From: Paraprevotella xylaniphila YIT 11841
GTDB lineage: Bacteria > Bacteroidota > Bacteroidia > Bacteroidales > Bacteroidaceae
Reading direction: 5' to 3'
DNA length: 64,000 nucleotides
NCBI RefSeq assembly: GCF_000205165.1
Contig: NZ_GL883841.1
Span: forward strand, 1-64,000
Position numbers and translations under genes: made by a program. A model generated the notes under the pieces. That model worked only from the letters and a program-made list of their open reading frames with translations, ran no database searches and was not told the origin of the DNA. Shown here piece by piece: positions 1 to 64,000 of the stretch; the first letter of the stretch is position 1, and each line of letters begins with the position of its first letter.

Positions 1-6
1 CGAGTG

Positions 7-14
7 CAAAGGTA
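7..14 (-). promoter_or_regulatory. -7 promoter element reading out of the window
   Basis: The minus strand carries TACCTTTG, a match to the Bacteroidota -7 consensus TAnnTTTG. It points left, so it probably drives a gene that lies outside the window. It is back to back with the element at 149-156. Confidence 0.4.
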
Positions 15-148
15 CAACCTTTTAACGTAACTGCCAAACGTTTGCCAATAAAAACCGAAAAAATATCCACTGACGAATTTTACACCTTATTTAATATAAT
101 AAGAACAAAAAACATTCTCATAATTTTTTTATTTCCTATCGAATATAG

Positions 149-156
149 TACCTTTG
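149..156 (+). promoter_or_regulatory. -7 promoter element for the mscS-yjbQ-dnaG unit
   Basis: TACCTTTG matches the Bacteroidota -7 consensus about 45 bases before the MscS start codon. No convincing -33 TTTG was seen; upstream DNA is A/T rich. Confidence 0.5.
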
Positions 157-199
157 CAGTCGACAATCAATATGTTATTATACAATAAATCCACAAACT

Positions 200-1078
200 A
201 TGATACAAATCTTACAAGCAACAAAAGATACCACCAATGTAACCAAAGAAGTCGTTTCAGCTATTGCATCCGGGCATACAGAACTCATTATCGAGAAATT
301 GATAGATATGTGTATTTCCGCCGGAAAAAACATTTTGATTGCCATTATCGTCTACATCGTAGGACGTTTTCTTATCTCACTTATCCAACGCGTGATGAGC
401 AATATGCTATCACGCCGGAAAGTGGAAATCAGTATCCAAACATTCCTCAAAAGTTTAGTTAGTATATTACTCAATGTCTTATTGATTGTTTCTGTTGTAG
501 GAGCATTAGGAATCAATACGACCTCATTCGCCGCATTGTTGGCATCTGCCGGCGTAGCTATCGGCATGGCACTCTCTGGCAATTTGCAAAATTTTGCCGG
601 AGGTCTTATCATTCTTTTCTTCAAACCTTATAAAGTAGGAGACTGGATTGAAGCACAAAGCGTTTCGGGAAGTGTTACAGCCATACAAATCATGCATACT
701 TTGGTCACTACGGCCGATAACAAAGTTGTCTACATTCCTAATGGAGCCATGAGTAGCGGCGTTATTACAAATTATAGCCGTTTGGACACAAGACGCGTCG
801 AATGGATTGTGGGAGTTGATTACGGAGAAGACATCGACAAGGTGAAAAGTGTAGTAAACGAACTCATTCAAAAAGATAACCGTATCTTAAAAGAACCAGC
901 CCCCGTCATTGCCTTACACGCACTCGACTCCAGTAGTGTTAATGTAACGATAAGAGTATGGGTAGCAAACGGTGACTATTGGAATGTATATTTCGAAATG
1001 AACAAAAACATTTACGACGAATTCAACAAACAGGGTATTGATTTCCCATTCCCGCAAATGACTATCCATCAGGCTTAA
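200..1078 (+). CDS. MscS-family small-conductance mechanosensitive channel
   Basis: A 292-residue inner-membrane channel that opens under membrane tension and releases solutes on hypo-osmotic shock. Hydrophobic segments lie at about residues 40-65 and 83-105, followed by the Gly/Ala-rich pore helix (about 108-138, including GVAIGMALSGNLQNFAGG) and the FKPYKVGDWIE entry to the beta domain, all hallmarks of MscS. Length matches E. coli MscS (286). It is first in a co-directional run with yjbQ (15-base gap) and dnaG. A second, longer MscS homolog lies at 29788-31059. The ATG at 200 follows the promoter element and precedes the first transmembrane segment. Confidence 0.93.
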   Translation: MIQILQATKDTTNVTKEVVSAIASGHTELIIEKLIDMCISAGKNILIAIIVYIVGRFLISLIQRVMSNMLSRRKVEISIQTFLKSLVSILLNVLLIVSVVGALGINTTSFAALLASAGVAIGMALSGNLQNFAGGLIILFFKPYKVGDWIEAQSVSGSVTAIQIMHTLVTTADNKVVYIPNGAMSSGVITNYSRLDTRRVEWIVGVDYGEDIDKVKSVVNELIQKDNRILKEPAPVIALHALDSSSVNVTIRVWVANGDYWNVYFEMNKNIYDEFNKQGIDFPFPQMTIHQA

Positions 1079-1093
1079 TACATAAGAACAGGA

Positions 1094-1507
1094 ATGATTC
1101 AACAAGTAGAAATCATATTACGTGAACGACCGCGAGGTTTTCACCTCGTCACACGGGAGATTTCGGAACAGCTTCCGTCCTTGCCTCAAACCGGTTTATT
1201 GAACCTATTTATCAAGCACACGAGTTGTGCGCTCTCCATCAACGAGAACGCCGACCCTGACGTGCGTACTGACATGACTAAAATATACGACCGTCTCATC
1301 AAAGAAAACGAGCCTTATTACGACCATGTCCTCGAAGGTGCGGACGACATGCCGGCCCATGCCAAATGTAGTCTGACAGGTGTCAGCCTCAATATACCCA
1401 TATCCAAAGGTAAATTGAATTTGGGTACATGGCAAGGAATCTACTTTTGTGAGTTCCGCGACTACGGTGGAAGGCGCAAACTCACAGCCACCATCATAGG
1501 AGAATAA
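1094..1507 (+). CDS. YjbQ-family (UPF0047) protein, secondary thiamine-phosphate synthase-like
   Basis: A 137-residue cytosolic protein of the YjbQ/UPF0047 family. It shows the conserved segments KHTSCALSINENADPDVR (about residues 41-58), a central His-rich stretch with YDHVLEGADDMPAHAK, and the C-terminal LGTWQGIYFCEFRD signature. Some members have weak thiamine-phosphate synthase activity in vitro, but the physiological role is unsettled. It sits between mscS and dnaG with gaps of 15 and 4 bases, so co-transcription is likely. The family call is firm; the reaction is not. It lies far from the thiamine operon at 16756-19668. Confidence 0.85.
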   Translation: MIQQVEIILRERPRGFHLVTREISEQLPSLPQTGLLNLFIKHTSCALSINENADPDVRTDMTKIYDRLIKENEPYYDHVLEGADDMPAHAKCSLTGVSLNIPISKGKLNLGTWQGIYFCEFRDYGGRRKLTATIIGE

Positions 1508-1511
1508 ACGG

Positions 1512-3644
1512 ATGATAGACAGAGCTACGGTAGACCGGATTATGGATGCGGCCCAGATTGTGGATGTCGTATCGGATTTTGTGACTTTACGGAAAGCGGG
1601 GGTCAACTACAAAGGCTTATGTCCTTTCCACGACGACCGTACCCCTTCGTTCGTGGTATCCCCATCCAAAGGTCTCTGCAAATGTTTCGCATGTGGAAAA
1701 GGCGGCAATGCCGTGCACTTCATCATGGAGCACGAACAACTGTCCTATCCCGATGCCCTACGTTATTTGGCCCGTAAATATAATATAGAAATCAAAGAAC
1801 GGGAACTGACAGAAGAGGAAAAGCAGGCTCAAGATGAGCGAGAAAGCATGTTCGTCGTCAACGAATGGGCATGCCAGTTTTTTCAAGACCAACTCTACAA
1901 TACAGTCGACGGACGAGCCATTGGAATGGCCTATTTCCGTTCACGAGGTTTTCGGGACGATATCATAAAAAAGTTTCAGTTAGGATACAGTCCTTCGCAA
2001 AGAGACGCCTGTGCCCGTGAAGCCAAGGCCAAAGGTTACAAAGAAGAGTTCCTGCTTTCTACTGGTTTATGTTACAAACGTGACAACGGACAATTACAAG
2101 ACCGCTTTTTCGGGCGCGTCATTTTTCCAGTACATACGTTAAGCGGAAAAGTAGTAGCTTTCGGAGGACGTGTATTAGACGCAGCCACCAAAGGAGTCAA
2201 TGTCAAATACCAAAACTCTCCGGAATCTGCCATTTATTCCAAGAAAAAAGAGTTGTATGGATTGTTTTTGGCCAAACAATCTATCGTCAAACAAGACCTT
2301 TGCTTTTTAGTGGAAGGCTACACCGATGTCATTTCCATGCATCAGATGGGAGTGGAAAATGTAGTTTCTTCTTCCGGAACGGCACTCACCACCGAACAAA
2401 TCCGTATGATTCATCGTTTTACGGAAAACATCACCGTACTTTACGACGGAGATGCCGCCGGTATCAAAGCTTCCGAACGAGGCATCGACATGCTATTGGC
2501 CGAGGGAATGAACGTCAAATTACTACTTCTTCCGGACGGAGACGACCCGGACAGTTTTGCCCGTAAGCACAACGCCACCGAATATCAAGCTTATCTGAAC
2601 GAACATCAGGTAGATTTCATTAAATATAAAACCGATTTATTACTGCATGAGGCACAAGGGGATCCTATCAAACTTTCCCGTCTCATCAGCAGTATCGTAC
2701 ATACCATTTCCGTCATTCCGGATGAAATCACGCGTTCCGTATACACCCGGGAAACAGCAACCATGCTGAACATGGAAGAACGAATGTTAGTAGCAGCCAT
2801 TTCAAAAGAGATGGCCAAAGCCAAAGAGGAAAAGCAAAAACAGCGTGAAAATGAACGAAATCGTAAACACACACAGTTGCCATCCTCCGGACAAACACTC
2901 TCTTCCTTAGACCAAGACAGTCTTCCTCCCCCATCCCCATTCCCACCCTCTGAAGAGGGCATTCCCCCTATTCCGGATGACGGAACGCCGGCAGCCCCCC
3001 CTGTTCCCAATACTCCGCCTAGCAATAATCCGGCTATAACAGAGAATGCATCCACCCTCTCCTACATTCCCGGTAAGGGAGCCGAGGCCATGTTATTCTA
3101 CAGGAAAGAACTGTTGTTGATACAAGTCCTCATTCGTTATGGAGAGAAAATTATATGTTACGCCGAAAACGAACAAGGAGAAGAAGTCCCGGTCAGTGTG
3201 GCCGAGTTCATCAACTATGCGTTGCAAGAAGACGGTTTGCTGTTCCACAACGCCCTTCATAAGCATATCCTGCAAGAAGCCATCGACCATATACACGAGG
3301 ACGGCTTCTCGTCAGAACGCTATTTCCTGAACCATCCGGACAACCATATCAGTATGCTGGCTTTTGAGTTGAGTGGTGACAAATATCAACTGAGCAAATA
3401 TCATTCCAAACATCAGAAAATCGCCAACGATGAAGAGAGGTTGACCGAATTGGTTCCCCACCTGATTTCCGACTTCAAATTGGCCATTGTAGACGAAGAA
3501 CTGAAACAAATCCTCTTGAAATTGCGCCAACCCGATATTCTTTCACGCAAGGAAGAATATATGGAAATCATGAAGCATTACAAAGAGATGAAGGACATAG
3601 AACGAACCCTGGCCCGGGAACGGGGCGACCGGGTCATCACTTAA
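1512..3644 (+). CDS. dnaG: DNA primase DnaG
   Basis: A 710-residue primase that makes RNA primers at the replication fork with DnaB helicase. The N-terminal CHC2 zinc ribbon has C37, H40, C58 and C61. The TOPRIM core carries the acidic motif FLVEGYTDV (about residue 262) and VLYDGDAAG (about 315). A C-terminal helicase-binding region follows. Between core and C-terminal domain lies a proline/serine-rich linker (about residues 450-523, DNA 2866-3080), longer than in typical primases of about 580-660 residues. This explains most of the extra length. The ATG at 1512 is 4 bases after the yjbQ stop. Confidence 0.96.
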   Translation: MIDRATVDRIMDAAQIVDVVSDFVTLRKAGVNYKGLCPFHDDRTPSFVVSPSKGLCKCFACGKGGNAVHFIMEHEQLSYPDALRYLARKYNIEIKERELTEEEKQAQDERESMFVVNEWACQFFQDQLYNTVDGRAIGMAYFRSRGFRDDIIKKFQLGYSPSQRDACAREAKAKGYKEEFLLSTGLCYKRDNGQLQDRFFGRVIFPVHTLSGKVVAFGGRVLDAATKGVNVKYQNSPESAIYSKKKELYGLFLAKQSIVKQDLCFLVEGYTDVISMHQMGVENVVSSSGTALTTEQIRMIHRFTENITVLYDGDAAGIKASERGIDMLLAEGMNVKLLLLPDGDDPDSFARKHNATEYQAYLNEHQVDFIKYKTDLLLHEAQGDPIKLSRLISSIVHTISVIPDEITRSVYTRETATMLNMEERMLVAAISKEMAKAKEEKQKQRENERNRKHTQLPSSGQTLSSLDQDSLPPPSPFPPSEEGIPPIPDDGTPAAPPVPNTPPSNNPAITENASTLSYIPGKGAEAMLFYRKELLLIQVLIRYGEKIICYAENEQGEEVPVSVAEFINYALQEDGLLFHNALHKHILQEAIDHIHEDGFSSERYFLNHPDNHISMLAFELSGDKYQLSKYHSKHQKIANDEERLTELVPHLISDFKLAIVDEELKQILLKLRQPDILSRKEEYMEIMKHYKEMKDIERTLARERGDRVIT

Positions 3645-3656
3645 TACAGACAGCTT

Positions 3657-3920
3657 ATGGTCATCTTGATTACAGACGCAACCCACTGTGACAAAACTCT
3701 CCTGGCCTAAAGACTTTTGGAAAAGTACAAATATCCTTATTTATCCATTGACTTATTAAAAATGGGACTTATCAGAAGCGGTAGCACCTCCCTGTCTCCA
3801 AAAGAAGACTCAGAATTGGGCCATTACCTTTGGCCTATTCTCGGGAAAATAATCAAGAGGTTCTCGAAAAAGACCAACCGGTTTTGTCCCTCTTTATCCA
3901 ATAAATCACTATTTTTGTAA
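3657..3920 (+). pseudogene. Decayed P-loop nucleotide kinase fragment
   Basis: From ATG 3657 the frame reads MVILITDATHCDKTLLA, then a TAA stop (3708-3710), then RLLEKYKYPYLSIDLLKMG and on through a SGSTSL...YLWPI segment. This is the N-terminal part of a small AAA-type P-loop kinase, in which Walker A would normally read like GxxxxGKT. Here the two glycines have become Asp residues, and the stop replaces what is probably a Gln codon. After about 3858 the +1 frame gives EVLEKDQPVLSL, so a frameshift is likely too, and the remaining two thirds of the gene are missing. The neighbouring GNAT gene is intact. The family assignment is from memory of related proteins; the decay is seen directly. Confidence 0.7.
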
Positions 3921-3942
3921 AAACATCCAATTGACACGCCCG

Positions 3943-4548
3943 ATGAATCATTTAGAAACAGCACGACTGATATTACGTCCTTTCACGGAACAAGACGCGG
4001 AAGCTCTGTTTGCCATACTTAGCGACAGAGACGTAAACACATTCCTGCCGATGTTTCCGCTTAAGAACCTGGAAGAAGCAAAAGCATACATCAAGGACAA
4101 GCATGCGGCAGTACATGCAGGAGAAACCCTGTTATACTACGCCATCTGCCGGAAAGAAGCTCCTGCTCCGATAGGTTATGTGCACGTAAGCGGAAATGAC
4201 AGCCATGACTTAGGATACGGGCTGAAGAAAGAATTCTGGCACAAAGGGTTCTGTACTGAGGCATGCCAAGCCGTCATCGAGCAACTGAAACAAACCGGAA
4301 TTCCTTATATTACGGCCACCCATGACGTAAACAATCCTCGAAGCGGCAAAGTCATGCAGGCCCTCGGCATGAAATACCAATACTCATACGAAGAATTGTG
4401 GCAACCCAAAAACTTCTTGGTAACCTTTCGGATGTACCAACTCAACTTCGACAAAGAAAAAGACAGGGTGTATAGAAAATACTGGGATAAATATCCCGTC
4501 CACTTCATAGAAAACCTGACTCCCGGTACAGAACTGCCTTCTATATAA
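3943..4548 (+). CDS. GNAT-family N-acetyltransferase (RimJ/RimL type)
   Basis: A 201-residue acetyltransferase. The opening HLETARLILRPFTEQDAEAL is the standard start of RimJ/RimL-like GNATs, which transfer an acetyl group from acetyl-CoA to an amine. The central LGYGLKKEFWHKGFCTEA (about residues 88-105) is the acetyl-CoA binding region, and NPRSGKVMQALGM matches the conserved N-x-x-S-x-x-x-x-x-x-x-G motif. The substrate is unknown. ATG 3943 is preferred over the in-frame TTG at 3931. It lies directly after the decayed kinase and 35 bases before tspO. Confidence 0.88.
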   Translation: MNHLETARLILRPFTEQDAEALFAILSDRDVNTFLPMFPLKNLEEAKAYIKDKHAAVHAGETLLYYAICRKEAPAPIGYVHVSGNDSHDLGYGLKKEFWHKGFCTEACQAVIEQLKQTGIPYITATHDVNNPRSGKVMQALGMKYQYSYEELWQPKNFLVTFRMYQLNFDKEKDRVYRKYWDKYPVHFIENLTPGTELPSI

Positions 4549-4583
4549 AACTCTTCAAAAGATTCACATTCAAATTCATTCTT

Positions 4584-5039
4584 ATGAAACATTTGACCCG
4601 ATATTTATGGCCCATTGCCCTCTGCATGTCAGTAGGTTTTTCCGCCTCGCTATTTCAGCGGGAAGCCATCGCGGAATGGTATCCTTTCCTGAATAAACCC
4701 GTACTCACCCCTCCCAATGGAGCGTTCCCTATCGTATGGGGCATCCTTTACATCCTGATAGGAACCTCCTTGGGACGAATCTGGGGCAAAGGCCTGAAAG
4801 TATCCCAACGTGAATGGTGGATACAGTTAGCCCTGAACTTCTGTTGGAGTATCGCCTTCTTCTTTTTGCGGGAACCCTTATGGGGCATGGGCATCATTCT
4901 GATACTCGATGTGGTGGTACTGGACTATATCCTTATCACATTCAAAAAGGACAAGCTTGCGGCCGCCTGTTTCATCCCCTATATCCTGTGGCTGTTATGG
5001 GCAACTTACCTGAACGCCTACATTTATATCTTCAATTAA
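4584..5039 (+). CDS. tspO: TspO/MBR family membrane protein
   Basis: A 151-residue protein with five predicted membrane helices, the normal size and topology of TspO, a membrane protein that binds tetrapyrroles. Family motifs include WYPFLNKPVLTPPNGAFPIVW near residues 31-50 and the W-x-x-x-L-N-A-Y type ending (LWATYLNAY). Bacterial TspO is linked to porphyrin handling and stress, but nothing here identifies a pathway. Its stop codon overlaps the stop of the convergent GH110 gene: both use the palindromic TTAA at 5036-5039, leaving no room for a terminator between them. Confidence 0.92.
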   Translation: MKHLTRYLWPIALCMSVGFSASLFQREAIAEWYPFLNKPVLTPPNGAFPIVWGILYILIGTSLGRIWGKGLKVSQREWWIQLALNFCWSIAFFFLREPLWGMGIILILDVVVLDYILITFKKDKLAAACFIPYILWLLWATYLNAYIYIFN

Positions 5040-6757
5040 CGCAGCAGCGAACGTCCGCAACGGTTTCCGCTTATCGTCACGTCCTTGCAATCCTCCGTAC
5101 GGAAGAACGCATCCGGAGATACAGGACCGTCTCCCGCCACTGAGATATAATTATCCCGGATGATCAGGCCATCCGTAGCCCGGGCAGATACCGCCTCGCT
5201 CCCTTGGCGAATCACAAAACGATTAGCCTCTATACGGACATTGCGATGGACGGCACCTTCGTAACGGTCATTTTCCGGCATCACGGCAATGACGGGCGAA
5301 CCGCATTCCATAAACAAGTTGCGGCGTATCGTGACATCGCGTACAGGACCGGATTCATACCACCCACGCGCATCGTCGGAAACCAGTACCCCGCTCATCG
5401 GGATACGATAGAATACGTTATCTTCTATCACGACCTTCCGGCGTGTCGTCACCAGAATCCCCCGGGTAGGAATACGGGAGAAATAATTATTTCGTATTTC
5501 CACTTCGGGCGTCCATGTCACATTCTCCACCGACACATTCTCCGCCGTCTTCACATTGTCGTTCACAGCCCGGTCCAACGTCAGCAGGATTTCATAATCG
5601 TCTATCCGTTCTACAGCCTTCACGCATGCCGGTTGCAAGCAACGCAGGGAATGGGCATCCACGAACTCCACCTCATCCCCTTTATAAAAAGCCTCAAAAC
5701 CGTATGACTGTCCGTGCATGAAACGCACCTTCACCTGCCTGTCCGAAACATATTCCATGACTTTCAGATGCGTGCCGTGTATATTGATCGGGTCGTCGTG
5801 CGCCCCTTCAAAATAAGAATCAAGAATGTGTATTTTCCCTTTGCACCCAGACATCTGGACAAAGTCCGCAAACCCGGCACAAGTACGTCCCGAGCCCCAT
5901 TCCGGCGCACAATATAACTTCTCATAAATCAGGTTCTCGGAATACTGCCCTACAATCCCGAAATTACCCAAGAAATGGAATTTGATATTTTCGAGCTTCA
6001 CGTCTTTGCTCTGATGTATAAAACCGCATGCTTCAGTCCGAAAGGAATGACGCATCTGGTAAACCTCTCCCGTTTTGAATCCGGGAGCACGGTCGTAATT
6101 AAAACGCACCAACCCCTCGTCCAGTTCGATGGCTTTCGTCACACCGGCCAATGGGGACTCGCACCGATTGGTCACGTTGGTTTGCGGATAGAACACCTGG
6201 GCAATGCCTCCGCCAAAACGCCATCCCTCACCTTTCCAATAAAACGTCCCGTCCTCTATCTCATAATTCGAGCCGGCAGTAACCCGAGCAGTGATGGAAT
6301 TTACATCGGTTGAAACCACGGTCATTTCAGGTACGGACGGGTCGGCAGCCACCAATGAGAAATTCTTCATGGTGACATTCTCGCATCCGTCAATCACGAA
6401 AGGAGTCATTTCGCCATGGGTTACGAAACGGGCGCCTCCTCCATCTACCGTAATATTTTTCATGTCCTTGAGCCATATCCCTATATGTTTTGTTGGGTCA
6501 GGATTCTCTTCCGCCGAAGCCGTATTGGATATATAATACAGGCAAGGAGAAGAAGAGGTACGATAAATATGGTAATCTCCTTGTTGCAACCGAATCAATA
6601 CCGCCCGTCCTTTATAAGAAGAAGCTTGTTCTATGGTTCTTCGCAACACCGGTGTCGCATCCCCCTCCGGCACAGGTACATCCAATACCACGGGAGCAGC
6701 CATCCCCGTCATAACAAAACAACAAAAAACACTCAGGCTCATCAAAAGCTTTCTCAT
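5036..6757 (-). CDS. GH110-like alpha-1,3-galactosidase (secreted beta-helix)
   Basis: A 573-residue protein with a signal peptide (MRKLLMSLSVFCCFVMTGMA) and right-handed parallel beta-helix repeats. It begins with an IDE-like region PVPEGDATPVLRRTIEQA and has the VDGGGARFVTHGEMTPFVI segment seen in GH110 enzymes. GH110 cleaves terminal alpha-1,3-galactose, including blood-group B antigen, with inversion. The Asp-Asp pair in AHDDPINIHG (about residue 330) fits the acidic pair reported as catalytic in the family. It is divergent from a GH2 gene. ATG 6757 is preferred over GTG 6769 because the signal peptide starts there. Subfamily cannot be decided by eye. Confidence 0.82.
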   Translation of the reverse strand: MRKLLMSLSVFCCFVMTGMAAPVVLDVPVPEGDATPVLRRTIEQASSYKGRAVLIRLQQGDYHIYRTSSSPCLYYISNTASAEENPDPTKHIGIWLKDMKNITVDGGGARFVTHGEMTPFVIDGCENVTMKNFSLVAADPSVPEMTVVSTDVNSITARVTAGSNYEIEDGTFYWKGEGWRFGGGIAQVFYPQTNVTNRCESPLAGVTKAIELDEGLVRFNYDRAPGFKTGEVYQMRHSFRTEACGFIHQSKDVKLENIKFHFLGNFGIVGQYSENLIYEKLYCAPEWGSGRTCAGFADFVQMSGCKGKIHILDSYFEGAHDDPINIHGTHLKVMEYVSDRQVKVRFMHGQSYGFEAFYKGDEVEFVDAHSLRCLQPACVKAVERIDDYEILLTLDRAVNDNVKTAENVSVENVTWTPEVEIRNNYFSRIPTRGILVTTRRKVVIEDNVFYRIPMSGVLVSDDARGWYESGPVRDVTIRRNLFMECGSPVIAVMPENDRYEGAVHRNVRIEANRFVIRQGSEAVSARATDGLIIRDNYISVAGDGPVSPDAFFRTEDCKDVTISGNRCGRSLLR

Positions 6758-6786
6758 GGTTCTTTCCACATTAAATTAGTTTATGG

Positions 6787-6794
6787 CAAAGTTA
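6787..6794 (-). promoter_or_regulatory. -7 promoter element for the GH110 gene
   Basis: The minus strand reads TAACTTTG, matching TAnnTTTG, 30 bases before the GH110 ATG. It is paired back to back with the GH2 promoter element at 6873-6880. Confidence 0.5.
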
Positions 6795-6872
6795 GCCTGT
6801 TTCATTCCCAATATCGGTATAGAATTGAGGCAAAAAATAACAAAATTAACGCGAATATATCCTTTTTTCTTT

Positions 6873-6880
6873 TACCTTTG
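6873..6880 (+). promoter_or_regulatory. -7 promoter element for the GH2 gene
   Basis: TACCTTTG matches TAnnTTTG, 30 bases before the GH2 ATG at 6911. An A/T-rich stretch lies upstream, without a clear -33 TTTG. Confidence 0.5.
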
Positions 6881-6910
6881 TACTTAAATTACCTACATCA
6901 ATTCAAACCA

Positions 6911-9478
6911 ATGAAAATCATGACACGACTTAAGACCAAGTTATCCGCCCTTCTTCCCTTCATCGGGCTTCTTTGCGCCCAAGCACAACGCGACATGAAA
7001 ACCATCAACGACGGTTGGTTTTTCAGAAAAGCTTCCACAGAAAACTGGCAACCCGTAAATGTTCCCCATACGTATAACCTGGATGCCTATTCGCAAAGGA
7101 ACTATTATATGGGGAAAGCATTTTACCAGAAATCGTTCGTCTTACCGGAAGTTCCGCAAGGCAAACGCTGTTTTCTAAAAATAGATGCAGCCAGCAAAGC
7201 GGCAGACCTTACGCTGAACGGACAAAAGATAGGCAGCCATGCAGGCGGGTACAGTGCTTTTACATTCGATATCACCCCCTATATCCAGAAGAACAACACG
7301 ATAGAAATCACGGTAGACAACAGCCGGAAAGATATTACTCCCATATCGGCCGACTTCACATTCTGGGGTGGCATATACCGTGATGTATGGCTTATCACTA
7401 CCTCCGAACAACATTTCAATCTTTTGAATCATGGTTCCGATGGTATCTTCATCAGTACCCCGCATGTAGACGAGAAGGAAGCTACGATAGAAATACGTAG
7501 TGAAATCACGAACGATGCCACAGAAAAGGCTACCCTCGAAGTAATCCATCAAATCTATGACCCGCAGGGCAAATTGCAGCAAACCCTGAAACAACTACTT
7601 TCCGTCAAAGCCGGCGAAACCCAAACGGTACGTAAAACCTCCGCCATCGAGCAACCCCAATTATGGAGTCCGGAAAGTCCGCGATTATACGAAATCGTCA
7701 CCACACTTCGCAACCCTAAGACGGGCATGGAACTGGACAGAAGTACGCATAAGACAGGATTCCGCTGGTTCAGTTTCGATGGTGAAAAAGGATTCAACCT
7801 GAACGGAAAACCTTATAAATTACGCGGAGTCAACCGCCACCAAGACCAAGCACCGGTAGGCGTGGCACTGGACGATGAAGCACACCGGAGAGACATACGG
7901 CTCATCAAAGAAATGGGGTGTAACTTCATTCGCATTGCCCACTATCCGCAGGATGATGCGTTAGTGGAGGCTTGTGACGAAATGGGATTGCTGGCCTGGG
8001 AGGAAATCCCTATCATCAATATCGTACCCGACACACCGGGATATGACGACAACTGTGAAACCAATCTGACCGAAATGATTCGTCAGCATTACAACCATCC
8101 TAGCATCATCGCATGGGGTTACATGAACGAAATCCTGCTCACGGCTCCCGGTCCCGACCGTCCGGAATGGCCTGCCTGTAGGGAACGTACGGTAAAACTG
8201 GCACAAAGACTCGAAAAGATATTAAAACAAGAAGACCCATACCGGGCCAGTGTCATGGCTTTCAACATGACGAACTTATATAATGAAATCGGCCTGGACC
8301 TCGTGGACGTATCCGGATGGAACCTTTACCACGGTTGGTATGTAGGACAGTTAAACGACTTTAACCGATGGATGGAAAACCAACACGCGCGTTACCCGAA
8401 ACGCCCCACCATTATTAGCGAATGGGGAGCAGGTTCCGACCGCCGCCTTCATTCCAGGCACCCGAAAGCCTTCGACTTCAGCATAGAATACCAACAAACA
8501 TACGTAGAACACTACTTGCCTTTCATCGAAGGTACAGAATATATCAGCGGATGCACTTATTGGAATTTCATAGACTTCAATGTAGCTGCCCGACAAGAAT
8601 CCATGCCGAGGGTAAACAACAAGGGACTGTTCTACAACGACCGTACACCCAAAGACGTGTCTTACTATTTTAAAGCCATGTGGCGTAAGGACACGCCCGT
8701 ATTGCACATTGCCAGCCGGGACTGGCCCGTACGGACAGGAGACAAAAACGAAAAGCATCCCGTCAAAATCTATACGAACCTGGACGAAGTGGAACTCATC
8801 ATTAACGGAAAATCCATCGGAAAGCAGCGTCCCGCCAACTGCCATACGGTCTTCAACGTGACATTGCCCTACGGGATATCTACCCTCAAAGCACAGGGAG
8901 ACAAAAACGGACAGATGGTGGAGGACGTCATGGTCCTGCGCCTGAATGCGATGCCCGACTTGGCAAAGGGAGATGAGCTAGCCATCAATGTAGGGAGCGA
9001 CTGTACCTTTACTTCGGATGTCAGCGGACTTACATGGCTGCCAGACCAACCATACTCCAAAGGCAGTTGGGGATACATAGAAGGAAAGGCACGCAGTACG
9101 ACTTCCGAAATAGAGAATACCACAGACGGACCTTTGTACCAAACATGGCGCGAAAACCTACGTGCCTATCAAATCGACGCACCGTCCGGCACATACGAGG
9201 TGGAACTGCTCATGGCAGACGTGAGCCGTTCACGGCCGCAATTGGCCAACTTGTTAGGACGGGGACACGACGGACAGGCCATAGCCGACAGCCGGTTCAA
9301 CATCACCATCTGCGGTCGTCGGGTAGAAACCGACTTTTCACCAGCCGACGGCGGACATTACCGCCAAGCTTCCCGCCGACGTTATATCATTCAGAACAAG
9401 GAAAACAAAATCGATGTGCTTTTCGAAACCCTGAAAGGCAAATGCCATCTGGCCGGAATAAAAATAAGAAAGCTGTAA
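6911..9478 (+). CDS. Secreted GH2 glycoside hydrolase (beta-galactosidase-like)
   Basis: An 855-residue exported enzyme. A signal peptide ends near LLCAQA. It is followed by a GH2 sugar-binding domain (about 30-190), an Ig-like domain (about 200-290) and the TIM barrel, which begins around FNLNGKPYKLRGVNRHQD. The acid/base Glu is in GYMNEIL (about residue 407) and the nucleophile Glu in ISEWGAG (about 504). A DUF4982-like domain (VKIYTNLDEVELIINGKS) and a C-terminal malectin-like domain follow. Beta-galactosidase is the likely activity but other GH2 specificities are possible. The reading frame stays open far upstream, but ATG 6911 places the signal peptide and promoter correctly. Confidence 0.9.
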   Translation: MKIMTRLKTKLSALLPFIGLLCAQAQRDMKTINDGWFFRKASTENWQPVNVPHTYNLDAYSQRNYYMGKAFYQKSFVLPEVPQGKRCFLKIDAASKAADLTLNGQKIGSHAGGYSAFTFDITPYIQKNNTIEITVDNSRKDITPISADFTFWGGIYRDVWLITTSEQHFNLLNHGSDGIFISTPHVDEKEATIEIRSEITNDATEKATLEVIHQIYDPQGKLQQTLKQLLSVKAGETQTVRKTSAIEQPQLWSPESPRLYEIVTTLRNPKTGMELDRSTHKTGFRWFSFDGEKGFNLNGKPYKLRGVNRHQDQAPVGVALDDEAHRRDIRLIKEMGCNFIRIAHYPQDDALVEACDEMGLLAWEEIPIINIVPDTPGYDDNCETNLTEMIRQHYNHPSIIAWGYMNEILLTAPGPDRPEWPACRERTVKLAQRLEKILKQEDPYRASVMAFNMTNLYNEIGLDLVDVSGWNLYHGWYVGQLNDFNRWMENQHARYPKRPTIISEWGAGSDRRLHSRHPKAFDFSIEYQQTYVEHYLPFIEGTEYISGCTYWNFIDFNVAARQESMPRVNNKGLFYNDRTPKDVSYYFKAMWRKDTPVLHIASRDWPVRTGDKNEKHPVKIYTNLDEVELIINGKSIGKQRPANCHTVFNVTLPYGISTLKAQGDKNGQMVEDVMVLRLNAMPDLAKGDELAINVGSDCTFTSDVSGLTWLPDQPYSKGSWGYIEGKARSTTSEIENTTDGPLYQTWRENLRAYQIDAPSGTYEVELLMADVSRSRPQLANLLGRGHDGQAIADSRFNITICGRRVETDFSPADGGHYRQASRRRYIIQNKENKIDVLFETLKGKCHLAGIKIRKL

Positions 9479-9510
9479 GCACTATCAAACCGTCATGGCC
9501 TTATACATAC

Positions 9511-9550
9511 AGAAGACCTCTCCCATCTGCAAGAACGGGAGAGGTCTTCT
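9511..9550. terminator. Bidirectional terminator between GH2 and YbjQ genes
   Basis: A perfect 14-bp stem, AGAAGACCTCTCCC against GGGAGAGGTCTTCT, with a 12-base loop. It lies between two convergent genes and is followed by ATAATAAAA. It would work in either direction. Confidence 0.75.
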
Positions 9551-9575
9551 ATAATAAAATCCAAAACAAAGAATC

Positions 9576-9896
9576 TCATTCCATGCTCACCGCCGTACCG
9601 CTGCATGTCACCATCAGCATGCTGCCGCTTGCCCCCACCGTTTCATAATCCAAGTCGATTCCAATGACCGCGTTGGCACCCAACCGGGCCGCTTCCTCCC
9701 CCATCTCCCGCAAAGCCGTGTCTTTGGCCTTGCGCAAGACCTCTTCATACGAACCCGAACGCCCGCCGAAGAAATCCCGCAATCCGGCAAAAAGGTCGCG
9801 CACCGCGTTCGCGCCGATGATAGCCTCACCTGTCACCACACCGTGATACTTCGTAATATGCTTGCCCTCCACAAGGGCTGTAGTCGTCATCAACAT
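9576..9896 (-). CDS. YbjQ-family (UPF0145) putative heavy-metal-binding protein
   Basis: A 106-residue cytosolic protein of the YbjQ/DUF74 family. Family marks are [23 protein letters not shown] at the start, the central [18 protein letters not shown], and [16 protein letters not shown]. The family has a pentameric fold and an old, weakly supported heavy-metal-binding label, so the role is unknown. The length is standard. It is 17 bases downstream of the DoxX gene on the same strand, so both may be in one transcript. Confidence 0.88.
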
Positions 9897-9913
9897 AATA
9901 TAGTGTATTTAAA

Positions 9914-10354
9914 TTACCGCCTTCTTTTTCCACCTTTCGTCATCCAATGGTCCACCGAATATTTACCCGGTCCGGCCATATACATCAGAATGAACACAAC
10001 CAGATAGACAAAAGCCAATTCACCTCCCGTCATGCTTCCGCCATGGGCAAAGAAAAAAGCCACAGCCATCGTTACGATCATCGGAATCATACTCAAACGA
10101 TACAAGAAACCGAACACGAAAGCTACTGAACAAAACAGTTCACCGAAAATGGCCAGCATCAGGGAATAACGGCTCCCGATTCCGAACGGGTCGGGGAAAG
10201 AAGCAGACATGGCGGCAAACCCTGTCAGTTTGGCATAACCATGGGTCATCAGTAAAGAGCCGAATAGCAGACGCATGGACAACAGGAAAAGGGAAAAGTT
10301 CGTTTGGTTCGCTTTACGCGGAAACAATAAAGTATTATATTTCATATTCATCAT
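9914..10354 (-). CDS. DoxX-family small membrane protein
   Basis: A 146-residue protein with four membrane helices. It contains LLMTHGYAKLTGF after the first helix and a FLYRLSMIPMIVTMAVAFFFAHGG helix pair, typical of DoxX/DoxD proteins. Relatives form small integral membrane proteins tied to redox or thiol stress in some bacteria, but no partner is visible here. The likely start is ATG 10354, with other in-frame ATGs at 10351 and 10345. A -7 promoter element lies at 10416-10423. Confidence 0.85.
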   Translation of the reverse strand: MMNMKYNTLLFPRKANQTNFSLFLLSMRLLFGSLLMTHGYAKLTGFAAMSASFPDPFGIGSRYSLMLAIFGELFCSVAFVFGFLYRLSMIPMIVTMAVAFFFAHGGSMTGGELAFVYLVVFILMYMAGPGKYSVDHWMTKGGKRRR

Positions 10355-10415
10355 TATTTAATAGTAAAAAATACAAGATAAAGCTGCTGTAGATACAAAA
10401 AACCTTGTCTGAAGT

Positions 10416-10423
10416 CAAATATA
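10416..10423 (-). promoter_or_regulatory. -7 promoter element for the DoxX-YbjQ unit
   Basis: The minus strand reads TATATTTG, a TAnnTTTG match about 62 bases before the DoxX start. No clear -33 element. Confidence 0.4.
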
Positions 10424-10505
10424 CGAATAAGATTCGTCTTCCGGCCCCTTTTTACATTTAATAACTACCTTACAACCGTTTTATCCGTATTTTTATCTGC
10501 CCGGG

Positions 10506-10967
10506 TCAGACCTGAATGCCATACACCTGCTTGACCTCATCCATCACGAAGGTGGACTCCATGGAACCGAGACTCTCGATTGTCCCCAACACATTGAGAA
10601 GAAACTCCTGATAATACTTCATATCGGGTGCATGAATCTTGAGCAGGTAATCGTAACTACCGGAAATGTTATAACACTCCGTCACTTCCGGTATTTCCCG
10701 GATAATGCCCGTGAACTCTTCTGCGATTTCTTTGTTCAACCGGCGCAGCTTCACCCGGCAAAATACTAAAAAACCGCGATTGAGCTTTTCGGCATCCAAC
10801 ACCGCGATATACTTCTTGATGTATCCTTGCGCCTCCAGTCTCTTCAGGCGTTCAAAAACAGGAGTCGTAGAAAGATGTACACGCGCGGCCAGTTCTTTTG
10901 TCGTCAAACGGGCATTATCTTGCAAAGTACGCAGAATTTGCAAGTCGATATGATCTAAACTTTCCAT
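10506..10967 (-). CDS. Lrp/AsnC-family transcriptional regulator
   Basis: A 153-residue DNA-binding regulator with the usual two parts. The winged helix-turn-helix begins LDHIDLQILRTLQDNARLT and includes HLSTTPVFERLKRLEAQG (about residues 30-47). The C-terminal RAM ligand-binding domain includes EVTECYNISGSYDYLLKI. Length is normal for the family. It is divergent from metY-cysK, so control of methionine/cysteine synthesis is a reasonable inference but not shown. ATG 10967 is chosen because the protein starts with the conserved LDxxDxxIL motif; upstream in-frame codons give non-conserved sequence. Confidence 0.9.
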   Translation of the reverse strand: MESLDHIDLQILRTLQDNARLTTKELAARVHLSTTPVFERLKRLEAQGYIKKYIAVLDAEKLNRGFLVFCRVKLRRLNKEIAEEFTGIIREIPEVTECYNISGSYDYLLKIHAPDMKYYQEFLLNVLGTIESLGSMESTFVMDEVKQVYGIQV

Positions 10968-11092
10968 AGAAAAAACGTCTATAAACAGAGCTGTAGCCCC
11001 CTTAAACAAGGCTGTATATTCTGTTTTTGAATACAAAAATAGATATTTTTTCCGTATTTCTTTCACTTCTTGTTTGATTATTCCAAAAACCA

Positions 11093-11100
11093 TAACTTTG
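11093..11100 (+). promoter_or_regulatory. -7 promoter element for metY
   Basis: TAACTTTG matches TAnnTTTG, 47 bases before the metY ATG. A TTTG lies 16 bases upstream at 11073-11076, slightly closer than the usual spacing. It lies between divergent lrp and metY, where an Lrp-type regulator would act. Confidence 0.5.
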
Positions 11101-11147
11101 CCATCATCGAAACAAGAAACAGTCAAGAACTTAATAACAGAAACATC

Positions 11148-12434
11148 ATGGACAGAACAAAACTACACTTCGAGACCCTGCAACTCCATGTAGGACAAGA
11201 GCAGGCGGACCCGGCCACGGATGCCCGTGCCGTACCGATTTACCAAACCGCCTCATACGTGTTCCACAATGCGGACGATGCAGCCGCACGCTTCGGCCTG
11301 CAAGCCCCCGGCAACATCTACGGACGGCTGACCAACAGCACGCAAGGAGTGTTCGAGGAACGCATGGCCGCCTTGGAAGGCGGAATAGCCGGACTGGCCG
11401 TAGCTTCGGGAGCGGCCGCCATCACTTACGCTTTCCAGAACATCACACATGCAGGCGACCACATCGTAGCCGCCAAGACCATTTACGGCGGCAGCTACAA
11501 CCTCCTGGCCCACACCCTGCCGGCATACGGCGTCACCACTACATTCGTCGATCCTGAAAACCCCGGCAATTTCGAACAAGCCATACAGGAAAACACCAAA
11601 GCCGTATTCATCGAGACATTGGGAAACCCCAATTGCAACATCATAGACATTGATGCCGTGGCCGACATCGCACACCGCCACCGGATTCCGCTCATCATAG
11701 ACAATACGTTCGGCACGCCTTACCTTATCCGTCCGATAGAGCATGGGGCAGACATCGTCGTACATTCGGCCACGAAGTTCATCGGCGGCCACGGCACTTC
11801 ATTAGGAGGTGTCATCGTGGACTCCGGAAAATTCGACTGGAAAGCTTCCGGGAAATTCCCGCAACTCACCCAACCGGATGCCAGCTACCACGGCATTTGT
11901 TTCACCGACGCGGCAGGAGCGGCAGCCTACATCACCCGTATCCGCGCCACACTGTTGCGCGACACGGGAGCTACCATCAGCCCGTTCAATGCCTTCATCC
12001 TTCTTCAGGGGTTGGAAACCTTGTCCTTACGGGTGGAACGCCACGTGGAGAACACCCTGAAAATCCTGGATTTCCTCTCCACACACCCTAAGGTAAAGAA
12101 AGTCAACCATCCGGCATTGCCCGGACACCCCGACCATAAACTATATGAAACGTACTTCCCGAAAGGAGCCGGTTCCATCTTCACCTTCGAAATCAAGGGA
12201 GGACGTGAAGAAGCGTTCCGCTTCATCGACAGCCTGGAGATATTCTCTCTTTTGGCCAACGTGGCCGATGTCAAATCGCTGGTCATCCACCCGGCCAGTA
12301 CCACCCACTCCCAACTCAATGAAACGGAACTGGCCGAGCAAGGCATCACGCAAGCCACGATACGTCTCTCCATCGGCACGGAACATATCGACGACTTGCT
12401 CTCCGACCTGACGCAGGCCTTCGCCCAAGTCTGA
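11148..12434 (+). CDS. metY: O-acetylhomoserine sulfhydrylase (MetY-type)
   Basis: A 428-residue PLP enzyme of the Cys/Met metabolism family that makes homocysteine from O-acetylhomoserine and sulfide. The opening [21 protein letters not shown], the Y-x-R motif (IYGRLTNST), and the PLP lysine in [13 protein letters not shown] (about K210) are all present. The long form (about 430 residues) favours O-acetylhomoserine sulfhydrylase over shorter cystathionine synthases or lyases. cysK follows 56 bases later, so both sulfide-fixing enzymes sit together, opposite an Lrp-type regulator. ATG 11148 starts the conserved sequence; the frame is open further upstream. Confidence 0.93.
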
Positions 12435-12490
12435 ATACCTAAGAACCACGTAATACATATACATTCGACAAACGCAAAAAAGAAAAGATT

Positions 12491-13438
12491 ATGGAAAAGA
12501 TTTATCATTCGCTGACCGAACTTATCGGGCGTACACCTTTATTGGAAATCAGCCACATAGAAGAGAAAGAACAACTGAAAGCCAGAGTTCTGGCCAAACT
12601 GGAAAGTTTCAATCCCGGAGGAAGCGTGAAAGACCGCGCAGCCTTCTATATGATAGAGGCGGCAGAAAAAGAAGGCCTGCTGCGTCCCGGTAGCCTCATC
12701 ATAGAGCCTACCAGCGGAAACACGGGCATCGGACTGGCTTGGATTGCCTCAGTCAAAGGTTACCGGCTCACGCTCACCATGCCTGAAACTATGAGCCTCG
12801 AACGCCGCAATCTTCTGAAAGCATTAGGTGCCACACTGGTACTCACTCCGGGCAGCGAGGGCATGAAGGGAGCCATCCGCAAGGCCGAAGAACTGAAAGC
12901 TGCAAATCCCGGTGCTTTCATTCCGGGACAATTCGACAATCCGGCCAATCCAGAAGCACACGTACAAACCACAGCAGAGGAAATATGGAACGACACAGAC
13001 GGTAAAGTGGACTTCTTCGTAGCCGGCGTAGGCACGGGAGGTACCATCAGCGGAACAGCTAAAGGATTGAAAAAGCACAATCCGTCCGTGCAAGCCATAG
13101 CCGTAGAACCGGACGCCTCGCCCGTTCTCTCCGGTGGTAGCCCCGGTCCTCATAAAATACAAGGAATAGGTGCCGGCTTCGCTCCGGTGAATTTCGACCG
13201 CCAACAGGTGGACGAAATCATCCGGGTCACAGACGAAGATGCCGTCCGTGCCTCCCGCATGCTGGCCAGCCACGAGGGGGTACTCGCGGGCATCTCGTCC
13301 GGCGCTGCCCTGCACGCCGCCCTGCAAATCGCACGCCGCCCGGAGAACGAGGGCAAAACGATTGTCGTGCTGCTTCCCGACACGGGCGAACGCTACCTGT
13401 CCACCGTGCTGTATGCCTTCGAAGACTTCCCGCTGTAA
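12491..13438 (+). CDS. cysK: Cysteine synthase A
   Basis: A 315-residue PLP enzyme that makes cysteine from O-acetylserine and sulfide. The PLP lysine is K47 in [11 protein letters not shown], the substrate loop is [13 protein letters not shown] (about residues 74-86), and the phosphate-binding GTGGTISG is near residue 180. Length is typical for CysK/CysM. It pairs with metY upstream. A long palindromic repeat starts about 105 bases after its stop, between it and the convergent araC gene. Confidence 0.96.
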
Positions 13439-13544
13439 AAGGCCTCAACCTAAAATGTATGCTTTTCTGCTTACATCGCCTTATGGAACAGGCGTTTTCA
13501 TAAATCACTCATAATTAACGATGTAAATAAGCAGAGCCATTCCA

Positions 13545-13623
13545 AAAATCAATTGCCGCAGATTCACAAATCATTCTGCGGCAATTGATTTTTCAATCTA
13601 AGCCAAACGATTTTCCGTTTGGC
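13545..13623. repeat. Double-palindrome repeat, copy A
   Basis: The first stem is a perfect 18-bp inverted repeat (13545-13562 with 13575-13592, 12-base loop) built on CAATTGCCGCAGA. After a short CAATCTA spacer comes a second stem, GCCAAACG/CGTTTGGC (13602-13609 with 13616-13623), around ATTTTC. It lies between convergent cysK and araC genes and could terminate both. It shares its CGATTTTCCGTT core with copies at 37947-37992 and 56083-56169. Confidence 0.8.
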
Positions 13624-14494
13624 GCACAAAAATTTCACGCTCCCCGCCCGCAAAATTTTTCAATCGGAAATCCCGGGGCGACATTCCCGTGTTCTTTTTA
13701 AAAAAACGTGTGAGGCACGACTGGTCCGTAAAATGAAGCCGCTCCGCGATTTCCGTAACGGACAAGTCCGGCTCGCTAAGCAATACCTTAATCTCTGCCA
13801 CCAACTGCTCGTCTATCAACTGCTTGGGCGAACGTCCACCCATATAACGGACGGTAATCTGATGCAGATAACGTGGAGTGATGCAAAGCTTTTCTGAATA
13901 AAAAGCCACTTGGTGCTCCTGTGCGCCATGGTCGCGCACCAACTGCATGAACCTGTGGCAAACCGCCTGCTTACGGCTGTACTGCTTCGCGACCGACAGC
14001 TTTTCCTGTATGGTGTTGAACAGCCACATCAGCAACCCCTGCAGGAAATTATACTCTTGCTGCAGCCTGAACGGGGACACATTTCCGCAAAAAAGCATCC
14101 GAGCCATATCCATCCACAAATTGATCTGCACCCATGTGGCCTGGCTCCGCTCATCCTCCGTATGACGGTAACAAGGATGTTCGTGCGTGTAGTTCAGGTA
14201 AGGGGTATCTATGGGCAGGACGGCTTTCAGAAAAACTTCTTTGGGAAACATCAGCAAACGTACCATAAAATCATCCGACGCACAAAGCACTTGTATCAGG
14301 CTTCCTGCAAGAAAAATAAGCTCGGTCTGCTCCCCCAAGGCATATTGCTGCACGCCGGTGGACACGACAGCCGTGCCACGGACGCAAATCAAATAAACCC
14401 CGCACACGAAATGGCTTGGTTTCGAGCGCAGAGAGGCCAGATTGGTTTCCTCATAGTGGATAGATGAAGTGTCGGAAGGTAAGAATACGGCCAT
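13598..14494 (-). CDS. AraC-family transcriptional regulator
   Basis: A 298-residue regulator. The N-terminal half (about 1-180) is a cupin-like sensor domain. The C-terminal half carries the AraC double helix-turn-helix, with AEIKVLLSEPDLSVTEIAERLHF and DQSCLTRFFKKNTGMSPRDFR (about residues 228-275). It is divergent from the Bcr/CflA efflux gene, so it probably controls the pump in response to a toxic compound; the ligand is unknown. Its 3' end overlaps the right edge of palindromic repeat copy A, so the second palindrome encodes its last residues. Confidence 0.9.
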   Translation of the reverse strand: MAVFLPSDTSSIHYEETNLASLRSKPSHFVCGVYLICVRGTAVVSTGVQQYALGEQTELIFLAGSLIQVLCASDDFMVRLLMFPKEVFLKAVLPIDTPYLNYTHEHPCYRHTEDERSQATWVQINLWMDMARMLFCGNVSPFRLQQEYNFLQGLLMWLFNTIQEKLSVAKQYSRKQAVCHRFMQLVRDHGAQEHQVAFYSEKLCITPRYLHQITVRYMGGRSPKQLIDEQLVAEIKVLLSEPDLSVTEIAERLHFTDQSCLTRFFKKNTGMSPRDFRLKNFAGGEREIFVRQTENRLA

Positions 14495-14516
14495 GGTTTT
14501 ATTCCTTTTTAGACCG

Positions 14517-14524
14517 CAAATATA
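14517..14524 (-). promoter_or_regulatory. -7 promoter element for the araC-type gene
   Basis: The minus strand reads TATATTTG, matching TAnnTTTG, 23 bases before the regulator's ATG. Confidence 0.45.
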
Positions 14525-14611
14525 CGAAAAATCACTCCCTCTGCCGTATATTATTCCGATAATGAAATGTTTTGTACACGTTACGACAAACGAAAACAGT
14601 TACGATTGAAG

Positions 14612-14619
14612 TACTTTTG
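14612..14619 (+). promoter_or_regulatory. -7 promoter element for the efflux gene
   Basis: TACTTTTG matches TAnnTTTG, 30 bases before the ATG at 14649. It is divergent from the regulator's promoter about 90 bases away. Confidence 0.45.
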
Positions 14620-14648
14620 CACCGGAAAAAACAAAGCATTTGAAAACA

Positions 14649-15896
14649 ATGGGAAGCAAACGGAACTCAAAAACATTCATCCTGTTATTCTTGGGCCTCT
14701 TGAGTGCCTTCGGACCGTTCGTGATGGACATGTATCTGCCCACTTTGCCTGCCATGTCAGGCTACTTCCGCACCACATCGTCCATGGTGCAACTGGGACT
14801 GACGACCAGCATGGCCGGACTTGCCGCAGGCCAACTGTTTTTCGGCCCGTTGAGTGACAAATACGGCCGACGTCCCGTATTGTTAGTCGCACTCATGCTT
14901 TTCCTGCTATCCACAGCCGGTTGCATTTTTTCCGAAAATATCCTGCAATTCATCGCCTTACGCTTCTTGCAAGGCGTATCCGGGGCGGGCGGTGTCGTCC
15001 TCTCCCGTTCCATTGCGGCCGACAAATATTCTGCCCGCGAACTGGCCGGTGTATTGGCCGTCATAGGAGGCATAAACGGAGTAGCCACTGTAGCAGCCCC
15101 CATAGCCGGAAGCTTCTTGGCCGACGCAAGCGGATGGCAAGGCATCTTCTGGAGTCTCTTTTTATTGGGAACGATTCTACTGGCAGGCAGTTTCCGCATG
15201 GAGGAATCGCATCCGGCCGGACTGCGTGCCTCTGTCCGGTGGAACGACATCCTCCGCAACTTCGGCCTCGTATTACGCAACCGGCAATATTTGGCCTACA
15301 CGTTACAATACGGATTCACGATGGGAGTACTTTTCGTGAATATCGCATCGGCCCCTTTCATCATGCAGGAACATTACGGCCTTTCTGCCATGCAATTCAG
15401 CCTGTGCTTCGGGGCAAATGCCATAGCCATGGCCATCGCCTCGACCGTCGCGGTCAAATTGCCCACGATGAAAGATGCGTTGCACATCGGCAGCAATGGC
15501 ATGCTGTGGCTGTCTTTCGCATGGTTGGCAGCTTTGTCGCAAGGATGTAGCTTTTGGATATACGAGACATTGGTCTTCGCCCTCCTCTCCATGGCAGGCA
15601 TCACCTTTACCGCCTCCAACACGTTGGCCATGGAATGCGAAAGAGAAAATGCAGGCGTGGCTTCGGCTCTTCTCGGCACTGCCGGTTTTGCCGTAGGCGG
15701 CATCATGTCTCCCTTGGTAGGATTGGGGAACATCCTCTTTTCTACCGGCACACTGTTCATCTTCAGCTCGTTCCTTGCCCTCTTGTGTACACACTATGCC
15801 TTGTCGTCACAAGGTTTCATCCGTAGCCACATCTTAGAGGAACTCCGGCAAGCTGCGAAAAAGATATCCGCCCTCCCACGGCAAAACTCCAAATGA
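14649..15896 (+). CDS. Bcr/CflA-type MFS multidrug efflux transporter
   Basis: A 415-residue inner-membrane antiporter with about 12 hydrophobic segments. The opening LGLLSAFGPFVMDMYLPTLPAM and the loop-2/3 motif FGPLSDKYGRRPVLL are characteristic of the Bcr/CflA drug:proton antiporter subfamily. RFLQGVSGAGGVVLSRSIAAD is the motif C/D1 region around helices 4-5. Substrates cannot be read from sequence. It is divergent from an AraC regulator, the usual arrangement for inducible export. ATG 14649 is chosen over the in-frame TTG at 14640. Confidence 0.92.
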   Translation: MGSKRNSKTFILLFLGLLSAFGPFVMDMYLPTLPAMSGYFRTTSSMVQLGLTTSMAGLAAGQLFFGPLSDKYGRRPVLLVALMLFLLSTAGCIFSENILQFIALRFLQGVSGAGGVVLSRSIAADKYSARELAGVLAVIGGINGVATVAAPIAGSFLADASGWQGIFWSLFLLGTILLAGSFRMEESHPAGLRASVRWNDILRNFGLVLRNRQYLAYTLQYGFTMGVLFVNIASAPFIMQEHYGLSAMQFSLCFGANAIAMAIASTVAVKLPTMKDALHIGSNGMLWLSFAWLAALSQGCSFWIYETLVFALLSMAGITFTASNTLAMECERENAGVASALLGTAGFAVGGIMSPLVGLGNILFSTGTLFIFSSFLALLCTHYALSSQGFIRSHILEELRQAAKKISALPRQNSK

Positions 15897-15917
15897 CCAC
15901 CCTACGGCCCGTAACGG

Positions 15918-16736
15918 TCAATGACTTTCCCTGAAGAATTTCAAGAAAAACAAGATTTGATAATCGATGGAATTGTTCCAATATTCACCCGTATGCGCTC
16001 CGGGGCGCACAATAAAGTCGTGCATGACGCCTCGTTCCAACAACTTTTGATGGAAGGCTTGGTTGACTTCAAAGAAGAAATCATCATAGCCGCAATCAAA
16101 AATAATCCGTAGGGCACCATCCTTGAGTTTGCCTGTTTGGTTGATGACGGTATAATCGTCCCAATCGCACACCCCGGCATCTTTTGCCCCGATTTGTGCC
16201 TTCATGTCCCAGTTGTCCGGAAAAGGCCGGATGTCCAACCCGCCGCTCGTACTGCCCGCCGCTCCGAAAACGTCCTGATGGCGTATGGCCAACCATAGGG
16301 CACCATGGCCTCCCATGCTCAATCCGGTAATGGCCCGCTTCTCGCGAGAAGGCAGCGTACGGTAATGCCCGTCCACGTAAGACACCAACTCCCGGCTGAC
16401 GAACGTCTCAAACTGGGAATCTTCATTGAGCGGACTATCCCAATACCAACTGTTTTCTCCATCCGGACACACGAAAATCAGATTCTCACGGTCGGCATAA
16501 TCTTTGAGTTCCGGTTTCAAGCCGGGCCATGTGGTTTCGTTTCCGCCATAACCATGCAACAGATAAACCACAGCCGCTCCCCTGCCTTCTGTCTTTTCGG
16601 GAGAAATCACTATGACACGCACCGCACGTCCCATCTTCCGGCTGTGCACCTCCACCGTATCCACTTTCGCAGCACGGACAGCCACCGCCGACCAACAAAG
16701 CAAACTTGCCAAACAGCAAAACACTCTCTTTTTCAT
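15918..16736 (-). CDS. Secreted alpha/beta-hydrolase esterase
   Basis: A 272-residue exported esterase of the esterase D / feruloyl-esterase-like family. It has a signal peptide (about 1-22), the oxyanion-hole segment YLLHGYGGNETTW, the nucleophile S140 in GLSMGGHG, and the catalytic His in PGAHTGEYW near residue 251. Bacteroidales use such proteins as carbohydrate esterases or related hydrolases; the substrate is unknown. It starts 19 bases after the thiF stop on the same strand, so it may be the last gene of the thiamine operon by read-through rather than by function. It converges with the efflux gene. Confidence 0.85.
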   Translation of the reverse strand: MKKRVFCCLASLLCWSAVAVRAAKVDTVEVHSRKMGRAVRVIVISPEKTEGRGAAVVYLLHGYGGNETTWPGLKPELKDYADRENLIFVCPDGENSWYWDSPLNEDSQFETFVSRELVSYVDGHYRTLPSREKRAITGLSMGGHGALWLAIRHQDVFGAAGSTSGGLDIRPFPDNWDMKAQIGAKDAGVCDWDDYTVINQTGKLKDGALRIIFDCGYDDFFFEVNQAFHQKLLERGVMHDFIVRPGAHTGEYWNNSIDYQILFFLKFFRESH

Positions 16737-16755
16737 TTCGTACCTATTTATGGGG

Positions 16756-17466
16756 TTAAAGTTCGATGACGTATGACTGCATCGTACGCAAATCTATCGT
16801 CCACAAGCGGCCGTCCAGCACGTCGCCGTAACCGCAAACCAACTTCATCACTTCGTGGGCCTGCACACTGCCTACTATCGCCGGGGTCATGCCCACAACG
16901 CCTTTAAAAGCCGGAGGCAACCGGTACGCCGCCTCTTCGTCCGGATACAAATCCCGATAGCTCTTCGCTTCCGCAGTACGACAGAAGACGGACACCTGGC
17001 CACAGAACCCTTCGATGGCACCGTAAACGTATGGCTTGCCTTGCGCCCTGCAAATATCGTTCAAAAGATAACGGGTCGGATAATTGTCACAGGCATCCAC
17101 CACAATGTCATAGCCTTGAATCATACCGGCGGCATTATCCGGTGTCAGACGACAAGCGTACGGCTTCACGTCCACATCGCTGTTCAATGCACGCAACCGA
17201 CGGGCAGCCAACACCACCTTGGGCAGCCCCACTTCCGCCTCCGCATAAAGAACCTGGCGGTGCAAATTGGTAGTACTCACCTCGTCATCATCCACCAACC
17301 CGATGTGCCCTATTCCGGCACCGGCCAGATAGAGCGAGACGGGAGAGCCTAACCCGCCCGTCCCGACAACCAACACCCGCGCCGCACGCAAGCGTTCCTG
17401 CCCTCCGGTACGGATTTCCGGCAACATGGTCTGACGCTCGTACCGCCCGAACTTTTTATCCTCCAT
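16756..17466 (-). CDS. thiF: ThiF/MoeB/HesA-family adenylyltransferase
   Basis: A 236-residue E1-like enzyme that would adenylate the C-terminal Gly-Gly of ThiS using ATP. The nucleotide-binding VVGTGGLGSPVSLYLAGAG, the TTNLHRQVLY segment and VDACDNYPTRYLLND are classic ThiF/MoeB motifs. The structural zinc cysteines of E. coli ThiF are absent: the first C-x-x-C position reads SYRDLYPDEE and the second LPPAFKG. The enzyme is therefore probably zinc-free, a state I believe is common in Bacteroidales. Starts at 17466, 17475 or 17484 are possible; 17466 gives the conserved FGRYERQTMLPE opening. It overlaps or abuts thiH upstream. Confidence 0.88.
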   Translation of the reverse strand: MEDKKFGRYERQTMLPEIRTGGQERLRAARVLVVGTGGLGSPVSLYLAGAGIGHIGLVDDDEVSTTNLHRQVLYAEAEVGLPKVVLAARRLRALNSDVDVKPYACRLTPDNAAGMIQGYDIVVDACDNYPTRYLLNDICRAQGKPYVYGAIEGFCGQVSVFCRTAEAKSYRDLYPDEEAAYRLPPAFKGVVGMTPAIVGSVQAHEVMKLVCGYGDVLDGRLWTIDLRTMQSYVIEL

Positions 17467-17477
17467 CCCGGACATGG

Positions 17478-18614
17478 TCAGCATTTTACATAAGATTGCA
17501 AATCGAAACTGGCATCCCAATCCTTCCATACCGGTTCACGACCGGCCTTTCTCAATGCCTTCTCCACCTCCACGGCCGTGCGTTCGTCGCTCACATGGAA
17601 CTGCTCCAACGCCTGCGGATAGGTATAATATCCTCCCGGTTCCGTCTTGCTTTCCGCACTCATCGTGGTCACGCCCAACGTGGCCATGTGGTCACGGATG
17701 GCCGCCGGTTCGCGTGTGGAATAGGATATGTCCACATCGTGGTCGAAAATACGCATGGCAAAAGTGACCTGGGCCAGTTCACGGTCGCTCATGACGACAT
17801 TCGGTTGGAAGCCCCCGTTCTCGGAGGGCCGCATACGGGGGAAGTTCACACTGTATTTCGTCCGCCAATAATGCTTCTGCAAATAACGTAAATGGTAAGC
17901 CATCATCGTAATGTCCGTGCGCCATTCTTTCTCCAGTCCGATGAGTACCCCCATCCCGATGGAATGCACCCCGGCTTGCCCCATGCGGTCGAAACCGTTG
18001 ACACGCCACTCGAATTTCGACTTCATGCCCCGGGGATGGTAGATGTTATAGTTTGCCTTGTGATACGTTTCCTGGAAGCAAATGACTCCGTTCATCCCGT
18101 GTGCCTTCAGTTCTTCATACTCTTCGGCCTTGAGCGGCATCACTTCTATCTTCAGGTTACTGAAGTAGGGTTTGGCCAAATCCAAGGCACGCGCCAGATA
18201 AGGCACGCCCGCCTTGGCCGGATTCTCTCCCGTCACGATCAAGAGGTTCTCGAAAGGTGCCAACTTCTTGATGGCTTTGTATTCGTTCTCTATCTCCTCC
18301 TCCGTCAGAATGGTGCGGCGCATCGGGTTGCTGATATGGAAACCGCAATACACGCAGGAGTTGGTGCAGGAGTTGGTGATATACAAAGGTATGAACATGG
18401 ACATGGTCTTGCCGAAACGCTCTTCGGTATATTTACGGCTCAACCGCGCCATTGTCTCCAAATAGGGAGCGGCTGCCGGAGACACCAAAGCCATGAAATC
18501 GTCCACGTCACAATGTGCTTTCGAGAGGGCACGGCGCACGTCGGCTTCCGTCTTGGCATTGATCCGCGCCGTGGTTTCCTCCCATGAAATCTTTTCCAAT
18601 TCGTCCGAAAACAT
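17478..18614 (-). CDS. thiH: 2-iminoacetate synthase ThiH
   Basis: A 378-residue radical SAM enzyme that cleaves tyrosine to dehydroglycine (2-iminoacetate) for the thiazole ring of thiamine. The 4Fe-4S cluster motif CTNSCVYCGF (C-x3-C-x2-C, about residue 83) is present, followed by a radical-SAM barrel with VTGENPAKAG, and the conserved VNFPRMRPSENG. It has the usual ThiH length. It follows thiG by 13 bases. Use of ThiH rather than glycine oxidase ThiO indicates an oxygen-sparing, anaerobic route. Confidence 0.95.
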   Translation of the reverse strand: MFSDELEKISWEETTARINAKTEADVRRALSKAHCDVDDFMALVSPAAAPYLETMARLSRKYTEERFGKTMSMFIPLYITNSCTNSCVYCGFHISNPMRRTILTEEEIENEYKAIKKLAPFENLLIVTGENPAKAGVPYLARALDLAKPYFSNLKIEVMPLKAEEYEELKAHGMNGVICFQETYHKANYNIYHPRGMKSKFEWRVNGFDRMGQAGVHSIGMGVLIGLEKEWRTDITMMAYHLRYLQKHYWRTKYSVNFPRMRPSENGGFQPNVVMSDRELAQVTFAMRIFDHDVDISYSTREPAAIRDHMATLGVTTMSAESKTEPGGYYTYPQALEQFHVSDERTAVEVEKALRKAGREPVWKDWDASFDLQSYVKC

Positions 18615-18627
18615 ATCTTCTTCCCGT

Positions 18628-19404
18628 TTAGTCGTTCAAAAATGCCGTCAGGGGCGAACTCGCCTCTGCCACGAAACTGTCTGCCTGCAATCCCAATCCG
18701 GCTTCGTATGCCATACGTCCGGATTCCACAGCCTGCTTGAAAGCCATGGCCATCGCCACCGGGTCGCCGGCCACGGCTATGGCCGTATTCACCAAACAGG
18801 CAGAAGCTCCCATCTCCATGGCCTCGGCGGCATGACTGGGTGCCCCGATACCGGCATCCACGACAACCGGCACATTGGCCTGCTCTATGATGATACGCAG
18901 GAAATCACGGGTCTGCAATCCCTTGTTTGTCCCGATGGGTGCTCCCAAAGGCATGACTGTGGCCGCTCCGGCTTCTTCCAGATGTTTGCAAAGCGTAGGA
19001 TCGGCCTGACAATAAGGCAATACGACAAAGCCCAACTTCACCAACTGCTCCGTGGCCTTCAGGGTCTCCGTGGAATCGGGCAACAAATAACGCGGGTCGG
19101 GATGAATTTCCAACTTCAACCAATTCGTACCGAATGCCTCGCGTGCCATCTGGGCGGCGAACACGGCTTCTTCGGCATTCCGGACACCCGACGTGTTCGG
19201 CAATAATTGTATCTCGGGACGCACGATATGCTTCAGCATGTCGTCCTCCTTGTCTTCCAGTTCGATACGCTTCATGGCTACCGTCACCATTTCCGTTCCG
19301 GAAGCCATGATGGAACGGGCCATCAGGTCGTTGGAATCAAACTTACCTGTACCTAAAAACAAACGGGAAGCAAACTCCCGTCCTGCTATGACTAATTTTT
19401 CCAT
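18628..19404 (-). CDS. thiG: Thiazole synthase ThiG
   Basis: A 258-residue TIM-barrel enzyme that joins deoxyxylulose phosphate, 2-iminoacetate and ThiS thiocarboxylate into thiazole phosphate. Conserved blocks are [12 protein letters not shown] near the start, [11 protein letters not shown], the [17 protein letters not shown] segment (about residues 96-112), and the phosphate-binding [20 protein letters not shown] followed by LVNTAIA. Length is normal. It lies 66 bases after thiS, in the riboswitch-controlled operon. Confidence 0.96.
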
Positions 19405-19470
19405 TGTCCTATGCTATGATATTAAATTAAAATTCTTAAACACCAGTGTCCTACAAATACCAACCGGACG

Positions 19471-19668
19471 CTACCCTCCGCATGCCGCTTTGATAACGAC
19501 AATGCTCACCCCCTCGGTCAACACATAATCGGCCCACTGGGTACGGGGCACCAAACGGTTCTCCACGGCCACAGCCACCCCCTGAAACGGAAGCGATAGT
19601 TCTTCCATCAATACAGAAATCGAAACGGCAGCCGTTTCCACTTCTTTGTTATTCACCAAAATTTTCAT
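19471..19668 (-). CDS. thiS: Sulfur carrier protein ThiS
   Basis: A 65-residue ubiquitin-like sulfur carrier. It starts MKILVNNKEVE and ends in the diagnostic Gly-Gly (IKAACGG), which ThiF adenylates and which carries sulfur to ThiG. The ATG at 19668 gives the normal length; an upstream in-frame extension to 19707 has no conserved sequence. It is the first gene after the TPP riboswitch and the founder of the thiS-thiG-thiH-thiF order. Confidence 0.93.
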   Translation of the reverse strand: MKILVNNKEVETAAVSISVLMEELSLPFQGVAVAVENRLVPRTQWADYVLTEGVSIVVIKAACGG

Positions 19669-19749
19669 TTCATCTACTTTTAATGATTTCTGAAAAAGCA
19701 AGTACAAAGAAGCACCACAAACGGCAATATGGAAAAATAATGGAAATCC

Positions 19750-19822
19750 AATCCCTACGGCAGTACGAACTGCATCAGGTTCGAGGGTATAATCTCAGCC
19801 CCTGTCCGGGCACCCCTTTGTC
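19750..19822 (-). promoter_or_regulatory. TPP (thiamine pyrophosphate) riboswitch
   Basis: On the minus strand the RNA reads GGGGTGCCCGG, then GGGGCTGAGATTATACCC, then GAACCTGATGCAGTTCGTAC, then TGCCGTAGGGA. CTGAGA and ACCTGATC-type blocks are the universally conserved THI-box pyrimidine and pyrophosphate sensors. It lies about 80 bases before the thiS ATG, so it should switch off the operon when thiamine pyrophosphate is plentiful. No obvious terminator hairpin separates it from thiS, suggesting control of translation. Confidence 0.95.
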
Positions 19823-19832
19823 TTTACTCGGA

Positions 19833-19840
19833 CAAAGATA
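19833..19840 (-). promoter_or_regulatory. -7 promoter element for the thi operon
   Basis: The minus strand reads TATCTTTG, matching TAnnTTTG, a few bases before the start of the TPP riboswitch. This fits a transcript that begins right at the aptamer. Confidence 0.55.
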
Positions 19841-19964
19841 CGCAAAAAAGGGAAATGACGTAACACTCCGCTATCATTTTATAACAAAAAGAAAACAAAA
19901 ATCGTTCCCCGACACAATCGAGAAACGATTTCCTTATATGTGGCATATAAATACTACCCACGAA

Positions 19965-20447
19965 TCATAACCGCTGTCCTAACTTATCGTCAATGAACAG
20001 CAAAGCGGCCTTGTCGGCTTTACGGATCTTTTCCAAAATACCTTGCGCCGTAGCTTCTTCTTCTACCTGCTCGCGCACGTATCCCCACAAGAAATCCTGA
20101 GAAGCCATATCCTTTTCTTCGGAAGCCACTTTCACCACGTTTTCAATTAACTTGGATACCTGACATTCATGCTCGTACACATTTTCAAAAACGCCTAATA
20201 CACCGTCCCATTCCTGTGGAACCACATCAATCTTATCTACCTTGGCCACTCCACCACGTTTGATGACGTAATTCGCCATGTCGTAAGCATGCTCCAATTC
20301 TTCCTGAGACTGTTTCTTCATCCATGCGGCACAACCGTCGTAACCTTCCCTCTGCAAATAGAAGGACATGGATAAATACAAGTTAGCCGACCACATCTCG
20401 GCCACGATTTGTTCGTTAATAGCTTTCTGCAATTTGTCTGAAATCAT
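19965..20447 (-). CDS. ftnA: Non-heme ferritin
   Basis: A 160-residue iron-storage protein of the bacterial FtnA type. The four-helix bundle carries the ferroxidase ligands in EMWSANLYLSMSFYLQREGY (about residues 17-36) and KKQSQEELEHAYDM (H-bearing helix B), with further acidic residues in REQVEEEATAQ. It oxidises Fe(II) and stores Fe(III), and in anaerobes also protects against oxygen. Length fits. It is 116 bases downstream of folE and may have its own promoter. Confidence 0.95.
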   Translation of the reverse strand: MISDKLQKAINEQIVAEMWSANLYLSMSFYLQREGYDGCAAWMKKQSQEELEHAYDMANYVIKRGGVAKVDKIDVVPQEWDGVLGVFENVYEHECQVSKLIENVVKVASEEKDMASQDFLWGYVREQVEEEATAQGILEKIRKADKAALLFIDDKLGQRL

Positions 20448-20563
20448 ATTCGTATATATTAAAAATTAAACAACTTCACTTTATTATAGTAAACTACAAC
20501 TACAGTGCCAGAACACCCGATTTCATCATCATGTCAGCTATTTATTCTTAATTTTACGGATTG

Positions 20564-21151
20564 TTATAGAGAATCACGATGAATAAGGTTGAGAAACTCC
20601 TCCCGGGTTTTAGCCTGATTAAACGCTCCTGTAAAATCACTGGTCGTAGTCACCGAATTTTGCTTTTCCACTCCACGCATCTGCATACACATGTGCCGAG
20701 CTTCCACTACGACCATCACGCCCAACGGGTTCAACGCTTCTTGTATGCAATCCCGAATCTGGAGCGTCATCCTTTCCTGTACCTGAAGACGATGGGAAAA
20801 GCTGTCCACCACACGGGCAATCTTGCTCAACCCCGTAATGTATCCATTGGGTATATAAGCCACATGCGCTTTCCCGTAAAAAGGCAGCATGTGATGTTCG
20901 CACAAAGAGAAGAAATCTATGTCTTTCACTATCACCATGTGACGGTAGTCTTCCTTGAACTTGGCCGAATTCAGAATCTCTTTCGGATCTTCGGCATATC
21001 CCCGCGTCAACGTCTGCATCGCCTTGGCCACCCTATAAGGCGTCTTTTGCAATCCTTCACGTTCGGTATCTTCACCCAACAAAGCCAGAACAGCCTTATA
21101 GTGGGTTTCTAATTCCCGTTGTACCGTTTCGTTATAAACCTGACATTCCAT
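20564..21151 (-). CDS. folE: GTP cyclohydrolase I
   Basis: A 195-residue enzyme that converts GTP to 7,8-dihydroneopterin triphosphate, the first step to folate. The zinc and catalytic motif [18 protein letters not shown] (about residues 83-100), followed by [13 protein letters not shown] and [14 protein letters not shown], are definitive. It starts only 4 bases after the stop of the SPOR gene, so it is the last member of the DUF1599/TpiA/SPOR/FolE operon. Confidence 0.96.
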
Positions 21152-21155
21152 CTGT

Positions 21156-21689
21156 TCAATAAGGTATTTGAATTACAGATTTTACAATCAATGCCTCATC
21201 GAATTGCTTGGTTGCACGCAATTCGTGCAAAGCCTGATTGGCCTCCTCGTACGTTCTGAAATCACCCACCCTGCAAATCCAACGCGGACTCTGGAAATGG
21301 GTATAAGTAGCCATGTCGCTGAAGTAACTCTTCACTTTTCCGGCCATCCGTTGCGCCTCCTGGCGCGCTGTTCTGGAGTTCCCCCCCGCATAAACCTGAA
21401 TCCGGTAGCCGTTGGCTTTCATTTTCCGTACGGGCTTGTGGCCTACAGATGAATTACCATTCTCCGTTATCGACTGGGATATACGTCCGGAAGCCGCAAG
21501 TGAAGTGGAATTTTCATTCCCCGCCCCTGTGCCATTTACCATCCGGGTAATCTCGGCATCCTGAATCACACGTACCGTCCCCTGCCCGTCCACAGGCTTC
21601 ACCAACTTGTCCACAAACTTCTGTTGCGCTGAAACCTGAAGCCAACTTACGGCACACCAAAACAACGATAGGAAGAATCTTTTCATCAT
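21156..21689 (-). CDS. SPOR-domain periplasmic protein
   Basis: A 177-residue exported protein. After a signal peptide ([22 protein letters not shown]) comes a low-complexity Ser/Asn-rich linker. A C-terminal SPOR domain (about residues 98-175) begins [24 protein letters not shown] and ends [23 protein letters not shown] domains bind denuded peptidoglycan glycan strands, often at division sites. ATG 21689 is chosen because it places the signal peptide at the N-terminus; the frame remains open upstream. The gap to the upstream tpi unit is about 85 bases. Confidence 0.88.
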
Positions 21690-21774
21690 ATAGCCTTTTG
21701 AATATAAAACCATAAAAGAGAGCCATTCCGAGACACAAAGGCGACCTCGGAATGACTCCGTTTTTCTACTCTGA

Positions 21775-23859
21775 TTAAGCTTTCCAAGCATCAATGATAC
21801 CCTTGAAGTCTGCACACTTCAAAGCAGCACCACCAATCAAACCACCGTCCACATCGGGCTTTGCAAAAATCTCTTTTGCGTTCGAAGGCTTGCAGCTTCC
21901 ACCATAAAGGATAGAAACATTCTCGGCAGCCTCAACGCCGAACTTCTCGGCAATAGTCGTACGAATGAAAGCATGCATCTCTTCCGCCTGTTCAGCCGTA
22001 GCCGTCTTTCCCGTGCCGATAGCCCATACCGGTTCGTAGGCCAAAATGATGTTGGAGAACTGTTCTGCCGTCAAATCGAACAAAGAACCGGCCAACTGAG
22101 CCTTCACCACTTCGTTCTGCTTGTCTGCCTCGCGCTCTTCCAGTACCTCGCCGATACAGAAAATGACTTTCAAACCATTGGCCAAAGCCAAGTTTACTTT
22201 CTCTTTCAGGATTTCAGCTGTCTCGCCATAGTAAGCACGACGCTCCGAATGGCCTAAGATGACATACTGCGCACCGGTAGATTTTACCATCTCGGCAGAC
22301 ACTTCGCCAGTGTATGCACCTTTTTCCTTGTCTGCACAATTCTCTGCACCCAAGCCGATAGTCTGGGCATCCAATACTGCGGCTACGGAAGCTAAGTGAA
22401 TAAACGGTGTACAGATGACCACGTCACAATTTGGTTTGTCGGCAGCCAAAGCCGCATTCAACTCAGTAGCCAAAGCTACACCTTCCTGCAAATTCAGGTT
22501 CATCTTCCAGTTACCTGCTACAATTTTCTTTCTCATTTCTTTTCTTTTTAAAAGGTTGATAATTCTATTTTTATGTTTCATTCGCCTATACATCTTGCTT
22601 CCTATCCATATCCGGTCGGCAAACACCAACACAAACAGGGGGACAAGGAACCATAGGACGACACGCAGCGTCGTCATCATCCGCGATGCCGACTGCAAAC
22701 GCCCCAATTCACTATCTTCCAACGGCATATTCAGGTCCTCTTCTTTCGGAAGATTGTTACAACTCCATTTGTTATACACCGTACCATCTTTCAACAACAC
22801 CAACCCGGGATTGGAGCGCACGATGGTTTTCAAAGTGATTTCATCCGTCATGCCAAAAGGATAATCCGCCCCCGTCAAATCCTGCCATCGCCCAATCATG
22901 CCATCACCGGATGCCGTCAGACAATAAAAGGCATAACCATGTTCACCGCAATAATCATAGAGTTCATTGATACGGTCTATATCACTGTCGTCCGCAAACT
23001 CCAGATAAGGAGAGATTAATAAGAAAGTATATCCTTTGTCCGACAAAACCTGCTCCGTGATATCCTCACCATCAGGCCACGTCATAATCGAAAAATCATG
23101 TACGGGGGGCACATATCCTTCTTTCACCAACACCGTCCGGCTATCCACAAAATGCCAGGCCGTGTCCTCGGGATAATCTTCCGTAGTGAATTCTTTCTTT
23201 ACTCCATCCTTTTCAAGTACGAATGTCGTAAGATACTCCGGCTCCTCCTCTCCTTCCGGAACCACCATCGCTTGGGGCAGGTTTACTCCGATATGATAAG
23301 GACGGAAATCAAAAACCGGAAGATAATAGATACAGAAAACCGCCAGAACAAAGGCAAAAAAGATAGAATAGAGGGAAATCATCCACTGGTTGCGTTCGGA
23401 AACAAAGCGCACCATCAACCGACGGTAACGAAAAACGAGCACGGATAAGCCCAACAGCACGACATTCTTGCCGAAGGTCTCCCAGTTCGTCAACGACACG
23501 GCATCTCCGAAACATCCGCAATCTGACACGGGATTGGCCAAAGCCAGATAAAGCGTCAGAGGAGTCATCACACTCATGAACAACAAAAAAAGCCAGGAAG
23601 TCGTACGTCGACGTATGCCAAAGAATAGATATATCCCTATACAAAATTCAAATACAGCCAAAAGGACCGCCAACCAGAGCGGCAAAAAACCGGGAATCCA
23701 TTCCGACCAACCCAATGCCTGAAAATAGTCGTCGAATTTATATTGGGTACCACGCGGGTCAACCACTTTCACCAATCCAGAGAAGACAAAAGTCACAGCC
23801 AACAACAAACGGCTGACATTCACGGCAACCCAACGTAATTTATATCCCAACCTATTCAC
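21775..23859 (-). CDS. tpiA: In-frame fusion: DoxX-type membrane protein with triosephosphate isomerase
   Basis: One 694-residue reading frame holds two proteins. Residues 1-441 (DNA 22537-23859) are a BT_3928-type protein: four membrane helices of a DoxX/MauE module, further helices, a periplasmic thioredoxin-like region ([11 protein letters not shown]...) and a last membrane helix. Residues 442-694 are complete triosephosphate isomerase, from [13 protein letters not shown] to [11 protein letters not shown] and GLIGGAALK, with catalytic Lys in NWKMN, His in ILGHSERR and Glu in [13 protein letters not shown]. TpiA interconverts DHAP and glyceraldehyde 3-phosphate in the cytosol. No stop separates the halves, yet the internal ATG at 22536 follows a purine-rich AAAAGAAAAGAA that could serve as its own ribosome site. 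Confidence 0.85.
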
Positions 23860-24391
23860 CGAACGTCAATTTTATCAGCCCGAATACGGCATAATTCATC
23901 ATGTCCATGTAGTTGGCATCCACTCCCTCCGACACCAAAGTCTGCCCCGCCAAAGCCTCAATCTGCTTGGTCCGGTAAAGCTTCATCAGGATAAGGTCTG
24001 TATAAGAACTGATGCGCATGCCGCGCCAGGCCTCATCGTAATCGTGGTTTTTCTTCAACATCAAAGCGAGTGAAAGCCCCGCATATTTGTCATAATATTC
24101 CAAAGCACATTCAGCTGCCATATCTTCCGCATCGGCATAGCCCAACTCCAACTGTATCAGGCCGACAATACTGTAATTCACGATAGCCATGAACTCCGGA
24201 CGGATGCCCTCACCGACCAACGAGACCCCTTTCACTTCCAAACTACGGATACGATTGGCCTTGATAAATATCTGATCCGTCACCGAAGCAGGACGCATGA
24301 TACGCCACGCCGCACCGTAATCATGCAACTTTTTGGCGAACAGCTCCCGACACTCCTTCATTATTTGCTCAAATTGTCCTTGTGTATCCAT
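23852..24391 (-). CDS. DUF1599-domain protein
   Basis: A 179-residue cytosolic protein made of two related repeats, each of about 80 residues: [33 protein letters not shown] in the first half and [33 protein letters not shown] in the second. This is the DUF1599 fold, widespread in Bacteroidota and of unknown function. It is the first gene of the operon and overlaps the DoxX-TpiA frame by 8 bases, implying translational coupling. A -7 element lies at 24428-24435. Confidence 0.9.
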
Positions 24392-24427
24392 ATTTTACCG
24401 TTTAGGCATACCACAACATGCAATGTG

Positions 24428-24435
24428 CAAAGGTA
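24428..24435 (-). promoter_or_regulatory. -7 promoter element for the DUF1599-TpiA-SPOR-FolE operon
   Basis: The minus strand reads TACCTTTG, matching TAnnTTTG, about 37 bases before the DUF1599 ATG, with a TTTTTG about 20 bases upstream as a possible -33 element. Confidence 0.55.
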
Positions 24436-24885
24436 GTACAAATCATCGAATAAAACAAAAAGAGACCGTAGAATACGCAAACGCGAACGGCCTTTTCATG
24501 TTCTTTCACCATAACACAGTGTACATCAAGTATTTCCTAAAAAGCAAGAATGCTAACGGTGAAAACAAGGTGAAAGTTACCGGATAAGAAAGTTCACCAT
24601 AAATAACTGAAACAGAAGAAGTCTGAAGGATGCGAACCTATCCCTGCATTTTTCATATTGTAAGCAGAGTGAAAACAACGAACGCCCTACAGTCCTCGAC
24701 ACCTCACGCAGCTCATGACGAAAAAATCATTTGGCGCAGGATGAAATCATTCTCAGCAGAACAAAAAATCGTTCTCAGGAGATTAAAACCCGTTTACTTC
24801 AACCGTCCTCACCCCCAAATAAACAGCAAAAGAGAGATGTCCCGACCTTACGGAGCACCTCTTCCTTGCTTATTAAATCTAATGC
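24436..24885. other. Gene-free interval of about 450 bases
   Basis: Between the DUF1599 promoter and the end of the M23 peptidase gene no convincing gene is seen. Short frames overlap repeat relic D and have no recognisable start or composition. The only structure noticed is the degenerate repeat at 24724-24785. Confidence 0.5.
24724..24785. repeat. Degenerate double-palindrome repeat, copy D
   Basis: It opens with AAAAATCATTTGGCGCAG, identical over 18 bases to the left arm of copy C at 56083-56100. It then degrades into two imperfect direct copies of AAATCATTCTCAG / AAATCGTTCTCAG. The matching right arm is missing, so it is a relic. Confidence 0.6.
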
Positions 24886-25779
24886 TTATGAATACTTAAG
24901 TATTTGTCCCGGACGGAGTACCGTAGTCCGGGTTATTCCGTTCAACTTACATAACTTAGCAACCGTCGTCCCACATTTTGAAGCAATAACCGAAAGGTTC
25001 TCACCCGATTTCACACGGTGCACTTTAGAACGAGGCCTCGCAGTAGGTTTGGGCCGGACATTTGTCTCGTTCTTTGCCAATTCAGACTTTCCTTTATTGG
25101 AACGGAAGATGTAATAATCCCCCGTCACGTCCTGAGCCACGAAATCAAACATTTCAGCCGGGTTGATGGCTTGCCCCAAGAAACGTGTTTCAAAATGCAA
25201 ATGAGAACCGGTAGAACGTCCCGTATTTCCTCCCAAGCCAATAGGTTCTCCTGCTTTCACAATTTGGTTTTCCTTCACAAGCTGTTTGGACAAATGGCCG
25301 TATATCGTTTCCAAACCATTAGGGTGGCGGATAACAATATAATTCCCGTATCCTCTTCTTTCGTAATCCACGATACGCACTTTTCCGCTAAACGCCGAAC
25401 GTATGGTATCCCCGATGTACACCTTGATGTCCAACCCTTTATGCTGACGACGGAAACTTGCACGATAACCGTAATTAGAAGTAATTCTCGTGCTCGGCGT
25501 CGGCATGCAGAAATGCCGCAAGTCTATCTTGTATTCTTCCGGCAATTCTACATCATAACGATGGGCATATTGGTTGTTCCAATCGGGATAAAGACCAAAC
25601 GCGGGATTTTCAAGCTGTTCGTCACCTACCAAACGCTGTAAAGCGACAGAATCTATGGCTCTCATCTTTTTGTCTATAGGTGCCTGGCGAGCCAACAAAT
25701 CTTGCCCTGATACCGGCAAACTAAGCACGGCCAAAACCACTACAGCTCCTGTCTTAAGTCTTTTGAAATTGAAAAACAT
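24886..25779 (-). CDS. M23 peptidase with C-terminal LysM domain
   Basis: A 297-residue exported murein hydrolase. A signal peptide (about 1-25) precedes an M23/LytM zinc peptidase domain with the metal ligands in HKGLDIKVYIGD and SHLHFETR (about residues 113-205). A C-terminal LysM domain (HRVKSGENLSVIASKCGTT...LRPGQILKY, about 253-297) binds peptidoglycan. Members cut peptide cross-links during growth or division, or serve as inactive activators; here the H-x(3)-D and HLH ligands look intact. It follows ndk by 39 bases on the same strand. Confidence 0.92.
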   Translation of the reverse strand: MFFNFKRLKTGAVVVLAVLSLPVSGQDLLARQAPIDKKMRAIDSVALQRLVGDEQLENPAFGLYPDWNNQYAHRYDVELPEEYKIDLRHFCMPTPSTRITSNYGYRASFRRQHKGLDIKVYIGDTIRSAFSGKVRIVDYERRGYGNYIVIRHPNGLETIYGHLSKQLVKENQIVKAGEPIGLGGNTGRSTGSHLHFETRFLGQAINPAEMFDFVAQDVTGDYYIFRSNKGKSELAKNETNVRPKPTARPRSKVHRVKSGENLSVIASKCGTTVAKLCKLNGITRTTVLRPGQILKYS

Positions 25780-25818
25780 TTAATTATTAATATTATAAAG
25801 TTCGCTTATCTTCTCTTA

Positions 25819-26280
25819 TTATAATTCATCTAAGGCATACAAATAACCCAAGTTGGAAGATTCGTACTCAAAAATCTCCTCCGGCTTGAAGAAACGTGCC
25901 AATTCTATTTTCGCATTCTCCAATGAATCGGACGTGTGGACGATATTTTGTTGGTTACTCATACAATAGTCACCACGAATAGTGCCCGGAAGGGCATTCC
26001 TGCCATTTGTAGCCCCTGCCATCGCCCGTACTACGTTTACGGCCTCAATACCTTCGAAGCAGCATGCAATCACGGGAGTCGACATCATGGAATCCTTTAA
26101 AATCTGAAAGAATGACTTCTCGCGCAAATGAGCATAATGTTCGTTCAATATCGCATCTGTCAATTGCATCATTTTCATTCCGGCCAACCTCAATCCTCTC
26201 TTCTCGAAACGGTTGATAACTTCTCCTACAAGCCCCCTCTGTAATGTACAAGGTTTTAACAAGACCAAGGTTTTCTCCAT
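25819..26280 (-). CDS. ndk: Nucleoside-diphosphate kinase
   Basis: A 153-residue kinase that balances nucleoside triphosphate pools by phosphate transfer through a histidine. It starts MEKTLVLLKPCTLQRGLVGEV, includes the lid RPGT-like ALPGTIRGDYC, and has the phosphoryl-acceptor His in NIVHTSDSLENAK (about H118). Length is normal. A -7 promoter element sits 60 bases upstream, separating it from recG. Confidence 0.95.
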   Translation of the reverse strand: MEKTLVLLKPCTLQRGLVGEVINRFEKRGLRLAGMKMMQLTDAILNEHYAHLREKSFFQILKDSMMSTPVIACCFEGIEAVNVVRAMAGATNGRNALPGTIRGDYCMSNQQNIVHTSDSLENAKIELARFFKPEEIFEYESSNLGYLYALDEL

Positions 26281-26339
26281 GAATATAGACTTTTTGAATT
26301 AAACATATTTAATTAGCGTATTCTAAACACTAACGGCGA

Positions 26340-26347
26340 CAAAGATA
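26340..26347 (-). promoter_or_regulatory. -7 promoter element for ndk
   Basis: The minus strand reads TATCTTTG, matching TAnnTTTG, about 60 bases before the ndk ATG and just downstream of the recG stop. Confidence 0.45.
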
Positions 26348-26407
26348 ATCTTTCCATAACAAAAGCCCAAGAAAATTAACAGTATTTTTCCTCCAAAGAT
26401 CATTTTT

Positions 26408-28504
26408 TCAAGAAATCACCCCCCAATTCACAGTCTTATTCCTTAATTTATTTAACTGTCTCCATAGAATATCATTCTTTGAAGCTGCGCAATGCGGATC
26501 ATCGTCCAACACTTTTTCGGCCGTCTCCCGCGCCAACTGCAGCACCTGTCCGTCACGTGCCAAATTGGCCAACCTCAACGTAAACGAAACCCCGCTTTGC
26601 TGCGTGCCTTCCAAATCGCCCGGACCGCGCAACTTCAAATCCGCCTCGGCTATTTCAAACCCGTCGTTCGTCTCCGTCATGATTTGAATACGTTTGCGTG
26701 TATCCGCCGAAAGCTGATATTTGGTGACCAAAATGCAATAGGACTGGTCGGCTCCACGTCCCACCCGTCCACGCAACTGATGTAACTGTGCCAGTCCGAA
26801 ACGTTCGGCATTCTCTATCACCATGACCGAAGCGTTCGGTACGTTCACTCCGACCTCAATCACAGTAGTCGCCACCAGTATCTGGGTCTTCCCTGAAATG
26901 AAATCTTGCATCTCGGCCTCCTTCTCTGCAGCTTTCATTTTACCATGCACCCGGCTTATCTTATATTCCGGCAAATCGCGGCACAACTGCTCATACCCCT
27001 CTTCAAGGTTCTTGATGTCCATCTTCTCGCTTTCCTTAATCAACGGGTATACCACGTATGCCTGCCGGCCTTCGTTCAACTGCGAACGCAACCCCCTGTA
27101 CAGGCTCTCCCGCCGGTTGTCAAACTGATGAACCGTCTGAATCGGCTTGCGCCCGGGAGGCAGCTCGTCGATAACCGACACGTCGAGGTCGCCATACAAG
27201 GTCATGGCCAAGGTACGGGGTATTGGCGTGGCCGTCATCACCAGTACATGAGGAGGATTGCTGTTTTTAGCCCACAAACGGGCGCGCTGAGCCACACCGA
27301 AACGATGCTGCTCGTCTATCACGACCATGCCCAAAGACTTAAAAAGCACCGTGTCTTCCAACACGGCATGCGTCCCGACCAGAATCCGTACCTCACCGTC
27401 TTTCAATCCGTCCAAAACAGCCTGTCGCCGCTTTCCTTTCACCGTCCCTGTCAGCAGTTCCACCCTAACGGGCATCCCGGACAACAAGTTCTGGAAAGTC
27501 ACATAATGCTGCTCCGCCAGAATCTCGGTAGGTGCCATGATACAAGCCTGAAAACCATTGTCCAAAGCAATCAAGATACTCATCAAGGCCACCAGTGTCT
27601 TCCCGCTGCCTACGTCGCCTTGCAACAGACGGTTCATTTGCCGGCCGCTCCCCATGTCCTGACGAATCTCACGAATGACTCTTTTTTGCGCCCCGGTCAG
27701 CTCAAACGGCAGATTCTTTTCATAAAACGTATGAAACAACTCGCCTACACGGGCAAACACATAACCACGATATTTCTGACGACGCTCACGCGCATACTTT
27801 ATTATATTCAATTGAATATAGAAAAGTTCTTCGAACTTCAAACGGAATTGTGCCTTCCGCAAATCTTCCGCAGAAGTCGGATAATGCACATGGCGAAGTG
27901 CTTCATCCAAAGACACCAGATTCAACGCGCTTACTAAATAAGGCGGCAAGGTTTCCGGGATTTCGGCATCCAAACGTTCAAACAAAGTCGCCGTGAAATG
28001 TTCTATAGAACGGGAATTCAGTCCGGCCCGTTTCATTTTGTCCGTAGTCGTGTAATAAGGCTGAAGCCCCATTGTGTTCAAACGCAATTCATCGGCCTTG
28101 TCCACATCAGGATGAGCGATGTTGATTCGCCCGTTGAAAACACTCGGCCGCCCGAACACGATATAATCCGTCCGCGTCTTATAGGCTGACAAAATATATT
28201 TTATGCCATTGAACCAAATCAAGTCCACAACTCCCTGCCCATCGGTAAAATGAGCCACCAAACGCCGTTTCCGCCCCTCTCCCTCCGTATCAAAGCTCAA
28301 TATCTGACCGCGAATCTGCACGTAAGGCATATCGGCCGTCAACTCATGGATATAATAAAGCCGCGTACGGTCTATATGCTTATAAGGAAAGGTGTACAAC
28401 AAATCATGCAAAGTACGGATTTGCAACTCATCTCCGAGCAGTTTGGCACGCTGCGGCCCCACTCCCGGCAGGAACTTGATGTCTTGGCGATCAAGGTCTA
28501 TCAT
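26408..28504 (-). CDS. recG: ATP-dependent DNA helicase RecG
   Basis: A 698-residue helicase that remodels stalled forks and Holliday junctions. An N-terminal wedge/OB domain (LPGVGPQRAKLLGDEL onward) precedes the SF2 motor. The motor has Walker A LLQGDVGSGKTLVA, motif II VIDEQHRFGVAQR (the RecG form of DEAH), motif III VMTATPIPRTLAM, and motif VI QLRGRVGRG. Length is standard. The start is 3 bases after the ispD stop, making it the last gene of the pdxJ operon. Confidence 0.97.
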   Translation of the reverse strand: MIDLDRQDIKFLPGVGPQRAKLLGDELQIRTLHDLLYTFPYKHIDRTRLYYIHELTADMPYVQIRGQILSFDTEGEGRKRRLVAHFTDGQGVVDLIWFNGIKYILSAYKTRTDYIVFGRPSVFNGRINIAHPDVDKADELRLNTMGLQPYYTTTDKMKRAGLNSRSIEHFTATLFERLDAEIPETLPPYLVSALNLVSLDEALRHVHYPTSAEDLRKAQFRLKFEELFYIQLNIIKYARERRQKYRGYVFARVGELFHTFYEKNLPFELTGAQKRVIREIRQDMGSGRQMNRLLQGDVGSGKTLVALMSILIALDNGFQACIMAPTEILAEQHYVTFQNLLSGMPVRVELLTGTVKGKRRQAVLDGLKDGEVRILVGTHAVLEDTVLFKSLGMVVIDEQHRFGVAQRARLWAKNSNPPHVLVMTATPIPRTLAMTLYGDLDVSVIDELPPGRKPIQTVHQFDNRRESLYRGLRSQLNEGRQAYVVYPLIKESEKMDIKNLEEGYEQLCRDLPEYKISRVHGKMKAAEKEAEMQDFISGKTQILVATTVIEVGVNVPNASVMVIENAERFGLAQLHQLRGRVGRGADQSYCILVTKYQLSADTRKRIQIMTETNDGFEIAEADLKLRGPGDLEGTQQSGVSFTLRLANLARDGQVLQLARETAEKVLDDDPHCAASKNDILWRQLNKLRNKTVNWGVIS

Positions 28505-28507
28505 CGG

Positions 28508-29194
28508 TCAATCAGATAAAAGAGCTTCGGCTACCTTTAAATCGAAAGGTGTGGTTATCTTTATATTCTCACGGTTGCCCGGCACCAACTTCACCTGTAC
28601 CCCCATAGCTTCCACCACAGAAGCATCGTCGGTGAAAAACGGACGGTATTCTTGCCGGTAAGCGGTTTTCAGCACATCGGCCCGAAAAGCCTGCGGGGTC
28701 TGCACCAAACGATATTGTGCACGGTCTACGGTTATACTGTCTCCCTCCGCCCCGTTGGATTCCAGACAACGCAGTGTCTCCACGACTTCGACAACAGGTA
28801 TGGCAGCACGTTCCCGGAAAGCAGATTCATAACATGCCGCAATGACTTCACGAGACACAAAAGGACGTACGCCATCGTGCACGGACACCAAAGCATCCGT
28901 TTCCCCATCCGGCACCTCTGCCAAACCGTTGGCCACAGAATGAAAGCGTGTCTCTCCTCCGTCGGCCAAATGATAAGGAATGCGGAAGTCATATTCACGA
29001 CACAATTCATTCCAATAGCCCTGCTGTGCAACCGGCAATACCACAATCAGTTCCACACTTTCGTCATAGGCATGGAATGCATCCAACGTCCGCATCAACA
29101 CCGGTCGACCTTGGACCGGAATGAACTGCTTGGGAATTTCGCCCCCCATACGCAGTCCTTTCCCTCCGGCCACTACGATCGCATATTTCTTCAT
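28508..29194 (-). CDS. ispD: 2-C-methyl-D-erythritol 4-phosphate cytidylyltransferase
   Basis: A 228-residue cytidylyltransferase, the third step of the MEP isoprenoid pathway. The CTP-binding [18 protein letters not shown] (about residues 8-25), [12 protein letters not shown] and the C-terminal [18 protein letters not shown] are family signatures. It overlaps the DJ-1 gene by 4 bases and recG follows after 3, so the three are translated from one message. Confidence 0.96.
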
Positions 29195-29751
29195 CGAGCC
29201 ACTTCGTTGTACAACATTCCGTTTCTCACGGCTTCCGCCTTGTCTTGACCGGCCAGCTTGGCCACGATGGCATAACCGAATTCAAATACGGCAGCCGGCC
29301 CTTTTCCGGTAATGAACAAGCCGTCCTCCTCCACAAGACTGCCTGTATAAGAAGCCCCTTCCAAGTTCTCTTCAAATCCGGGATAGCAAGTCGCCTTCAG
29401 TCCTTCCAGCAATCCCATACGGCCGTAGACCAAAGGGGCCGCACAAATAGCCGCCAACGGTTTACCTGCCTTATACTGCTGCATGATACCTTCGGCCAAA
29501 CCTTCGTGTCCGGCCAGATTGTATGAACCAGGCAGCCCGCCAGGCAATACCAACATGGCGGCCTTGGAAAAATCAACATCTTCTATCAACATATCGGCCT
29601 CAACACGGATGCCATGCGACCCGGTCACCATCTTGTCGCCCGTCACCGAAACGATACGGGTTTCCACTCCTGCACGGCGCAAAATATCTACCACAGCCAA
29701 AGCTTCCACTTCTTCCGAGCCTTCGGCAAAAAACAAATATACTGTTTCCAT
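29191..29751 (-). CDS. DJ-1/PfpI-family protein
   Basis: A 186-residue protein of the DJ-1/YajL branch. It has the early Glu in [11 protein letters not shown] (about residue 12), the nucleophile-elbow Cys in [12 protein letters not shown] (about C102), and [13 protein letters not shown]. Homologs are implicated in oxidative stress defence and repair or detoxification of glycated molecules, but activities are debated. It overlaps ispD by 4 bases. Confidence 0.9.
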
Positions 29752-29787
29752 CCTTCTGTATTTAATAATGAATATTTATAAGTTAAA

Positions 29788-31059
29788 TCAATTCTTCTCT
29801 TGCCACGCCATGCGTTGCACATCCGCTCCCGAAGGTGATTGGAAAACCCGCAAGTCGAACTCCGGAATCACTGCCAGGACATGGTCGAAGACATCGGCCT
29901 GGATTTCTTCATAAGGAATCCAGTCTTTCACCGTCGAAAAGAAATACAGTTCCACAGGAATTCCCCTGTCCGTCGGCTGCAAATGGCGGACCATGCAATG
30001 CAGTTCCTGATTGGTATAAGGCAAGCTCCGCAAGTATGCCGTCAAATAAGCCCGGAACACCCCTAAATTGGTCTGGCGGCGGCCATTGACCTTTACGGTA
30101 TCATCGATGGAATGAGCCGCATTATAATCCTGCAAATCCTGTTCTTTCCTTTCTATATAGTCTTTCAGCAAACTTATCTTGCGAAAACGCTCCAACATCT
30201 CCGGCGTACAAAACTTCACACTGCTCATATCTATATTGACAGACCGTTTGATACGACGTCCGCCGCTTTCGCGCATCGCATTCCAATTCTGAAACGATTC
30301 ACTGACTAAGACGTATGGCGGTACCGTGGTCACGGTGTTGTCCCAATTACGGACTTTCACGGTGTTCAGCGTCACTTCCGTCACGACCCCGTCGGCATCA
30401 TATTTGGGCACTTTTATCCAATCTCCCACTTTCAGCATATCATTGGCCGACAACTGTACCCCACTGACGAACCCCATAATGGTATCTTTAAAAACCAACA
30501 TCAAAACAGCAGCCGAAGCACCTAATCCAGCCAACAGCGAAACGGGATCCTTATCTATCAGCTCGCTGAGCATGATTATACCGCCCACGAACCATGCCAC
30601 CACCTGAAGTGTCTGCAACAAACTCTTCAAAGGACGGTTCCGAAAGGCTTCCTTATCGCTATAGACACTATAAACAGCCCTTAAAAAAGCATGAATAAAA
30701 CCCAAAAAAGAAAGAACAATAAATACAAAACTGATTCGTCGGACAAAATCAACCGTACTTCCATTCGTATCGGCAAAAACTACGGGTACAAAGCAATATA
30801 TCACCACCGGCACCACCATACGGCTCAACCGTACCATCACCTTATGGTCGAATACCACATCGTCCCACGTAGCCTTGGTATGCTTCACCAAACGAGCCAC
30901 AGCCTTCAGCAAGAAACAACGGCAAACCGCATCAGCCAGAAAAGCTACACCTACCAACAAGACCAACATGACTCCGTGCGTCAAGACACTAGCTACCGAA
31001 ACCAATCCCCACGAAGCCAACACGCTTGTCAACCATCCTTGCAAGTCCATTTCCATCAT
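29788..31059 (-). CDS. Large MscS-family mechanosensitive channel (YbdG-like)
   Basis: A 423-residue membrane protein. Several hydrophobic segments (about 15-40, 75-95, 105-125, 150-170, 175-200) lead into the MscS pore helix and beta domain: LLAGLGASAAVLMLVFKDTIMGFVSGVQL and DMLKVGDWIKVPKYDADG. A longer C-terminal cytosolic part with an insertion around residues 290-330 matches the YbdG/MscM-like group. It lies between pdxJ (19-base gap) and the DJ-1 gene (36-base gap). It is unlike the short channel at 200-1078. Confidence 0.9.
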   Translation of the reverse strand: MMEMDLQGWLTSVLASWGLVSVASVLTHGVMLVLLVGVAFLADAVCRCFLLKAVARLVKHTKATWDDVVFDHKVMVRLSRMVVPVVIYCFVPVVFADTNGSTVDFVRRISFVFIVLSFLGFIHAFLRAVYSVYSDKEAFRNRPLKSLLQTLQVVAWFVGGIIMLSELIDKDPVSLLAGLGASAAVLMLVFKDTIMGFVSGVQLSANDMLKVGDWIKVPKYDADGVVTEVTLNTVKVRNWDNTVTTVPPYVLVSESFQNWNAMRESGGRRIKRSVNIDMSSVKFCTPEMLERFRKISLLKDYIERKEQDLQDYNAAHSIDDTVKVNGRRQTNLGVFRAYLTAYLRSLPYTNQELHCMVRHLQPTDRGIPVELYFFSTVKDWIPYEEIQADVFDHVLAVIPEFDLRVFQSPSGADVQRMAWQEKN

Positions 31060-31078
31060 TCCGACACGTCCGGATTTT

Positions 31079-31792
31079 CTATTTCAAACACTCCAGATAG
31101 CGCTTGACGGTCTCTTCCAACCCGAGATACAAAGCGTCACAAATCAGTGCGTGACCGATGCTTACTTCATCAATCCACCCTATCTGTTCATGCATGTATT
31201 TCAAGTTCTCCAAGCTCAAGTCATGACCGGCATTCAGCCCTAACCCCAAACCGCGAGCCGTCCGTGCTGCCTCCACGAAAGGACGGACAGCATCCTCCGG
31301 ACTTCCTGCATAAGCCGAAGCGTACGGCTCCGTATAAAGTTCCACCCGGTCCGCCCCCGCTTTTGCCGCATATTCCACCATCTCCGCTTCGGCATTGACA
31401 AAAACGGAAGTACGAATCCCTTTTTCCTTAAATTCCCCTATGATCTCCGTCAGAAACGAAAGATTCTTTTTCGTGTCCCAACCCGTATTCGACGTAATCT
31501 GGTCGGGGGCATCGGGCACCAATGTTACCTGTGTGGGTCGTACTTTCAACACCAAATCATTGAACTTGTCCACCGGATTGCCTTCGATGTTGAACTCCGT
31601 ACGCAAAACAGCTTTTAGGTCATACACGTCCTGGTAACGGATGTGGCGCTCATCGGGACGGGGATGCACCGTGATGCCCTGTGCCCCGAACTTTTCACAA
31701 TCCAATGCCACCTGCACGACGTCCGGATTATTGCCTCCCCGCGCATTACGCAGAGTAGCCACCTTATTAATGTTCACGCTTAATTTCGTCAT
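31079..31792 (-). CDS. pdxJ: Pyridoxine 5'-phosphate synthase
   Basis: A 237-residue TIM-barrel enzyme that condenses 3-amino-2-oxopropyl phosphate with deoxyxylulose phosphate in the last step of DXP-dependent vitamin B6 synthesis. It starts [19 protein letters not shown] and has [17 protein letters not shown], the conserved EGNPVDKF-like motif, [13 protein letters not shown] and [12 protein letters not shown]. Length is standard. It heads the pdxJ-mscS-DJ1-ispD-recG operon and is divergent from nadK. Confidence 0.96.
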
Positions 31793-31825
31793 TTCTCTTT
31801 CAATTATAATTTGTCACCAATAGGG

Positions 31826-31833
31826 CAAAGTTA
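31826..31833 (-). promoter_or_regulatory. -7 promoter element for the pdxJ operon
   Basis: The minus strand reads TAACTTTG, a TAnnTTTG match 34 bases before the pdxJ ATG. It nearly abuts the divergent nadK element. Confidence 0.5.
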
Positions 31834-31844
31834 GAAAAAAATAC

Positions 31845-31852
31845 TATATTTG
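31845..31852 (+). promoter_or_regulatory. -7 promoter element for nadK
   Basis: TATATTTG matches TAnnTTTG, 43 bases before the nadK ATG. Only 11 bases separate it from the divergent pdxJ element. Confidence 0.5.
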
Positions 31853-31895
31853 CGGCTCTATAACCGCAGTAAAAGTCTTAATTAATATTAGGAAA

Positions 31896-32789
31896 ATGGC
31901 AGAAAGACTCAAATTCGCCCTGTTCGGCAACATCTATCAAGCTAAAAAGTCGGCTTCGGTCAAACAACTCATTTCCTTGTTGACCGCCCGTGGAGCCGAA
32001 CTCTATATTGACACGGCTTTCTACACTTACCTTAAACAGGAACTTCATTTCGATGTCATCCCTACCGGACTGATATCAGACAGCGACTTTCAGGCTGACA
32101 TCGCAGTCAGCATGGGAGGTGACGGTACTTTTCTGGCCGCAGCCAGCCGGGTGGGAAATAAAGACATACCTATATTAGGAATCAACATGGGGCGGCTCGG
32201 CTTCTTAGCCGACGTGTCTCCGGAAGAAATCAATGAATGCATCGACGACATCTACAACCACACATACAAAATTGACGAGCGTAGCGTCATCGAAGTAAAA
32301 TACGAAGGTCCGGAACTCTCCGGATACCCATACGCCCTGAACGAAGTGGCCGTCCTGAAACGGGACAATTCCTCCATGATTTCCATCCGGGTGGAAGTGA
32401 ATGGCGAATTTCTGGCCACTTATCAGGCTGACGGCCTCATCATCAACACGCCCACCGGTTCCACCGGTTATGCCTTGAGCGTAGGAGGCCCCATCATCGT
32501 GCCCCAATCCGGTACATTCTGCATTACACCCGTAGCCTCCCACAGCCTGAACGCACGCCCCATCACGCTCCGCGACCAAGTGGAACTTACCCTGTCGGTA
32601 GAATCCCGCAACCATAATTTCCTCGTGGCTATAGACGGACGCAGCGAAGCCTGCACCGAAGCCACACGCCTCATCCTTCGTCGAGCTCCTTATAATATAA
32701 AGGTATTGCAACGCAAGAACCATTCGTTTTACTCCACCTTACGTGAGAAACTCATGTGGGGTGCCGACCCAAGGGAAGAATCATGTTGA
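31896..32789 (+). CDS. nadK: NAD kinase
   Basis: A 297-residue kinase that phosphorylates NAD to NADP. It has the diagnostic GGDGTFLAA (about residues 73-81), the second motif NTPTGSTGYALSVGGPI (about 187-203) and PVASHSLNARPI. Length fits. Its stop overlaps the start region of the downstream ABC transporter by 7 bases, so the two are coupled. Confidence 0.96.
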   Translation: MAERLKFALFGNIYQAKKSASVKQLISLLTARGAELYIDTAFYTYLKQELHFDVIPTGLISDSDFQADIAVSMGGDGTFLAAASRVGNKDIPILGINMGRLGFLADVSPEEINECIDDIYNHTYKIDERSVIEVKYEGPELSGYPYALNEVAVLKRDNSSMISIRVEVNGEFLATYQADGLIINTPTGSTGYALSVGGPIIVPQSGTFCITPVASHSLNARPITLRDQVELTLSVESRNHNFLVAIDGRSEACTEATRLILRRAPYNIKVLQRKNHSFYSTLREKLMWGADPREESC

Positions 32790-34450
32790 ACGCCTTTCGC
32801 TCCTCTACGTCAACCTATTCCACCCTACGTTTGCTCCAATGGCTGTGGAATATCCTGCGACACCACCGACTGCAAACGGGACTGAACACCCTGCTCGGCT
32901 GTTCCACCGTATTGTTGGATTTCATGTTCATCGCTGCCACCAAATGGACCATCGACATCGCGACCTATAAAGCCCCCGGAAGTTTATCCATAGCCGCCGC
33001 ACTACTCATCGGTATCCTGTTGTCACAGCTCTGCATCCATTTCGCTTCACGTTGGGTCAAGGCCATTTTGGGAGTCAAGGCACAAAACCACATGCAACGG
33101 TTCTATTTCGACCGTTTGCTCCACAGCGAGTGGAAAGACCGGAACCGACGCCACAGCGGTGACCTCCTGAACAGGCTGGAGCGAGATGTCACCGACGTGG
33201 TGAATGCCGTCACCGAAACGGCTCCTTCCATTATCGCCGTGTGCATACGGTTGGCAGGCGCGTTCTTATTCCTGTATTCCATGGATGCTTCATTGGCTTG
33301 TCTCACTGTGGCCATCATTCCGCTCTTCATGGTATTGAGCAAAGTATATATGAAACGTATGCGCAAACTGACCCGCGAAATCAGGAATACGGACAGCCGT
33401 ATCCAAAGCATACTGCAAGAAACGATACAGCACCAGATGGTTGTACAGACTTTGGAACAACAGCCCGTTATGGTACAACGGTTGGACAACATACAACAGG
33501 ATTTACGTGGCCAAATCAAGACGCGCACCCACTTTTCGTCCATCTCCTCGTCTTTCCTCAGTGCCGGATTCATGGGGTGTTACCTCGTAGCCTTTCTTTG
33601 GGGAGCCGCCCGGCTGCACGAAGGGACGATCACCTACGGCATGATGATAGCCTTTATCCAACTTGTAGGACAAATACAAGGACCGTTCCGGGACATGACC
33701 CGTTTCATTCCTGTTTTCGTCAACGCTTTTACAGCCGGCGAACGCCTCATGCAATTGGAAGAAATCCCCTTGGAAAAGTATCCCGAAGGAACCCGGATGG
33801 GTTCGCCCTCCGGCATACGCTTCCATCAGGTCTCATACGCATACGACAAGGGAGGCCGCCACGTGCTGCAAGATTTCACCTACGATTTCCCGCCAGGCAG
33901 CCATACGGCCGTGATAGGGGAAACCGGTGCAGGGAAAACGACTTTAATACGCCTGATGCTTTCCTTAATCCACCCCACTGCGGGAAAAATCATATTATAC
34001 GACAACCATGGCAGGCAATCCGAATGCAACGCAGGTACCCGCTCCTGCTTCACATACGTCCCACAGGGAAACACCCTCTTTAGCGGTACCATACGGGAAA
34101 ACCTGTTGCTCGGCAACCCGCACGCCACAGATGAAGAGATGCAAGCCGCACTTGCCCACGCCTGCGCCGATTTCGTATTCCAACTACCCGAAGGCCTGGA
34201 CAGCCGTTGCGGCGAACAAGGCACGGGATTAAGCGAAGGACAGTCGCAACGTGTTGCCATCGCCCGCGCTTTACTGCGTCCGGGCGGTATATTACTATTC
34301 GACGAAGCCACTTCCTCACTCGACACCGCAACCGAGAAACGGCTATGGCAAAATATCTGTAGCCATTATGGCGATAAGACCTTGATTTTTGTCACTCACC
34401 GGATGAACATCATTACATCAGAAACACGCGTATTGAAACTCTGCAAATAA
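32783..34450 (+). CDS. ABC exporter with fused membrane and ATPase domains
   Basis: A 555-residue half-transporter: six membrane helices in residues 1-310, then a nucleotide-binding domain. The latter has Walker A GETGAGKTTLIR (about residue 380), Q-loop TYVPQGNTLFSGTI, signature LSEGQSQRVAIARALL (about 484), Walker B GILLFDEATSSLD and switch His VTHRMN. The layout is that of MsbA/multidrug or lipid exporters, which act as dimers; the substrate is unknown. The start at ATG 32783 overlaps the nadK end by 7 bases. No second half-transporter gene is adjacent, so it is probably a homodimer. Confidence 0.92.
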   Translation: MLNAFRSSTSTYSTLRLLQWLWNILRHHRLQTGLNTLLGCSTVLLDFMFIAATKWTIDIATYKAPGSLSIAAALLIGILLSQLCIHFASRWVKAILGVKAQNHMQRFYFDRLLHSEWKDRNRRHSGDLLNRLERDVTDVVNAVTETAPSIIAVCIRLAGAFLFLYSMDASLACLTVAIIPLFMVLSKVYMKRMRKLTREIRNTDSRIQSILQETIQHQMVVQTLEQQPVMVQRLDNIQQDLRGQIKTRTHFSSISSSFLSAGFMGCYLVAFLWGAARLHEGTITYGMMIAFIQLVGQIQGPFRDMTRFIPVFVNAFTAGERLMQLEEIPLEKYPEGTRMGSPSGIRFHQVSYAYDKGGRHVLQDFTYDFPPGSHTAVIGETGAGKTTLIRLMLSLIHPTAGKIILYDNHGRQSECNAGTRSCFTYVPQGNTLFSGTIRENLLLGNPHATDEEMQAALAHACADFVFQLPEGLDSRCGEQGTGLSEGQSQRVAIARALLRPGGILLFDEATSSLDTATEKRLWQNICSHYGDKTLIFVTHRMNIITSETRVLKLCK

Positions 34451-34461
34451 AAAGGAAAAAC

Positions 34462-34493
34462 TTTGGCCAACCCACGCAAAAACACTATCTTTG
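34462..34493 (+). promoter_or_regulatory. Canonical Bacteroidota promoter for the cobalamin-riboswitch transcript
   Basis: TTTG at 34462-34465 and TATCTTTG at 34486-34493 are separated by 20 bases, the textbook -33/-7 arrangement of Bacteroidota. The riboswitch aptamer starts about 5 bases later. Confidence 0.75.
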
Positions 34494-34497
34494 CCCC

Positions 34498-34715
34498 GAA
34501 ACAGGTGTCCTGTCTGCCGATCGGCATTCCGGATGAAAAGGGAATCGGGTGGAAATCCCGGACAGTCCCGCTGCTGTAAATTCCAGAAAGCGTATCAAAA
34601 GGAAGACTCATACCACTGCCTCAAATCCATCACGGGGTCGGGAAGGTTTTTGATACGGGAATAAGTCAGAAAACCTGCCTGTTCAAACTGCGGCATCTCG
34701 CTTCGAGGGTTAGGC
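34498..34715 (+). promoter_or_regulatory. Cobalamin (vitamin B12) riboswitch
   Basis: Conserved B12-element blocks appear in order: GGTGTCCTGTCTGCCGATC, GGAATCGGGTGGAAATCC, GGACAGTCCCGCTGCTGTAA, ACCACTGCC, GTCGGGAAGG and AAGTCAGAAAACCTGCC. The closing helix pairs GAAACAGG (34498-34505) with CCTGTTC (34678-34684). A P13-like hairpin CTCGCTTCGAG follows at about 34698-34708, where the kissing loop would block ribosome entry. All core elements look intact, so it should still bind B12. No B12 transport or synthesis gene follows (see findings). Confidence 0.95.
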
Positions 34716-34793
34716 GATGATTCCACTCAGATTCTAAGAACCGTCTTTTCTATCACAAGGATCGGCTTATTTCGTCCGCAACATAACGGACGA

Positions 34794-34937
34794 ATGTGGC
34801 ACCTTTCAGAACATGACGCTTGGAAGATGCCTGTCACACGACAACGTTTATTTAACCCCCTCCAAAGGCCGAAGCGATTCGCCCTTGCGTCTGCCATGCT
34901 ATCTGCTATCAATCCATTTTACCAGACGCAGAAATAA
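34794..34937 (+). pseudogene. Short ORF after the riboswitch, possible remnant of a B12 TonB-receptor gene
   Basis: From ATG 34794 there are 47 codons (36 from ATG 34827). The end, RPKRFALASAMLSAINPFYQ then TQK and stop, looks like a positively charged start, hydrophobic core and cleavage region of a signal peptide, as in outer-membrane TonB receptors. The frame is open back to about 34701 without another ATG. Nothing of a receptor follows; a terminator hairpin begins 43 bases after the stop. It may be the decapitated start of btuB-like DNA or a genuine tiny secreted peptide. The assignment is inference. Confidence 0.35.
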
Positions 34938-34979
34938 ACGGAAACGATGGAGACAGACAGAAGAATTCACATTCAAAAA

Positions 34980-35016
34980 AATGACGTCCAGAAGAAAATC
35001 TCTTCAGGACGTCATT
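34980..35016 (+). terminator. Terminator of the cobalamin-riboswitch transcript
   Basis: AATGACGTCC-A-GAAGA (34980-34995) pairs with TCTTC-A-GGACGTCATT (35001-35016): 15 base pairs, one A-A mismatch and a 5-base loop. It is followed by TGATTTTAT and preceded by an A tract, so it could also work on the other strand. Confidence 0.8.
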
Positions 35017-35351
35017 GATTTTATCTACCGGACATTCTTAAAAACAAGAATAAAATAATGATACAATGAAAATTTAGGGATTTTACTACTTTATTCTCTT
35101 GCAAAAAATTAACTTTGCATACTATAGGAATACAATGTTCAAAAAAGGAGGTGAAGAAACAGACAGTAAAATGAATGAGACGCAAAAAAAGGACAGCATG
35201 CTCGACAAGGCTGCATTTCATTAATCCGAGTAAGAATCTACCGCGTTGGAATACGCGGCATATTAACAAACCGAGAAAGCGTTCCATTCCATAACTTGAA
35301 ATGAACATATAAAATATTGAGCTTTTAGCTCTTGTTCTTCTTTTGTCGAAT
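35017..35351. other. Gene-poor interval before the LRR leader RNA
   Basis: About 330 bases. A -7 element is at 35110-35117. A possible 29-codon ORF (35135-35224, starting MFKKGGEETDSK) contains an AGGAGGTG but has no recognisable family. A small CCGCGT/ACGCGG hairpin lies near 35240. A long minus-strand open frame here has no family features and is not credited. Confidence 0.4.
35110..35117 (+). promoter_or_regulatory. -7 promoter element for the LRR leader transcript
   Basis: TAACTTTG matches TAnnTTTG. A transcript from here would have a leader of roughly 390 bases before the LRR start codon, including the structured RNA at 35352-35494. The -33 region is weak. Confidence 0.4.
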
Positions 35352-35494
35352 ACCGCCAAACATTCACTGCATAAGAACAAGCAGACTGGGAGTTCACGCC
35401 AATAAGGCGTGAGCTATTCTGTTGCTTGTATGCAGAAGGTCACTTGGCGGTAACCCAACAAAAGGCAATCTAAAGAATGGTTGCACGCCTTTTT
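35352..35494 (+). ncRNA. Structured leader RNA followed by terminator-like hairpin
   Basis: Four nested helices form one rod of about 100 bases: ACCGCCAA/TTGGCGGT (35352-35359 with 35444-35451), CTGCATA/TATGCAG (35367-35373 with 35429-35435), CAAGCA/TGCTTG (35378-35383 with 35423-35428) and TCACGCC/GGCGTGA (35394-35400 with 35406-35412), closed by an AATAA loop. Nine bases later AAAAGGC (35460-35466) pairs with GCCTTTT (35487-35493) and ends in a T run, like an intrinsic terminator. The LRR ATG is 19 bases beyond. It could be a cis-regulatory attenuator or a free small RNA. I do not recognise a named RNA family. Confidence 0.55.
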
Positions 35495-35512
35495 CATAAC
35501 CCAAACATCAAT

Positions 35513-37702
35513 ATGAAAAATATATTACTTGTATTATTAACCACCTTCTGTATAGGACAGAAGACCTTTGCTTATGACTGTGCCGTTGGCGGAATTGCCT
35601 ATAACCTAAATTACAATACAGCCTCCGTAACTTATTTTAGTATGGAGTACAACCACGGTTACTATTTCCGAGAAGTCAAAATCCCAAGCCACATAACATA
35701 CGACGGAACGACCTACACCGTTAACACGATTGCAGAAAATGCGTTCATCAACTGTACCAAATTGACATCCATCACAATCCCGAGCACCGTCACTTATATC
35801 CATGGCGAAGCATTCGCCGGTTGCAGTTCACTATCCGAACTGACCATCGAAGACGGTAAACAACCATTATTCCTGGATGCCAAAACCACCGGATTTAAAT
35901 ATTACAGAGAGGGGGTGTTTGCCGATTGCAGAATAAATAAATTATACCTTGGCAGAGACTTGCAGTACAACGAAAGCGAAGAATGGCCTTCAACACAATA
36001 CTACCCTCCGTTTTACAATGATGTCCCCAAAGACAACAAAAACACACTATACGACGTCACCATAGGAAAGGATGTCACGACAATCCCGTCCCAACTGTTC
36101 TACTCTTTTGAGAGACTATCTTCCATCACCCTGCCAGATTCCCTTCAAACGATAGGACGCACCGCTTTTGCGAACACAGGCATCTCGGACATTGAAATCC
36201 CACAAGCCGTCAAGCGTATAGGCCCCTACGCTTTCAGCGGCTGCAAGAAGTTATGTACCGTCGTATTGCCGGACTCTGTTTTTTCGATAGAAGAAGGTAC
36301 TTTTTATAACTGCGAACAGTTGATTACCATCAATCTGCCGCCCTGCTTAAAGACGCTTGCTCCTTCTGCTTTTTCGGGTTGCAAACGGTTGAATACGGAA
36401 ATCCCTGTCGGAATGGACAGTATAGGTCCGGGGGCACTGAATAATTGCTCTTCACTAACCAAACTGTGGATACCCAACGTGGGAAATGCCGACTTCGGAC
36501 TTGCAGGATGTACAAGTTTAGACAGTATCAATATCAGAAGTGCAAAAACAATACCTAACGGCCTATTCTCAAACCTGCCTGCCCTCAAATACTTGGAAAT
36601 ACCATTTACCCAAAACAACCTGGGCATGTTCTTTGGCAGTTCATGCGACAACACAAAAGGTGAATACCTCCCCATCACCCAATACTCCGAAAACGGAAAG
36701 AGCCACACCTACTATATCCCTAAGGCATTGGAAGAAATCGTGATTGCAGACGGAAGCGAGACATTGGCATACGGAGCATTCTATAATTGCTCCATGCTTA
36801 GAAAAGCTACATTGCCAAGCACCCTGAACGGCATTAAAGAAAAAGCATTCTACGGCTGCGAAGGGCTGACGGACATATACGTAAAACGCGCCCTGCCTCC
36901 CGTTGCCTACTCCGGGACATTCGAGGGGGTAAATTTGTTCGCCTGCACCTTACATGTACCATACGGAAGCAAACAATACTACGAGAAAGCCACTGGATGG
37001 AAAGACTTTTACTTCATAGAAGAAGAGGCGCCAATAAAGATAGACGTGACGAAAAACATAATGAACGCTGGAGAAATACTCGGGCTCACGGAATACCAAT
37101 ATGGCGACAATGTAGAACTTGAAGCCATAGCCCATAGTGGATATACGTTTTCCGCCTGGACTGAAAACGGAAACATACTGACTACCGACAGGCTATGTTC
37201 ATTTGTTGCAGAAAGCAACCGAAAGCTGATAGCCGTATTTGTCCCTACTCTCGACTCCAACCTGATACAAGCTTCCCCGGAAAACACAAAAGTCAGCTTT
37301 ACGTGGGAAAAAGAAGCGGACGCAGCGTCGTATAAACTTACCGTATACGAGGACGCAGCAATGACAATCGTAGTCGGAAGCCAAAGTTTTGACGCCAATG
37401 GAAATATCTTATCACGAAGTACCTCCGATTCAATCTCTACCGTATTTAAAAATTTGACAGAACAACATGATTATTACTACAGTCTCAAAACTTACTCGAA
37501 AAACGGAGAAGTACTATCCCATTATATAGGATTGTTTTCCACGTCATCTGAAACAAGCATCCAAAAGATGGAAACAAACGGACACAATCCGGACATTACC
37601 GGTTATTACGACCTCAATGGACGGAAACTGGATGCCCCCGGAAAAGGCATTCACATCATCCGCTATTCCGACGGGACGACACAAAAACGGATCGTGGACT
37701 GA
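35513..37702 (+). CDS. BspA-type leucine-rich-repeat surface protein
   Basis: A 729-residue secreted protein. After a signal peptide (MKNILLVLLTTFCIGQKTFA) come treponemal/BspA-type LRRs of about 23 residues over residues 70-500, with units like IPSTVTYIHGEAFAGCSSL and LPDSLQTIGRTAFANTGI. Next is an InlB B-repeat-like domain (YGDNVELEAIAHSGYTFSAW), then an Fn3-like domain, and a C-terminal tail GYYDLNGRKLDAPGKGIHII resembling Bacteroidales sorting tails. Members bind host proteins or other bacteria. By eye the DNA is more A/T rich than its neighbours, which fits horizontal gain. ATG 35513 is chosen over an upstream TTG because the signal peptide starts there. Confidence 0.9.
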   Translation: MKNILLVLLTTFCIGQKTFAYDCAVGGIAYNLNYNTASVTYFSMEYNHGYYFREVKIPSHITYDGTTYTVNTIAENAFINCTKLTSITIPSTVTYIHGEAFAGCSSLSELTIEDGKQPLFLDAKTTGFKYYREGVFADCRINKLYLGRDLQYNESEEWPSTQYYPPFYNDVPKDNKNTLYDVTIGKDVTTIPSQLFYSFERLSSITLPDSLQTIGRTAFANTGISDIEIPQAVKRIGPYAFSGCKKLCTVVLPDSVFSIEEGTFYNCEQLITINLPPCLKTLAPSAFSGCKRLNTEIPVGMDSIGPGALNNCSSLTKLWIPNVGNADFGLAGCTSLDSINIRSAKTIPNGLFSNLPALKYLEIPFTQNNLGMFFGSSCDNTKGEYLPITQYSENGKSHTYYIPKALEEIVIADGSETLAYGAFYNCSMLRKATLPSTLNGIKEKAFYGCEGLTDIYVKRALPPVAYSGTFEGVNLFACTLHVPYGSKQYYEKATGWKDFYFIEEEAPIKIDVTKNIMNAGEILGLTEYQYGDNVELEAIAHSGYTFSAWTENGNILTTDRLCSFVAESNRKLIAVFVPTLDSNLIQASPENTKVSFTWEKEADAASYKLTVYEDAAMTIVVGSQSFDANGNILSRSTSDSISTVFKNLTEQHDYYYSLKTYSKNGEVLSHYIGLFSTSSETSIQKMETNGHNPDITGYYDLNGRKLDAPGKGIHIIRYSDGTTQKRIVD

Positions 37703-37946
37703 CGTTTCCCGTCCCTCTCATCCCCATGCGGCCACCCTTTGCGTATGCAAAACGGTGGCCGTAAAACTTATACAAACGACACTTTGAAAGCGCACCCTTC
37801 CGGTTAACCTTCAAAAAGGAAGCAAACCATACGGATTTCAGCCATTCATTGGGATTCAAAGCCCGTAATTTAGAGTAAAATTTCGCATAAACATGCAAGA
37901 AATTCCTCTTTTCTCTGCATAAATCCTGCATATATGCAAATCAATC

Positions 37947-37992
37947 TCAGCCGAACGGAAATTCATTCGGCTGAAAGCGATTTTCCGTTCGG
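37947..37992. repeat. Double-palindrome repeat, copy B (two competing stems)
   Basis: TCAGCCGAA (37947-37955) pairs with TTCGGCTGA (37966-37974). But CCGAACGGAAA (37951-37961) can instead pair with TTTCCGTTCGG (37982-37992), sharing bases with the first stem. The two folds exclude each other. It shares the CGATTTTCCGTT core with copies A and C. Confidence 0.7.
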
Positions 37993-38241
37993 CGCACAAT
38001 GAAAGCAAGTCCTACGCCAACCATGCCACAAGTCGTTGGAAACGGGAATAAAAACAAGCCGTAAACCGTCTTTCCACCTCTAATTGAAACGGAAACACCT
38101 CCAAAAACAGAAAACAGAATGACAACGAAACAGGCTCACCGCTTTCCCGACCGTAAAACCGTACGCACAAACCTCCGGCACGGCCGACAAAAGAACGGGA
38201 CAAGACCTTCTTTCGTTACAAAACGATAAAAAACCGCCGCA

Positions 38242-38297
38242 CGAGAATCCGTTATTTCCATCCCTCCCCTCTTCCGGACCGAAATAACGGATTCTCG
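38242..38297. repeat. Perfect 17-bp inverted repeat
   Basis: CGAGAATCCGTTATTTC (38242-38258) is the exact reverse complement of 38281-38297, with a 22-base spacer. No T run follows on either strand, so it is not an obvious terminator. It lies 60 bases before the sugar-kinase -7 element. Confidence 0.85.
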
Positions 38298-38356
38298 GAC
38301 AACCGGATTTAACATTTTGACACTTTGCCCATGCCGTGCCACTGCATAAAAAGTGG

Positions 38357-38364
38357 TATATTTG
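38357..38364 (+). promoter_or_regulatory. -7 promoter element for the PfkB kinase
   Basis: TATATTTG matches TAnnTTTG, 74 bases before the kinase ATG. The -33 is weak, as might be expected for an activator-dependent promoter. Confidence 0.4.
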
Positions 38365-38438
38365 TACCGTCATGCCACCGGACTGTACAGGGGTCGCCAT
38401 CGGCATACACAAGAAACAAACCGTCAAACCGCATCATC

Positions 38439-39326
38439 ATGAAACAATCCATCGTAACAGGCATGGGAGAAGCCTTGTGGGACATGTTGCCCGAAGGCAA
38501 GAAAATAGGAGGCGCACCGGCCAATTTCGCCTACCACATCTCGCAATTCGGAATAGACAGCCGGGTAGTGAGTGCCGTGGGAAGGGACACGGCGGGGAGC
38601 GAGCTATTGGAGAACTTACGGGACAAATCGCTGAAAGGACTTATTGAGAAAACGGACTTCCCCACAGGAAGCGTAGAGGTGGAAGTGGACGAAAAGGGCA
38701 TCCCCTGCTACAACATCCGGGAAGACGTGGCATGGGACCATATCCCCTTCACGCCGCAAACGGCAGAACTGGCCCGCCAGACGCAAGCCGTATGTTTCGG
38801 TTCGTTGGCCCAACGGCATCCCGCCTCACGCTCCACCATCCACCGGTTCCTTGACACCATGCCGGACGGGGACGGGCAATACAAGATATTCGACATCAAC
38901 CTCCGGCAAGGTTTCTACACACAGGAAATCATCTCCACCAGTCTGCAAAAGTGCAACATCCTTAAAATCAACGACGAAGAACTCGACATCGTGACACGTC
39001 TGTTCGACTTGCCCGGTACGAATCAGGAAGCAAGATGCAGGACGCTGCTGAAGCGATATGCGCTGAAGGCTTTGATTCTCACCTGCGGCGCACGAGGCAG
39101 CTTCGTATTCACCCCGGAAGAGACATCCTATCGAGACACCCCGAAAGTGGAAGTGGCCGACACCGTAGGTGCAGGCGACTCCTTCACAGCCGCTTTCACG
39201 GTCGCCATCCTTTCCGGAAAAAACATCCATGAAGCACACCGCCTCGCAGTGGACGTTTCAGCTTACGTATGTACGCAAAAAGGAGCCATGCCCCTGCTCC
39301 CCGAGAGATTCACGAAACAGATATAA
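38439..39326 (+). CDS. PfkB-family carbohydrate kinase (fructokinase-like)
   Basis: A 295-residue sugar kinase of the ribokinase family. It has the N-terminal GEALWDMLPEGKKIGGAPANFAYH (glycine-rich sugar-binding motif, about residues 9-32) and the C-terminal ATP/catalytic motif ADTVGAGDSFTAAF (about 243-256) with the base Asp. GAxGSFV precedes it. Fructose is the best guess, but other keto- or aldo-sugars are possible. It sits before two GH127 genes and might act on their products after isomerisation; this is inference. ATG 38439 begins the conserved sequence. Confidence 0.9.
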   Translation: MKQSIVTGMGEALWDMLPEGKKIGGAPANFAYHISQFGIDSRVVSAVGRDTAGSELLENLRDKSLKGLIEKTDFPTGSVEVEVDEKGIPCYNIREDVAWDHIPFTPQTAELARQTQAVCFGSLAQRHPASRSTIHRFLDTMPDGDGQYKIFDINLRQGFYTQEIISTSLQKCNILKINDEELDIVTRLFDLPGTNQEARCRTLLKRYALKALILTCGARGSFVFTPEETSYRDTPKVEVADTVGAGDSFTAAFTVAILSGKNIHEAHRLAVDVSAYVCTQKGAMPLLPERFTKQI

Positions 39327-39344
39327 GATGACGGGACAAAAAGA

Positions 39345-39384
39345 AGAGTGTGCCGCAAGAAACACATCCCTTGCGGCACACTCT
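39345..39384. terminator. Bidirectional terminator between sugar kinase and GH127
   Basis: AGAGTGTGCCGCAAG (39345-39359) pairs perfectly over 15 bases with CTTGCGGCACACTCT (39370-39384), with a 10-base loop. A-rich DNA lies on the left and CTTTC on the right. It lies between convergent genes. Confidence 0.75.
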
Positions 39385-39402
39385 CTTTCACAATCCCATA
39401 TC

Positions 39403-41805
39403 TCACTCGACTTCCCACTCGAAAACACCGGCCGAATTGTCCTCCGGCAACACGACTTCCAACTTCATGGCCGTAGTCTGCACCGGCGTGAATTCCACCG
39501 TGTTGGGCACGCCTTTTTTCGTCCCGTACGTGACGGTTGCCGACACCGGTGTCCAACCGCCCTGTCCGTCCTTGTAATACAGTTTCCAACTTTGGGGCAC
39601 TCGGCAACCACCCCACGGCTCGTCATCGAACCAATATACGGTGGAGGAAGACACTTCCGTCGGTTTCGGGAACTCGTAAGTAATCCACTCCGTCGAGTTC
39701 TTTTTCGGCCACCAATGATAGTAGGCCATGGAACGGTCGTTCTCGTCCGCCGGAACCAAACGGTCGTTAATGGCAGACAAGGCCGTAGTCTTGTGCGAAG
39801 CGTCCACACGGCTCTCCGAGGCCAAGGTTGCCGGCATGGACGGGCTTGTCGCGCTCACCTCCTGCGGCAGCCATACCATCATGTTACCGGTTCCCCTGTG
39901 CGCCCAGGCATAATAAGGAATAAGCGTCAGTTCGACATCCGAAGCCGTCAGACGGCCTTCGGCATCATAGCCCAACACCTGCGCACCCGTCTTGATTTCC
40001 GTCAGGCCGCAAAGCATATCCGGTTTCTCTACCGTCTCGAACTGCGGGCGGCGGTTCACCAACACACTCATGATGTCGAAATCATTGTCGGGCCACTCGG
40101 CACAGTACACCAACGGGCCGCGCTCCACAGCCACACGCCCGCGGTCGGCCTCCACTTTGGCGTGTGCTTTCACCACGCGAGGTTCCATGTCGAAATGCAC
40201 TTCCACCTTGTCGCCCTTCTTCCATCGGCGTTCTATCGTGAAATAACCGTCCTGCAATCCGCTTTCCACCGGTTGGCCGTTCACTTTCACACTGTATCCC
40301 AAACGCTTGCCGTCGCTGTAACGGTACAAATCGCTCGGTACGACTTGTCCGCGCACCCAACCGGGGATACGGATTTTCAGGGCAAACACACCGGCCTTGT
40401 TCTTCTTCACACTCACGGCCACGTCGCCATCCCAAGGATAACGGGTTTGCTGCTCCAGAACGACCCCTTTCTTGTCCACCTCAAGGTTGGCTTCGTTGGA
40501 CATGAACAGGTTGACATATACGTCCTTATCCTTCACGGCATATACATAACCGGGCAAGGAAGGGATGAAACGGCAAATGTTGGACGGACAACAGGCACAA
40601 CCGAACCAAGGCTGGCGCTGATGCTGTCCCCGGCTCTCCAAGGGATTGGGATAGAAGAAACCGCCGCCGTCCAGCGAAACGCCCGAAATCAGCCCATTAT
40701 ATAAGGTACGTTCCAATACATCATAGTATTTGGATTCCCCGTGCAGGAGGAACAAACGGTAGTTGACATAGACGTTGCCGATGGCCGCGCACGTCTCGCA
40801 ATAAGCCGACATGTTGGGCAGTTCATAATTCGCACCGAAAGCCTCGCCGTTGGCCGTAGCCCCGATACCGCCGGTGATGTAATACTTCTTGCCCACGATA
40901 TTGTCCCAAATCCGGTCGATGGCATGGATGTAAGCCGTATCGCCCGTGAGGGCTGCCACATCGGCCATCCCGGCATACATGTAAGTGGCCCGCACGGCAT
41001 GCCCTACGGCTTCGTCCTGCTCCACCACGGGCTTGTGCGCCTGGCTGTAAGCGTCGCGCCGAGAAGTATGGCCGCGTTGGTCAAGGAAGAACTTCGCCTC
41101 GTCCAGGTACTTGCGGTCGCCCGTCACGATATAGAGTTTGGCCAAGGCCATTTCGGCTATCTGATGGCCGGGCACACGTACCAGTTGCCCCTCCTCCGGA
41201 CCGATTTCACGGCACACGCAGTCGGCATAACGGATGGCTATGTCAAGGAAATTACGTTTGCCCGTGGCCTGGTAATGAGCGATGGCACCTTCCACCATGT
41301 GGCCGAGGTTATAAAACTCGTGGCTCAAGTCCTCTACTTTTTCCCAACGCTTGCTGCCCGCCCATTCGTGCGGATGCTTGGGATTCATCGTGCGGCTCGT
41401 GTACAGATAGCCGTCCGGCTCCTGCGCTGCCGCCACAATGGCCAACACGCTGTCGATATACGACACCAGTTTCTTGTCCGGATAAGTCTGCAGCAAATAG
41501 CTTGCGCCTTCTATCGTTTTATATACATCCGTATCATCAAAAGAATACCCTCCGACCTTGTAACCTTCGCTCGGATGGGCAGCTTTGACAAAGTTTTCAT
41601 ACCGGCCGGACTCTTCACATTTACTGAAGGCCAAAGGGATGGTAACCTCACGGCTCGCCTTCAAGCGTTGCCCCCAAAAGGAATCCGTCACCTTGACGGA
41701 CGTGAAAGGTACGGGAGAAAAAGGATAACCGTGGCGCACGTCTTGCGCCTGCATGTTCCATGCCACGGAGAACACACAAACGGCAGTCAGCAATCTTTTC
41801 TTCAT
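39403..41805 (-). CDS. GH127 beta-L-arabinofuranosidase-like enzyme
   Basis: An 800-residue secreted enzyme: signal peptide (about 1-20), then an (alpha/alpha)6 barrel beginning FSPVPFTSVKVTDSFWGQRLK, with GGIGATANGEAFGANYELPN and YCETCAAIGN. The zinc-thiolate centre WFGCACCPSN (about residue 400) carries the nucleophile Cys used by GH127. Beta-sandwich domains and a C-terminal F5/8-type or similar domain follow. Known GH127 enzymes remove beta-L-arabinofuranose from plant hydroxyproline-rich proteins or pectin side chains. It is divergent from a paralog at 41894; by eye the two share most family blocks. Confidence 0.92.
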   Translation of the reverse strand: MKKRLLTAVCVFSVAWNMQAQDVRHGYPFSPVPFTSVKVTDSFWGQRLKASREVTIPLAFSKCEESGRYENFVKAAHPSEGYKVGGYSFDDTDVYKTIEGASYLLQTYPDKKLVSYIDSVLAIVAAAQEPDGYLYTSRTMNPKHPHEWAGSKRWEKVEDLSHEFYNLGHMVEGAIAHYQATGKRNFLDIAIRYADCVCREIGPEEGQLVRVPGHQIAEMALAKLYIVTGDRKYLDEAKFFLDQRGHTSRRDAYSQAHKPVVEQDEAVGHAVRATYMYAGMADVAALTGDTAYIHAIDRIWDNIVGKKYYITGGIGATANGEAFGANYELPNMSAYCETCAAIGNVYVNYRLFLLHGESKYYDVLERTLYNGLISGVSLDGGGFFYPNPLESRGQHQRQPWFGCACCPSNICRFIPSLPGYVYAVKDKDVYVNLFMSNEANLEVDKKGVVLEQQTRYPWDGDVAVSVKKNKAGVFALKIRIPGWVRGQVVPSDLYRYSDGKRLGYSVKVNGQPVESGLQDGYFTIERRWKKGDKVEVHFDMEPRVVKAHAKVEADRGRVAVERGPLVYCAEWPDNDFDIMSVLVNRRPQFETVEKPDMLCGLTEIKTGAQVLGYDAEGRLTASDVELTLIPYYAWAHRGTGNMMVWLPQEVSATSPSMPATLASESRVDASHKTTALSAINDRLVPADENDRSMAYYHWWPKKNSTEWITYEFPKPTEVSSSTVYWFDDEPWGGCRVPQSWKLYYKDGQGGWTPVSATVTYGTKKGVPNTVEFTPVQTTAMKLEVVLPEDNSAGVFEWEVE

Positions 41806-41838
41806 GGTGAGTTAAGATAATTTTATTGGTTTCGTGGG

Positions 41839-41846
41839 CAAAGTTA
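41839..41846 (-). promoter_or_regulatory. -7 promoter element for the minus-strand GH127 gene
   Basis: The minus strand reads TAACTTTG, matching TAnnTTTG, 34 bases before the ATG. It is only 11 bases from the opposing element at 41858-41865. Confidence 0.5.
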
Positions 41847-41857
41847 GCAAAACTAAT

Positions 41858-41865
41858 TATCTTTG
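41858..41865 (+). promoter_or_regulatory. -7 promoter element for the plus-strand GH127 gene
   Basis: TATCTTTG matches TAnnTTTG, 28 bases before the ATG at 41894. Its -33 region must overlap the divergent promoter. Confidence 0.5.
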
Positions 41866-41893
41866 CAGCATGAAACCATAAAATTATTAACCC

Positions 41894-44344
41894 ATGAGAA
41901 ACAATATCTTCTTTTTGAAACGAACCGCATGGACTTTCTGCACCGTTGCTTTTTCCATTGCCATCCACGGGCAAAACACGGCACAAATCACGGAAGTGCC
42001 GTTTACCCAAGTACAAATCCAGGACGCGTTCTGGTCTCCGCGCATCGAGACGAACCGCACGGTGTCCATTCCCTCGGCTTTCCGGGAATGCGAGAAGAAC
42101 GGACGTTTCGACAACTTCGCCATCGCAGGCGGACTGAAAGAGGGCGAGCACCGGGGCGACTTTTCGTTCGACGACACCGACCCGTATAAAATCATCGAAG
42201 GGGCTTCTTATTCGTTGGCCGTGAAGTACGATGCACGTTTGGATGCCTATCTGGACAGCGTCATCGCACTGATTGCCGCCGCGCAGGAATCCGACGGTTA
42301 CCTGACCACTTGCGTGACCAACCGTTGTACCCGTCTTTCGGGTTGGTGGGGAACACACCGTTGGGAGAAAATCAACAGCCACGAACTTTACAATTCAGGA
42401 CATCTTTACGAAGCTGCCGTGGCACACTATCGCGCCACGGGCAAACGTTCCCTATTGAACGTGGCTATCAAAAACGCAGATTTGGTATGCCGTGTATTCG
42501 GCCCTGATGAAGGACAGAAACATGTGCCTTCGGGACATCCTATCGTGGAAATGGCACTGGCCAAACTCTACAAAGTCACCGGAAAAGAAGAATATCTCCG
42601 CACGGCCCGGTATTTCGTGGAAGAAACGGGACGGTGCACCGACGGGCACGCTCCCAACGCATACAGCCAGGACCACAAGCCCATCCTCGAACAGGATGAA
42701 ATCGTAGGCCATGCCGTACGGGCCGGTTACCTGTATTCCGGTGTAGCCGACGTGGCCGCACAGACCGGAGACACGGCTTATTTCCATGCCCTTACGCGCA
42801 TTTGGGAAAACATGGCCGGGCGCAAGCTCTATATCACGGGCGGCATCGGCTCCCGTGCCCAAGGCGAAGGCTTCGGCCCGGATTATGAACTGAACAACCA
42901 TACGGCCTATTGCGAGACTTGCGCCTCCATCGCCAACGTGTACTGGAACCACCGCATGTTCCTTGCTACGGGCGACTCCCGGTACGAGGATATACTGGAA
43001 CGTGCCCTCTACAATGGGGTCATTTCGGGCGTGTCGCTCAGTGGTGACCGCTTCTTCTACGACAATCCGTTGGAAAGCATGGGGCAGCACGGACGGCAGG
43101 CCTGGTTCGGTTGTGCCTGCTGTCCGGGCAACGTCACCCGTTTCATGGCTTCCGTTCCTAATTACATGTATGCCACCCAAGGCAAGGACGTCTTCGTCAA
43201 CCTATATATACAAAGTACGGCCAGTCTCTCTACCTCCCAAAATAAAATAGAAATCCGACAGACGACGGATTATCCATGGGACGGAAACATCCGTCTGGCC
43301 GTACATCCCGAAAAGAAGCAGACCTTTGCCCTGCGATGCCGCATCCCGGGATGGGCACAAGGCCGTCCGGTCCCGACCGACCTGTATCACTACACCGGAA
43401 AAGGGAAGGGCTACACCATACAAGTCAACGGAAAGGACGTGGATTTCCATGTGGAAAACGGTTATGCCGTCATCTTGCGGAAATGGAAGAAAGGCGACAC
43501 GGTGCAACTGGATTTCCCGATGGACGTACGCCGGGTGGAAGCCCGTGTCGAAGTGGAAGACGACCGGGGAAAAGCCGCCATCGAACGGGGCCCCATCGTC
43601 TACTGCATAGAAGACAAAGACCAACCGGACAGTTTGATTTTCAACAAAGTCATCCCTGCCGGGACGGCAATCTCCGCCACTTACGCCCCGGACATGCTTA
43701 ACGGCATCGTCACATTGGAAGGCACGGCCCAAGCCGTCGGACGTGACGGAAAGACGACGGACGTACCGTTCAAAGCCATTCCTTATTCCGTATGGAACAA
43801 CCGTGGCGCGGCACAAATGGCCGTATGGATTCCCACATCGCCGGAATATGCCCGTCCCGAACCTTTGCCGACCATCGCCAGCCGGGCACGCACGCTGACG
43901 ATTCAAGCACCTATCCAGAAAGATGCTCCGGAATCCGCAGCCACGGAGAGTTGGGCTTGGGGCGTAAACGACCAATGGGAACCGAAACGTTCGTCGGACA
44001 CGTCCAAACCTTACCATTACTGGTGGCTCAAACGGGGTACGGAAGAAACGTTGGCCTACGACTTCGACCAAGCTTACACTGTATCGGGCGTAGAGGTATA
44101 TTGGTTGGACTTCGACCACTACGACGGAAACTTCCGTGTGCCGGCCTCGTGGAAACTCTATTATAAAGACGGCGACAGTTGGAAAGAAGTGGAAGCCATT
44201 ACGCCGTACACCACAGCCAAAGACACCTACAACCGTCTCGACTTCAAGCCGGTAAAGACCACCGGACTGAAAATCTCCGCGCAACTCCAAAAGGGGGAAT
44301 CGGGCGGTGTGTTAGAATGGAAAGTTATTCCGGCCACTGAATAG
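41894..44344 (+). CDS. GH127 beta-L-arabinofuranosidase-like enzyme, second copy
   Basis: An 816-residue secreted GH127 homolog: signal peptide (about 1-30), then VPFTQVQIQDAFWSPRIETNR, the barrel with GGIGSRAQGEGFGPDYELNN and YCETCASIAN, and the zinc/nucleophile motif WFGCACCPGN (about residues 404-413). C-terminal beta domains follow, ending in a carbohydrate-binding-like region (YWLDFDHYDGNFRVPASWKLYY). It shares the metal centre with its neighbour but differs at the substrate-side Asn/Gly next to it. It probably acts on a related arabinose linkage. It is followed 18 bases later by the metallo-hydrolase gene. Confidence 0.92.
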   Translation: MRNNIFFLKRTAWTFCTVAFSIAIHGQNTAQITEVPFTQVQIQDAFWSPRIETNRTVSIPSAFRECEKNGRFDNFAIAGGLKEGEHRGDFSFDDTDPYKIIEGASYSLAVKYDARLDAYLDSVIALIAAAQESDGYLTTCVTNRCTRLSGWWGTHRWEKINSHELYNSGHLYEAAVAHYRATGKRSLLNVAIKNADLVCRVFGPDEGQKHVPSGHPIVEMALAKLYKVTGKEEYLRTARYFVEETGRCTDGHAPNAYSQDHKPILEQDEIVGHAVRAGYLYSGVADVAAQTGDTAYFHALTRIWENMAGRKLYITGGIGSRAQGEGFGPDYELNNHTAYCETCASIANVYWNHRMFLATGDSRYEDILERALYNGVISGVSLSGDRFFYDNPLESMGQHGRQAWFGCACCPGNVTRFMASVPNYMYATQGKDVFVNLYIQSTASLSTSQNKIEIRQTTDYPWDGNIRLAVHPEKKQTFALRCRIPGWAQGRPVPTDLYHYTGKGKGYTIQVNGKDVDFHVENGYAVILRKWKKGDTVQLDFPMDVRRVEARVEVEDDRGKAAIERGPIVYCIEDKDQPDSLIFNKVIPAGTAISATYAPDMLNGIVTLEGTAQAVGRDGKTTDVPFKAIPYSVWNNRGAAQMAVWIPTSPEYARPEPLPTIASRARTLTIQAPIQKDAPESAATESWAWGVNDQWEPKRSSDTSKPYHYWWLKRGTEETLAYDFDQAYTVSGVEVYWLDFDHYDGNFRVPASWKLYYKDGDSWKEVEAITPYTTAKDTYNRLDFKPVKTTGLKISAQLQKGESGGVLEWKVIPATE

Positions 44345-44362
44345 CCCACAAATAGCCCTACC

Positions 44363-45079
44363 ATGACTCTAACTTACATCTACCACAGCGGCTTCATGCT
44401 CGAAGGCCTATCGGCCATCCTGATTTTTGATTTCTGGCGGGATGCCGACAACGGTATCGTGGAACGGACACTGTCCACAACGCATAAACGTGTCTACTTT
44501 CTGGCCAGCCATTTCCATCAGGACCATTTCAATCCGGAAATCCTGAACCTGCCCGTACCCCACGGGGAAAAGAAAGTCATCCTCTCCCGCGACATCTACC
44601 GTCGGCGGCGTGCCGGAACGGAAGGCGTAACGGCATACCTGAGACGGAGAGAAAGCTACCGCGACGACCTCATCACGGTACATGCTTTCGGTTCCACCGA
44701 TTCCGGTGTATCTTGGTCTGTTCATGTGGAAGACAAAGACATATTCCATGCAGGCGACCTGAACAACTGGCATTGGGCAGACGAATCCACGCCACAGGAA
44801 ATCAAAAAACGGGAAGGTGACTTTCTGGCTATCCTGAACGACATCCGAAAGGAATGTACGGCTTTCGACCTGGTAATGTTTCCCGTAGACCCGCGTTTAG
44901 GCAGCGACTTTGCACGTGGCGCACGTCAATGGCTGCAACACATCCCCACCCGTTATTTTGCACCGATGCATTTCCCTCCGGCCCACGAAACGGCCATGGC
45001 ATTCGGTCCGGAGGCGGAACAAATGCAAACCAGTTTCCTCTACATTCAAGAGGAAGGAGAGGCCATCGCCCGGTTCTGA
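44363..45079 (+). CDS. MBL-fold metallo-hydrolase
   Basis: A 238-residue cytosolic metallo-beta-lactamase-fold protein. The metal motif H50-x-H52-x-D54-H55 lies in SHFHQDHF, and a second metal-site Asp is in FHAGDLNNWHW (about residue 132). It ends with a late His in FAPMHFPP. It belongs to the UlaG-like/RNase Z-like broad superfamily; the substrate is unknown. It follows the GH127 gene by 18 bases, and xth follows after 73 bases. Confidence 0.88.
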   Translation: MTLTYIYHSGFMLEGLSAILIFDFWRDADNGIVERTLSTTHKRVYFLASHFHQDHFNPEILNLPVPHGEKKVILSRDIYRRRRAGTEGVTAYLRRRESYRDDLITVHAFGSTDSGVSWSVHVEDKDIFHAGDLNNWHWADESTPQEIKKREGDFLAILNDIRKECTAFDLVMFPVDPRLGSDFARGARQWLQHIPTRYFAPMHFPPAHETAMAFGPEAEQMQTSFLYIQEEGEAIARF

Positions 45080-45152
45080 CCGGGTTTGCACATCCGGAAG
45101 AAAAGGCTTACCTTTGAAAATAAAAAGCAAAATTACAGCAAACTTACAGCCT

Positions 45153-45905
45153 ATGAAATTTATCTCATGGAACGTCAACGGCCTGAGAGCCTGTTGCGAA
45201 AAAGGATTTAAAGAGTCTTTCGCCGCCTTGGATGCGGACTTCTTTTGCCTGCAAGAAACAAAGATGCAGGAAGGGCAGCTCGACTTGGAGTTTGAAGGCT
45301 ACCGCTCCTACTGGAACTATGCGGAAAAAAAAGGATATTCAGGCACGGCTATCTTCAGCCGCCATGCCCCACTCAATGTCACATACGGCCTCGGCTTGGA
45401 GGAACACGACAGGGAAGGACGCGTCATCACGCTTGAAATGCCTGACTTTTTCTTAGTCACGGTCTACACGCCCAACTCGCAGGACGGGCTGAAACGTCTG
45501 GATTACCGTATGCAGTGGGAAGAAGCATTCCGCGCCTATCTCTTGCAACTGGATACCCGGAAACCAGTCATCGTCTGCGGCGACTTGAACGTGGCGCACC
45601 GCGAAATCGACCTGAAAAATCCAAAATCGAACCGTAAGAACGCTGGCTTTACAGACGAAGAACGGGAAAAATTCGGCATCTTGTTGGACAGCGGTTTTAC
45701 AGACACGTTCCGTTTCTTCTATCCCGACCGCGAAGGCATCTACTCGTGGTGGTCTTACCGTTTCAAGGCCCGGGAAAAGAATGCAGGGTGGCGTATCGAC
45801 TATTTCTTAGTGTCCAAACGACTGGAAGCGCAACTCAAAAGCGCAACCATACACACCGAGATTTTCGGTTCCGACCATTGCCCGGTGGAGGTAGACTTGT
45901 TCTGA
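45153..45905 (+). CDS. xth: Exodeoxyribonuclease III
   Basis: A 250-residue AP endonuclease/3'-exonuclease of base-excision repair. It starts MKFISWNVNGLRACC and has FFCLQETKMQ (metal Glu), VYTPNSQ, VCGDLNVAHREIDL (catalytic Asp/Asn), the WRIDYFLVS motif and the final GSDHCPVEVDL (catalytic His). Length is normal. The ATG at 45153 is chosen over upstream in-frame starts because it begins the conserved fold. Confidence 0.97.
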   Translation: MKFISWNVNGLRACCEKGFKESFAALDADFFCLQETKMQEGQLDLEFEGYRSYWNYAEKKGYSGTAIFSRHAPLNVTYGLGLEEHDREGRVITLEMPDFFLVTVYTPNSQDGLKRLDYRMQWEEAFRAYLLQLDTRKPVIVCGDLNVAHREIDLKNPKSNRKNAGFTDEEREKFGILLDSGFTDTFRFFYPDREGIYSWWSYRFKAREKNAGWRIDYFLVSKRLEAQLKSATIHTEIFGSDHCPVEVDLF

Positions 45906-45929
45906 CCCGTCAGCCACTTTATATCGAAA

Positions 45930-45973
45930 AAGAGCCGTTCCCGTATGCCTTTGCACACTCCGGAAACGGCTCT
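45930..45973. terminator. Terminator between xth and NlpC/P60 gene
   Basis: AGAGCCGTT-C-CCG pairs with CGG-A-AACGGCTCT (12 pairs, one mismatch), between two convergent genes. The left side is A rich and the right side has TCTTCGT. Confidence 0.65.
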
Positions 45974-45991
45974 CTTCGTATCTGGCAGGTA

Positions 45992-46489
45992 TTACCCCAA
46001 TACCCTGCGTGCCCCTACATACCGCCGGTCATAATAGCCATCGGAAGAAGAATTGATACAAATACCTTTGCGCCCTGCATGGATGAATTCAAACTCACCG
46101 GTTTCTTCATCCACATCCGTCACGATACCCACGTGCCCGATAGTCTTCTTGGAACGCGTACCGGTGAAAAACACCAAATCCCCTTGCTGCAAGTCGCGGC
46201 GGTCGTCTATCTTGACTCCTTCTCTAAACTGGGAACGCGAAGAACGCGTCAAACAGATATTCAAAGACTTAAAGACATAAGTAGTGAAACCAGAACAATC
46301 AAATCCGCGCTTAGGATTCATTTGCCCGTAACGGTAAGGCACTCCGATAAACTCTTTGGCTTTCTCTACGACATCTTGGCCGGTGACTGAATCCTCCCTT
46401 ATTTCTTCCGATAATAACGTCTGGGCAGAAACAGGGGACACACCAAACAAAGCACACAAGACAAGCAGAGACCAAAGAAACCGCATCAT
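45992..46489 (-). CDS. C40 NlpC/P60 peptidase, secreted
   Basis: A 165-residue exported cysteine peptidase. It has a signal peptide (MMRFLWSLLVLCALFGVSPVSA), the nucleophile C65 in FDCSGF, and the His in IGHVGIVTD (about H117) with a third polar residue in FIHAGRKG. Such enzymes cut D-glutamyl-diaminopimelate bonds of peptidoglycan. It is the minimal single-domain form without SH3 domains, so it probably relies on others for targeting. Confidence 0.93.
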   Translation of the reverse strand: MMRFLWSLLVLCALFGVSPVSAQTLLSEEIREDSVTGQDVVEKAKEFIGVPYRYGQMNPKRGFDCSGFTTYVFKSLNICLTRSSRSQFREGVKIDDRRDLQQGDLVFFTGTRSKKTIGHVGIVTDVDEETGEFEFIHAGRKGICINSSSDGYYDRRYVGARRVLG

Positions 46490-46603
46490 TATTTTAATGT
46501 TAATTTTAAGGGTTCAACATGAAATTCGATGCCAAAAATACACCTTTCCATGCAGAACCCCAATAAATTACACATCTTTTAAGAGCCTTTAAGGCTATGG
46601 ACA

Positions 46604-47698
46604 TCAGTGAATCGTAACCATGGTAGCCCCGAACCCATACTCGCGGAACGAAGCATCCTGATAGGTACAACCTTTGTAAGCACGTTTCAATTCTTTCAAG
46701 AGTTCGCTGCGCAACACGCCTTCCCCCTTACCATGGATGAACACTATTTTCTGTCCTTTGTTTTTCAGATTCTCGTCCATCACACGGCGGAACTCTTTTA
46801 TCTGGCAGTCCAACATCTCCTTGTTGGAAAGCCCGGCGGTATTGTCCAACAATTCATTGATATGCAAGTCTATTTCTATGATGCCGTTCTTCGGTTGCTC
46901 CGCCTTGCGGGCCGGCTGACGCACCGGACGCTCGTCGGTTGCCTTTTTCAGCAAAGCATCCTTTAGCTGTTCTGCATTGACAAAAACCGTACGGGCAGGC
47001 ACGTCATCCTTCACCACGTCATACACCAAGGCATTATCTTCAAAAAAATCCGAGGGTTGGAACGTATGCAACTTATAGAACTTCACGGTATCTATCCGCA
47101 ATTCCACCTGTACGGCCGGTTTGAGCAGAAAAGTCTTCTCCTGTTTATAGGCCAGGCATTGCACACAGACGCGCTCCATGTCGTTCAACACCGAACGGTC
47201 GAATTCCTCCATGAAGAGCTTGGTGTTCGGTTCCACTGTCCCTTGAAAACGTACACGCCATCCCGTACCCTCCACACTCATGTAAAGGAAAGTGACGTAA
47301 TAGTTACTGTCGTTTACCAAATAAGCCTCGAAAGACGTAGTGGTCATTTCTTTGGGATTCATCGGCACGTAAGCCAGAAAAACGTTCAACTTGTCACCGT
47401 TCCGGCGTTCCTGTGGTTTCGGTACGAATGTCACAGGACGGTCGTCCTCATCTTCATCACGAAACTGTCCGGCCGTTCGTTCTCCGACAAGTTTCTTCTT
47501 GTCGTGCGTACCGGTGTTCACCTTGGCTATGTTATAATCGTCAGTCTCTACCACGACACACTCACGTACGGGCATCGGAATGTCGAAACCGTCTTCATCC
47601 CGCACCAACACCGTATCTTTGTCTTGGAAGCCGCTCACGATGCCGCCCCCCACTTCGCTCAAAAACCTTACTTTATCTCCGATTTTCATATCTTCCAT
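46604..47698 (-). CDS. DUF2027 protein with C-terminal Smr domain
   Basis: A 364-residue protein. The N-terminal beta-rich part (about residues 4-80) starts [16 protein letters not shown], a DUF2027/KOW-like region common in Bacteroidota. The middle domain has [13 protein letters not shown]. The C-terminal Smr domain (about 275-364) starts [21 protein letters not shown] and has the [18 protein letters not shown] motif. Smr domains nick or bind DNA/RNA in MutS2 and mRNA-surveillance proteins; the role here is unknown. The start is ATG 47698 or 47689. Confidence 0.88.
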
Positions 47699-47837
47699 GT
47701 TTTATTCGTCAAACAAATATACGGCAAAGCGCAAAGAGTACAAAATCCGACCGCCGCCTTTATGCTTTTTTATCCCAAACACCCGTCCCACTTCGACAAA
47801 TATGCCTAACTTTGCCACTTTAAAACAATCAACTCCA

Positions 47838-49097
47838 ATGGAAGAAACCAGACACATCCAGATTAAAGACTTCAACTACAATCTGCCCGAGGAACGTATC
47901 GCAAAATTCCCCCTAACCGAACGGGATCAGTCCAAACTGTTGGTGTACCGTCACGGAACGGTGGGCGAGGACACGTTCACTTCGTTGCCGGACTATTTGC
48001 CCCAAGGCGCCCTGATGGTATTCAACAACACGAAAGTCATACAGGCGCGGTTGCATTTCCACAAAGATACCGGCGCGCTCATCGAGGTGTTCTGCCTGGA
48101 ACCTGTCCGTCCGCACGACTACGCGCTGATGTTCCAACAAACCGGTCGTTGCAGTTGGCTTTGCCTTGTGGGCAATCTGAAAAAATGGAAAAGCGGCAGC
48201 TTATCCTGCCCCGTGGAAATCGGCGGACGCAGCATCACCTTGAAGGCTACCCGGGGCGAGAATCGCGGCACCAGCCACTGGATTGATTTTGAATGGGACG
48301 ACGAACAAACGACTTGGGCTGAAATTTTGGAAGCCGTGGGCGAACTGCCCATCCCGCCCTATCTGAACCGCGAGACACAGGAAAGCGACAAGACGACCTA
48401 CCAGACGGTGTACTCTAAAATCAAAGGCAGCGTAGCTGCCCCCACGGCCGGACTCCATTTCACAGAACGCGTGTTGGCCGATTTGGATGCCCACGGCATC
48501 GACCGCGAGGAAGTGACGCTCCACGTCGGGGCGGGCACGTTCAAACCGGTGAAAAGCGAAGAAATAGCCGGGCACGAGATGCACACGGAATACATCTGCG
48601 TACATCGCAGCACGATAGAGAAACTGTTGGCCCACGGCGGCGCATGCATTGCCGTGGGTACGACTTCGGTGCGCACCCTTGAGAGCTTATATTATATAGG
48701 TGTGGCATTGAACGGAAATCCCGACGCATCGGAGGAGGAGCTGCACGTACCGCAGTGGATGCCTTACGAGTATGCTGCACGGACGCGCCCTGTAGGAAGC
48801 CCCGACAACGGACATCCGGAAGCACTCACTACACTGCAAGCCCTACAGAACGTATTGGATTATCTGGACCGTCACGGACTGACAGCCCTGCACACCAGTA
48901 CGCAAATCATCATAGCTCCCGGATACGAATACCATATCGTGCGGATGATGGTCACCAACTTCCACCAACCGCAAAGCACGCTGTTGCTGCTCGTCTCGGC
49001 TTTCGTGCACGGCGACTGGCGCACGATTTACGACTACGCCCTCGCCCACGATTTCCGTTTCCTCAGCTACGGTGACAGCTCATTACTCATCCCTTAA
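47838..49097 (+). CDS. queA: S-adenosylmethionine:tRNA ribosyltransferase-isomerase
   Basis: A 419-residue enzyme that makes epoxyqueuosine in tRNA from 7-aminomethyl-7-deazaguanine and SAM. Motifs: FNYNLPEERIAKFPLTERDQSKLLVY near the start, MVFNNTKVIQARL, APTAGLHFTERVL, LHVGAGTFKPVKSEEI and TNFHQPQSTLLLLVSAF. It is longer than E. coli QueA (356), largely by an inserted segment of about 40 residues near residue 300. The ATG at 47838 begins the conserved part; upstream in-frame ATGs overlap the divergent Smr gene. Confidence 0.95.
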   Translation: MEETRHIQIKDFNYNLPEERIAKFPLTERDQSKLLVYRHGTVGEDTFTSLPDYLPQGALMVFNNTKVIQARLHFHKDTGALIEVFCLEPVRPHDYALMFQQTGRCSWLCLVGNLKKWKSGSLSCPVEIGGRSITLKATRGENRGTSHWIDFEWDDEQTTWAEILEAVGELPIPPYLNRETQESDKTTYQTVYSKIKGSVAAPTAGLHFTERVLADLDAHGIDREEVTLHVGAGTFKPVKSEEIAGHEMHTEYICVHRSTIEKLLAHGGACIAVGTTSVRTLESLYYIGVALNGNPDASEEELHVPQWMPYEYAARTRPVGSPDNGHPEALTTLQALQNVLDYLDRHGLTALHTSTQIIIAPGYEYHIVRMMVTNFHQPQSTLLLLVSAFVHGDWRTIYDYALAHDFRFLSYGDSSLLIP

Positions 49098-49112
49098 CCC
49101 CCGCGAAACCTC

Positions 49113-49643
49113 ATGATAGCTACACAAGAAGACAACCGGGAAGAGATGTTTCCCCTCGTGGATGAAGAGGGGAACATCATCGGAGCCGCCACGCGCGGCG
49201 AATGCCACAATGGCAGCAAATGCCTTCACCCCGTGGTACACTTGCATGTGTTCAACAGCCGGGGCGAACTTTACCTGCAAAAACGTCCGCATTGGAAAGA
49301 CATCCAACCGGGAAGATGGGACACGGCCGTAGGAGGCCACGTGGACTTGGGCGAAAGCGTGGAGATGGCCTTGCACCGCGAAGCGGAAGAAGAACTCGGC
49401 CTCACCGGCTTCACTCCCGAACGCCTCCCCCGCTATGTGTTTGAATCCGACCGCGAACGTGAATTGGTCTTCCCACACCGTTGTACTTACGACGGAAACA
49501 TACGTCCCAGTGCGGAAACAGATGGCGGACGTTTCTGGAGCACGACAGAAATCCATGAAGCGATGGGAAAAGGTATCTTCACGCCCAATTTTGAAAGCGA
49601 ATACAAGAGACTTTTCGGGAACGAACCAGACACGCTTTTGTGA
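49113..49643 (+). CDS. Nudix hydrolase
   Basis: A 176-residue hydrolase with the full Nudix box GHVDLGESVEMALHREAEEE then LGL (about residues 70-92, G-x5-E-x7-R-E-U-x-E-E-x-G-U). The opening EEMFPLVDEEGNIIGAATRGECH and QKRPHWKDIQPGRWDTAVGGH resemble YfcD/isopentenyl-diphosphate-isomerase-like Nudix proteins. The substrate is uncertain. It follows queA by 15 bases. Confidence 0.92.
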   Translation: MIATQEDNREEMFPLVDEEGNIIGAATRGECHNGSKCLHPVVHLHVFNSRGELYLQKRPHWKDIQPGRWDTAVGGHVDLGESVEMALHREAEEELGLTGFTPERLPRYVFESDRERELVFPHRCTYDGNIRPSAETDGGRFWSTTEIHEAMGKGIFTPNFESEYKRLFGNEPDTLL

Positions 49644-49783
49644 ATGGAATCTATAATCCATTACATTCTTTAACATCATCCGATGAAACAAAAGATCAGC
49701 TTCTGCGTATTCTTTATAAAAAGGGAAAGAACGGCCATGTCCTGACCACCGGAAACGGTTCCGCCCCTTGCAACATTAACCTC

Positions 49784-50284
49784 ATGGAAAAGACAGAATT
49801 CGAAATAGCGGTATCCATGCTACGAGGCAAACTCGTAGACATCGCACGTTTCTATTTGTCTGATGAGGACGAGGCGGAAGACATCGTACAAGAAGCCATG
49901 CTCAAACTTTGGCTTATCCGAGACCGGCTCGACCGGGAAAAGAACATTTCTCCCATGGGTATGACCGTCACCCGCAACCTTTGCATCGACCGCCTGAGGC
50001 GACTCAAAACCCATCCGCACGAAAGCCTGACGGGGCATGACGCGCCCGACGGACAGCGAAGTGCACAGGCTATGATGGAAGACCACGAAAATGCGGAATG
50101 GATGCGTGGTGTCGTCCGGAACCTGCCGGACAAATACCGGGCCGTGCTTCGCATGCGTCAGGTGGAACACATGGAAATGAGCGAGATAGCCCGTATCATC
50201 GGAGCAACGGAAGGCGTAGTCCGCACCGTATTGTCACGGGCAAGGAAACAAATGATGGAACAACTAAAGGTAAGGAGAGATTGA
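49784..50284 (+). CDS. ECF-type RNA polymerase sigma factor
   Basis: A 166-residue sigma-70 family factor with region 2 (ARFYLSDEDEAEDIVQEAML then KLW, about residues 22-45) and region 4 (RVEHMEMSEIARIIGAT-like helix-turn-helix with GVVRTVLSRARKQM, about 130-160). Its size and lack of regions 1 and 3 make it ECF. It starts a three-gene set: sigma factor, a membrane protein in the position of an anti-sigma factor, then a secreted protein with no recognised domain. No FecR/SusC pair follows, so it is not the usual carbohydrate-sensing set. ATG 49784 begins the conserved fold. Confidence 0.9.
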   Translation: MEKTEFEIAVSMLRGKLVDIARFYLSDEDEAEDIVQEAMLKLWLIRDRLDREKNISPMGMTVTRNLCIDRLRRLKTHPHESLTGHDAPDGQRSAQAMMEDHENAEWMRGVVRNLPDKYRAVLRMRQVEHMEMSEIARIIGATEGVVRTVLSRARKQMMEQLKVRRD

Positions 50285-50286
50285 AC

Positions 50287-51045
50287 ATGACGACAAACAA
50301 AGAAGACATCAGACGATTGCTTGACCTCTACATGGAGGGAAAGACCTCGTTGGAAGAAGAAGCCCTACTGATGGAATATTTCCGTTCGCCGGATGCCGAC
50401 AAGGATTTTGCCGACTTCAAAACCATGTTCAACCAATTCGACGAAGGCGAACCTTCTTTCACGGAAGAAGAACAGGAGAGGTGGATGCAGTCATACCCAT
50501 CGGAAGAAATTCCCGGCTCCTCCGCCCTACAGACCGTTCCTCCGATGCAACCGAAGCGTATAAGTCGCACAGGGTACATCGCCGTACGGTGGATAGCGGC
50601 AGCTTCCGTCTCTGCCGCATGTTTTTTCTTAGGAACCACCGTCTCGCGAAAGGAAGCTACACAGCCTACAAATTCCATCTCCATGCCCCCTACCGTCCTC
50701 ACGGAAGTAAAGTGGAAAACCGATACGGTATTCATCGAAAAGCCAGTGCCCACTACGTTGACCGCCAAAATAATCACAATTCGGGACACAATTATCCTTC
50801 CTGCAAGCCACCCAAAAGGACAAATGTGGACAGCCCTCCCTACGGGGGAGGACACATCCACCACCAGAACGGGCTCAATACCCCAACCCGGCACCGCCCG
50901 ACAAGACGCAGACACGGCAACCCAACAACAGGCCATGCCACACTTGGCCGACATTCAGGCCGAATTCCAAAAGCAGAAAAGAAGAATGGACGAATTCTCC
51001 AAACAATATGAACATATCGACCCTTATTATGAAAACTTATATTAA
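50287..51045 (+). CDS. Putative anti-sigma factor, single-pass membrane protein
   Basis: A 252-residue protein 2 bases after the sigma-factor stop. The N-terminal part (about 1-60), rich in acidic residues, contains RRLLDLYMEGKTSLEEEALLM, as in Bacteroidota anti-sigma-like proteins that follow ECF sigma genes. One membrane helix is at about residues 98-118 (AVRWIAAASVSAACFFLGTT). A Pro/Thr/Gln-rich periplasmic tail ends in a short acidic/aromatic segment (FSKQYEHIDPYYENLY). No zinc-finger or FecR motif is visible. Function is inferred from position and topology. It overlaps the next gene by 17 bases. Confidence 0.65.
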   Translation: MTTNKEDIRRLLDLYMEGKTSLEEEALLMEYFRSPDADKDFADFKTMFNQFDEGEPSFTEEEQERWMQSYPSEEIPGSSALQTVPPMQPKRISRTGYIAVRWIAAASVSAACFFLGTTVSRKEATQPTNSISMPPTVLTEVKWKTDTVFIEKPVPTTLTAKIITIRDTIILPASHPKGQMWTALPTGEDTSTTRTGSIPQPGTARQDADTATQQQAMPHLADIQAEFQKQKRRMDEFSKQYEHIDPYYENLY

Positions 51046-51970
51046 ATACTGGCTCATGGCCGTGATAACGGTCATAGCATGCACAAACCATGTACATGCC
51101 CAAGAGTTCTATCGGGAAAATGAAACAGCCATGCACATATTTCACAAGCTTGACCGAATGTTTCCCAAACGTTACTTGGAACAAAGATGGATGACCGGTG
51201 CCCAATATTGGGTACAGTACTGGTTCGAAGACCAAGAAGATTACGAAGAGCACCAACCCTCAATAGCAGAAATCTTCGACCAATTGAATGACATCCCATT
51301 TCTGCACAAGCACACGGAAGAAACAGACAGTGGCGACATCATACGGAAAACCTACGCCATATCACTACGTTCCGACATCCGGGGGCAACAAGACTTCCTC
51401 AAACTCGAAGTCAGCCCAACCGGCATATTTTTCTATTACCAAACCACAAACCGTTTCGCCCAAGCCGAAAATGATGCCATACCCGACCAAGCCATCATCG
51501 CAGAACTCGAAAAACTGTTCAACCAATATGTATCACGCAGAAAAACAGTCAAACAAGAAGTGCGTTTCCACGGAGCATACGGACGTGTAGTACACAACAA
51601 AGGATATAACAACGACCCGACGGCTTTTTCGGAGGGTTACCGGTACATCATCCCTAAATGTACCTGGGCAGACTACCGGCTGTTTTATGACCTCTTCCAC
51701 AAATACCTCAAAAAAGATGTCATCTACGTGGCAAGCAACGACGTGTACTGGGAATACGAAGAAACCGGAATAAGAGTCCGCCAAGCCGACGGCCGCCCAT
51801 TATATATGGGAGCCGCATGGAAAAACGATAGGTTATACCTTATCCGTTTGGAAGGATCGCACAACGGAAACGGAGTCTTTCCCCGGGCTTGGGCAGAAGA
51901 CAATCCGATATGGGATAGTTCATACGTCACAAAAAAATTGCAAAAAAACAGGCAAGCAAGACAGAAATAA
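51029..51970 (+). CDS. Secreted protein of unknown function in the ECF-sigma operon
   Basis: A 313-residue protein with a signal peptide (MKTYIKYWLMAVITVIACTNHVHA) and no family I recognise. Features are YRENETAMHIFHKLDRMFPK, a central FLKLEVSPTGIFFYYQT and DVIYVASNDVYWEYEET near residue 235. It is rich in aromatic and charged residues, without membrane helices after the signal. Overlap by 17 bases with the putative anti-sigma gene suggests co-translation, so it may be the output or the sensor of that system. By eye it is A/T richer than most neighbours. A strong terminator follows. Confidence 0.75.
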   Translation: MKTYIKYWLMAVITVIACTNHVHAQEFYRENETAMHIFHKLDRMFPKRYLEQRWMTGAQYWVQYWFEDQEDYEEHQPSIAEIFDQLNDIPFLHKHTEETDSGDIIRKTYAISLRSDIRGQQDFLKLEVSPTGIFFYYQTTNRFAQAENDAIPDQAIIAELEKLFNQYVSRRKTVKQEVRFHGAYGRVVHNKGYNNDPTAFSEGYRYIIPKCTWADYRLFYDLFHKYLKKDVIYVASNDVYWEYEETGIRVRQADGRPLYMGAAWKNDRLYLIRLEGSHNGNGVFPRAWAEDNPIWDSSYVTKKLQKNRQARQK

Positions 51971-51978
51971 GTTAATCC

Positions 51979-52010
51979 GTCCCGGTCACCTTGTGAAAAG
52001 TGTCCGGGAC
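51979..52010. terminator. Terminator after the ECF operon
   Basis: GTCCCGG-T-CAC pairs with GTG-T-CCGGGAC around CTTGTGAAAA and is followed by CTTTTATTTTG. It serves the plus strand and faces the convergent Rpn gene. Confidence 0.75.
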
Positions 52011-52038
52011 CTTTTATTTTGTAGGAAACAAGAGATTA

Positions 52039-52926
52039 TCAAGCCTTCTCTATTTCTTCCACCGACAAGCCCGTAGCACCGGTAATGGCCTCCACGGACA
52101 ATCCCATGGCCTTTAACCTGTGGGCTATCTCCAAAGCCTTGGCATGCTCTCCTTCGGCACGCCCTTCCATGCGGCCCTCCGCACGCCCTTCTGCACGCCC
52201 CTCGGCACGTTCCGTATAAATATTGCTGCGCAAAATGACGATGTTATCCAGATGACGGTAATAAGCCTCTCGCTCGCCTTTTGTCATCCCGTCCACCTTC
52301 AGGCGTTCGCGTACCTCCGCCAATCCGGGAGCGTGGGCCGACTCGGAAATCTCACCCGTATTCAAATAGTAGATCCATTCCTCCAACGGGGTCTTGGCCA
52401 CTTTGTTGAAGTCGTTCACCTTCAGGATATAATACTCCGGATAAAGTTGGCTCACGGCATCCACCTTGAAGGTCTGCCGTTGGAAAGGAGTCAGTTCCAG
52501 TATGTCGTTCTCATGGATGCCTCGAAATTCCGTCTTGCCATGGTACACGATATCCTTGCCATGCCCCAAGGAAAAATAAACAATGTTCACGCTGTACACC
52601 TTACGCACGTTCTCATACCCCTCTCCACGGTTGATGTATTCCGTCACCAACTTCGACACGCCGAACAACATACGTTGGAAATAGGCATACTCATTGTTGT
52701 TCTGCACCTCGATGAGTATCAGTTCCCCTTTGGAATCCAAGGCCAACAAATCCACACGGTTATACTTGTCGAACTCGTATTCCTGATTGCTTTCGCTCTC
52801 CAACAACTGGCTGATGGTGATTTTCTCATCCAGAAGCGTGGTCAACAATCCTTCCAACACACCGAAATTGGCCTTGTTGCGCAACAGGCGCTTCATCGCC
52901 CAATCAAAACGGATATAGTTTGCCAT
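52039..52926 (-). CDS. Rpn-family recombination-promoting nuclease / PD-(D/E)XK putative transposase
   Basis: A 295-residue protein of the Rpn/PD-(D/E)XK family. It starts FDWAMKRLLRNKANFGVLEGLL and has the nuclease core with the acidic/Lys residues in VDLLALDSKGELILIEVQNNN (about residues 60-80) and FQRMLFGVSKLV. The family is often annotated as transposase; some members make DNA breaks that raise recombination. Near the C-terminus is a tandem 4-residue repeat (AEGR three times, MEGR, AEGE), encoded by near-identical 12-base units at about 52151-52212, likely variable in copy number. It is probably an independent accessory gene. ATG 52926 begins the conserved sequence. Confidence 0.88.
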   Translation of the reverse strand: MANYIRFDWAMKRLLRNKANFGVLEGLLTTLLDEKITISQLLESESNQEYEFDKYNRVDLLALDSKGELILIEVQNNNEYAYFQRMLFGVSKLVTEYINRGEGYENVRKVYSVNIVYFSLGHGKDIVYHGKTEFRGIHENDILELTPFQRQTFKVDAVSQLYPEYYILKVNDFNKVAKTPLEEWIYYLNTGEISESAHAPGLAEVRERLKVDGMTKGEREAYYRHLDNIVILRSNIYTERAEGRAEGRAEGRMEGRAEGEHAKALEIAHRLKAMGLSVEAITGATGLSVEEIEKA

Positions 52927-52956
52927 AAGCGTAGACTTTATTGCAATATATTTTTG

Positions 52957-52964
52957 CAAATATA
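52957..52964 (-). promoter_or_regulatory. -7 promoter element for the Rpn gene
   Basis: The minus strand reads TATATTTG, matching TAnnTTTG, 31 bases before the ATG. Confidence 0.45.
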
Positions 52965-53138
52965 ATGTTTTTCCATTGCCCGTCCTCCAAAGCTCACATA
53001 AAGAGTGTTAACTACAAAATTCGCACGATACTTTCAAAAAAACGGCTCCGGACTGTCACAAAACAACACTTCCTGCGTATTATTAACAAAAGGATGTAAT
53101 TAAAATATACATTAACAGAACATAAAAGTGGAAAAGCC

Positions 53139-56066
53139 ATGAGAAAGACCTTCTTCAATACCCTTCCGATCCTTGCGGCCATCCTCCTGGCCCTCGCCTG
53201 CCCCGAAACCATGGGACAAGTCATCTACGGCGGCATATTCAATTCAGTCACGCGCCAACGTATCAGTAACGTGAAAGTGGAACTTATGGACAAGCATTAC
53301 GTCACCCTCGATTCCATGCGCAACCCCAAAAACAACCGGATAGCCGACCGGCCGTCGGCATGGTTCTTCGATATGGAAAACCGCCTAGCCCAACCCTACA
53401 TCCTGCGCTTCAAGGCCGAGGGATATGAAACACAGGACGTGCCCGTGGACTCTTTTACCTTCCGCCGCCGGGAAACGGCACGCTTCATCGCGGATGTTTA
53501 CATGGAGAAAGCCATCAAGCATAAGACATTAGAGGAAGTGACCGTAAAGGCCACGAAGATAAAGATATATACGCGCGGCGACACGGTGGCCTACAACGCC
53601 GACGCGTTCCAACTGGCCGAAGGCTCCATGCTCGATGCGCTCATCCGCCAACTTCCGGGCGTGGAACTGAAAGACGACGGGCGCATCCTCGTCAACGGGC
53701 GTTACGTGGAAAACCTGCTGCTCAACGGAGAGGATTTTTTCAAAGGCGAACCTTCCGTCATGCTCGAAAACCTGCCTGCCTACGCGGTCAAGGACGTGAA
53801 AGTGTACGACAAAGACGGGGAACTCAGCGAATTTCTCGGAAAGAAGACCGGTGATGAAGAATTGGTCATGGACGTACGCCTGAAACGGGAATACTCCGTG
53901 GGATGGTTGGCCAATGCCGAAGGGGCATACGGCACGGAGGAACGCTACCGCGCCCGCCTTTTCGGCCTGCGGTTCACGCCCCACACGCGTTTTTCCGCTT
54001 TTGCCAATTTCAACAACATGAACGAGAACCGCCAACCGGGTTACAACGGCGAATGGTCGCCCGCACAACTGACTGGCGGACTGCGCTCGAACAAGAACTT
54101 CGGAGTGAACTACATGGTGAACGAGAAGGACGGGAAGTACAAACTGAGCGGCAGCGCATCTTACCTGCACTACGACACGGACGTGCGCTCGCAAACCACC
54201 GGCGTGAACTTCCTGCCCGACGGCGACACTTACTCCAAGGAAGCACACGAACAGTTCTACTGCCAAACGTGGTTCAACACTTCGCACACGTTCCAGTTCA
54301 CTTGGGACAAGGTGTTCCTGAACTTGCAACCATCGTTTAACTGGGGCAAATGGGACGACCGCAACACTTACCTTTCCGGCACGTTCAACACCGACCCCGA
54401 ACCGTACGCCTCCGGCAACCTGTTGGACAGCCTGGCCTCGCCCGAAGCCGGCGACCTCATGCGCCGCATCGCCATCAACCGCTCCAAGACCGCCCAAAAC
54501 AACAAAGGTAACAAGACGGACGCTGCCTTCAACGCCTACTCGGCCATCAAGACCGGCATCGCCAACGACAACCTGAACCTTTACGCCAATGTGCGGTACA
54601 GCGATTACGAACAACGTTGGTACGAACACTACCGGTTGGACTATCCGGCAGGCGGCGGACAGACGGACTACCGCAACAAATATACCAACGACGACGGCCC
54701 TATCCGCAACCTGAACCTCAACACCGGAGGGGAGTATTGGCTTTGGTTTCCTTGCAACCTGGCCATAGTGCCGGGATACAACTACCATTGGCATGACCAC
54801 ACCAAACGTTACGAACTCTACCGGCTCGACGAACTGGCCGGTTGGGAAGAGGACGGCGACCATCCCTTAGGCATGCTGCCCTCCGAAGCGGAACTCCTGC
54901 AACAGACGCTAGATGCCCCCAACAGCTATTGGTCTTACCTGACCGATTACTCCCACCGGGGAAGCCTCTATGCCAAATGGGAAGGCAGACCCCGGACATC
55001 GGGCGAAGGAACCTGGTGGTACGTGGAAACCCGCCTGCCGCTCATGTACGTATGGCAGACGCTAGACTACCAACGCGAACGGTTGGACACCACCGTCAGC
55101 CGCCGACATGTCATGTTCGAGCCAAGTTTCAGGGTCTACGGCCGATGGCACAACTACCAACGGGGCATCGACATCCGCTACAACAAAAGCGTCTCTTTCC
55201 CGTCCATGACCTCGTTCATCTACATCCGTTCCACGGACGACCCGTTGAACATCCGCCTGAGCAACACGGGACTAAAGAACTCTCACCAACACAACGTCTC
55301 CGTGTACTACTACCTGAACAGCAACCGCAAACAACACCACTTCAGCACCTACTGGAGTTACTCCATCACACAAGATGCCGTGGCACAGGGATACGTGTAC
55401 GACAAGACGACGGGCGTGCGCACCTACCGTCCGGAAAACGTAAACGGGAATTACAACATCGGTGGTAACGTGAACTATTCCATGCCGCTCGACAAAGCCC
55501 GCCGCCTCACGCTGAACAGCGGACTGTGGTCGCGGCTCTACAATTCGGTGGACCTCATCAGCGTGACGGACGGCATGGCTCCGGCCCGCAGCACCGTACA
55601 GACCTACAACTCGGGCGGAAGCCTCAACATGGAATATGCCTTCCCCAAGGACGTGAGAGTGGGCGTGAAAGCCCGCTGCACGTGGAACCACCTGAGCAGT
55701 GGCCGGGAGAACTTCACGACCCTCAACACCTACGACTATAATTACGGCCTGATAGCACAGGCCAAACTGCCATGGGACCTGCAATTCAATACCGACCTGA
55801 CCTTGTACAGCCGACGGGGCTACGGTGAAAGCGGCATGAACACGGACGACATCGTATGGAACGCCACCCTATCGAAGAAACTTCTCAAAAAACGTGTGAC
55901 GCTCTCCCTTGATGGATTCGATATCCTCGGACAGCTTTCCAACGTCACCCAGACGCTGAACGGGCAAGGACGCTACGAGACGTGGCGCAACGTCATTCCC
56001 AGTTATGCCATGCTGCGCCTCACCTACAACTTGGACATCAAACCGGCCAAGCGGAGAGGAGAATAA
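53139..56066 (+). CDS. TonB-receptor-like outer-membrane beta-barrel protein
   Basis: A 975-residue outer-membrane protein. A signal peptide (about 1-28) is followed by a carboxypeptidase-regulatory-like beta domain (IYGGIFNSVTRQRISNVKVEL, about 30-110). A TonB-plug-like domain follows (EEVTVKATKIKIYTRGDTVAYN and MLDALIRQLPGVELKDDGRILVNGR, about 128-215), then a long aromatic-rich barrel to the end. It resembles the SusC/TonB-receptor-related group with the VxxxGDT-Y-x-A-D motif. These import or sense large ligands, but this subgroup is little studied. No SusD is next to it. It converges with a GH38 gene across repeat copy C. Confidence 0.85.
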   Translation: MRKTFFNTLPILAAILLALACPETMGQVIYGGIFNSVTRQRISNVKVELMDKHYVTLDSMRNPKNNRIADRPSAWFFDMENRLAQPYILRFKAEGYETQDVPVDSFTFRRRETARFIADVYMEKAIKHKTLEEVTVKATKIKIYTRGDTVAYNADAFQLAEGSMLDALIRQLPGVELKDDGRILVNGRYVENLLLNGEDFFKGEPSVMLENLPAYAVKDVKVYDKDGELSEFLGKKTGDEELVMDVRLKREYSVGWLANAEGAYGTEERYRARLFGLRFTPHTRFSAFANFNNMNENRQPGYNGEWSPAQLTGGLRSNKNFGVNYMVNEKDGKYKLSGSASYLHYDTDVRSQTTGVNFLPDGDTYSKEAHEQFYCQTWFNTSHTFQFTWDKVFLNLQPSFNWGKWDDRNTYLSGTFNTDPEPYASGNLLDSLASPEAGDLMRRIAINRSKTAQNNKGNKTDAAFNAYSAIKTGIANDNLNLYANVRYSDYEQRWYEHYRLDYPAGGGQTDYRNKYTNDDGPIRNLNLNTGGEYWLWFPCNLAIVPGYNYHWHDHTKRYELYRLDELAGWEEDGDHPLGMLPSEAELLQQTLDAPNSYWSYLTDYSHRGSLYAKWEGRPRTSGEGTWWYVETRLPLMYVWQTLDYQRERLDTTVSRRHVMFEPSFRVYGRWHNYQRGIDIRYNKSVSFPSMTSFIYIRSTDDPLNIRLSNTGLKNSHQHNVSVYYYLNSNRKQHHFSTYWSYSITQDAVAQGYVYDKTTGVRTYRPENVNGNYNIGGNVNYSMPLDKARRLTLNSGLWSRLYNSVDLISVTDGMAPARSTVQTYNSGGSLNMEYAFPKDVRVGVKARCTWNHLSSGRENFTTLNTYDYNYGLIAQAKLPWDLQFNTDLTLYSRRGYGESGMNTDDIVWNATLSKKLLKKRVTLSLDGFDILGQLSNVTQTLNGQGRYETWRNVIPSYAMLRLTYNLDIKPAKRRGE

Positions 56067-56082
56067 ATAGAAACTTATATAC

Positions 56083-56169
56083 AAAAATCATTTGGCGCAG
56101 AACGGAAAATCGTTCTGCGCCAAATGATTTTTCAATCTGCGGCAAACGATTTTCCGTTTGCCGCAGATT
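56083..56169. repeat. Double-palindrome repeat, copy C (best preserved)
   Basis: A perfect 22-bp stem (56083-56104 with 56111-56132) built on ATCATTTGGCGCAGAACG is followed by a second perfect 15-bp stem (56134-56148 with 56155-56169) built on TCTGCGGCAAACG. The loops are 6 bases each and a T run follows at 56168-56174. It lies between convergent genes. The first stem's loop side, GAACGGAAAATCGTTC, is the reverse complement of the second stem's CGATTTTCCGTT core, so other pairings are possible. Confidence 0.85.
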
Positions 56170-56302
56170 TTTTTCAAAGGCTTAAGCGATTGAAAAACAA
56201 CGTCATGACAAGCCTACATTTTCTTTACAAGCATCCATTCCCGGACGGATGCCTATACCATACACTACCGGAAGAGTCCGTAAGCCTCCCATGCTTCCGT
56301 TG

Positions 56303-59215
56303 TCAGAAGGTGAGCTTCAACGTGGCCATGCCGTAGGGCTTCATCGTCAGCGTCCCGTCCACTATTTGCCCGGGCTGCTCTTCAAGCGTGCAAAGCGACA
56401 CGGACGACGGACGATGGGCCGGAAAGTCCAAAGCCACCGTCTCTTCCCTGTCCGACACGGAACGCAGGCGGACAATCATCTCGTTGTCTTTCTCCGTGGA
56501 TTTCAGCACGGTGACATACACGGCACGGTTGTCTACCGAAATGACGGACTTCACGTCCGGATTCTTGTCCGCCGTAACATGTACCAACGGTTGCGCCTGC
56601 TCCAAGCCAAAACGGTTGGCGTCTACAGCATCATATCCGCCATGCGGATGAATGCGGTAGCGGAAAGCCACCGGCCCGTCCTGCGTCAGGGGGAAGTTCG
56701 TGTGCCAATGGTTGTTCATCGCCCAGGAATACACCGTGGAAGACGGTTCCAGCTTGGTCAGCCAAGGCCCTTGTCCGCCCCATCCCAACGAAATGTTGGC
56801 CGTGCGGTCGCCATACTCAAACAAGGGGGCATCCAAAGCACACCATGTCACGCCATGAGTGTCGTTCGAAACGTCCAACCAACGTTGCAGGGCCATCCAA
56901 TTGCGGTTGGCTTGCGGCCACTGGTCTTTCTCCACTTCCATTATCCCCCAAGGGATATCCACTTTCGTCACACCCTGCGGCACGTTGAAACCGAAACCGA
57001 AATGTATGCCGTCCTTGTCCAACAGCGGCAACTTGTCTACCACATTGGTGGTCTCCACCCACGGTTGCCCGGCCACCAGACGGACGGTACGTGTCACCGA
57101 ACGGCAACCTTTCATCATGGACTGCACTTTCAATTCCACCACCAATCCGCCTTGTTCGGTCACCGTGATGGCCTGCACCTTGTCGGCTTCGGGCTTGTTT
57201 TCATTGGCCGGCAGCCAACTGCACGAATTGGCCCCTCCGTCCACCGACGCGTCGATATAATTGTAATCCTCTCCGGCACGGGTCAAGGACACGATGTTTC
57301 CTGTCTTGCCGTCTATCGTGACACGCACACAACCATTGTCTAACGTATAACCATCTAACTTACAGGCATCTCCTGGCACGGCATCACCTTCCACCACACG
57401 GTAGTGGCGCGAACCCAACGCCGGTACATCCGAAGCCCAGAACGCCAGTTCGCCAGTAGACAACCGTTGCGACGGCACAGCATTTCCTACATCGTCCACC
57501 ACTTTGTCGCCCTTTTGACTCTCTGAAGAGGACAAAGTAACCAATCCTCCATGCGGCCAAGACAACGTATTAAATACCGCGATGCCACCATTCGACGGTC
57601 CTTCGCGCGGCCCCAACGCGCCGTTAGACTTGTCAGTGGCCAAGCCCAACGCCTCGTCCAACAAGGTCATCGAACGGGCTTCTGCTTCATAAAAATAAGA
57701 TTGCTTTACCTTACTGATCGCTTCATGGAAATACGGTTCCCAAGGATTCTCAAAATCCCACGTATGTTCTGAACCCAAAAGGATGTACCGCCACCCCTCG
57801 TCGAACTCGGCACGCGGCGCACAAGCTCCTCCGGCCAGCATCGACCACACCGTCTCGGCCTGCGTGATACGTTCCTTGTTGCGGCGGTTCACTGCGGTAA
57901 GCCGTGCGGCCGTACCCAAGCCATCAGTCCAATACTCCGTATAATCACCATGCACCACAGGCAGGCGGTCGCCATATTTTTCCTCCAAAGTCTTCATGAC
58001 CTCATGGCCGCCGCTAATGACAATCTTGGGATAGGCATATTTCTTGTTCCACTCATTGACAGCGTAAGGCACGTCGGCATCCACCGGATTGTTATCCCAA
58101 AGCGACCAGGACAAGACGATGAAGTCATACGGGTAGTTTTTCTTCTCCAGATCCACAAGCTGCCCGGTAAAATCAACATTGGCACTACCCATTTGGATAC
58201 GCGCCGGGACCTTACGTGCATTGCGTTGGCCGAACCATGGGCGACCGGTCGTATTGCCCTTGTCCATGCTTCCGCTGTTGGCATATTTTCCCGGTTGGAG
58301 AAACAACACTTTGGAATGGCCGTCCGGCCCTACCCACCAGAAAGGAAAACCGTCTATCCCGAAAGAATGGGCATTGCCGCCCCGATCGGTGTTCGGCCAT
58401 GAAATGACATACTTGATGCCTTCCTGAGCCATGACGGGCACCAAGCCCCAAGAGATGCCGGGGATGTCGAACTGTTGGAATACATCCGCAGGCACTCCGG
58501 AAAGTCTCTGCAATTCACGTGAGAACTTAAATACGTGGAACAGTTCCTCATCCGAACAAATGCTCGTGTTCAGGTTCAGGTAAGAGGCATCCACGGACAA
58601 GCCTCCGCCCTTTATGGAAGCTATAATCTCGTCGCGCATCCCCGGTTCGGAGTTCCACAATCGTTCAATCGGCCAAGTCACCTCGGGATTCCACACAAAA
58701 CGCGCACCGTCCACATGGCCGACAGTCTCGTGCGAGAGCTTCATACCTTCCTTAACATTCGTCTTATGCAACATCTCCACGTTTTTGTGCGTGTTCGTGT
58801 AACCGATGTCCACGTGCGAATGGTTGTAAAGGTACACCGTCCAATGCCGCATCGGTTCCACGGTGACTTTCGTCTTCACTTTCTTTTCGGTTCCGCGCAC
58901 CGTCAGCGAAACATCCACGGTCTTGTCCACGGGCAAGGCGGAAGGCAACATGACCTCCACTTCTGCCGAATCCTCCGCATCAATGCGGAAAGCGGATGTC
59001 TCCTTCAGTTTCCTATACGCCACATCCACACAGACCTCGCCTTTCAATTCAGCCCCCTTCAACCGCACGGCAACGATACGTCCCGGCGAACGGTCTTGTC
59101 TATACCCATACAAAGGTTTCACTACACAACTGACCTGTTCCGGAACCACATCGGCATTCACATTGCCCGCCGCCAGAACCGCCAACATCCCACAAAAAAA
59201 ATTTCTTTTCATCAC
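56303..59215 (-). CDS. GH38-family alpha-mannosidase-like enzyme, secreted
   Basis: A 970-residue exported protein. A signal peptide (about 1-21) and a beta domain (25-120) precede the GH38 catalytic domain, which starts WTVYLYNHSHVDIGYTNTH with the zinc ligands H134 and D136. LSVDASYLNL and FQQFDIPGISWGLVPVM follow, then mannosidase middle and C-terminal beta domains (VFNTLSWPHGGLV, GFNVPQGVTKVDIPWG). GH38 enzymes are retaining, zinc-dependent alpha-mannosidases. The N-terminal domain and the H-S-H-x-D form suggest a Bacteroidales subgroup whose exact linkage is unknown. It is divergent from a GH43 gene. Confidence 0.88.
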   Translation of the reverse strand: MMKRNFFCGMLAVLAAGNVNADVVPEQVSCVVKPLYGYRQDRSPGRIVAVRLKGAELKGEVCVDVAYRKLKETSAFRIDAEDSAEVEVMLPSALPVDKTVDVSLTVRGTEKKVKTKVTVEPMRHWTVYLYNHSHVDIGYTNTHKNVEMLHKTNVKEGMKLSHETVGHVDGARFVWNPEVTWPIERLWNSEPGMRDEIIASIKGGGLSVDASYLNLNTSICSDEELFHVFKFSRELQRLSGVPADVFQQFDIPGISWGLVPVMAQEGIKYVISWPNTDRGGNAHSFGIDGFPFWWVGPDGHSKVLFLQPGKYANSGSMDKGNTTGRPWFGQRNARKVPARIQMGSANVDFTGQLVDLEKKNYPYDFIVLSWSLWDNNPVDADVPYAVNEWNKKYAYPKIVISGGHEVMKTLEEKYGDRLPVVHGDYTEYWTDGLGTAARLTAVNRRNKERITQAETVWSMLAGGACAPRAEFDEGWRYILLGSEHTWDFENPWEPYFHEAISKVKQSYFYEAEARSMTLLDEALGLATDKSNGALGPREGPSNGGIAVFNTLSWPHGGLVTLSSSESQKGDKVVDDVGNAVPSQRLSTGELAFWASDVPALGSRHYRVVEGDAVPGDACKLDGYTLDNGCVRVTIDGKTGNIVSLTRAGEDYNYIDASVDGGANSCSWLPANENKPEADKVQAITVTEQGGLVVELKVQSMMKGCRSVTRTVRLVAGQPWVETTNVVDKLPLLDKDGIHFGFGFNVPQGVTKVDIPWGIMEVEKDQWPQANRNWMALQRWLDVSNDTHGVTWCALDAPLFEYGDRTANISLGWGGQGPWLTKLEPSSTVYSWAMNNHWHTNFPLTQDGPVAFRYRIHPHGGYDAVDANRFGLEQAQPLVHVTADKNPDVKSVISVDNRAVYVTVLKSTEKDNEMIVRLRSVSDREETVALDFPAHRPSSVSLCTLEEQPGQIVDGTLTMKPYGMATLKLTF

Positions 59216-59358
59216 ATTGATTAGTTTTCATTGTATCGGTCACAAAGTGACAAAAAAAAGACGGGACGGGCAACCAAGCATAACGCAAAAAATACCACAT
59301 TCTCGCCACACCGTGCGAAAAGCCACCGCAAAGACTTCCTTTATCGGCCGATTCTGCC

Positions 59359-59366
59359 TATCTTTG
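59359..59366 (+). promoter_or_regulatory. -7 promoter element for the first GH43 gene
   Basis: TATCTTTG matches TAnnTTTG, 38 bases before the ATG at 59405. Confidence 0.5.
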
Positions 59367-59404
59367 CCCACACATATACAACAAAACTTAAACATTACCT
59401 AATC

Positions 59405-60628
59405 ATGAAACTCAAAAAACGAATGATGACTGGCATGTTGGCCGCCACCCTCGGGGCCATGGTACCGGCGCAGGCACAAACGGCCGAGCCTTCTCCTTAC
59501 AGCAGTTACCTCTTCGCCTTCTTCTCCAACAATTCCCCTTACGGCGAACAGGTGCGCTATGCACTGAGCGATGACGGATATGACTACACGTCCCTCAACC
59601 AAGGGCGTCCGGTCGTGGCCTCGGACACCATCGCCCTGAAGAAAAGCATACGGGACCCGTACATCACAAGAGGCCGGGACGGGAAAACATTTTATATGGT
59701 CATGACGGACATGCGCTCGGACGAGGGTTGGCAAAGCAACGACGGACTCATCCTGATGAAGAGCACCGACCTCATCCATTGGCAACACACGGCCATCGAC
59801 TTCCCCACACGTTTCCCCAACCTGACGGGATTCGACCGCGAAAACCTACATGCCGTTTGGGCGCCTCAAATCATCTGGGACGACGAGGCCGGGAAATATA
59901 TGATTTATTACTCCATCGGGCGGCACGACTGGGAGTATCCCACGGAAGACCCGAACTTCAAACAGCCTTACTTCAAGCTGTTCTACTCTTACGTGAACGA
60001 AGACTTCACGGACATCACGGAGCCGAAACTGCTGTTCGACTTCGGTACGGCCGCCATAGACGGGGACATCGTGTATAACCCGAAAACGAAAGAATACGTG
60101 CTGTTCTTCAAAGACGAGGGACGCTCGGTCATGAACAAAGGATTCCGCACGCGGCAGGGCGTGATGCGTGCCACTGCACCCCGACCCACCGGCCCCTACA
60201 CCATCGAATGGCGGCACCTGCAAAAAGAGGGGCAATATCCGGTGGAAGGTTCCAGTGTGTTCCCCCTCATCGGTTCGGACGAGTACGTCCTGATGTACGA
60301 TTGCTACGCACAGGGGTTCTACCAATTCTGCAAGAGCACGAACCTGAAAGATTTCACATTCGTGCAAAACACGAAGACCCACGGTGACTTCACCCCGCGA
60401 CATGGCTCTGTCATGCACATCACGCAGGCCGAACGGGAACGGTTGGAAGCCTGGTCCGAGCTGAGCACTGCGGTAAACGACCTCCGTACGCGCCCCGTCC
60501 CCACGCTGACGCTGAAACAACTTGAACGCCGCCCGGCCTTGTTGGCCGAAGCCCAAAAAGTGCTCGACACCGTATCCGACCCCGAAACCATGGTGGCCAT
60601 GACAAAGAAACTGGAAAAGTTCAAATAA
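59405..60628 (+). CDS. GH43-family glycoside hydrolase, secreted
   Basis: A 407-residue exported five-bladed beta-propeller enzyme. Signal peptide MKLKKRMMTGMLAATLGAMV; base Asp likely D84 in IRDPYITRG; conserved WAPQIIWDDEAGKYMIYYS (about residues 157-175); acid Glu probably in EGSSVFPLIG (about residue 280). GH43 includes arabinofuranosidases, xylosidases and galactanases, and activity cannot be read here. It is divergent from the GH38 gene, with a promoter between. A terminator-like palindrome follows. Confidence 0.88.
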   Translation: MKLKKRMMTGMLAATLGAMVPAQAQTAEPSPYSSYLFAFFSNNSPYGEQVRYALSDDGYDYTSLNQGRPVVASDTIALKKSIRDPYITRGRDGKTFYMVMTDMRSDEGWQSNDGLILMKSTDLIHWQHTAIDFPTRFPNLTGFDRENLHAVWAPQIIWDDEAGKYMIYYSIGRHDWEYPTEDPNFKQPYFKLFYSYVNEDFTDITEPKLLFDFGTAAIDGDIVYNPKTKEYVLFFKDEGRSVMNKGFRTRQGVMRATAPRPTGPYTIEWRHLQKEGQYPVEGSSVFPLIGSDEYVLMYDCYAQGFYQFCKSTNLKDFTFVQNTKTHGDFTPRHGSVMHITQAERERLEAWSELSTAVNDLRTRPVPTLTLKQLERRPALLAEAQKVLDTVSDPETMVAMTKKLEKFK

Positions 60629-60654
60629 GCAAACAGAAGAAACCATACGCAAAA

Positions 60655-60687
60655 ATGGCTGCACGGACCAGATGTACGTGCAGCCAT
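60655..60687. terminator. Terminator between GH43 and thioredoxin-like genes
   Basis: ATGGCTGCACG pairs with CGTGCAGCCAT (11 bp, 11-base loop), with AAAA on the left. It lies between convergent genes. Confidence 0.65.
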
Positions 60688-60720
60688 TGGCATACTCGCT
60701 TACCACATGAACGCGACAGC

Positions 60721-61239
60721 TTACAATCCTATCGCATTTTTCAGGATACCCAAACAAGCGTCATCTTCCGTTTCATACGTCGTTTGGGCTATCACCTTGT
60801 TTTTCCCGTCCAACACCACAAAACTGGAAGCACCCATCTTATCGGCATCTATCCCCAAATATCGGTTCAGATAATCTCCTGTCGCACTTATCGGATTGTA
60901 GAAATCAATAATGGCATACCATTTCCTCTTCCGGTTTTGATTGACCACATAAATGGGGCCTCCTACTTTATAGTTTTCCATGTAAGCTTCCACTTCCGCA
61001 CGGCTTTGCGCACAAACAGGATAGAAATCCACATTCTTCTGCCCGGCAAGCAGCTTATGGATTTGGGGATAAAGCACCAACGACGGTTCGCAATAGTCGC
61101 AAAGGATGTAGACAACCTTATAGGGCTTCTCTGATGCCTTGATTTTTGCGGCCAATGCTCCATCGCCCAAATCCACAACTTGCCCGTAAAGCGGGAATAC
61201 GAACAAACCCAACAACAAAATCAAACTTAACTTTTTCAT
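60721..61239 (-). CDS. Exported thioredoxin-like protein
   Basis: A 172-residue protein with a signal peptide (MKKLSLILLLGLFVFPLYG) and a thioredoxin-like body. VVYILCDYCEPSLVLYPQIHKLL places a C-D-Y-C active-site-type motif at about residues 47-50, and KWYAIIDFYNP and SFVVLDGKNKVIAQT resemble the later thioredoxin strands. The CxxC suggests a periplasmic thiol reductant or oxidase. It lies 7 bases after a frameshifted lipoprotein gene. The family call is by fold resemblance. Confidence 0.7.
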   Translation of the reverse strand: MKKLSLILLLGLFVFPLYGQVVDLGDGALAAKIKASEKPYKVVYILCDYCEPSLVLYPQIHKLLAGQKNVDFYPVCAQSRAEVEAYMENYKVGGPIYVVNQNRKRKWYAIIDFYNPISATGDYLNRYLGIDADKMGASSFVVLDGKNKVIAQTTYETEDDACLGILKNAIGL

Positions 61240-61246
61240 CGCAACT

Positions 61247-61955
61247 TCAATTCAAGGGAATTTTTCCTCCCGGAATATCTGCCGGTACACCTACTACATC
61301 GATAATATATCCCCCATGTTGCCCCAAAGAGTCTACAAAAGGTACTACGCCACGAGCTATTTGTCCCGTTTCAAATAAATAGTCAATTCTCCTTTCCATC
61401 TCTGCATACATTTCATCAGAGTTCAACCAATCATTCATATCTTCTATTGTAACAGAATCATTTATCCAATACAGGTCGTCATCAATCATCAAACAAGCAT
61501 CATTCTTGTCAAACCCCTCAGGAAACTCTTCATCCAATAACAATTCTATATAATAACGAGAGTTCAAAGTATCCGTTTTCAACTCTACCAAATACTCCCC
61601 GTCAAATACAGCCTGTTTTGCAACAGACACACTGATGTTTTTCGGTAAGAATTTAAAATCACATAACCCGAATCCACGATTGCAGTCAAGCTTCTTACGA
61701 GCCAATTTCACACTCACAAGATTCAGGAATTTTAAGTCTTTTGGATTTACCGTCGCACTCGGTGCTTTTTTGTCCGGAAGTTCGTCTACCAAAGACTTAA
61801 ATTTCACCTTTTCCATAAAAGCCAATTCGTCAAAACCATTCTCCCTTACCATGTCTTCCGTGCCATTTACAGAAATTTGTTCTTCTGATTGACACCCCAC
61901 TGCGAAAGAGATAATCGCAAAGGCACATCCTACAATAAAAAAAACTCGTTCTCAT
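61247..61955 (-). pseudogene. Lipoprotein of unknown function, frameshifted in an 8-A tract
   Basis: From ATG 61955 the reading starts MRTSFF, but an 8-base T run (plus-strand A run 61937-61944) shifts it into CRMCLCDYLFRSGV. Removing one base restores MRTSFFIVGCAFAIISFAVG then CQSEEQISVN, a textbook lipoprotein signal with Cys at the cleavage site. The frame then stays open for 215 more residues to 61247. In the present frame no ATG exists; only a GTG at 61900 sits at the Cys-adjacent position. It may be a sequencing/assembly error, a pseudogene or phase variation. The product has no recognised domain; it includes YYIELLLDEEFPEGF and ends VVGVPADIPGGKIPLN. By eye it is A/T rich. Confidence 0.7.
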
Positions 61956-62058
61956 AGCTTTATTTTTCTTAGTAATACATCGCAAATATAATGAATTTAA
62001 AAGAAAAACCAAACAATTACAAACTTTTTTTCGCAAAAATCATAAAACATAAAAAAAC

Positions 62059-62098
62059 AAAAGATTCAATGTCCCCAAACAAAGACAATGAATCTTTT
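62059..62098. terminator. Terminator-like palindrome between lipoprotein and GH43 genes
   Basis: AAAAGATTCAATGTC (62059-62073) pairs with GACAATGAATCTTTT (62084-62098), one mismatch, 10-base loop. A run on the left, T run on the right; it most likely ends minus-strand transcription from the right or acts both ways. Confidence 0.65.
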
Positions 62099-62145
62099 AT
62101 TCCCTCCATAAATTGTCACTCATGAAAGTATCCTGCGGCCATTCC

Positions 62146-63294
62146 TTAAAAATCTGCCTGCAAATCGTCCGGCGACCAACCGTCCACCCAACGGATGACC
62201 GGAGTACCATCGGCTTCAAAATCTATCGGCAACCATATATGACGGGAATTTTTCAGGCTCCGGGGATTCCAACGGTCGGCCATGAACACGAAACCATCCT
62301 CTGTGCCTTCCACCTTAAAAATATACGTGCCTTGCGTATGGAAAGACTTCTTGGCATCTTTCCCGACAAAAGGGGAAGGCAACTGTTCCCACGGCCCCCA
62401 CAACGAAGTGGCCTTGAACATGCGGGCTTCATTCGGTGCCCAACCCGTGCAACCGCTCGTAACCATCCAATACACACCGTCACGCTTGAAAATGGCCGGA
62501 GCCTCGTTCTGCCCGCCCGGCGCGACACGCACATACCGTCCGGTATAGTCCAAATAATCATCTGCCAACTCCGCAATGTTCAACGTCAGGTTCTCTTCTG
62601 CCGAATAAATATGATATGCCTTACCGTCATCGTCCACGTACACGGTCATGTCCCGGCTCATCTGTCCGCCCGGTACGTCGCGTGCCAAAAGCAGCCCCTC
62701 ACGAATCGCCTCACGCCACTCCGGAGTCCACCATTCCTTATAGTCCGCTTCCTTCAGCTTCTTAGCCTTGCGGATGTCGCGGCGTGAAAAGTCCACCGGC
62801 CATTTGCCCGCATTCGGGCGCAAAGAACGGATAAACCGGAAAGGGCCAACCGGAGAATCGCTCTCGGCAAAGCCCACACGGGCAGCTGCATAGCCTTGCC
62901 CTTTCAACTCCAAATGGAACAGCATGACGAATTTCCCCGTCTTGGGGTTGCGCACCACCTTGGGACGCTCCATGATGCACCCCCGTTCTATGTCGTGCCC
63001 GGCCTCCTCGGAAACAGCCAAAGCCACTCCTTCGTCTTCCCAATTCATCAGGTCGGAAGAAGAATAGACCTCTACGCCTACTTCGGTGGTAAACCCGCGT
63101 GCAGGCCGGTTCTCGCCATACCAATAATACTTGCCTTCATGGAACAACAGGCCGCCCCCGTGGGCATTGATGTGCTCTCCTTTCCGGTCCGGCCATTCCT
63201 GACCTGGACGGATTTCATCCAAAGCCTGAGCTTCCACCGCCGCCACCATGGCGCACAGGAAGAAAGCCAAGCCCAAAATTCGCTTCAATTTCAT
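62146..63294 (-). CDS. GH43-family enzyme, exo-beta-1,3-galactanase-like
   Basis: A 382-residue exported beta-propeller enzyme. Signal peptide MKLKRILGLAFFLCAMVAAVEA, then HINAHGGGLLFHEGKYYWYGENR (about residues 41-63). The NAHGGG motif at the place of the usual GH43 catalytic Asp is a mark of the exo-beta-1,3-galactanase subgroup (GH43_24-like), in which the base is replaced. SRDMTVYVDDDGKAYHIYS and APAIFKRDGVYWMVTSGCTGW follow. Likely role: trimming beta-1,3-galactan backbones of arabinogalactan. ATG 63294 is preferred over 63309. Confidence 0.88.
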   Translation of the reverse strand: MKLKRILGLAFFLCAMVAAVEAQALDEIRPGQEWPDRKGEHINAHGGGLLFHEGKYYWYGENRPARGFTTEVGVEVYSSSDLMNWEDEGVALAVSEEAGHDIERGCIMERPKVVRNPKTGKFVMLFHLELKGQGYAAARVGFAESDSPVGPFRFIRSLRPNAGKWPVDFSRRDIRKAKKLKEADYKEWWTPEWREAIREGLLLARDVPGGQMSRDMTVYVDDDGKAYHIYSAEENLTLNIAELADDYLDYTGRYVRVAPGGQNEAPAIFKRDGVYWMVTSGCTGWAPNEARMFKATSLWGPWEQLPSPFVGKDAKKSFHTQGTYIFKVEGTEDGFVFMADRWNPRSLKNSRHIWLPIDFEADGTPVIRWVDGWSPDDLQADF

Positions 63295-63338
63295 TTTTCT
63301 TATTGTCATTAGGTTTTTACCTCATTTCCATCAGGGTT

Positions 63339-64000
63339 CTATTTCATACCACGAGCCTTGTAAATACGCTCCTTCGCATTGTTGATTTGTTGGAATTTCT
63401 CTTCCGCAGCCCGCCGCACATCTTCTCCTAACGTCGCTACGCGGTCGGGATGATGTTTCAGGGCCAATTTGCGGAAAGCCTTGCGCACCTCTTCGTCCGT
63501 GGCGGACGGCTCTATTTCCAGTACTTTATAGGCATCTGCCAAAGATTCGCCTTTCAAGTTGAGCATAGAATCCACCTCTCCGGCAGACAACTCCATGGCC
63601 AAAGCCACTTCCCGCAACGCCGTTATCTCTTCCGCACATACGTTTCCGTCGCTTTGTGCAATCCTTACCAAGAAATTCAGCAGCTGCAATCGTTCACCAT
63701 AGTTCAGATGCGCGGCAATCTGTCTGCCACAATCGAAAATCATATCCCGAAATGCCACAGGGGACACTCCGTCCAACCGTTTGGCCTCATCGAAGAGCTT
63801 CAGCAAGATTTGTTCCCCCTCCTCTACTGCGGCTTCCCCGAAATTCGCACGAAGGAAGCGACGGACGAATTCCATTTCGCTGTGCATGATTTTCCGGTCT
63901 GCCCGCATCACGTAAGAGGCCATCACCAACATCGAAAACAAAAAGCTGTTCCGCCGCCCCTGTTCGTATCGGCCTCGCCCCACCTCATCCGCTTGCAAAT
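63339..64000 (-). CDS. TerB/DnaJ-domain (DjlA-like) protein, 5' end outside the window
   Basis: At least 219 residues; the frame is open to the right edge, so the true start lies beyond 64000. A TerB helical domain (RRNSFLFSMLVMASYVMRADRK...VRIAQSDGNVCAEEI, about residues 15-130 of the visible part) is followed by a C-terminal J domain (DAYKVLEIEPSATDEEVRKAFRKLALKHHPDRV, with the HPD triad). J domains stimulate DnaK, and DjlA-type proteins are usually membrane-anchored at the N-terminus, which is missing here. No start within the window is credited. Confidence 0.85.
   Translation of the reverse strand, partial: LQADEVGRGRYEQGRRNSFLFSMLVMASYVMRADRKIMHSEMEFVRRFLRANFGEAAVEEGEQILLKLFDEAKRLDGVSPVAFRDMIFDCGRQIAAHLNYGERLQLLNFLVRIAQSDGNVCAEEITALREVALAMELSAGEVDSMLNLKGESLADAYKVLEIEPSATDEEVRKAFRKLALKHHPDRVATLGEDVRRAAEEKFQQINNAKERIYKARGMK

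Follow-up and report, generated by a model that had tools for sequence, protein, structure and literature searches.

A stretch of the Paraprevotella xylaniphila YIT 11841 genome led by a cobalamin riboswitch is, in our view, the gene of a small regulatory RNA that would block the translation of mutA when B12 is low, a reading to which we give a probability of about 78%. The stretch lies in the first 64,000 nucleotides of contig NZ_GL883841.1 (hereafter the window). Some members of the genus Paraprevotella keep its promoter, aptamer, P13 hairpin, 3' module (GNRA hairpin and loop) and terminator together as a conserved non-coding unit, and the loop is complementary to the mutA start of its own genome. 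A differently built second version, also complementary to the mutA start, occurs in Bacteroides and Phocaeicola.

A conserved non-coding unit behind a cobalamin riboswitch

The features of the unit, in window positions, are the following.

34462–34493, + strand: Bacteroidota-type promoter TTTG-N20-TATCTTTG (pattern match)
34486–34696, + strand: cobalamin riboswitch aptamer (RF00174, 89.9 bits, full model 1–189)
34665–34679, + strand: B12 box GTCAGAAAACCTGCC, in which an A replaces the G of nearly all other riboswitches seen
34697–34719, + strand: P13, the kissing-loop hairpin of the riboswitch itself, conserved in its loop (similar hairpins lie 3' of the B12 box in other riboswitches, by eye)
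34867–34884, + strand: GNRA hairpin GGCCGAAGCGATTCGCCC, identical in seven of eight copies, with a GCGA to GTGA loop change in L012
34885–34893, + strand: 5' arm of the stem presenting the pairing loop (shuffle test)
34898–34914, + strand: pairing loop GCUAUCUGCUAUCAAUC, which is complementary to the 5' leader and start codon of mutA
34923–34931, + strand: 3' arm of the stem presenting the pairing loop (shuffle test)
34980–35016, + strand: intrinsic terminator stem-loop followed by TGATTTTAT (−21.3 kcal/mol); a strong stem of other sequence stands at the same place in relatives

Upstream, an ABC transporter gene ends at 34450. The promoter is composed of TTTG (34462–34465), 20 nucleotides and TATCTTTG (34486–34493), and a TA-n-CTTTG box was present in all eight Paraprevotella copies of the unit. 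By its full-length covariance score, which far exceeds the RF00174 gathering score (89.9 against 31.5 bits, E 6.6e-21), the stretch 34486–34696 is a cobalamin riboswitch with predicted B12 binding. The terminator, a stem-loop with a T-rich tail, was missing from the list produced by a simple terminator scan; together with the promoter it bounds a transcript of about 520 bases. The next gene on the + strand, an ORF from 35477, some 460 bases past the terminator, encodes a BspA-type LRR protein. All of this bears out the original prediction of a TTTG-N20 promoter, an intact-looking B12 aptamer and a strong terminator closing a transcript of about 520 bases, with no B12 gene in it or just after it.

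The three remaining cobalamin riboswitches of the source genome scored 99.4, 101.1 and 106.1 bits and precede, by eye, carboxylase-like (biotin-dependent subunit), nrdD-like (anaerobic ribonucleotide reductase) and TonB-receptor-like frames, which leaves the aptamer at 34486–34696 as the only gene-less one among the four. The A in its B12 box is found in all eight copies of the unit; elsewhere in the fetched loci, G stands at 86 of 87 distinct sites and T at the remaining one (L370). This could possibly reflect an altered ligand preference, which is speculation. The element CGCTTCGAGGGTTAGGCG was at one point considered as a part of the sRNA and was rejected, as it is the riboswitch's own P13, with similar hairpins 3' of other aptamers (by eye). 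Elsewhere in the window, a TPP riboswitch (RF00059, 64.2 bits) was observed at 19735–19827 on the minus strand, and the leader of the BspA-type gene (35239–35415) contains several inverted repeats, on both strands.

Four ORFs of at least 50 amino acids overlap the stretch, two over the promoter and aptamer and two after the aptamer. The Pfam scan covered three ORFs, both of those 3' of the aptamer and a further one just beyond the stretch, and gave no match at E ≤ 0.01. An 81-amino-acid ORF does overlap the 3' part, as would suit a cis-acting leader for a small ORF or for the downstream gene, but we hold such a role to be highly improbable. The ORF is without a Pfam match and runs through the terminator, with a length of 81 amino acids in the source genome (G000) and 148 in G001. 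Moreover, the next long frame is not the same among the carriers, being BspA-like on the + strand in G000, on the opposite strand in L007, L008 and L012, and different again in L009 and L011, with the comparison limited by the contig end in L006 and L010. As the spacing between the conserved elements often shifts by non-multiples of three among the copies, the conserved islands are better read as RNA than as protein.

The unit was found in 8 of 18 Paraprevotella genomes. A covariance model built from these eight copies (R1) recovered all of them at E ≤ 5.5e-18 and hit no other genome of the genus, and every carrier has RF00174 above its cut-off (72.3 to 106.5 bits). Between the source genome and P. 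clara (G001), the closest pair, identity amounts to 92.5% in the promoter, 97.1% in the aptamer, 100% in P13, 96.5% in the middle part and 98.6% in the 3' module, and it drops to 74%, with gaps, from the terminator onward. The neutral yardstick for the same pair, 225 fourfold-degenerate sites of the neighbouring ABC gene, is 86.7% identical. Since the values from the aptamer to the position before the terminator (96.5–100%) exceed this yardstick, the residual sequence is constrained and not conserved by chance. In the more distant copies, short islands persist (P13, GGCCGAAGCGATTCGCCC and CTATCTGCTATCAAT), followed by a strong stem of differing sequence. Conservation of the 3' part, which the original prediction had proposed to look for in relatives, is thus seen in 8 of 18 genomes and includes two nearly invariant elements. 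A riboswitch leading into a conserved non-coding RNA that has a terminator of its own and contains no gene is the layout of a B12-riboswitch-controlled regulatory RNA.

The original prediction also allowed for a decayed B12-uptake locus, in which a deletion would have left the riboswitch and terminator of a former operon as a scar. Such an origin would suit the only gene-less riboswitch of the source genome, and one carrier, G013 (L011, L022), has the unit away from the ABC gene, with a divergent cobalamin riboswitch about 1.2 kb from it that heads a TonB-receptor-like frame. We can give it hardly any credence, however, because the unit sits 3' of the same ABC gene in the other seven of the eight carriers and its 3' module is constrained. 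The scar was to be recognized by a relative with an intact TonB receptor at this position and an unconstrained residue; the flanks examined show no receptor 3' of the aptamer, and the residue is constrained. A decayed receptor within the stretch was likewise rejected, with no Pfam match in the three ORFs scanned.

Outside the genus, R1 gave 19 weak matches, of which 5 lie beside a cobalamin riboswitch; the 14 that do not were taken as chance. L013, L015 and L368 were considered as diverged copies of the unit and rejected, as they lead to nrdD-like frames. In the plasmid collection, no full-length copy of the window's unit was found, and one B. finegoldii record was similar to a Bacteroides copy over 86%. 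In L020 (G006), a cobalamin riboswitch is followed by several hundred bases without an obvious gene and may represent another gene-less riboswitch.

Beyond P13, the GNRA hairpin (34867–34884) and the loop GCUAUCUGCUAUCAAUC (34898–34914) are nearly invariant and the sequence around them diverges. Within the loop, CTATCTGCTAT and CAAT are invariant in all eight copies, with one base inserted between them in G005. The stem presenting the loop scored above shuffled sequences at p < 0.05 in four of seven independent sequences, reached 0.06 and 0.09 in two and failed in L010; its score summed over the sequences, 143.5, was not reached by any of 2000 shuffles (maximum 131). When arms were exchanged between genomes, the score was often just as good, so that covariation lends the stem weak support. 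No Rfam family covers the GNRA hairpin or the loop, nor was there any other + strand match at E ≤ 10. The GNRA pattern GGYCGAAGYGATTCGYCC occurs at 19 sites in 18 of 399 genomes of the family, a sample and not the full set, as against none for the reversed control. Eighteen of these sites are downstream of RF00174, eight in Paraprevotella and ten in two other genera. The exception (L076, G000:C5:39226), in the source genome, has the GNRA motif without a riboswitch and looks like a terminator behind an unrelated gene.

Complementarity of the Paraprevotella loop to the mutA start

Candidate targets were fixed before any duplex was computed and comprised four B12-related gene starts. PF02310 in the source genome identified metH (TIGR02082), a mutB-like gene and a B12-binding radical-SAM-like gene, the latter two by eye; mutA, annotated as the methylmalonyl-CoA mutase small subunit (TIGR00642), was added as the partner of mutB. 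Among the four starts, mutA fits the loop best. The duplex of GCUAUCUGCUAU with AUGGCAGAUAGU, which includes the start codon, has 12 bp (10 Watson–Crick and 2 G-U) at −16.2 kcal/mol. The loop core CUAUCUGCUAU pairs with the mutA start AUGGCAGAUAG over 11 bp in all eight carriers, and the mutA leader of each of the eight holds GATTGATA, the complement of UAUCAAUC. Target prediction for the 3' part, another check proposed at the outset, therefore points to the mutA start. A conserved seed complementary to the translation start of its putative target places the RNA among candidate base-pairing, trans-acting sRNAs; in the genomes that could be placed, mutA is on another contig or far from the RNA.

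The mean energy of the loop–mutA duplex was −19.5 in seven carriers compared with −13.6 in eight genomes of the same genus without the unit, in a table that omits G005, G019 and G210, for which no proper mutA start had been read (G005 was read later). Three non-carriers (G009, G011 and G016) nonetheless keep the site at the mutA start codon. Two other genomes of the genus without a mutA match, G010 and G017, are also without the unit, although these are two cases only. In each of three genomes with the Paraprevotella (A-type) loop and three with the Bacteroides and Phocaeicola (B-type) hairpin, none of 1000 shuffled leaders reached the observed energy.

When the genome's own ORF starts were ranked by duplex, mutA came third of 137, and the first was an mmdA-like carboxyltransferase gene of the same pathway. 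This background, which succeeded an earlier table of 55 starts, consists of ATG ORFs of at least 200 amino acids, spurious ones included; it is biased against the mutA claim, since it includes the loci fetched for their seed matches (L080–L109). The mmdA-like leader (L232, about 30 bases upstream of 11395, + strand) contains GTAGCAGATAGT, which is complementary to the loop over 12 bp. The site is kept in two of the four carriers read, being strong in G000 and G001 and absent in G012 and G013; the mmdA of the other four carriers lies outside the fetched stretches. As a second target metH was rejected; with 16 of 18 metH starts read, the six remaining carriers do not preserve the site present in G000 and G001. 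A genome-wide seed scan of the source genome gave little excess, with 67 sites against 56 for the control, and of 30 seed sites inspected as loci, one (L081) is a short way downstream of a plausible start.

A differently built version in Bacteroides and Phocaeicola

The second version was reached through a covariance model of the module and the pattern GGYCGAAGYGATTCGYCC. It occurs in Bacteroides (G247) and Phocaeicola (G073, G107), and also in a Mediterranea record (L177). Its layout consists of the riboswitch, a spacer of mostly 104–114 nt, the hairpin AUAAACU-CUGCCA-AGUUUAU and a terminator that usually contains the GNRA core. A wider scan of contigs with the pattern gave at least 118 stretches, many of them from Pseudomonas. 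Among 18 of those listed that were scanned for RF00174, it was present in 10 of 10 Bacteroidaceae, 0 of 4 other Bacteroidota and 0 of 4 Pseudomonas; six of the ten Bacteroidaceae stretches are the same contigs as genomes already in the sample. The exact hairpin was found in 56 of 119 Bacteroides genomes, again a sample and not the full set, and at up to two mismatches in 67, against 13 for the reversed control.

RF00174 lies directly upstream in 25 of 27 loci with the exact hairpin, and about 1.06 kb upstream in the other two, L297 and L307, where a frame of 325 or 324 amino acids stands between the riboswitch and the hairpin. The L297 protein matched 1ypx at 1.1e-36 and the NCBIfam models PRK06520 and PRK06233 below their cut-offs, relatives of the B12-independent methionine synthase. 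In these two loci, a riboswitch-led mRNA that encodes a B12-independent methionine-synthase-like protein (the L307 protein by eye) carries the hairpin and terminator at its 3' end. Judged by coordinates, G184 and G197 have the same gap between riboswitch and hairpin. Four loci (L043, L044, L046 and L065) have a pair of cobalamin riboswitches on the same strand with about 1.1 kb between them, of which the first belongs to the sRNA and the second lies further on.

Over the mutA start, the sequence AUAAACU-a-UGGCAGA forms 7 + 7 bp, around one bulged base, with the 3' half of the hairpin (UCUGCCA-AGUUUAU). For ATAAACTNTGGCAGA, exactly one exact match was found in each of ten out of ten carriers, and it was always the mutA start (in G019 by coordinates); by arithmetic, about 0.03 exact matches per genome are expected by chance. 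Sites with one mismatch were not in excess in the ten carriers, with 30 sites at up to one mismatch, of which ten are the exact mutA matches, against 18 for the control.

One might argue that the mutA complementarity is a by-product of conserved N-terminal codons (MADS) and that the RNA has other targets. Indeed, ATGGCAGA is common in the mutA of relatives without the unit, and the scores of the Paraprevotella loop on B-type mutA leaders, −13.0 to −19.7, are partly due to the conservation of the MADS codons. We nevertheless consider this explanation unlikely. The B-type match also includes the seven untranslated bases directly upstream of the ATG and is the sole exact match in each of the ten genomes, the A-type match includes the leader element GATTGATA in all eight carriers, and the mmdA-like gene that ranks first among the genome's own starts belongs to the same pathway.

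The original prediction had envisaged a riboswitch-controlled regulatory RNA similar to rli55 of Listeria or to EutX of Enterococcus, which we take to be the counterpart of Rli55. The present results support such an RNA and correct its likely mechanism to pairing with the mutA start in place of protein sequestration. Capture of a regulatory protein, as of EutV by Rli55, would be consistent with the layout of riboswitch and RNA, which is the same as in Rli55, and with the nearly invariant GNRA hairpin common to both lineages. We regard it as quite improbable, however, given that two lineages match mutA with loops of different sequence and that a Bacteroides copy, L298, has lost the GNRA core and kept the pairing hairpin. 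By the latter copy, the hairpin is the more constrained part.

Proposed mechanism and relation to known systems

The pairing and the conservation were computed, and it is the expression of the RNA, the direction of its action and the off-switch that we infer. When B12 is scarce, the full RNA would accumulate, and its loop would pair with the mutA start codon and block the binding of the 30S subunit. Methylmalonyl-CoA mutase would fall, and with it the formation of propionate. Binding of B12 to the aptamer would shorten, destabilise or refold the RNA, allowing mutA to be translated. The terminator scan found no terminator between the aptamer and the module. In all eight Paraprevotella copies, the 5' strand of P13 can pair 7/7, counting wobbles, with the 5' part of the GNRA hairpin. 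A possible switch would be that CGAAGCG of this hairpin and P13 itself compete for that strand. The usual logic of cobalamin riboswitches is OFF, and from this the proposed sign, mutA off without B12, is derived. As the sequence does not reveal the direction, the RNA might instead activate mutA or stabilise its mRNA. This seems very unlikely to us, because the pairing covers the start codon and an activator produced when B12 is short would run counter to the rise of mutAB with B12 that is described for the related Xylanibacter ruminicola in PMC11575231.

Taking both versions together, we find it fairly probable that a common B12-sparing circuit exists in gut Bacteroidaceae, in which trans-acting RNAs released by cobalamin riboswitches shut off the B12-dependent methylmalonyl-CoA mutase through at least two designs of the pairing module, and in which the module of some Bacteroides is the 3' end of an mRNA for a B12-independent methionine-synthase-like enzyme. 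If so, one Bacteroides transcript would both make a substitute enzyme and silence a B12 user, and the circuit would help to set the succinate-to-propionate balance of the human gut. Gut microbes need B12 for the conversion of succinate to propionate, according to the available text of PMC10881866.

The target of AspocR in Listeria, pocR, is the adjacent gene on the opposite strand; unlike it, the mutA of the present RNA is distant in the genomes placed. In the accessible part of PMC8079631, AspocR is a B12-switched antisense RNA that limits a B12-dependent pathway, as is proposed here for our RNA. The same text describes Rli55 as a B12-riboswitch ncRNA that is full-length without B12 and keeps a B12-dependent pathway off; the present unit resembles it in that a B12 riboswitch drives a non-coding RNA, to the same proposed end. 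Rli55 uses ANTAR elements to bind EutV, and early termination of its transcription is brought about by its riboswitch (PMC8079631, same part). In the present unit, by contrast, which belongs to Bacteroidota, the conserved part is complementary to the start codon of an mRNA, and the search for an early terminator gave none. GibS of Bacteroides thetaiotaomicron is, like the RNA proposed here, a trans-encoded Bacteroidota sRNA with a conserved single-stranded seed, but no riboswitch is tied to it in the available parts of PMC7366714.

In X. ruminicola, mutA and mutB were the only genes of the propionate pathway raised by B12 in both transcriptome and proteome (log2 1.3–1.7), as stated in the available sections of a 2024 report (PMC11575231). 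There, its authors call the mechanism unknown and the mutAB effect minor, and favour post-translational control; they hold that riboswitches play no direct part, the genes having none nearby, and mention an antisense RNA of the Listeria kind as uninvestigated. A riboswitch-released sRNA acting at a distance would be the kind of mechanism that those sections leave open for the B12-raised mutase. In its available parts, a 2024 B. thetaiotaomicron atlas appears to drop sRNA candidates overlapping riboswitches (PMC10994844), and such filtering could be why RNAs of this type were missed. No description of the present RNA, or of an sRNA on mutA in Bacteroidota, was found in the titles and abstract openings of the open-licence literature. 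B12-switched regulatory RNAs as such are known from the Listeria work cited, in the parts available; what we propose as new is a B12-switched RNA, outside the phylum of Listeria, that would act through its complementarity to the start codon of an mRNA.

Cobalamin riboswitches were also observed closer to mutA in some genomes. In G048 (C2:1041297) and G184 (C1:1903801) they are on the opposite strand, about 1.2 and 2.9 kb from the mutA start, and in G073 (C2:115378) one is on the same strand, about 4.2 kb upstream of it. Such riboswitches, 1–4 kb from mutA, could be another route of action on this gene.
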